From a virus: a stretch of DNA of 22,030 bases. Shown here one piece after another: positions 1-22,030 of the stretch. Position 1 is the stretch's first letter, and each line of letters opens with the position of its first letter. The stretch lies in IMG/VR virus record IMGVR_UViG_3300042691_014598, positions 1 to 22,030 of that record. The stretch is one strand, 5' to 3'. The translations under genes and the position numbers were made by a program. The notes below the pieces were generated by a model, which was not told where the DNA came from, did not search any database, and worked only from the letters and a program-made list of their open reading frames with translations.

Positions 1-175
1 CATAAGAGATAAAACCAGCCACGATCCCAAGCATAGCCCAGCGACCATTAGTGGATTCAGCGCGTTCAGCATAACTTTTCATCCCATACTTTTTTGCGTC
101 TTCGTCGGAAATATAAACAGGAGGCTCAATTGCCCACATATTCTGTTGTCCACGATCATTAGTCGTAACAGTCAT
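1..175 (-). CDS. hli: High-light-inducible protein (Hli), 3' end cut by the window
   Basis: Single-helix chlorophyll a/b-binding-like protein that protects photosystems under excess light; common in cyanophages, where it is thought to keep host photosynthesis running during infection. The visible residues include the signature AESTNGRWAMLG (E, N, R of the ExxNGRxAMxG chlorophyll-binding motif), followed by the start of a hydrophobic helix (IVAGFISY) where the window ends. I chose the ATG at 175. An in-frame ATG at 196 falls on the predicted transcription start of the promoter at 203-231, so it would be leaderless. No Shine-Dalgarno is seen in the 21-nt leader. The end of the gene lies outside the window, so its length is unknown. 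Confidence 0.88.
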   Translation of the reverse strand, partial: MTVTTNDRGQQNMWAIEPPVYISDEDAKKYGMKSYAERAESTNGRWAMLGIVAGFISY

Positions 176-202
176 TGTAGTTTTGTTAAGAAACATTACA
201 TA

Positions 203-231
203 ATTATATAGGAAATCTTAAGACCTGTCAA
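203..231 (-). promoter_or_regulatory. Consensus sigma-70 promoter of hli
   Basis: Reading the minus strand, TTGACA (226-231) and TATAAT (203-208) are separated by exactly 17 bases. Both hexamers match the consensus fully. The predicted start is near 196. The -35 overlaps the stop region of the upstream glycosyltransferase (ends 228). The context CACCTTGACAG recurs at the promoter near 21817-21822. Confidence 0.85.
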
Positions 232-1031
232 GGTGTCTGTGAGGATTCGGTAATACGACCCAAATAAGGATCATAATTCATCAAATCGTCTATCTTCATA
301 TCATGACCCTGCTGCTCCCAAAATTGCAGAAGTCCGTCATGACTTGCTCTGTGAAAAACATCAATGTGCTCCGGATGAATTGAAGACCCCAATTCAATTC
401 GATAAAGAAAAATAGGAATCGAATACGTATTTCCAGAATTATAAACCAAATCATCAGCAACTGCTCTAGGTTTTACGCCATTATCAAGTTTATACTTATC
501 ATCACGAACGTGAAACTTAAGGAGTTTTTCTGCGTGATGACGAGTAATCATATATGCAGCAGTAGAGAAATCATTGACGAATCTCTTGTGCAACTTAACG
601 TGCAAATCTCCAGTGCAGATAATTGCAAGTTGCACTACATCCCAATCATAAGGAATCTTGGAAACAAAATCCGCCCAAGTGAAATCCCAAAATCTTGCAA
701 GTTGAAGATCAACATCATCTTCCATAATGATTGCATATGGAGAGTCAGAGGTTTCATACCAATGCTTAATTGCCTTTAGATGAGAAGTTGTGCAACCAAT
801 CTCCCCAGAAGTCATTGTGTCTGGGTATCTACCTTTAATGATATCTCCCAAGTCATCATCACGACCATCATAAGCAGAGATGTGAGTATAATTCTCAATC
901 TCCCAATACTTAAATTGGTCCTCCATATATTGTTTTCTTTCTGGTTGACCATCTAAATTCAAGTAATAGATTGGTCCAATATTTTTAAGTTTATATGCTG
1001 ATTTGTTTTTGTCCATCACATTCTCATCCAT
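228..1031 (-). CDS. Glycosyltransferase family 25 (LPS-type)
   Basis: Probable GT-A sugar transferase of family GT25, which adds galactose or related sugars to lipopolysaccharide-type glycans. Seen: the N-terminal strand IYYLNLD (21-27) followed by a charged ERK segment, the family block GEIGCTTSHL (76-85), and the acidic metal-binding motif EDDVD (104-108). At 267 aa the length is normal. It is the last gene of the minus-strand glycan island. The upstream fucosyltransferase stops at 1016, so the ATG at 1031 overlaps it by 16 nt. An in-frame ATG at 1016 (residue 6) would form a TGATG junction and is an equally good start. Donor and acceptor cannot be read from the sequence. Confidence 0.82.
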   Translation of the reverse strand: MDENVMDKNKSAYKLKNIGPIYYLNLDGQPERKQYMEDQFKYWEIENYTHISAYDGRDDDLGDIIKGRYPDTMTSGEIGCTTSHLKAIKHWYETSDSPYAIIMEDDVDLQLARFWDFTWADFVSKIPYDWDVVQLAIICTGDLHVKLHKRFVNDFSTAAYMITRHHAEKLLKFHVRDDKYKLDNGVKPRAVADDLVYNSGNTYSIPIFLYRIELGSSIHPEHIDVFHRASHDGLLQFWEQQGHDMKIDDLMNYDPYLGRITESSQTP

Positions 1032-1822
1032 CTTTCTGGAATTAAATCTTTAGTGTTTTTATCTTTACAGGTTTCCCCAAACCAATTTATAGGTGCAACG
1101 ACGTGGTTAGAATTAGACAACCAAGCACCCCACCAGGAGAATGAGGAATTAGCAATAATATGATGTTTGCACAGGGACATTAGACACAGGTCAACATACT
1201 GGTCTCCAGATTCAGAAACCATAAAACGCTCATCTGAAAATACCTCCTGCTCTTTACACCATTCTGGTTCATCAGAAAAAATAATGACTGGAAGACTAGT
1301 ATCAAAATTCTTCAATGCTTCTTCATAATAATTCAAGTCAAGAGCAGTGTGATTTGGATTTTGAAGGTAGTCTGTGCGACGAATATGAAGACTGATTGCA
1401 TCACCAACAGACCCCACCATTTCTTTGCAAGGTTCTAGAATCTCATCCTTGAAAGAAAAGTCAACCCGAATCTCATCTTCAATATGTGCGAAATATTTTT
1501 CTGACTGAAAAAATCCAGCAAGAGTAATTTCATCCGGACACATATTGAAGAGAATCTCATCAAAGTGAAAATGCCTTTCTTCTGCTACTGGAGCATATCC
1601 CCTATCAAGAAGTTTAATGTTATGAGGAAGGACATACGACATCTTAAATGGATAGAAGATTTCAATCTTCAAATCAAACCCATAAGGGTCCTTAACAACT
1701 TGACTATGATTTGGAATACAAAAATCATATCCTCGATTGCGGGCAATACCTCTTAAAGAGGCATACTGAAACATTTGATTTCCTAATCTGCCCAGTCTAC
1801 CAAGATGATTAAACGCCAGCAT
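1016..1822 (-). CDS. GT11 alpha-1,2-fucosyltransferase-like protein (copy 1)
   Basis: Transfers L-fucose from GDP-fucose, usually in alpha-1,2 linkage to galactose. The family motifs appear in order: GRLGNQMFQYA (11-21), HIRRTDY (146-152, the GDP-fucose-binding H-x-R-R motif), FSDEPEWC (182-189) and NSSFSWWGAWL (225-235). The length of 268 aa is typical of bacterial GT11. The start overlaps the upstream gene by 14 nt, pointing to translational coupling. It is clearly related to the gene at 2626-3477, and both share the stretch KDEILEPCKE. With gmd and fcl in the same island the donor is probably made by phage enzymes; that link is inference. Confidence 0.88.
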   Translation of the reverse strand: MLAFNHLGRLGRLGNQMFQYASLRGIARNRGYDFCIPNHSQVVKDPYGFDLKIEIFYPFKMSYVLPHNIKLLDRGYAPVAEERHFHFDEILFNMCPDEITLAGFFQSEKYFAHIEDEIRVDFSFKDEILEPCKEMVGSVGDAISLHIRRTDYLQNPNHTALDLNYYEEALKNFDTSLPVIIFSDEPEWCKEQEVFSDERFMVSESGDQYVDLCLMSLCKHHIIANSSFSWWGAWLSNSNHVVAPINWFGETCKDKNTKDLIPERWMRM

Positions 1823-2633
1823 TCAATTGTCCCCTTCTTTCTTTAACATAATTTTGGTCTTCATAGTATCTTACTATAGCATCTTTATCCAGTGTGCGAA
1901 TTACCTGCCAAAGATTATGATTATCCATAAACTTTGGATTATGATAATGTGAATTAAAAGTTCTTGAGTGGTCAAAATGATAGACCACATCATTTACTCT
2001 TCCTACATTATATCCAAGTGCCTGCAAACGATAATAATATTCACAGTCTTCAGCACCCCAAGATATGAAGTTTTCATTCCACATATAAGAGTCAATATAA
2101 ACCTGACGCTTAATCATTTGACCCCAACCCATTACAGAAGGTTGCAGTTTACAATTTGGTTGAATGACATTCAAGTCAAATTTAGATTGAATAAAAGAAT
2201 CAAATAAAGAAACTGGATAATCAACTGCCCACTGATAAACACCGCAACCATAAGGGTAGACTGCATCAAATCCACCCATAATCATATTATATGCAGTTAC
2301 ATAACTTGATACTGGATAGACAACATCGACATCATAATTATAAACTACTTCTGTATTTGAAGCAAGAAGCAAGTCATTTAAAATTCTTGTTTTATAGAAA
2401 AACTTGTTTTCAGATTGCTCAAAGATGTGATAAAGATTTGTCGGAATATCTCCAAAGATTTTTTGAATGACTGGTAGTGCCTTGTCTTGAAAAACAGATT
2501 GCGTATCATTCTCCTTGACAATAATGGGAGATTGTGGGAAATGGTGTGTGATATAACTGATTGAAGTGATAATGTTTTTCAGTCGGTCTTCACTTTCAAT
2601 TCGACAAGGCATTAAGAATGTAAGATTATTCAT
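1809..2633 (-). CDS. Galactosyltransferase-like protein (GT2/GT7 type)
   Basis: GT-A fold glycosyltransferase. The N-terminal part reads as a nucleotide-sugar-binding domain, with VVYNYDVDVVYP (DVDV acting as the DxD motif, near residues 95-107). The C-terminal half carries NENFISWGAEDCEYYYRL, which matches the GT7 C-terminal pattern (N-E-x-F-x-x-W-G-x-E-D-x-x-x-x-R) of galactosyl- and N-acetylgalactosaminyl-transferases. It is 274 aa long. It sits between the two GT11 genes. The ATG at 2633 has a Shine-Dalgarno-like GAGGTG a few bases upstream and overlaps the previous stop by 8 nt. The specificity is inferred only from the motif. Confidence 0.78.
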   Translation of the reverse strand: MNNLTFLMPCRIESEDRLKNIITSISYITHHFPQSPIIVKENDTQSVFQDKALPVIQKIFGDIPTNLYHIFEQSENKFFYKTRILNDLLLASNTEVVYNYDVDVVYPVSSYVTAYNMIMGGFDAVYPYGCGVYQWAVDYPVSLFDSFIQSKFDLNVIQPNCKLQPSVMGWGQMIKRQVYIDSYMWNENFISWGAEDCEYYYRLQALGYNVGRVNDVVYHFDHSRTFNSHYHNPKFMDNHNLWQVIRTLDKDAIVRYYEDQNYVKERRGQLNAGV

Positions 2634-3477
2634 AACTCACCTCCACCCAGTTCTCTGGCAGAAGGTCTTTCATATTGTAGTGATTATACATCGATCCAAA
2701 CCAAGGATTCGGTGCGACAATCGGTTGTGTAGGATTCTCAATCAACCAGGCACCCCACCAACTCATTGTGCTGTTGGCAATAATACCACCACCACACAGA
2801 GACATCATACACAAATCAAAGTAAGGAATCAATGCCTGCTGACGACCTTGAAGTGTATCACAAGTTTGAGGATACTTTTCAGTATATTCCGAGAGCATAA
2901 ACCTATCGCCTTGAAATAATTCCTGCTCTCCACACCATTCAATATCATCGGAGAATACAAGCACTGTAGAATTTTCATCAAAGTGAGTCAGTGCCTTCTC
3001 ATAATATCCAATAGGACAGGCAGGATGTGCCTCTGGTTTGACCAGGTAATCTCCTCTCCTTACGTGAAGAAAAATCGGATTCTCAATCTCATCAATGATT
3101 TCTTTACAAGGTTCTAGAATCTCATCTTTGAATATGTAATCTTTACGAATAATATCTTCCACATTCAAAAAATACTTTTCAGAGGTAAAGTAATCGTGAA
3201 GATTTACATTGTCTGGACACTTATCAAAAAACTCTTGGACAAAGTGAAACTCTCCCGTAGAAATACTGGGAGCATTTAAGATTCCAAAATTACTTTCCTG
3301 GACTGATTCCATCTTGAAACAATCAAAAAGACCATAATTGGAATCTCCATAACTATCTGGACGAGGAATCAACCAATCAAATCCCCGATTTTTAGCAATA
3401 CCACGAAGGGCAGCATACTGAAACATTTGATTGCCCAGACGCCCATTAGAACCTAGTCGATTATAACTTATAGTCAT
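2626..3477 (-). CDS. GT11 alpha-1,2-fucosyltransferase-like protein (copy 2)
   Basis: Second GT11 protein, 283 aa, with NGRLGNQMFQYAALRGIA (from residue 11), HVRRGDY (138-144), VFSDDIEWC and NSTMSWWGAW. It is a paralogue of the product of 1016-1822 and has an extra segment after the sugar-nucleotide region (around PQTCDTLQGRQQALIPYFD). The start codon overlaps the upstream stop as ATGA at 3474-3477. Two GT11 enzymes in one operon suggest two fucose additions to different acceptors, or one active and one diverged copy; the sequence cannot tell which. Confidence 0.88.
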   Translation of the reverse strand: MTISYNRLGSNGRLGNQMFQYAALRGIAKNRGFDWLIPRPDSYGDSNYGLFDCFKMESVQESNFGILNAPSISTGEFHFVQEFFDKCPDNVNLHDYFTSEKYFLNVEDIIRKDYIFKDEILEPCKEIIDEIENPIFLHVRRGDYLVKPEAHPACPIGYYEKALTHFDENSTVLVFSDDIEWCGEQELFQGDRFMLSEYTEKYPQTCDTLQGRQQALIPYFDLCMMSLCGGGIIANSTMSWWGAWLIENPTQPIVAPNPWFGSMYNHYNMKDLLPENWVEVSYE

Positions 3478-4280
3478 TTTTTAAAATAATTCAAATAGAT
3501 AAAGTCTTCAAGAATTTCATATTGCCGTACTCTCTCAAGATTATCTTTAATTGCTTCCATTTTATCATAATAAATGTCTTCTGACACATCAAACTCTTCC
3601 GTCAATGGAATGATTCCTTCAGAATTAAAATAATTGCCAATATCTGAAGATCCCATGTAAACAGGTATGGTACCCGAAGCAAAACAGTCAAGAATTTTTT
3701 CTGTAAAATAAGATTCGTAAAATCCGTTTTCAACAACTACAGAAAACATATAATCACAAAGACCCTCTTCTTTTAAACTAATCTCGTTTATTCCTCTTCC
3801 ATACACATCAATCTGGTCACCAATCATTTCTAACCAACGAAGTCGAAGTCTTTGCCCCTCAGTCATTGATTTATTAGATGATATCATTGAAATCATCTTA
3901 GTTTTTTTATAAATTTTTGGTTCTTGAATCCAAAATCCTTGAGCCGGACACCACTTAAATTTTGAATCAAGTTTGAGCAATTGTTGGTTATGAGTAAAAA
4001 TAACATCAAAAGTATTCAAATAATCTTGAAGATTTCTCTCCACATCTTCTACAATTCTAGACTTGATGTATTTTGATTCTAATATCCAAGCATATTTTTT
4101 TCCACCAATGGTATCATTAAATGCCTGTGATATTGTATCGTCAACGTAAAATGTTTCGCCAATAGAATTATCGCGAACCCACTCAACATATTTTGATTCT
4201 TTACCATGCACGGAATAACCTTTGTTTCCTCCAGTGAGATGAGTAAAGGTATCTCCGACTAAATTGAATTTTCTTTTCAT
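3474..4280 (-). CDS. GT10 alpha-1,3/1,4-fucosyltransferase-like protein
   Basis: Resembles the catalytic domain of family GT10, which moves L-fucose from GDP-fucose to N-acetylglucosamine-type acceptors. The C-terminal block at 178-220 fits the family signature: VVENGFYESYFTEKILDCF (residues 182-200), then GTIPVYMG (203-210) and a following GNYF. In GT10 the Glu and Lys of the E-N and T-E-K motifs contact the nucleotide sugar. The 268 aa length is short for the family, but the N-terminal part is the variable acceptor domain. The gene starts 39 nt from the divergent gene at 4320. Its own promoter is not clear, although the intergenic DNA is very AT-rich. Confidence 0.8.
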   Translation of the reverse strand: MKRKFNLVGDTFTHLTGGNKGYSVHGKESKYVEWVRDNSIGETFYVDDTISQAFNDTIGGKKYAWILESKYIKSRIVEDVERNLQDYLNTFDVIFTHNQQLLKLDSKFKWCPAQGFWIQEPKIYKKTKMISMISSNKSMTEGQRLRLRWLEMIGDQIDVYGRGINEISLKEEGLCDYMFSVVVENGFYESYFTEKILDCFASGTIPVYMGSSDIGNYFNSEGIIPLTEEFDVSEDIYYDKMEAIKDNLERVRQYEILEDFIYLNYFKK

Positions 4281-4319
4281 AGATGATATAATATATAAAT
4301 CTGATGTTAAATTAAAACA
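4281..4319. promoter_or_regulatory. AT-rich divergent intergenic region with a late-promoter-like element
   Basis: These 39 bp separate two divergent glycosyltransferase genes and must hold whatever starts the plus-strand one. On the plus strand TATAAATC (4294-4301) matches seven of eight bases of the T4-type late element TATAAATA, 19 nt before the ATG at 4320. TATAAT (4288-4293) also occurs just before it, without a clear -35. The minus strand has only weak -10-like sequence. Confidence 0.4.
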
Positions 4320-5000
4320 ATGCGAGTCATATCCTTTTCATTATACGGCAATAATCCAAAATACACAATAGGTGCAATCAGAAATTCAGAATTAAAAGAA
4401 ACGTATTTTCCTGGTTGGGAAATGAGAGTCTATCATAATGACTCTGTTCCAAACTATGTATTAGAGCAACTGGAAGCAAATAATGTTGTTTTGGTCAATA
4501 CTGGAGTGGAGCAAGGTTTCTGTAATGCTATGTGGCGTTTTGCGCCAGCATCAGAAAAGGTAGAATGCTTCATCTCCAGAGATTGTGATTCTCGTTTATT
4601 TGAAAGAGATGCTGTAGCAGTTCAAGAATGGTTAGAATCTGGTAAGTGTTTTCATATCATTCGTGACCATCCTGGCGGTCACGCTTGGGAAATCAGTGCT
4701 GGTATGTGGGGAGCAAGAGGATGCTTTGTTGAGGATATTCAAGATAAAATTAACGAATATATTCAAACAAGTTCTTGGGTGAATGACCGAGCAGTAGACC
4801 AAAGATTCTTGCAAGAAGTTATTTACCCCAGAGCCTGTGAAAGTCTATTCTTACACGATGAATACTTTAATTATGAAGGTATTGGAACTCCAATTAAAAG
4901 AGACCGACAATTAGATGACTTTGCCTTTATTGGAGAACCATTCGATGAAAATGATAATCAATTAGAAAATCATAGAGATATGATTATTCAAAGATATTGA
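4320..5000 (+). CDS. Glycosyltransferase-like protein, inverted in the island
   Basis: 226-aa protein that I read as a GT-A-type glycosyltransferase. The N-terminus (MRVISFSLYG) is a typical first beta strand. A central FISRDCDSRLF (84-94) provides a DxD-like metal motif, RDCDSR (87-92). The later HAWEISAGMWGARG and VDQRFLQEVIYP segments resemble acceptor-side loops of such enzymes. I do not recognise a named family. It is the only plus-strand gene of the island: divergent from the GT10 gene (39 bp gap) and convergent with the GT2 gene, which it overlaps tail-to-tail by 13 bp (4988-5000). Confidence 0.68.
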   Translation: MRVISFSLYGNNPKYTIGAIRNSELKETYFPGWEMRVYHNDSVPNYVLEQLEANNVVLVNTGVEQGFCNAMWRFAPASEKVECFISRDCDSRLFERDAVAVQEWLESGKCFHIIRDHPGGHAWEISAGMWGARGCFVEDIQDKINEYIQTSSWVNDRAVDQRFLQEVIYPRACESLFLHDEYFNYEGIGTPIKRDRQLDDFAFIGEPFDENDNQLENHRDMIIQRY

Positions 5001-5695
5001 AGAGAATCTGGAAGAATCTTTTGCTTGTAAAGTGAAAGATTCTTTTCATATGCATCTTTATCAGATTGATATGGAATTGCAATTTTTCCTGCTGGTAAAG
5101 AACATACTCGAATATGTCGCAAATCCTTTACCTTATATCCAAAAGCATATGCACGATATGCCATGTCTCCATCCGCATAGTAATACTGATACTCTGGATT
5201 ATACATTCCAATTTCTCTAAAAATTTTCTTTCGATATAATCCATAATTCATTACGATTTCGCCACCAGAATCTGCAACATTGCATAGACACCATCCAGAA
5301 GTATGGTCTTTTCCTTTTAACCAATCTGGGTTTTTGGTGTCTTCATAATTTCCATACTTCCAATTAAAAAGATAAAAGTCGTGATTTGATTGAAGTTCTA
5401 AAAATACTTCAGACCATTCATTACATAAAATTACATCGTCATTCCATTGGCAGATAACTTCGTGAGTTGCTGCTTGAATACCTAAATTCATAAAGTGTGG
5501 ATATGAACTACGACCACCAACCTCAATTAATTTAATTCTAGGATGATTTATCTCCTTAATAAGAGAGATAGTGCCATCGGTGCTTCCACCATCAACTAAT
5601 ACAAGTTCTAATCTTTCATCGGCAATAACAGTATTTGCGATTAAAGTAGGAAGCATTCCCACACGATTTAAAGTGCCAGTTACAATACTAATCAT
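4988..5695 (-). CDS. Glycosyltransferase family 2
   Basis: Inverting GT-A enzyme of family 2. Seen: N-terminal MISIVTGTLNRVGML, the nucleotide-binding VDGGSTDGT (34-42) and the metal-binding NDD (85-87, in QWNDDVIL), followed by a fold continuation with YYYADGDMAYRAYAFGY near residue 170-185. The length of 235 aa is the bare catalytic domain, with no membrane anchor. The start overlaps the upstream stop as ATGA (5692-5695). The 3' end overlaps the convergent plus-strand gene. Donor unknown. Confidence 0.85.
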   Translation of the reverse strand: MISIVTGTLNRVGMLPTLIANTVIADERLELVLVDGGSTDGTISLIKEINHPRIKLIEVGGRSSYPHFMNLGIQAATHEVICQWNDDVILCNEWSEVFLELQSNHDFYLFNWKYGNYEDTKNPDWLKGKDHTSGWCLCNVADSGGEIVMNYGLYRKKIFREIGMYNPEYQYYYADGDMAYRAYAFGYKVKDLRHIRVCSLPAGKIAIPYQSDKDAYEKNLSLYKQKILPDSLQYL

Positions 5696-6459
5696 TTGTT
5701 TAAATAATCGATAAATTGAAAATTATCAATTCCCATAATCAATGCTAGTAAACTAACGTTCGAAAAACTATACAAAAAGTGACTACAGTTTGAAAGTAAA
5801 TAAACGCTAGATAATACCTCTTCATTAATTTGAGAACGATTTGGGCAATTGTGGTGAATGGCTTGAGAGTTATCACTTATCTTAAGAGAAGAGTCGTAAA
5901 TAACTCTTTCTTTGTATCTATCCAATAAAGAATCAAGATACCTTTTATCATCGGTAGCAACAAATATTTTTTCTTTTTCTACATTATCAATTGACGCAAA
6001 AATTGTTTCTAATTTTATCTCCGGAAGTTCTTCACTTTTGTCTGTGCCTCTGATTTGTATTCCTAGAGTATCATCATCAATACCCAGTTCTAATTTTTTA
6101 TTTTCATATTTAATTAGATACTCATCCTTTATCTTTAGAATATTATTATAAACCAGATTTTTGATTTTTAAGTTATCTAAATTTGCAGGAGTATGTGCAT
6201 TATACTGTGAATGAAAGATTTGATTTGAAAAATATCTCTCTAACCACCAAGACCCAATATCATACACATCATTTGTTTTGAGAGAAATATTATCAAATAA
6301 TGATAGCGTCTGAGATTCAGATATTTCAATATTAAAATTACCTTTATCAAGATAATGCTCCATTGCCATGTCGATGATTCCACAAACAATAGAGCAAAAT
6401 CCTTTATATGAGTAATTAAATCGTGAATCAGAATATGAAATATATCCGGTTTTAGTCAA
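5692..6459 (-). CDS. Fucosyltransferase-like protein of the NodZ / GT23-type superfamily
   Basis: 255-aa protein whose second half carries the motif set of the GT-B fucosyltransferase superfamily (alpha-1,6 NodZ/FUT8 and related O-fucosyltransferases): IQIRGTDK (134-141, matching the H-x-R-x-T-D-K donor motif, with Gln in the His position), FVATDD (166-171) and YSFSNVSLLALIMG (230-243). The N-terminal half is not recognisable. The only start that fits is TTG at 6459, overlapping the upstream stop by 8 nt; no ATG lies near the N-terminus. The protein is rich in Asn, Lys, Ile and Asp. The family call is inference from three motifs. Confidence 0.62.
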   Translation of the reverse strand: MTKTGYISYSDSRFNYSYKGFCSIVCGIIDMAMEHYLDKGNFNIEISESQTLSLFDNISLKTNDVYDIGSWWLERYFSNQIFHSQYNAHTPANLDNLKIKNLVYNNILKIKDEYLIKYENKKLELGIDDDTLGIQIRGTDKSEELPEIKLETIFASIDNVEKEKIFVATDDKRYLDSLLDRYKERVIYDSSLKISDNSQAIHHNCPNRSQINEEVLSSVYLLSNCSHFLYSFSNVSLLALIMGIDNFQFIDYLNK

Positions 6460-7144
6460 TATTAATTACCTCATTTAATCCTTTTGAATGAATTGCATCT
6501 GGATAATTTCTCACATACTTATGTCTGTAAATTTTTGGTTTTTTTATTTCATACGAATTGACTAAATCCAAAAATCCAGTTTGCATCATATGAATTTCTT
6601 CTGCATTTTCTAGAAGTTTGATGTAATCAAACATACCAAATTGATAGTCATTACGAATAACTTTATAATCACTCGTAACTTTACTCATATCAATATTATA
6701 TCCTCTCTTAGGATCGTCTAAAACAAAGATATATTTTTCATTATCTGGATTTAATGTTTTGCAAACTTCTTCTTCTTTTTCTAAGTCTCTATCAAAATAA
6801 AATTCATCAAATCTAATTTGAAAATCTAATCCCGCAAGATAATAAAATGCCTCATCAAATGTCATTCTATCTAAACAACTATCAAGATTTTCAAATCCTG
6901 GTTTAAGTAAATTATTTTTAACAGTTGGATTATTCTCGACAAATAGAATTGCCTCTTCTTCCCTATCAAAAGTAAAGATTTCTAGATTATTCAAATCACG
7001 ATACATATAACTCACATTATCGTAGTAATGTGTATAGCAAAATAAGACTATATTATTATACTTTTTACAAAAATGGCGAACCATACCATTACAAATAATA
7101 TGGTCCCCCAAACCCAGGTGATGATGAATATATTTGAGTGACAT
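6452..7144 (-). CDS. GT-B glycosyltransferase-like protein (GT9-like N-terminus)
   Basis: The N-terminus, with HHHLGLGDHIICNGMVRHF, has the G-x-G-D-x-I-x-x-x-G loop seen at the start of heptosyltransferase-like (GT9) and related GT-B enzymes. The rest is diverged, but MMQTGFLDLVNSYEI near the C-terminus could be the second-domain donor site. About 230 aa is short for GT9 (usually over 300). I moved the start to the ATG at 7144: the in-frame TTG at 7153 lies before the upstream stop, and GGGAG sits about ten bases before the ATG. Function is a guess beyond 'sugar transferase-like'. Confidence 0.55.
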   Translation of the reverse strand: MSLKYIHHHLGLGDHIICNGMVRHFCKKYNNIVLFCYTHYYDNVSYMYRDLNNLEIFTFDREEEAILFVENNPTVKNNLLKPGFENLDSCLDRMTFDEAFYYLAGLDFQIRFDEFYFDRDLEKEEEVCKTLNPDNEKYIFVLDDPKRGYNIDMSKVTSDYKVIRNDYQFGMFDYIKLLENAEEIHMMQTGFLDLVNSYEIKKPKIYRHKYVRNYPDAIHSKGLNEVINID

Positions 7145-7145
7145 A

Positions 7146-7490
7146 TCACTCAACTCCCTTATAAAGTTTTACAGAATCTTCACGAAGAGGTCTTCCAGTT
7201 GCAATCGCATTATCTACAAGAAGATTTACTGCTTGAACCAAACGGGGGCGTTTGATTTTGAAGCAAATGTCAATCTTACGCTTCAAATTAGCAACTTCCT
7301 CATCAGTCTCCGCTTCCTGAATTGCATCCTCCAACATCCACATACGAGTATGAAGAATTGAAAGTTTTTCAACAACCTCACCAAGATTGTCAGTTTCAAT
7401 GTATTCAACGTCAGGAAGTTCTCTGCGAGAAAGAACTTCATCAATGGTTTCTTTAATACACTGGTCAATCATTTCACCAAACTTACTCAT
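7146..7490 (-). CDS. Small DUF4254-like helical protein
   Basis: 114-aa, mostly helical protein. Its middle carries LHTRMWMLED (46-55) then NLKRKID (68-74), which resembles the L-H-x-x-x-x-W-x-x-E-D ... K-R-x-I-D pattern I associate with DUF4254, a family of unknown function often found beside sugar-transfer genes. The ATG at 7490 has GGAG four bases upstream and overlaps the previous stop as ATGA. Charged composition, no membrane segment. Its place inside the island suggests a link to nucleotide-sugar or glycan metabolism; the role is unknown and the family match is tentative. Confidence 0.6.
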   Translation of the reverse strand: MSKFGEMIDQCIKETIDEVLSRRELPDVEYIETDNLGEVVEKLSILHTRMWMLEDAIQEAETDEEVANLKRKIDICFKIKRPRLVQAVNLLVDNAIATGRPLREDSVKLYKGVE

Positions 7491-8659
7491 AATTCTCCTA
7501 GAATATTTTCTAATAGATTCATATCTTTTTGAGATACAAATTGATTATTGCCGATATAAACTCCGTTCTCATGTATCAAATCTACATTTAGATTTTGTTT
7601 TTTACAAGAAATTGTATAATTTTTAAGATATGGTTGTCTTAAAAGATTCCCACCAACAACGGGTCTATATTCAATTTTATACTTATTAAATATTTCAATA
7701 AGTTTTAATTTAGTTTCTTTTGTTTTACATATGAATGGAAAACAAAAACAACTATTACCTTTATTATACACTATTGGATAAAAATTGTCTTTGTTTTTTT
7801 CAGAAGACATTATTCTTACAAATTCTTCGTATGACCTTCTACGAGTTTCAATAAACTTATCCAATCTTTTAAGTTGAGTCAATCCAAGAACCGCACCAAA
7901 TTCAGTGTTTCTAAAATTGTATCCATCACTCACAAAGAGAAAAGATTTTTCAATCTCAGGATTTTGATTCTGATAATATTCAAATTGGTCAGATGCTCTT
8001 GCCAATCCATGAGACCTTTTCATTTTCATTAGGTCATATAAATCTTTACTATTCGTAGATATCATTCCACCTTCTACTGTGGACATATGATGCCCAAAAT
8101 AAAAACTAAAAGTAGATCCTAAACTATTCTTTCCTACCTTATCTCCAAGATTATCTAAACATCCATGAGATTCGCAGACATCATCAACAAACAGAGCTTC
8201 AGGGAATAATTTACGATATTCTTCTACTTGTGCAGGAATCCCCAAAAGATGTGTAACAAAAACTAATTTAATATCTGGGTGACATTTTGATATTTCTTTT
8301 AGATTTTCTAAATCAAAACTATAATTCTCAAGATTTACATCACAAAAGATGGGAGTTAGTCCTAGTTGAATAATTGGATTGATATTTGTAACCCAGGTGC
8401 AAGATGGCAATAAAACTTTATCACCACTCTTTAAACCATACTCTTCAATGATTGAAGCAACTAATAAAAAATTTGCTGTGCTTCCAGATGTTACAAATAA
8501 AGAATACTTGCATCCCAACCATTTGGACCACTCATTTTCAAATCTCTCAACATTTTCTCCCTGAGTAAACTTGTCGGAAGTTAGTACAAATTTTGCAAGT
8601 TGAAATCTATCCCATAGAGAGATAGAATTCTTCATAAGTGGCCAGTTATAGACGGACAT
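7487..8659 (-). CDS. ColD-like PLP enzyme: probable GDP-4-keto-6-deoxymannose 3-dehydratase
   Basis: Fold-type I PLP protein of the DegT/DnrJ/EryC1 family, 390 aa from the ATG at 8659 (GGAG six bases upstream; a longer frame to 8689 is not needed). TSGSTAN (57-63) binds the cofactor phosphate and VDDVCESHG (158-166) holds the ring-contact Asp. The usual Schiff-base Lys in S-F-x-x-x-K is replaced by His: FSFYFGHHMSTVEGG, His190. This swap marks the 3-dehydratases ColD (GDP-colitose pathway) and RfbH/E1 (CDP pathway). The C-x-C iron-sulphur cluster of RfbH is absent, favouring ColD. It lies directly downstream of gmd and fcl, whose intermediate would be its substrate. Substrate is inference. 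Confidence 0.78.
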   Translation of the reverse strand: MSVYNWPLMKNSISLWDRFQLAKFVLTSDKFTQGENVERFENEWSKWLGCKYSLFVTSGSTANFLLVASIIEEYGLKSGDKVLLPSCTWVTNINPIIQLGLTPIFCDVNLENYSFDLENLKEISKCHPDIKLVFVTHLLGIPAQVEEYRKLFPEALFVDDVCESHGCLDNLGDKVGKNSLGSTFSFYFGHHMSTVEGGMISTNSKDLYDLMKMKRSHGLARASDQFEYYQNQNPEIEKSFLFVSDGYNFRNTEFGAVLGLTQLKRLDKFIETRRRSYEEFVRIMSSEKNKDNFYPIVYNKGNSCFCFPFICKTKETKLKLIEIFNKYKIEYRPVVGGNLLRQPYLKNYTISCKKQNLNVDLIHENGVYIGNNQFVSQKDMNLLENILGEL

Positions 8660-9590
8660 AATTACTCCTATTTTGAAGAAACCAGTCAACTGTTATCTTT
8701 AATCCTTCTTCCAGAGGAGTCTGTGCTTTCCAACCAAGAGAATCCATTTTAGAAGTATCTAATGCTCTTCTTGGTGTGCCATTTGGTTTTGTAGTGTCCC
8801 AAACAATTTTACCTTGATATCCAACTTCCTTTGCAACTAAGTCAGAAAGTTCTTTAATACTCACCTCTCTATTTGGTCCAATATTGATTACCTCAGGATT
8901 CTCATAATTATTCATCAAAAATACTAACCCATCCGCAAGGTCATCCGAAAAAAGAAATTCTCTTGTTGGACTTCCATCACCAAAACAAACAACCTCAGAA
9001 TCGTTATTTTCTTTCGATTGAATAAATCGGTTAATGAAACTTGGAATTACATGACATTGACTCGGAATGAAGTTATCATTAATGCCATATAGATTATTAG
9101 GCATTACTGAAACTGTTGGGAATCCATATTGCTCAGTATATCTTTTGCACATGTAGTAACCTATAATTTTGGACATGGCATATCCATCATTAGTTGGTTC
9201 CAAAGGACCAGTCATCAGATATTCTTCTTTAATTGGAACTGGAGCATGTTTGGGATAGATGCAAGCAGACCCTAAGAAGAGAAGTTTTTTACACCCATTA
9301 CGATATGCTGCATCAATTACATTTGTTTGTATCTGAAGATTTTCACGAATAAAGTCGGCTGGTGCTACTTTATTATATCCAATACCACCGACCTTTGCTG
9401 CACCAAGAAAAACATACTCAGGTCTTTCTTCAGCAAAGAATTCATCAACATCTTTTTGAACTCTCAAATCTAAGTCTGCTCTAGAGCGAGTCAGAAGATT
9501 TGTATAGTCATTAGCAATCAAATGCCTGCAAATTGCAGATCCAACAAGCCCTCTATGACCTGCAATAAAAATCTTAGAATTACTGTCCAT
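8646..9590 (-). CDS. fcl: GDP-L-fucose synthase (epimerase/reductase)
   Basis: Converts GDP-4-keto-6-deoxy-D-mannose to GDP-L-fucose by 3,5-epimerisation and NADPH reduction. A Rossmann start, [11 protein letters not shown], is followed by the full SDR catalytic set: Ser108 and Cys110 in GSACIYP, Tyr137 and Lys141 in YAMSK, and His180 in SQCHVIP. These align one position off the E. coli residues Ser107, Cys109, Tyr136, Lys140 and His179. The 314 aa length is normal. I take the ATG at 9590; a TTG frame reaches 9608. It overlaps gmd by 11 nt and the ColD-like gene by 14 nt. It could also act as the colitose synthase (ColC role), which the sequence cannot exclude. Confidence 0.93.
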
Positions 9591-10581
9591 AAATGCACAT
9601 GTCCTCAACTAATTGTTTAAAAGAAATCTTAGGTTCCCAACCTAGTTTTTCCTTTGCCTTAGTGGCATCACCCAACAAAGTCTCTACTTCAGCAGGTCGA
9701 AAATATTTAGGGTTGACTTTAACAATGGTTTTTCTCGTGTTTTTATCAATTCCAATCTCATTAAGACCTTCTCCTTCCCACACGATATTCATACCAAAAT
9801 ATGGAGCCGCTTCTTCTACAAATTCTTTAACAGAATACTGAACTCCCGTCGCAATTACAAAATCATCTGGTTCTTCTTGCTGCAGCATTATCCACATTGC
9901 TTCAACAAAATCTTTAGCATGTCCCCAATCACGCTTTGCATTTAGATTGCCCAACTCAAGAATCTGCTGTTCTCCGGTAGAAATTCTTGAAAGCGCACGA
10001 GTAATCTTACGAGTCACAAATGTTTCACCACGACGAGGAGATTCATGATTAAAAAGAATGCCCGTGCAAGCATACATTCCATAAGATTCTCTGTAGTTTT
10101 TGGTGATCCAATATCCATAAATCTTGGCACAACCATATGGCGAGCGGGGATAGAATGGAGTTGTTTCTTTTTGTGGAATCTCCTGCACCAAACCAAACAA
10201 TTCACTCGTAGATGCTTGATAGATTCTTACATGCTTTTCCATTCCCAGAAGACGCACTGCTTCAAGAACTCGGAGAGTGCCGAGAGCATCAACTTGACCA
10301 GTATATTCTGGTGTTTCAAAAGAAACTTTTACATGACTTTGAGCGCCAAGATTATAAATTTCATCTGGTTGAACTAATTGAATCACTCTTACAAGATTTG
10401 TAGAATCCGTAAGATCTCCATAATGCAATTTAATTTTATGATAAATGTGATCGATTCTAGATGTATTAATCGAAGATGAGCGACGAATAATACCGTGAAC
10501 CTCATATCCTTTTTCTAAAAGTAACTCAGCAAGATAAGATCCATCTTGACCTGTGATGCCAGTAATAAGTGCTTTTTTCAT
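9580..10581 (-). CDS. gmd: GDP-mannose 4,6-dehydratase
   Basis: First committed step to GDP-fucose and GDP-colitose: NADP-dependent dehydration of GDP-D-mannose to GDP-4-keto-6-deoxy-mannose. Seen: the NADP loop GITGQDG (8-14), [11 protein letters not shown] (NADP phosphate contacts), STSE (124-127), the catalytic Tyr149/Lys153 in YGCAK, and the substrate block [15 protein letters not shown]. Length 333 aa, slightly shorter than E. coli Gmd. The ATG at 10581 overlaps the upstream stop (10578) as ATGA; the longer TTG frame to 10590 is rejected. Its substrate GDP-mannose must come from the host, since no GDP-mannose pyrophosphorylase is in the window. Confidence 0.95.
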
Positions 10582-11399
10582 GCTTGACAATTTGTAAAAT
10601 CGATTTGACCGTTTCTGGTTGCCCAGATTGGATACTCTTTACCATAAGTATTCCAGATTCGTGCTTGCTCTGGTCCTACTGGGACGCCAGAGTATCCAGC
10701 AGAGTTCCAGATTGTTTCATAAGTGTCATCTTCATGAAAAGTAAAATCATGAGATTCTGCTTCAGATTTTAACAATAGAGAAAAAATAGATTGGTCGTGT
10801 CTATTCTCTATAAAAATTGAATCATTTGCAATTACTGATGGACTATCATCAAGATAATGACCGTTATCTTCAATAGAAATGGATTTCCACTTATCGACGA
10901 TGCTTCTCATCAGATTATCATTCTTCATAAAGAAGATGCCAGAAATAATTTGCCGAGTCATCAGATACTGGTCATCATCATTCATAATTCTACGATAAGT
11001 ATCCATCTTTGTCCATTGAATCTCTGGAAGATCCAATGTAAAAAAGACACCGGATGTTTCCAGACACTCTTGACAATATTGTTGCAATTTTTCTAGACCA
11101 TTTTTATTCAACTCGCAACCAGAATCAACATATAAAAGGACATCATCTTCTGGTATATTTTTAAGTGCTTCCCCAACAAAGTAAGATTTACAAGCATAAT
11201 ATCCATAAAATCTACTTGGCATACCAACTCGCTGCCCCATCATTTTGCTGGCATTATTATCCCAGAAATCGCCAACTAAATCATCTTCATCAAACTCTTG
11301 AATAGATTTAAAAACTCCAAAACTCTCTGCCTGTTTTTTTAGTCTATTCTTACCAATAGAGAAATTATTATCTCCAAAATAAGTCAAGTGTATATTCAT
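10578..11399 (-). CDS. Glycosyltransferase-like protein, first gene of the glycan island
   Basis: 273-aa protein with a GT-A-like layout: an N-terminal strand MNIHLTYFG, a central [11 protein letters not shown] (about 88-98) where D-x-G-C-E sits at the DxD position, [10 protein letters not shown] (about 151-160), and [11 protein letters not shown] (about 199-209). The last resembles the R-x-D-Q-S motif of several small viral and bacterial sugar transferases that act near the acceptor site. No named family can be assigned. It is the promoter-proximal gene of the minus-strand island: a terminator/promoter composite lies just upstream (11422-11456), giving a leader of about 16 nt. It is coupled to gmd through ATGA. 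Confidence 0.68.
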
Positions 11400-11414
11400 A
11401 CAATTAATTTAATA

Positions 11415-11573
11415 TCAAATCATTATACCAAAAAAGGAGAGTTTATGCAACTCTCCCATCAGGTCTTTCATGCACGCCACCAATTCTTTGACTGGAAATT
11501 GGAAACCAGGCGGGAGAGAGTCCCATCCGCACCAAATGCCCTTGAGAGAGGCAGTAAACTCAAATCGGGTCAT
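11415..11573 (-). CDS. Possible 52-aa protein of unknown function
   Basis: Minus-strand frame from the ATG at 11573 to TGA at 11415, starting MTRFEFTASLKGIWCGWDSL. GGAG lies six bases before the ATG, a good ribosome-binding site. Its C-terminal codons run through the terminator hairpin and promoter at 11422-11456, which is unusual for a functional gene end. A plus-strand frame (MQLSHQ..., 11444-11579) also has an AGGAG before its ATG, but that AGGAG is one arm of the hairpin. I prefer the minus strand because every neighbour is on it. No family recognised. Confidence 0.4.
   Translation of the reverse strand: MTRFEFTASLKGIWCGWDSLPPGFQFPVKELVACMKDLMGELHKLSFFGIMI
11422..11450 (-). promoter_or_regulatory. 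Sigma-70-like promoter of the glycan island
   Basis: TATAAT (11422-11427, minus strand) with TTGCAT (11445-11450) 17 bases upstream. The -10 is perfect and the -35 weak. Predicted start near 11415, giving a leader of about 16 nt to the ATG at 11399. The -35 lies across the loop of the terminator hairpin, and the terminator T-run lies in the spacer. Confidence 0.65.
11430..11456 (-). terminator. Intrinsic terminator before the glycan island
   Basis: On the minus strand an 8-bp perfect stem GGAGAGTT/AACTCTCC (11449-11456 with 11436-11443) with a 5-nt loop GCATA is followed by six T (11430-11435). It would end transcripts coming from the small-gene block upstream. Confidence 0.8.
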
Positions 11574-11596
11574 ATTTGACTCCACCAGGATAAGTT

Positions 11597-11833
11597 TTAA
11601 GTCATTCCAGGACTAAGTGTAAGTTGGGTTAACTTTGATATTTCAGTGATACCAAAGAATGCAATTAAAAATAGCACATCCCAAAGTTTGAGTTTGATGG
11701 CAAAAGGAATACCGAGTAGACCTCCAATAAACTTTATCATCAAACCATTTTTAAAATCTCCCCACAACATGATTTGATAACCAAGTAAGAGGAGAAAGTT
11801 GCCAATGTATCTCAGGATACTTGTTTTAGACAT
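11597..11833 (-). CDS. Small membrane protein of unknown function
   Basis: 78 aa with two or three hydrophobic segments: about 9-24 (YIGNFLLLLGYQIMLW), 32-46 (MIKFIGGLLGIPFAI) and 52-62 (VLFLIAFFGIT). Basic residues lie between the segments. No Shine-Dalgarno is visible before the ATG at 11833. It is followed by the possible 52-aa gene (24 nt gap). The family is not recognised; an inner-membrane location is inferred from hydrophobicity. Confidence 0.65.
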   Translation of the reverse strand: MSKTSILRYIGNFLLLLGYQIMLWGDFKNGLMIKFIGGLLGIPFAIKLKLWDVLFLIAFFGITEISKLTQLTLSPGMT

Positions 11834-11861
11834 AAGGGGGATTCATCACCGACCAGTGCTG

Positions 11862-12113
11862 TTATAGACCATCCGTGTCTTCTTCATCGTCTCTTACATA
11901 ACAAGGAACTCTATCTGGATCTAACCACCTGCAATATTGGTGATCCTCCATTGCAGTAGAACACTGCATAACGTTATCAAAAAGATAGATGTCGTTCCAA
12001 CGTTTCGTATACTCATTTTGTTTTTGCATACGATAGTCTGGTTTTCCATTTATCTCTAGGATACCTGCCTCAACGAAGCGGTATCCTTCACGCTCCAGAA
12101 GAACCTTACTCAC
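11862..12113 (-). CDS. Conserved-looking hypothetical protein, 83 aa
   Basis: Soluble, acidic-tailed protein (ends DDEEDTDGL) with three Cys in the second half (QCSTAM, QYCRWLD, VPCYVRDD). Aromatic and charged residues are mixed as in a small folded domain. The ATG at 12113 overlaps the upstream stop as ATGA (12110-12113), so it is coupled to the 70-aa gene and driven by the promoter at 12345-12373. No family recognised. Confidence 0.65.
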   Translation of the reverse strand: MSKVLLEREGYRFVEAGILEINGKPDYRMQKQNEYTKRWNDIYLFDNVMQCSTAMEDHQYCRWLDPDRVPCYVRDDEEDTDGL

Positions 12114-12322
12114 GCTTCAACTGCCTCAAGATCACTGGCGACATACTCCATAAGCATTTCGTAGTCGTCAAGGGGGTCACCAGAAAACACAACGCCTTCA
12201 TTCTCATAAAAGCGGCGGACCTTTTTATAAAGTTTCGGACTCTTTACATCAAGATAGATTTCCCCGTTAGCAGCAAGACGAAGAGTGCTAACATCTTTTT
12301 TGAACTTTTGAATCAGAGACAT
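12110..12322 (-). CDS. Hypothetical protein, 70 aa
   Basis: Starts MSLIQKFKKDVSTLRL at the ATG 12322. A longer frame to 12373 is excluded because it would run through the promoter spacer and -10 (12345-12373). Basic N-terminal half, acidic C-terminus (DPLDDYEMLMEYVASDLEAVEA). No Shine-Dalgarno in the short leader (about 16 nt). First gene of a two-gene unit with 11862-12113, immediately downstream of tRNA-Pro. Function not recognised. Confidence 0.68.
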   Translation of the reverse strand: MSLIQKFKKDVSTLRLAANGEIYLDVKSPKLYKKVRRFYENEGVVFSGDPLDDYEMLMEYVASDLEAVEA

Positions 12323-12344
12323 TGTTTTGAATTGTTGCCTTAGT

Positions 12345-12373
12345 ATTATAAAGGTTGTTGGGTGTTTAGTCAA
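12345..12373 (-). promoter_or_regulatory. Sigma-70 promoter for the 12322-11862 genes
   Basis: TTGACT (12368-12373) and TATAAT (12345-12350) on the minus strand with a 17-base spacer. Predicted start near 12338. It begins 26 bases after the tRNA-Pro 3' end, so the protein genes are transcribed independently of the tRNA. Confidence 0.82.
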
Positions 12374-12398
12374 GTGTGCCAGTGAAGAAACTGGCGAT

Positions 12399-12470
12399 CG
12401 GAATGACAGGATTCGAACCTGCGGCGTCTCGCTCCCAAAGCGAGTGCTCTACCAAGCTGAGCTACATTCC
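12399..12470 (-). tRNA. tRNA-Pro (TGG)
   Basis: Cloverleaf on the minus strand: 5' GGAATGT, D-arm GCTCAGCTTGGTAGAGC, anticodon stem CTCGC/GCGAG with loop TTTGGGA (anticodon TGG), T-arm with TTCGAAT, and 3' TCATTCC. The seventh acceptor pair is a T-T mismatch. CCA is not encoded. A consensus promoter lies at 12502-12530. Confidence 0.93.
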
Positions 12471-12479
12471 GAAGTACCG

Positions 12480-12596
12480 TTATTTAGTTCGGTGTATAAG
12501 CATTATACCCATAATCGGAGCGACTGTCAAGCCTGCCCCACAAACACCCAACCAAACTGGACTCGCTGCCAGTACTTCGACTAAATGAAAAATCAT
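12480..12596 (-). CDS. Tiny membrane protein, 38 aa
   Basis: Frame from the ATG at 12596 to TAA at 12480. The middle is hydrophobic (VLAASPVWLGVCGAGLTVA then PIMGIMLIH), enough for one membrane span. The ATG overlaps the TGA of the upstream gene as ATGA (12593-12596), which supports translation. The gene contains the promoter of the downstream tRNA-Pro within its own codons. Too short for family assignment. Confidence 0.55.
   Translation of the reverse strand: MIFHLVEVLAASPVWLGVCGAGLTVAPIMGIMLIHRTK
12502..12530 (-). promoter_or_regulatory. Consensus promoter of tRNA-Pro, inside a coding region
   Basis: Minus strand TTGACA (12525-12530), 17-base spacer, TATAAT (12502-12507): a full match to the sigma-70 consensus. 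Predicted start near 12495, about 25 nt before the tRNA. It lies within the 38-aa frame 12480-12596. Confidence 0.88.
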
Positions 12597-12787
12597 ATCC
12601 CTCTCCAATTTTTATATTCATAATGAAAGTATTGATCTACATTATTGTCTAATGGAGCATCAACATCCCATTGAGACCATTCTTTACAAAACTGTTTAAT
12701 GTAATGATCATTTAAAACACTTCTACCATAAGATCTCACAAAGCATGTCATCGCAAAGGAATATCTCTGTTTAGTGAGGATATGCAT
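12593..12787 (-). CDS. Hypothetical protein, 64 aa
   Basis: Basic N-terminus (MHILTKQRYSF) followed by a polar region rich in aromatic residues (FCKEWSQWDVD, YFHYEYKNWRGI). The ATG at 12787 lies inside the 3' end of the 29-aa gene (12771-12860), and its stop overlaps the start of the 38-aa gene. Such chained overlaps support a translated operon. No domain recognised. Confidence 0.55.
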   Translation of the reverse strand: MHILTKQRYSFAMTCFVRSYGRSVLNDHYIKQFCKEWSQWDVDAPLDNNVDQYFHYEYKNWRGI

Positions 12788-12860
12788 TATTCAAACCCCA
12801 ATAAATAAAAAATATAATGGAACTAAAAAGTAAAAGTGAAGATATAAAAAGATTACTCAT
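12771..12860 (-). CDS. Tiny membrane protein, 29 aa
   Basis: Starts MSNLFISSLLLFSSIIFFIYWG: a single strongly hydrophobic helix of about 18 residues with a short polar tail. The ATG at 12860 overlaps the upstream stop (ATGAGTAA at 12853-12860), and its own stop lies 17 nt inside the next gene. Real translation is supported by the overlaps only. Function unknown; small phage membrane peptides of this size can be lysis or envelope modifiers, but nothing here shows that. Confidence 0.5.
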   Translation of the reverse strand: MSNLFISSLLLFSSIIFFIYWGLNNAYPH

Positions 12861-12966
12861 CGTCTTCGTCCTCATAAGTTGAAGGTTCTTCGAATAATTC
12901 ATCCATCTTTTGTCGTAAAACTATTTCTTGTAATTCCTGCAAATCTTCTTCTGTAATTATCCCCAT
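12853..12966 (-). CDS. Very acidic small protein, 37 aa
   Basis: MGIITEEDLQELQEIV at the start and an acidic end (TYEDEDDE); about a third of residues are Asp or Glu. Probably one amphipathic helix. ATG at 12966 in a TGATG junction with the upstream membrane-protein gene, TAA at 12853. The acidic composition would suit a small protein-binding inhibitor or DNA mimic, but that is speculation. Confidence 0.5.
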   Translation of the reverse strand: MGIITEEDLQELQEIVLRQKMDELFEEPSTYEDEDDE

Positions 12967-13169
12967 CAGTTTAAAGTAATTTTAAGAAATGGAAGTAACG
13001 GTGGAATAACACCTATTAGTCGGAGGAGTCCTTCAGCAAATAAAGCAAGAACCACCCAACCGACGCACATACTAATGATAGAAGCATTACGGTTGTGTCG
13101 TCGTATAGCAGCATCAATCATCTCCTGAACTTCAGAACGAGTTACCAATTCTTCTTGTTCGTACATCAT
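12966..13169 (-). CDS. Small single-span membrane protein, 67 aa
   Basis: Charged N-terminal half (about 30 residues, YEQEELVTRSEVQEMIDAAI then RRHNRN), followed by a hydrophobic region of about 30 residues (from ASIISMCVGWVVLALFAEGL onward) that could cross the membrane once or twice. Starts MM; the ATG at 13169 overlaps the upstream stop as ATGA. The layout resembles small cyanophage membrane proteins of unknown role. Confidence 0.62.
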   Translation of the reverse strand: MMYEQEELVTRSEVQEMIDAAIRRHNRNASIISMCVGWVVLALFAEGLLRLIGVIPPLLPFLKITLN

Positions 13170-13315
13170 TTTTCATCACCAAGAAGTTTTGCCAAAGGGT
13201 CTCTCCTCGTTTTAGTAATTTCAACTGCTCTCTTGTAAAACATATTATTTGTATTACCAGAGGCTTCAAAAGTCTCCTTGATCTTCACCCAATTGTCATA
13301 GGTGTGCTGATCCAT
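13166..13315 (-). CDS. Small soluble hypothetical protein, 49 aa
   Basis: MDQHTYDNWVKIKETFEASG followed by NTNNMFYKRAVEITKTRRDP and an LAKLLGDEK tail; likely two helices. I use the ATG at 13315 because the frame extension to 13363 overlaps the predicted promoter (13344-13371) and its -10. It is the first gene of the chain of overlapping small genes down to 12480. The 'D-x-x-x-Y-x-x-W-x-x-I-K ... M-F-Y-x-R-A' pattern seems familiar from cyanomyoviruses, but no function is known to me. Confidence 0.65.
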   Translation of the reverse strand: MDQHTYDNWVKIKETFEASGNTNNMFYKRAVEITKTRRDPLAKLLGDEK

Positions 13316-13343
13316 AGGGGTTTTAGGTTGAATACTACTAGTT

Positions 13344-13371
13344 ATGCTAGCGAGTAGTTTCAACGTGTCAA
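13344..13371 (-). promoter_or_regulatory. Probable sigma-70 promoter of the small-gene chain
   Basis: Minus strand TTGACA (13366-13371) and TAGCAT (13344-13349, four of six consensus bases), spacer 16. Predicted start near 13337, about 22 nt before the ATG at 13315. Confidence 0.55.
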
Positions 13372-13404
13372 CTATGTGTGGGTTTGGTGATAGTGTTTAA
13401 GAGA

Positions 13405-13680
13405 TTATAAAGAAGGTGTGGCGTTTGATACTTCTTCGTTTCTTTGTGCCGCTGTTTTGACTAAACCTTCTTCATAAGCCGATAAAACCATATCAGGTTT
13501 GTTAGTAGCAGTGATTGCTTCGTTGTTGTCCAACTTATGCTTAATATAAAGGTCACAAATTTCGTCAATAGCGATTCTTGCTCTATTGGTTGCTGCGTTA
13601 TCAATCCAGTCTTGAGGATCGGCAGCGACGTATTGAAGTGCTAGGTCTTCTGCTTCAGTTAGAGTAATTGTATAGTCCAT
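13405..13680 (-). CDS. Hypothetical protein, 91 aa, late expressed
   Basis: Helical, acidic protein: MDYTITLTEAEDLALQYVAA, a middle ARIAIDEICDLYIKHKLDN, and a C-terminal AYEEGLVKTAAQRNEEVSNA. It follows the fibre-like gene (25 nt gap) and has its own late-promoter element, GATAAATA at 13697-13704. This placement suggests a virion, fibre-assembly or chaperone protein. No named family recognised. Confidence 0.68.
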   Translation of the reverse strand: MDYTITLTEAEDLALQYVAADPQDWIDNAATNRARIAIDEICDLYIKHKLDNNEAITATNKPDMVLSAYEEGLVKTAAQRNEEVSNATPSL

Positions 13681-13696
13681 ATTGAGTCTTTTTGAG

Positions 13697-13704
13697 TATT
13701 TATC
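13697..13704 (-). promoter_or_regulatory. T4-type late promoter element
   Basis: Minus-strand GATAAATA followed by C, 17 nt before the ATG at 13680. Fits the NATAAATA late element of T4-like cyanophages. Confidence 0.6.
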
Positions 13705-13705
13705 T

Positions 13706-14563
13706 TTATCCTAAAAGGTATCCCCACATATTCCATTGACTACTATATGCTTTTGCAGAACCAGATGTCTGATAGTATCTCCAGTCAAATACATCATTGG
13801 CATTTAAATTTAAAAGAAGAGTTCCGCTACATTCTTCATGTTGTGATGAAGTTCCATTGAATTGTACCTCTTGTCCTGCTCCACTACCATTTACAAATCC
13901 TCTAATTGTATTTACTTCAGTATTATGTGGATATGATAGTCCCCAAAATCCAAAAATATATCTTCCAGCAATTGGAGCAGTAAACCTTCCAGTACTTCCA
14001 TTGTAATGACTTCCTTGATTATAAGAAACTACATTTGGAATAATAATACTATAAGCTGCGGCAGATTGTGAATAATTTGTTCCGACAGTATAAAATGATG
14101 GTTGATAAGGCAAAGTCAATCTACCAGAACCATCAATAGTTGCTCTATCAATTCCATTAGTTCCTAACTTTAATGAACCAGATAATTCATTGAATATTGT
14201 TAAAGTAGAAGCATCGTGTTTAAATCCACCATAAAGAGTGGCATAGTTATTACTAGTAAAACGAATATTTCCCAACCCGTCAGCACTTCTACCACGAACT
14301 GTTATTCCATTTCCAGAACTATTAGATATAGCGTCTATTGGTGTTTGAGGAGAGGCACCATTAACACCGATGGTTGAAACACTAATATTAGGATTTCCAG
14401 AAAGGCCAGTCGCATTACCAGTTAATGGACCACTAAAACTTGTAGCAGTAACAATACCAGTCGCATTTAAGTTTGTTACCGTAGGTAAGTCGGCACCACT
14501 GACAGTCAACGCACCATCAATCGCTGTAATAGTATCAGTTTGCCCGTTTATCTGAATACCCAT
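13706..14563 (-). CDS. Tail-fibre-like structural protein with C1q-like tip
   Basis: 285 aa. N-terminal 1-60 (MGIQINGQTDTITAIDGAL, then ATGIVTATSFSGPLTGNATG) resembles the repetitive shaft start of cyanophage fibre-type proteins. The middle (about 90-145) has beta-rich repeats. The C-terminal 155-285 reads as a C1q/TNF-like jelly roll: TGRFTAPIAGRYIFGFWGLS, LLLNLNANDVFDWRYY and a terminal SQWNMWGYLLG. Such domains form trimeric receptor-binding tips. The ATG at 14563 lies 22 nt after a perfect late element (14585-14592). Fibre or virion decoration is inferred; it is short for a main tail fibre. Confidence 0.72.
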   Translation of the reverse strand: MGIQINGQTDTITAIDGALTVSGADLPTVTNLNATGIVTATSFSGPLTGNATGLSGNPNISVSTIGVNGASPQTPIDAISNSSGNGITVRGRSADGLGNIRFTSNNYATLYGGFKHDASTLTIFNELSGSLKLGTNGIDRATIDGSGRLTLPYQPSFYTVGTNYSQSAAAYSIIIPNVVSYNQGSHYNGSTGRFTAPIAGRYIFGFWGLSYPHNTEVNTIRGFVNGSGAGQEVQFNGTSSQHEECSGTLLLNLNANDVFDWRYYQTSGSAKAYSSQWNMWGYLLG

Positions 14564-14584
14564 TCGTCACAAAGACTTTTCTGG

Positions 14585-14592
14585 TATTTATA
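14585..14592 (-). promoter_or_regulatory. T4-type late promoter of the fibre-like gene
   Basis: Perfect TATAAATA on the minus strand, followed by CC, 22 nt before the ATG at 14563. It lies directly after the 3' end of tRNA-Ser. Confidence 0.75.
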
Positions 14593-14598
14593 TGAAGA

Positions 14599-14680
14599 AG
14601 GAAGATAATGGAATCGAACCATCAGGCGTGAACCTGGCATCGCTTTCAAGGCGATTTACCGACCATCGGTGCTATCTTCC
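14599..14680 (-). tRNA. tRNA-Ser (TGA)
   Basis: Class II tRNA on the minus strand: acceptor GGAAGAT/ATCTTCC (all 7 pairs), anticodon stem ATCGC/GCGAT with loop CTTGAAA (anticodon TGA), long variable arm CAGG-TTCACG-CCTG, and T-loop TTCGATT. CCA not encoded. Its first 25 bases are also the last codons and stop of the HNH gene. Confidence 0.9.
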
Positions 14681-15126
14681 GTATATTTTGAATAACCTAA
14701 ATGTTTTGTATAATGGCAATTAGGACATAACAATTGTAGATTACTTTCATCATCAGTTCCACCATTACATCTTTCAATTATATGATGAACTTGAAGAATA
14801 TTGTAATTTTCATTACCACACTCTTCACATTTACCACTCCTCTTTGAGGCAAGTTGAAGTCTTAATCTTTTACTCCTAGTAGATTTGTTATTTGAATTAG
14901 TTCCATCATATTTTATACCAGTTCTTGATTTATTTGAACAAGACCTTGAGCAGGTTTTTTTATGTCCAATAAATGATTTGGCGCATATAGGACAAAGTTT
15001 TTCATTTATTCTTTGAAATTTTCCACAACATTCAGAACTACAAAAAACATTTCCAATTATTTGGGATGGTCTTCTATAGATTAATTTTTCACAAACACAA
15101 CAAGAACAGTTTGGATTTCTGGGCAC
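14656..15126 (-). CDS. HNH endonuclease with N-terminal zinc fingers (probable homing enzyme)
   Basis: 156 aa. Cys pairs throughout the N-terminal 70 residues (CSCCVC, CSSECC, CPIC, CSRSC) suggest two or more zinc fingers that bind DNA. The C-terminal domain is a clear HNH nuclease: CEEC (100-103), VHHIIE (113-118), Asn129 in DESNLQLLC and His138 in CPNCHYTKH. GTG start at 15126, 26 nt after a perfect late element. The last codons run 25 nt into tRNA-Ser, and upstream lies an orphan 5' half of another tRNA-Ser. The setting fits a selfish endonuclease that entered a tRNA gene array. Confidence 0.85.
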   Translation of the reverse strand: MPRNPNCSCCVCEKLIYRRPSQIIGNVFCSSECCGKFQRINEKLCPICAKSFIGHKKTCSRSCSNKSRTGIKYDGTNSNNKSTRSKRLRLQLASKRSGKCEECGNENYNILQVHHIIERCNGGTDDESNLQLLCPNCHYTKHLGYSKYTEDSTDGR

Positions 15127-15127
15127 G

Positions 15128-15171
15128 GTGGTTTATTGATACCTTATGAAATATTTATAAGAATAAACCAC
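15128..15171. repeat. 10-bp perfect inverted repeat at the HNH/tRNA-remnant junction
   Basis: GTGGTTTATT (15128-15137) and AATAAACCAC (15162-15171) are exact reverse complements, 24 bases apart. The right arm is the D-arm end of the tRNA-Ser remnant. The late promoter of the HNH gene lies in the loop. May be a copied piece of the tRNA fragment left by insertion, or a hairpin in the transcript. Confidence 0.7.
15152..15159 (-). promoter_or_regulatory. T4-type late promoter of the HNH gene
   Basis: Perfect TATAAATA on the minus strand, 26 nt before the GTG at 15126, inside the loop of the inverted repeat. Confidence 0.65.
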
Positions 15172-15185
15172 TCGGCCACCTCTCC
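15162..15185 (-). pseudogene. Orphan 5' half of a tRNA-Ser gene
   Basis: The 24 bases from 15185 downward start GGAGAGGTGGCCGAGTGG, the usual acceptor and D-arm start of a bacterial tRNA-Ser. No anticodon arm, variable arm or 3' half follows; the HNH gene does. The acceptor GGAGAGG does not pair with the 3' end of the intact tRNA-Ser at 14599-14680, so this is a different tRNA. A sigma-70-like promoter sits just upstream. Confidence 0.72.
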
Positions 15186-15194
15186 ATATGTTAT

Positions 15195-15223
15195 AATATA
15201 CACTATCTATTCAGTTTCGTCAA
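15195..15223 (-). promoter_or_regulatory. Sigma-70-like promoter of the tRNA-Ser remnant
   Basis: Minus strand TTGACG (15218-15223), 17-base spacer, TATATT (15195-15200). Predicted start near 15188, three bases before the 5' end of the tRNA remnant. This placement supports a former complete tRNA gene. Confidence 0.6.
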
Positions 15224-15832
15224 GTGCTTATCACACCATCAGAAAAAAGAATTGAGTTTGAAAGACTTCTCAAACATCTTGGTTATAAAGATAGACTACC
15301 AGTTTATCCGAAAGAAGATAAAAGATATCAACAAGTCAATTTCAAGTGCTCTAATGGAGCAATGGCAATTTATACATTCATCATACTTTATCAAACTAAA
15401 AAAAGTTACTTATATCTAGAGTTTAAAGATCACTATAACTCACCAACATTAAAAGAGCGTATTTCAACACTTGCTGAAAATATTCATTTTAATGAAAAAA
15501 CAAGATTGATGGAAGTTGGTTGGGAAGTCAAATATACAAAACAACCAGATGAGTTCTCATTAGAAGAGAGAAAACAAATCTTCTACCACTTTATGAATTA
15601 TACATACAAAAATCTTGAAGAAGGTATGGTAAATCTTTCCCCAAGACCCGGCGATATTTTAGCAGCAAAACCTCACGGTCCTAAAATCAATGAAGGGTTT
15701 ACAGAATCTTCATTAATGATTGGAAAGTACCAAAGATCTTTAGTCACTCGTAAGTTTGGATTTGGCGAATTACAAGAAGATGGATTCCAATACGCCCGTT
15801 ATGACAAAAATTGTATATTGAAACCTATCTGA
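15224..15832 (+). CDS. Hypothetical protein, 202 aa
   Basis: One of the few plus-strand genes. The first plausible start is GTG at 15224; an in-frame stop lies 30 bases earlier. The protein is soluble, basic and rich in Lys, Tyr and Phe, with an alpha/beta-looking first half (RIEFERLLKHLGYKDRL; AIYTFIILYQTKKSYLYLEF) and a second half containing SPRPGDILAAKPHGPKINEG. No catalytic motif or family recognised. It converges with the zinc-ribbon gene (8 bp overlap, 15825-15832). No clear plus-strand -35 is seen; TATAAT (15192-15197) could serve as its -10. Confidence 0.66.
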   Translation: MLITPSEKRIEFERLLKHLGYKDRLPVYPKEDKRYQQVNFKCSNGAMAIYTFIILYQTKKSYLYLEFKDHYNSPTLKERISTLAENIHFNEKTRLMEVGWEVKYTKQPDEFSLEERKQIFYHFMNYTYKNLEEGMVNLSPRPGDILAAKPHGPKINEGFTESSLMIGKYQRSLVTRKFGFGELQEDGFQYARYDKNCILKPI

Positions 15833-16082
15833 CTTCAAAATCTAATCGTCTAAATTTACGTTGACGACGTGCCTCTTGCCAAGCAATATCTTCGCTTGTA
15901 AGAACACCAGATTTTGATTTATGCCCATACGAGTTTAACATAACAACATTTGATAAATCAACTGCTGAAATCTTGTCTCCCCGAATGGTTGCCATGTTTG
16001 GACAACCACAAGTCACCGTTTTCGTAGGATGCCCTTCTAACTCTTTACCACAAGAGCGGCATCTGATTCTTAAATTTTCCAT
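15825..16082 (-). CDS. Small zinc-ribbon protein, 85 aa
   Basis: RCRSCGKELEGHPTKTVTCG followed by CPN gives two Cys knuckles (C-x-x-C at about residues 8-11 and C-G-C at 25-27), a compact zinc-binding site near the N-terminus. The rest (ISAVDLSNVVMLNSYGHKS) is a small unrecognised domain with a basic tail (EARRQRKFRR). It lies 16 bp after dps and is probably read from the same late promoter (16553-16560). The zinc ribbon and basic tail would suit nucleic-acid or polymerase binding; the role is unknown. Confidence 0.68.
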   Translation of the reverse strand: MENLRIRCRSCGKELEGHPTKTVTCGCPNMATIRGDKISAVDLSNVVMLNSYGHKSKSGVLTSEDIAWQEARRQRKFRRLDFEVR

Positions 16083-16098
16083 CTCTACAATAAGTTAA

Positions 16099-16536
16099 TT
16101 ATTTTTCAGTAAATGAACGAAGCATCCAAAGGAATTTACCGTGTGCTTCATTTAAATCATCAAGAAGATTGACCGTGCCTCTTGACTTTTGCTCATCCGC
16201 TTCTACAGCAGCATCTGAAAGCATTGTGATTATTTGTTGATGACCTTCCATTAGGTCACGAATCATTTCCATTTCGGAAATATTAGATTTTGCTTCACCG
16301 ATACCAGAAACTTCTACTACTCTAGATAAAGAACTGACTGGTTTAATTTCAAGAAATCTCATATGCTCCGCAATACGATCAACTTCTTCCTGAATTGCAA
16401 GATACTGCTCACCAAATAAATCGTGAATCTGCTTAAAGTCAGGACCGACAATATGCCAGTGATAGACCCAAGTCTTTTGGAACAATACAAAAAGACTTGC
16501 CTGAGTATCAGAAAGTAATTTATATAACTTTTCCAT
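16099..16536 (-). CDS. dps: Dps-like mini-ferritin
   Basis: Dps proteins form 12-subunit shells that oxidise and store iron, detoxify hydrogen peroxide and often bind DNA. From the ATG at 16536 the product is 145 aa, slightly shorter than bacterial Dps. The ferroxidase ligands are all present with the right spacing: His26 (YHWHIVG), His38 (QIHDLFGEQY), Asp53 and Glu57 (EEVDRIAEH). The longer open frame to 16635 is not used because it runs through tRNA-Val. A perfect late element lies 16 nt upstream, so expression is probably late. The N-terminal basic DNA-binding tail of E. coli Dps is missing. Confidence 0.88.
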   Translation of the reverse strand: MEKLYKLLSDTQASLFVLFQKTWVYHWHIVGPDFKQIHDLFGEQYLAIQEEVDRIAEHMRFLEIKPVSSLSRVVEVSGIGEAKSNISEMEMIRDLMEGHQQIITMLSDAAVEADEQKSRGTVNLLDDLNEAHGKFLWMLRSFTEK

Positions 16537-16552
16537 TATACCATTTTTTAGG

Positions 16553-16560
16553 TATTTATA
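16553..16560 (-). promoter_or_regulatory. T4-type late promoter of dps
   Basis: Perfect TATAAATA followed by CC on the minus strand, between the 3' end of tRNA-Val (16562) and the dps ATG (16536). It abuts the tRNA with a single base between. Confidence 0.75.
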
Positions 16561-16561
16561 A

Positions 16562-16633
16562 TGGGCAATATCGGATTCGAACCAATGACCGTCTGCGTGT
16601 AAAGCAGCTGCGCTACCGCTGCGCCAATCGCCC
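16562..16633 (-). tRNA. tRNA-Val (TAC)
   Basis: Minus strand: acceptor GGGCGAT/ATTGCCC (one G-T pair), D-arm GCGC-AGCGGTA-GCGC, anticodon loop TTTACAC (anticodon TAC) on stem CTGC/GCAG, T-loop TTCGAAT, discriminator A. CCA not encoded. It follows the small gene 16642-16806 by 8 nt and probably shares its transcript from the promoter at 17021-17049. Confidence 0.93.
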
Positions 16634-16641
16634 ATAAAAAG

Positions 16642-16806
16642 TCAAAACTGACCCATAAGGTATTCTACAGTATTTGCTACATCATTCATAGCATCTCGTA
16701 GATTTTCTCTCTGTCCAGACTCTTGTCTGATGATTGGACGATGATCCTCTGTTAAGGTCCAACGCCACTGTTTCATTTCATTACAATACCAGAGATTAAT
16801 TTTCAT
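16642..16806 (-). CDS. Small hypothetical protein, 54 aa
   Basis: From the ATG at 16806 to TGA at 16642: MKINLWYCNEMKQWRWTLTE, then HRPIIRQESGQRENLRDAMN, then DVANTVEYLMGQF. The ATG lies inside the end of the upstream gene (overlap 11 nt, ATGAAAATTAA), a typical coupled start. The clean Trp-rich N-terminus and helical C-terminus look like a real folded small protein. Function unknown. Confidence 0.65.
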   Translation of the reverse strand: MKINLWYCNEMKQWRWTLTEDHRPIIRQESGQRENLRDAMNDVANTVEYLMGQF

Positions 16807-16999
16807 TCTTTGAGTATTCCAGTTTAATCCAGTTTAGAAGAGCATAAACTTCAGACAATTCTGACTTATGATCTTGATAGTCAGTATCATCTAACATTTC
16901 CTCTCTTTCATAAAACTCAATCTCACTAGTCAAATAATCAACATAATGATTGATAGCAGTCATAGCGACTTCTCTATCACGCTGGGAAATAAGAGACAT
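16796..16999 (-). CDS. Small helical protein, 67 aa
   Basis: MSLISQRDREVAMTAINHYV then DYLTSEIEFYEREEMLDD, and a C-terminal SELSEVYALLNWIKLEYSKN; probably a two-helix acidic bundle. AGGAGG lies two to three bases before the ATG at 16999, one of the strongest ribosome-binding sites in the window. First gene after the promoter at 17021-17049, in a unit with 16642-16806 and tRNA-Val. No family recognised. Confidence 0.7.
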   Translation of the reverse strand: MSLISQRDREVAMTAINHYVDYLTSEIEFYEREEMLDDTDYQDHKSELSEVYALLNWIKLEYSKNEN

Positions 17000-17020
17000 A
17001 GACCTCCTAACTCGTTATCT

Positions 17021-17049
17021 ATAATACATTAAAAAGGGGGTCTTGTCAA
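17021..17049 (-). promoter_or_regulatory. Sigma-70 promoter with its -35 in a terminator loop
   Basis: Minus strand TTGACA (17044-17049), 17-base spacer, TATTAT (17021-17026). The -35 lies in the loop and first stem base of the pstS terminator (17031-17054), and the terminator T-run is in the spacer. Predicted start near 17014. Confidence 0.82.
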
Positions 17050-17054
17050 CCCCC
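17031..17054 (-). terminator. Intrinsic terminator of pstS
   Basis: Minus strand stem GGGGGT/ACCCCC (17049-17054 with 17036-17041), loop TGACAAG, followed by five T (17031-17035). It lies about 10 bases after the pstS stop. Confidence 0.82.
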
Positions 17055-17064
17055 CCTCTATGTA

Positions 17065-18042
17065 TCACTTCTCGCCTAAACCAACTTGTTTGACTTTGAT
17101 GCGAGCCTTGTTAAGGATAGAACCAGCAAGAGGAACATAACCCAGATCATCAGCAATACCTTGTGCTTTGGTGCTCAGGGCATAGTTCAGTGCCTCGCGG
17201 ACTGCTTCTGCCTTACCAGGAGCATAACCACTCTTATAGGCAAGAATCCAGGTCAGAGTGGAGATAGGATAAGCACGGTCGCCTGCGGGGTTGGGGTCTT
17301 CACCAGCAAGGGTCACGGGGTCAACCTTAATACCATTCAGAGCGGCAGCACCGGTGACTGCAGAAGGTCCAACGAACTTACCTGCCTTGTTTTGAAGCAC
17401 AGCAGCTTGGAGTTTGTTAGCACGAACAAAACCAGTGTTCAGATAACCAATGCTTCCAGGAGTATTAGAAAGAGTTCCAGCAACGCCTTCGTTACCTTTA
17501 GCACCGACACCAACAGGCCAGTTAATAGACTTACCTACACCAGCAGTCCAACCACCAAAAGCATCCAGAGAGTTGGTGAATGCGTAAGTGGTTCCAGAAC
17601 CATCAGAACGATGAACAACTCGCATAGAACCAGCAGCACAACCAACTTCCTTCCAGTCCTTGATGTGTCCCATAAAGATATGGACAACTTGTTTCTGAGT
17701 CAGTTTCAGTTTGCATCCAGGCTTGTTATAGGCAACAGCAATCGTTCCGCCGACCATAGGAATCTGAACGACACCACGCTTTACTTTTGCTGCTTCCTTT
17801 GCTTTGATAGGTTCATCAGTAGCACCAAAGTCAACAGTCCCAGCAACAAACTGGCGGACACCAGCACCAGAACCAACGGACTGGTAGTTTACCTTTTCAC
17901 CAGTGGCAGAAGAGTAATCAACAAACCAACGCTGGTAGATAGGTGCAGGGAAGGTGGCACCAGCACCATTAATAGCAGGTCCAGCAAATGCAGCAGCAGG
18001 AGCAAGAGCAAGACCGAGTGTAGCAATGTGTTTGAGTTTCAT
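17065..18042 (-). CDS. pstS: Periplasmic phosphate-binding protein PstS
   Basis: High-affinity phosphate receptor that feeds the host PstCAB transporter; a known host-derived gene of cyanophages. Signal peptide 1-20 (MKLKHIATLGLALAPAAAFA, cleavage after AFA). Phosphate-site loops: GAGATFPAP (26-34), SVGSGAGVRQF (55-65), DFGATDEP (71-78) and HRSDGSGTT (144-152). Length 325 aa, normal. It has no lipobox Cys at the cleavage site, so it is a free periplasmic protein. A Pho-box-like tandem repeat lies 14 nt upstream, and a terminator with embedded promoter lies downstream. The porin gene lies just upstream, ended by its own terminator, so pstS needs its own promoter. Confidence 0.95.
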   Translation of the reverse strand: MKLKHIATLGLALAPAAAFAGPAINGAGATFPAPIYQRWFVDYSSATGEKVNYQSVGSGAGVRQFVAGTVDFGATDEPIKAKEAAKVKRGVVQIPMVGGTIAVAYNKPGCKLKLTQKQVVHIFMGHIKDWKEVGCAAGSMRVVHRSDGSGTTYAFTNSLDAFGGWTAGVGKSINWPVGVGAKGNEGVAGTLSNTPGSIGYLNTGFVRANKLQAAVLQNKAGKFVGPSAVTGAAALNGIKVDPVTLAGEDPNPAGDRAYPISTLTWILAYKSGYAPGKAEAVREALNYALSTKAQGIADDLGYVPLAGSILNKARIKVKQVGLGEK

Positions 18043-18055
18043 TGTAGAAAATCGT

Positions 18056-18074
18056 AGGTTAAGAAAAAGTTAAA
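18056..18074 (-). promoter_or_regulatory. Pho-box-like tandem repeat before pstS
   Basis: Minus strand TTTAACTT, three bases, CTTAACCT. Both octamers fit the cyanobacterial Pho-box pattern Py-TTAA-Py-Py-(T/A), with the usual 11-bp period. It ends only 13 bp before the ATG at 18042, and the nearest -10-like TACAAT overlaps the ATG, so the exact start site is a puzzle. Host PhoB control of cyanophage pstS is established in other phages. Confidence 0.6.
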
Positions 18075-18087
18075 TAGTCCCTTACAC

Positions 18088-18113
18088 CAAAAAACCTCTC
18101 CGAAGAGAGGTTT
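18088..18113 (-). terminator. Intrinsic terminator of the porin gene
   Basis: Minus strand 9-bp stem AAACCTCTC/GAGAGGTTT (18105-18113 with 18092-18100), loop TTCG, followed by more T. It lies between the porin stop (18133) and the pstS regulatory region. Confidence 0.85.
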
Positions 18114-18132
18114 AGAGGTATCGTAGATATTA

Positions 18133-19635
18133 TCAGAAACGGAAGGTCGTCTGAATCACACCACCATAATTGTCAGAAGCTTGCTTCAGACCTTGGTTAT
18201 TGGACACATAGAAAACAGCAGGAGTCACGCTGATTGCATCGCTAACTTTGTAACGATAGAAAGCTTCCCACATAATTGCCTTCTGGTCAGCAGCAAGAGA
18301 AGCAGCGTTACCAGGAGCACCGATGGCGAAACCAGCGGCATTACCCTTCATAAACACGTCACTCCACTGAAGACCTGCCATCCACGTTTGTGAATCGGTA
18401 GCACCATTAGGAGTGGCACGGTTGTTAGACAGACTTACAGTGTTCCAACCATAAGCACCACTCACAGAAGGAATGATACCCGACTTCTTGGGTTGCCAGT
18501 AAGCATTAAATGCATAACCATTGGAGGTTTGGTTAGCAGCAAGGTTACCAGAACCACCACCCAGAGCATTGAAGTTACGGACGCGAGTACCTTCAGTACC
18601 ATAGCGGTAACCGAAAGCAATACCATACTGAGGAGCACGATATCCAACCTGTGCCAGAGTGTTCAGAGAACCATCTTCATCAAACTGACCTTTGGTAGAA
18701 TCGTTTCCGTTCTGAGCAACATAGTTCACACCAGCAACGAAACCGCCCTTACCCTTCTTACCAGGTTGTACCCACTGAGCACCGAAACCAGAACCAGTTG
18801 CCTTGTTATAGACACCGGGAGCACCAGCAACGGAGAAGAAGTCAAGGATGTCCGACTTGTATGCGGTAGGAACCCAAGCCATCTCAGTGTTACGAACCAG
18901 AGCACCAGCAGTCAGAGTTACACCCTTAGCAAGTCCAGGGAAGCTGTAGTAGAGACGATCAAGAGTAACTTGGTTCGCATAGGTTTCTGCCTTGTCCAGT
19001 TTGAACAGGGAGGAAGAAGAACCAAAGGGTTGACTGGAGAAGTTACCAGAACGCAGACGGGTCTTGAGCAGATCCTTACCAGTGAAGGAAGTATCAAAAC
19101 TCAGGCGGAGGTCATAGTTGAAAGCAGTGTTACCGACATTGCTGCTGTTAGCAAGACGAGCGCCATCTACACCACCCAGGACGAAGGTTGCTTCACCTTT
19201 CAGTTTAGTGGTAGTGGAGAACTGCTGTGCCTGAAGAGCAGCAGACTGCTTCTCCAGTTTAGCAACACGACCACGAAGAACTTGAAGTTCGTTAGCGAAT
19301 TCGGTAGCAAGACGCTGGAGTTCATCGGTAACTTCAGTCACACGATCCAGACAAGCATTCAGAAGTGCTGCTGCCTCAAAACGGGTCATTGCCTTACCAC
19401 CAAGGTAAGTTCCGTTTTCATAACCAGCAACGCAACCATAACGCTCAACAAGATTGCTGAGTGCCTGATAAGCCCAATCCGTAGGACGGACATCAGACAA
19501 TTGAGTGACGCTAGAAACTTGTTCTGTGGAAGTGTATTGGTTGACTGCTGCCATATTAAGATCTGCGGCATTCGCAGCAACAGGAGCAACCATTCCCAAA
19601 GCAACAGGTGCAAGCATCAGTTGTTTGATTTTCAT
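18133..19635 (-). CDS. Cyanobacterial-type SLH-domain outer-membrane porin
   Basis: Porin of the Som/iron-uptake porin type (OprB-like barrel with an N-terminal SLH domain), the main outer-membrane channel family of cyanobacteria. Signal peptide 1-23 (ending ANAA). SLH domain at about 43-93: LSDVRPTDWAYQALSNLVER, YGCVAGYENGTYLGG, MTRFEAAALLNACLD. A coiled coil (about 97-138) as periplasmic linker. Then a beta-barrel rich in Gly and aromatic residues, ending in the outer-membrane signature TTFRF (C-terminal Phe). 500 aa, full length for the family. No Shine-Dalgarno; the leader is about 21 nt from the proximal promoter. Its upstream region carries several control elements. Likely acquired from a host; its substrate (phosphate or other) is inference. 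Confidence 0.9.
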   Translation of the reverse strand: MKIKQLMLAPVALGMVAPVAANAADLNMAAVNQYTSTEQVSSVTQLSDVRPTDWAYQALSNLVERYGCVAGYENGTYLGGKAMTRFEAAALLNACLDRVTEVTDELQRLATEFANELQVLRGRVAKLEKQSAALQAQQFSTTTKLKGEATFVLGGVDGARLANSSNVGNTAFNYDLRLSFDTSFTGKDLLKTRLRSGNFSSQPFGSSSSLFKLDKAETYANQVTLDRLYYSFPGLAKGVTLTAGALVRNTEMAWVPTAYKSDILDFFSVAGAPGVYNKATGSGFGAQWVQPGKKGKGGFVAGVNYVAQNGNDSTKGQFDEDGSLNTLAQVGYRAPQYGIAFGYRYGTEGTRVRNFNALGGGSGNLAANQTSNGYAFNAYWQPKKSGIIPSVSGAYGWNTVSLSNNRATPNGATDSQTWMAGLQWSDVFMKGNAAGFAIGAPGNAASLAADQKAIMWEAFYRYKVSDAISVTPAVFYVSNNQGLKQASDNYGGVIQTTFRF

Positions 19636-19662
19636 AAAAAGTTTGTTTTAGTACTAAACGGC

Positions 19663-19705
19663 ATTATACACCAGGGCATACAAACCCTATGTGTTATGGG
19701 TCACA
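19663..19705 (-). promoter_or_regulatory. Proximal porin promoter with a CRP-family site at -41.5
   Basis: Minus-strand TATAAT (19663-19668) puts the start at about 19656, 21 nt before the ATG. There is no -35. Instead the inverted repeat TGTGT-N6-TCACA (19690-19705, one mismatch to the CRP consensus TGTGA-N6-TCACA) is centred at 19697.5, exactly 41.5 bp upstream, the position of class II CRP-family activators. Confidence 0.6.
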
Positions 19706-19744
19706 TAATTGACGCGAGTAGTTGGGGCGTCTCTTATGCGGTTT

Positions 19745-19751
19745 TATTTAG
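19745..19751 (-). promoter_or_regulatory. Late-promoter-like element in the porin leader
   Basis: Minus-strand CTCTAAATAAA contains CTAAATA (19745-19751). The same CTCTAAATAAA context is found at 20998-21004. It is 110 nt before the porin ATG. Confidence 0.45.
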
Positions 19752-19792
19752 AGAGACTTAACCAAATTTTAAGAGATGATTAAGTTAACGGT

Positions 19793-19838
19793 ATCATAGC
19801 ATAACCGTATCAGATGTGTCAATTAAGATACGGTTAAG
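19793..19838 (-). promoter_or_regulatory. Distal porin promoter with Pho-box-like repeat
   Basis: Minus-strand TTGACA (19817-19822), 18-base spacer, TATGAT (19793-19798); start near 19786, giving a leader of about 150 nt. The repeat CTTAACCG-N3-CTTAATTG (19820-19838) overlaps the -35. Each octamer matches Py-TTAA-Py-Py, but the last base is G instead of T/A. Confidence 0.6.
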
Positions 19839-19848
19839 ACTTTTTAAG

Positions 19849-19920
19849 AGCGGAGTATCGGAATCGAACCGACGACATCTAACTTGGAAGGATAGCGTTC
19901 TACCGCTGAACTAACTCCGC
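19849..19920 (-). tRNA. tRNA-Gly (TCC)
   Basis: Minus strand: acceptor GCGGAGT/ACTCCGC, D-arm GTTC-AGCGGTA-GAAC, anticodon loop CTTCCAA (anticodon TCC), T-loop TTCGATT, discriminator T. One T-T mismatch in the anticodon stem (CTATC/GTTAG). CCA not encoded. Confidence 0.9.
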
Positions 19921-19994
19921 AATGGTGGGGATTTACCCAGCCTCAGGTTTCCCTTCACAGGCACGGAACCCCACGCACTTCACTTCACACGGAC
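19921..19994 (-). ncRNA. Candidate structured RNA between promoter and tRNA-Gly
   Basis: From the predicted start (about 19994) to the tRNA-Gly 5' end there are about 74 nt. On the minus strand GTGGGG (19969-19974) pairs with CCCCAC (19925-19930). Inside lies GCCT-GTGA-AGG-GAAA-CCT-G-AGGC, a stem-loop with a GAAA tetraloop. It is not a tRNA: no T-arm or anticodon arm fits. RNase P cleavage at the tRNA would release it. Confidence 0.45.
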
Positions 19995-20000
19995 TTGTAA

Positions 20001-20029
20001 AGTATATGACATAATGAGTATTATGTCAA
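20001..20029 (-). promoter_or_regulatory. Sigma-70 promoter overlapping a 9-bp palindrome
   Basis: Minus strand TTGACA (20024-20029), 17-base spacer, TATACT (20001-20006). The -35 and spacer contain the perfect inverted repeat TGACATAAT-ACTC-ATTATGTCA (20007-20028). Drives the structured RNA and tRNA-Gly. Confidence 0.7.
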
Positions 20030-20030
20030 G

Positions 20031-20103
20031 AGCCCCCGACAAGATTCGAACTTGCGACAAATGGTTTACAAAACCATTGCTCTACCAACTGAGCTACAAG
20101 GGC
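20031..20103 (-). tRNA. tRNA-Thr (TGT)
   Basis: Minus strand: acceptor GCCCTTG/CGGGGGC (two G-T pairs), D-arm GCTCAGTTGGTAGAGC, anticodon stem ATGGT/ACCAT with loop TTTGTAA (anticodon TGT), T-loop TTCGAAT. CCA not encoded. Confidence 0.94.
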
Positions 20104-20105
20104 AA

Positions 20106-20177
20106 CTGGGGTGACTGGATTCGAACCAGTAACCTGCGAGTTAACAGCTCGACGCACTGCCGTTGTGCTACACCCCA
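20106..20177 (-). tRNA. tRNA-Asn (GTT)
   Basis: Minus strand: acceptor TGGGGTG/CACCCCA (7 pairs), D-arm GCAC-AACGGCA-GTGC, anticodon loop CTGTTAA (anticodon GTT), T-arm CTGG-TTCGAAT-CCAG, discriminator G. Two bases separate it from tRNA-Thr. Confidence 0.94.
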
Positions 20178-20190
20178 TTGCTTATTCAGT

Positions 20191-20214
20191 TAAAATTGGA
20201 GAATAAATCTCCAA
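20191..20214 (-). terminator. Weak terminator or processing hairpin between tRNA-Arg and tRNA-Asn
   Basis: Minus strand TTGGAGA/TCTCCAA (7 bp, 20208-20214 with 20196-20202), 5-nt loop, then TTTT. It lies in the 38-nt spacer and could reduce read-through to tRNA-Asn and tRNA-Thr or guide RNA processing. Confidence 0.5.
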
Positions 20215-20215
20215 G

Positions 20216-20289
20216 CGTCTTGGGAGGGACTCGAACCCCCGACCAACTCATTAGAAGTGAGTGGCTCTATCCATCTGAGCTACCAAGAC
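20216..20289 (-). tRNA. tRNA-Arg (TCT)
   Basis: Minus strand: acceptor GTCTTGG/CCAAGAC (7 pairs), D-arm GCTCAGATGGATAGAGC, anticodon stem CTCAC/GAGTT-type with loop TTCTAAT (anticodon TCT), T-arm GGGGG-TTCGAGT-CCCTC, discriminator G. First tRNA after the cluster promoter. Confidence 0.94.
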
Positions 20290-20358
20290 ATAAAGTAGGT
20301 TCCTATCGCCGCCACTCCTGAACCTACCGAAGGGGAGTGTCGCAGTTGATCTCTCAAC
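20290..20358 (-). ncRNA. Candidate small RNA: GNRA hairpin plus H-type pseudoknot
   Basis: The 69 nt from the predicted start (20358) to tRNA-Arg can form, on the minus strand, GTTGA-GAGA-TCAAC (a GNRA tetraloop hairpin, 20344-20357) and two interlocked stems: CACTCC (20334-20339) with GGAGTG (20313-20318), and GTAGGTT (20321-20327) with AACCTAC (20295-20301). The pairing order is that of an H-type pseudoknot. T4 also carries small non-tRNA RNAs (C and D) in its tRNA cluster. Confidence 0.55.
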
Positions 20359-20364
20359 CCTCTT

Positions 20365-20393
20365 ATTATACTACTGCTTGGGACAGTCGTCAA
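20365..20393 (-). promoter_or_regulatory. Sigma-70 promoter of the tRNA cluster
   Basis: Minus strand TTGACG (20388-20393), 17-base spacer, TATAAT (20365-20370). Overlaps the last codons and stop of the gene 20371-20775. Predicted start near 20358. Confidence 0.82.
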
Positions 20394-20775
20394 CCCATAC
20401 AGCACAGATTCTCATTTCTCCACCAAGCAGTTTTTGTGCCTCACTGCCGTCTGGTGCTTTCTCAGAATATCTTGGTTTATAACGCTTATTCGATTCTTCA
20501 ATGATACGGTCATACTCTGGTGTTACTTCATCAATCGCACGATCAACATCACGTTTGACTCTGCGTTCTACTTTGTTAGGATCTTGAATAAAAATCTCAT
20601 TGAGAATAGTTTGTGGGAAATACTTTCTTTGAATCTCATCCAATAAGTCCCAAAGTCCATCTTCTGATGCTCCAGTACATTGTGAGAGTGCTGCGATAAG
20701 TGTTGATAATACAATACTGACTATTATAAGTTGCTTTTTATCTGGTTTCTTTTTACCAAAGTTAAAGTTAATCAT
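20371..20775 (-). CDS. Membrane-anchored hypothetical protein, 134 aa
   Basis: Basic N-terminus (MINFNFGKKKPDKKQ), one hydrophobic segment at about 16-31 (LIIVSIVLSTLIAALS, just before a Cys), then a long charged region (DEIQRKYFPQTILNEIF, RRVKRDVDRAIDE) and a C-terminal SEKAPDGSEAQKLLGGEMRI with two Cys at the end. The layout is that of an N-terminal anchor with a periplasmic domain; a lipoprotein reading is weak because the lipobox is poor. It seems familiar from other cyanomyoviruses, but I know no function. The stop overlaps the tRNA promoter. Confidence 0.74.
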   Translation of the reverse strand: MINFNFGKKKPDKKQLIIVSIVLSTLIAALSQCTGASEDGLWDLLDEIQRKYFPQTILNEIFIQDPNKVERRVKRDVDRAIDEVTPEYDRIIEESNKRYKPRYSEKAPDGSEAQKLLGGEMRICAVWVDDCPKQ

Positions 20776-20800
20776 AAGAGCGCAGCACTCTTACTATGTA

Positions 20801-20977
20801 TCACTCTTCAGTAGATTCTTCAGTAGTTTCTGATTCTGGAAGAGTTACTCCAATCTGCTGAAGATATTCAATTGCTCCTTGAACTTTCCAAAAAAGTTCT
20901 CTGTTTTGTGCAATTGCTTTATCTAAATCTGCTCTTTGCTGCAAAAGATTTGCAAGATGTTGCTGTTGTTCAGTCAT
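20801..20977 (-). CDS. Small coiled-coil protein, 58 aa
   Basis: MTEQQQHLANLLQQRADLDK followed by AIAQNRELFWKVQGAIEYLQ, a continuous amphipathic helix, and an acidic Thr/Glu tail (ESETTEESTEE). ATG at 20977, TGA at 20801. A CTAAATA late element lies 20 nt upstream, so it is probably a late protein. The 25-nt gap to the next gene contains a small AAGAG/CTCTT hairpin just before its ATG. Function unknown; a virion or scaffold role would fit late expression, but that is inference. Confidence 0.68.
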   Translation of the reverse strand: MTEQQQHLANLLQQRADLDKAIAQNRELFWKVQGAIEYLQQIGVTLPESETTEESTEE

Positions 20978-20997
20978 AAATTTCAGTAAATCCGGTT

Positions 20998-21004
20998 TAT
21001 TTAG
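20998..21004 (-). promoter_or_regulatory. Late-promoter element (CTAAATA)
   Basis: Minus-strand CTCTAAATAAA, 20 nt before the ATG at 20977. Same core and flanks as at 19745-19751. Confidence 0.55.
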
Positions 21005-21005
21005 A

Positions 21006-21033
21006 GGGGGGAGATATGAATGAATCTCCCCCC
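21006..21033 (-). terminator. Strong GC-rich hairpin after the lysozyme gene
   Basis: Perfect 10-bp stem GGGGGGAGAT/ATCTCCCCCC (21006-21015 with 21024-21033), 8-nt loop, 14 bases after the lysozyme stop. There is no T-run on either side; the late element CTCTAAATAAA follows directly. It could act as a terminator or 3'-end stabiliser. Confidence 0.55.
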
Positions 21034-21047
21034 ATTATTCTATTGTA

Positions 21048-21695
21048 TCAAACTTCTACCTGAATCAGTCGGTTGGCATAATCATGAGCATACGAAGTGC
21101 GAGCACCATGATGCCCCCAACCAATCCAACTATACGCATAGTCCATGTAACGATTGATAGATTTACCAGGAGTTTTCATCCTACTCTCAATCTCTTTCCA
21201 CTGGACTTCATTTGTTAGATAACGAAGTTGCGTGTGAAGATTTGATGGCGAACCACCAAACTTCTTAGCAAAATCACCCAATCCATAATAACGGTTGGCA
21301 GATGTCCATTGAATCAGTCCGTAACCACGACCGCAGTTACCCCAACTGGTTCTGCTACCACCTTCACAAATGTTAGGAACAAAAGTTGATTCCTGACGAA
21401 TATTGCCCATGATGGTAGCAAGGGCGTTTCTGTCTTTAATACCACGATCCTGGAAGTATGCCAGGGTAGCATTCTCATTTTCATTACACCCTTTACAAAT
21501 TAACCTTGTCTCTTTAGGTTTTTCGGGAGCAACCTCGCGGATTGCTGTCTTCTCAACTTCAACTGGAGGAGGAGGTCCATCCATTTTGTAGTTTACGAAT
21601 GGCAGTGTTGCCGTACTGGTTGTAACCGTTGCCACAAGAGGCAGGGCTACTGTAAAGAAATTTTGCACTAGTTTTAATTGAACTCTACATCCCAA
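21048..21695 (-). CDS. Membrane-anchored phage tail-type lysozyme
   Basis: 215-aa protein. A hydrophobic anchor at about 11-34 (FFTVALPLVATVTT) is followed by a Pro/Glu/Lys linker (DGPPPPVEVEKTAIREV), a CKGC pair (67-70) and a lysozyme-like domain from about 73: NALATIMGNIRQESTF, with Glu102 as the likely catalytic acid, then GRGYGLIQWTSANRY. This matches the phage tail lysozyme fold, which cuts peptidoglycan. The frame starts at TTG 21695; GTG at 21668 (residue 10) is an alternative, but the longer form keeps Arg and Lys before the anchor. Neither has a Shine-Dalgarno. A promoter and structured leader lie upstream. Confidence 0.8.
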   Translation of the reverse strand: MGCRVQLKLVQNFFTVALPLVATVTTSTATLPFVNYKMDGPPPPVEVEKTAIREVAPEKPKETRLICKGCNENENATLAYFQDRGIKDRNALATIMGNIRQESTFVPNICEGGSRTSWGNCGRGYGLIQWTSANRYYGLGDFAKKFGGSPSNLHTQLRYLTNEVQWKEIESRMKTPGKSINRYMDYAYSWIGWGHHGARTSYAHDYANRLIQVEV

Positions 21696-21711
21696 TAGAG
21701 AAAGCGCACTT

Positions 21712-21789
21712 CCCTCTTCTCAGAGGGCGATCTCCTGGGCTCTAAAATCACATCAAAATCTCATGATGTAATCCCCTGTGAGAGGGATT
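21712..21789 (-). other. Structured leader of the lysozyme gene (three hairpins)
   Basis: Three perfect 6-bp stems lie within 78 bases. AATCCC/GGGATT is at 21770-21789 and ACATCA/TGATGT at 21750-21769. CCCTCT-GAGA-AGAGGG, a GNRA tetraloop hairpin, is at 21712-21727. On the minus strand they follow the promoter at 21794-21822. The stretch 21696-21879 holds no other recognised gene. Confidence 0.55.
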
Positions 21790-21793
21790 TTTC

Positions 21794-21822
21794 ATAATAA
21801 GTTAATATTTAGGATCTGTCAA
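21794..21822 (-). promoter_or_regulatory. Sigma-70 promoter of the lysozyme gene
   Basis: Minus strand TTGACA (21817-21822), 17-base spacer, TATTAT (21794-21799). Start near 21787, leader about 92 nt. CACCTTGACAG is shared with the hli promoter. Confidence 0.82.
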
Positions 21823-21848
21823 GGTGCCAGTTTAAGAAGTGTCCACTC

Positions 21849-21855
21849 CTAAATA
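21849..21855 (+). promoter_or_regulatory. Late-promoter element of the secreted protein gene
   Basis: Plus-strand CTCCTAAATAAG contains CTAAATA, 24 nt before the ATG at 21880. The only late-type element facing right at this end. Confidence 0.55.
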
Positions 21856-21879
21856 AGCTAGGTTTTCATCTTTAGAACA

Positions 21880-22030
21880 ATGAAAAAGCTTCTTCTAGCC
21901 TTTTCGTTATTCTTCACTACTCCTGCTTTTGCTGCTGAGATTACATCAAAAATCGTTGATTCCGTACAATTAAGCGTTCAGGGTGCTGCGGTACAATCAA
22001 ATAGAGTCGGTGCTCAATACACCGTCTCAG
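21880..22030 (+). CDS. Secreted or virion protein with signal peptide, 3' end cut by the window
   Basis: The first 50 residues are visible. MKKLLLAFSLFFTTPAFAA is a textbook signal peptide with cleavage after AFA. The mature part begins EITSKIVDSVQLSVQGAAVQ and looks beta-rich, with alternating hydrophobic residues. Late element 24 nt upstream; no Shine-Dalgarno. Cyanomyoviruses often carry such a secreted beta-rich protein of unknown function, but the family cannot be set from this fragment. It begins the rightward gene set beyond the window and is divergent from the lysozyme gene. Confidence 0.72.
   Translation, partial: MKKLLLAFSLFFTTPAFAAEITSKIVDSVQLSVQGAAVQSNRVGAQYTVS

Follow-up and report, generated by a model that had tools for sequence, protein, structure and literature searches.

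A covarying H-type pseudoknot RNA between promoter and tRNA or protein genes in cyanomyoviruses

The leader of a viral tRNA cluster encodes a structured RNA, a hairpin (P0) followed by an H-type pseudoknot of two stems (S1 and S2), and covariation of both knotted stems across related viruses confirms that this structure is real; on the best reading, cyanomyoviruses carry the element as a single-copy gene for a small RNA. The window, by which we mean the whole stretch of DNA that was analysed, is the IMG/VR virus record IMGVR_UViG_3300042691_014598 of 22,030 bases, and its minus strand carries seven tRNAs, four of them in one cluster headed by tRNA-Arg at 20289-20215. The element is at 20358-20294 on the same strand, between the near-consensus promoter TTGACG-17-TATAAT and tRNA-Arg, ending 4 nt upstream of the tRNA (Table 1). 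A first-pass annotation of this DNA had described a GAGA hairpin and the interlocked stems CACTCC/GGAGTG and GTAGGTT/AACCTAC, and all of these are present on the minus strand as written. The second stem, S2, comes to 8 bp when one additional G.U is counted, and beyond the earlier description there are two extra pairs below S1, C20342-G20310 and G20341-C20311, which lie across a conserved purine-G mismatch (20340/20312); the mismatch adjoins the latter pair, which is G-C in the window and can be U-A in relatives.

Table 1. Features of the element and its flanks in the window.
Feature	Position	Strand	Remarks
-35 hexamer TTGACG	20388-20393	-	11/12 promoter matches, 17-nt spacer
-10 hexamer TATAAT	20365-20370	-	exactly 6 nt upstream of the hairpin in 87/91 loci
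P0 hairpin GTTGA-GAGA-TCAAC	20345-20358	-	stem covaries; base 20358 is the predicted +1
TGC joint	20342-20344	-	C20342 pairs with G20310; the G partner belonged to the search pattern
S1 extension pair G20341-C20311	20341	-	10 both-side changes; pair x, E=0.03
S1 5' strand CACTCC	20334-20339	-	covariation
Loop 1 CCUUC	20329-20333	-	CCUU invariant among loci read
S2 5' strand GGUAGGUU	20321-20328	-	covariation
CA junction (C or U, then A)	20319-20320	-	19/19 exceptions are UUUAGG
S1 3' strand GGAGUG	20313-20318	-	covariation
Loop 3 GGCGAUAGG	20302-20310	-	near invariant
S2 3' strand AACCUACU	20294-20301	-	covariation
Linker to tRNA-Arg, 4 nt	20290-20293	-	RNase P cut predicted at the linker's 3' side
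tRNA-Arg (UCU)	20215-20289	-	tRNA call in the window

The structure is confirmed because of comparison, the folding energy and the evidence of the first-pass annotation being weak on their own: folding of the single sequence does not predict the knot but returns a different nested fold, with an MFE z of -0.71 against shuffles. In an alignment of 73 sequences, with P0, S1 plus its extension, and S2 all included in the pairing test, 97.7% of structure cells are paired compared with 81.3% in shuffles and at most 52.5% when the partners are slid, and both sides have changed in 249 cells compared with 77 in shuffles, with 14 of the 20 pairs showing at least one such change. Unaided, RNAalifold recovers P0 and S1. 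A tree-aware null, in which substitutions were re-dealt along a FastTree tree with site rates kept, was applied to 86 distinct cores whose alignment was anchored rather than guided by pairing; all nine of the highest-ranking pairs belong to the structure, and four of them reach E<=0.05 (S1_3, S2_5, S2_6 and the extension pair x), so that the covariation exceeds what phylogeny accounts for. On this tree 27 branches carry double compensations and 68 single changes keep a pair, as against 7 that break one, and a MAFFT-based version of the test agrees. Absence of compensatory changes in homologues had been named beforehand as grounds for dropping the proposal, and they are found in both knotted stems. 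The structure cells contain 89 G.U and 5 A.C combinations, and therefore it is the RNA of the tRNA strand that is under selection.

Relatives of the element are found in many viruses of marine cyanobacteria. With the element alone as query, blastn matches S-SKS1, SynMITS9220M01, S-SCSM2R, ACG-2014f, P-SSM2, P-SSM5, S-B43, RB11-B and single-cell viruses. The pattern TTCAGGN{4,8}GGCNATAGGAA, which occurs once in the window (expectation 0.00 in window shuffles), retrieves at least 120 stretches from IMG/VR, nearly all genuine by eye, with five chance matches in other sequence among the stretches listed; a wrongly spaced version of the viral pattern returned 120 contigs whose printed sequences lack the element, usable solely as a negative control. 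In genome contigs the pattern matches look like chance, just one of the four scored with our covariance model of the element (R1) reaching E=0.28. In total 133 distinct loci were read. The TT/AA of S2 and the GG of S1 belong to the search pattern, so invariance at these positions is by selection of the sequences and the alignment in part overstates it; the anchor residues are nevertheless conserved, because scans for exceptions gave few true variants. A scan for a non-C base at the CA junction found 19 contigs, each of which has T there and retains the complete structure, and the scans of the viral collection for exceptions to the GGC of loop 3 found 3 contigs, 2 of them true copies with a single base changed.

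The R1 model finds one match, and no more, in each of 18 records, with E values from 4e-20 to 3e-13; it also matches two loci outside its training set, both before gp32, at 62-68 bits. Under strict filters it finds none in Syn9, S-PM2, P-SSM4, S-RSM4, S-SSM7, S-SRM01, T4 or P-SSP7, and under stricter filters none in 292 cyanobacterial genomes. The earlier suggestion of a new class is borne out in that Rfam 15 has no family at 20290-20358, either at the gathering score or at E<=10, and a full-text literature search yielded no description of the element, the manA/wcaG paper alone being relevant to cyanophage and pseudoknot. By these sequence comparisons the element is a family of its own, separate from manA, wcaG, abiF and T4 RNAs C and D, although it would behave like the RNAs excised from tRNA clusters. 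An HDV-like ribozyme was considered on topological grounds and rejected, since no P3 hairpin fits between the S2 5' strand and the S1 3' strand, a judgement from topology rather than a model test.

Both ends of the RNA appear to be set by its neighbours. A promoter with at least 10 of 12 matches lies upstream in 92 of 128 loci, compared with 2.2% of shuffles, and a P0 stem of at least 5 bp is present in 84% of loci, compared with 27% of shuffles; the predicted transcription start is the first base of P0 because the hairpin follows the -10 box at a nearly constant distance (Table 1). At the other end, 68 of the 133 distinct loci have a tRNA beginning 1-5 nt beyond S2 (56 Arg-UCU and 12 Pro-UGG), and thus at every one of the 68 tRNA loci the RNA is positioned such that RNase P would free it, as the first-pass annotation had proposed. 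The promoter, the homologues and the covariation likewise agree with its view that this tRNA operon of a cyanophage begins, on the promoter side, with a pseudoknot RNA. As a general description, however, a leader of the tRNA operon holds for the window and is too narrow, since a protein gene lies downstream in about 42 of 133 loci (about one third), with its start codon 5-50 nt away and mostly 13-37 nt. By Pfam, these genes encode gp32, Trp halogenase, PMM, purM/AIR synthase, DUF6561 and a PstS-like PBP domain. At eight loci, including that of S-SKS1, the next gene is separated from the element by another promoter, and additional promoters in this interval were judged by eye for L030 and L054.

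Several observations were made around these positions. In L399, L400, L403, L405 and L409 the element forms part of the 5' leader upstream of the gene for the gp32 single-strand binding protein, the identity of which was checked by Pfam for L399 and L405. The T4 gene 32 mRNA carries a pseudoknot, and this position recalls the T4 case; an equivalence of the two was rejected, as few copies precede gp32 and most do not. In L058 and L126 a small Cys-rich, HNH-like ORF (MNSCLKCGSPTK...) follows immediately behind the element, the tRNA-Arg of L058 being broken and the S2 3' strand of L126 no longer pairing. A tRNA-like CCA end was also rejected: many copies terminate in CUACCA, but the window and others do not. 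In the window itself, a second promoter (TTGACA-17-TATACT) on the minus strand at 19921-20029 heads a possibly structured leader (GUGGGG/CCCCAC; fold z -1.4) that ends flush with tRNA-Gly and for which the phage collection holds no convincing homologue.

Other cyanophage RNAs share these places. The manA RNA (RF01745), like the element, is a cyanophage structured RNA found either at the 5' ends of transcripts of protein genes or directly against tRNAs, and in ACG-2014f and S-B43 it is one tRNA away from the element; unlike the element it has 192 positions, another sequence and another fold, without an Rfam cross-match, and RF01745 gives no match at 20290-20358 even at E<=10. The order in ACG-2014f is element, 1 nt, tRNA-Arg, 1 nt, manA RNA, 1 nt, tRNA-Asn, and S-B43 repeats it with tRNA-Thr in place of tRNA-Asn, while in S-CREM1 and S-SSM7 manA is flush against tRNAs. 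It lies 0-1 nt from tRNAs in L002 (2632-2842), L003 (2620-2830), L010 (2619-2829), L429 (1185-1399) and L428 (864-1064). Both manA and wcaG are annotated as cis-regulatory in Rfam and have been proposed as cis-acting leaders (PMC2864571); manA RNAs within tRNA arrays would be excised as free RNA, because tRNAs abut them on both sides, as in L002, L003 and L429. The wcaG RNA (RF01761) resembles the element in that it, too, belongs to cyanophages and lies in the same region, most genomes having a single strong copy; it differs in sequence, and its sole match in the window, at 11466-11563 on the minus strand (97.9 bits), is about 9 kb from the element and outside it.

The abiF RNA (RF03085), a type III-like RNA antitoxin, is likewise a small RNA adjoining a tRNA, though as a 37-nt motif of other sequence, and it has no match at the element or in the 6 element-bearing genomes tested. 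Solitary abiF RNAs lie 4 nt before a tRNA in S-SRM01 (L258, 1460-1496, tRNA-Arg), S-CREM1 (L429, 1501-1537, tRNA-Gly) and S-SZBM1 (L430, 1501-1537, tRNA-Ala). In the case of S-SRM01, where the tRNA-Arg region contains an 82-nt match 100% identical to the window, the abiF RNA occupies the element's slot before tRNA-Arg. No Abi_2 protein is present in these three abiF-bearing phages, and their solitary abiF RNAs are candidate RNA anti-defence genes. Of 285 cyanobacterial genomes, 19 have Abi_2 proteins above the curated cut-off. In C. difficile, the abiF-bearing ncRNA RCd22 binds the AbiF toxin directly and thereby neutralises it both in cis and in trans (PMC12373285).

From this arrangement we infer how the RNA would be expressed, processed and act in trans on a target. 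Transcription would start at the first P0 base from a sigma70-type promoter, read early by the host polymerase, and the RNA would fold into P0 and the H-type pseudoknot, a structure of some 65-75 nt that leaves hardly any dangling sequence at either end. At loci with a downstream tRNA, RNase P would cut a few nucleotides from the knot and release the RNA; at those with a protein gene, another mechanism may generate the 3' end, or the RNA may remain on the mRNA. The free RNA would then act in trans, most likely by presenting its conserved loops (CCUU, CA and GGCGAUAGG) to a host or phage protein. We put the probability that the element yields a free structured RNA of this kind, excised through tRNA processing and acting in trans, at roughly 0.55. 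We favor this reading because the element has one copy per genome, changing neighbors and ends fixed by promoter and RNase P, and because its placement equals that of a known trans-acting RNA, abiF; against it, at roughly 42 of 133 loci the element shortly precedes the start codon of a protein gene, which is where a cis leader would be expected.

Because of those protein-gene contexts we keep as a candidate, possible but not probable, a leader that would control the downstream gene in cis, either in the manner of a riboswitch or by binding a protein. The element does stand at the 5' end of transcripts with the start codon often 13-25 nt away, its compact pseudoknot with conserved loops is reminiscent of small aptamers, and the annotated cis-regulatory manA and wcaG RNAs share these places. 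However, the same RNA precedes unrelated proteins as well as tRNAs, which need no translation control and from which RNase P would detach it; each genome has a single copy, at some loci the next gene has its own promoter, and in the sequences read, by inspection rather than systematic count, no shared terminator-like hairpin lies between element and gene. A general 5'-end protector or processing aid, in which the +1 hairpin and the pseudoknot block RNase E/J so that the transcript survives, would explain why the hairpin begins exactly at +1 and why the element stands before any kind of gene; it seems unlikely, as many operons would be expected to use such a device and yet each genome has one copy, and the near-invariant loop bases would be superfluous for protection.

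Descent from a common ancestor with T4 RNA C or D is very improbable. The analogy drawn in the first-pass annotation survives as one of layout: these too are small RNAs abutting a tRNA in a phage tRNA cluster, T4 rnaD lying 1 nt from tRNA-Arg. Unlike the element, which is 5' of its tRNA, RNAs C and D are 3' of the last tRNA and of different size, and homology was not detected, R1 having no T4 match at the E<=0.001 cutoff and a weak one (E=0.85) on the other strand only. Least probable of all is a chance structure or a DNA-level signal, a view that could appeal to an MFE no better than shuffles and that the comparative data refute through the covariation of both knotted stems and the asymmetry of G.U and A.C.

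Within the trans-acting reading, the specific version that we find most attractive is a counter-defence role, as for the solitary abiF RNA, and it may claim about one third of that reading. Phages are known to evade ToxIN through a pseudo-ToxI RNA (PMC5086642). The element resembles ToxI/CptI-type antitoxins in being an H-type pseudoknot RNA; it differs in having just one unit, with a hairpin on its 5' side, and in matching nothing in Rfam. Antitoxins of that type are tandem repeats cut by the toxin, and the element is present in one copy per record. Also against the trans-acting reading, it has no Rfam similarity to ToxI or abiF, and a host RNA or toxin partner was not found, with R1 matching 0 of 292 cyanobacterial genomes under the stricter filters. 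In its full form the proposal, which we advance tentatively and consider rather doubtful as a whole, is that the phage uses the RNA as an antitoxin or decoy against a defence nuclease of the host, that the RNA is produced at the front of a tRNA operon and freed by host RNase P, and that together with manA and abiF it is part of a general arrangement in cyanophages whereby tRNAs punctuate arrays of small RNAs.

Cyanomyoviruses are abundant and well studied, and yet Rfam 15 lacks this RNA, although it covaries, occurs as a single copy and is found even in the model phage P-SSM2. If the antitoxin or decoy reading were true, manA in those phages would need to be reinterpreted as a free RNA, and a counter-defence RNA would add to the few cases of RNA-based anti-defence. 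More generally, the positions of the element, manA and solitary abiF RNAs flush with tRNAs suggest the testable view that tRNAs serve as cutting signals that release small RNAs, which would bear on why phages keep tRNA clusters.
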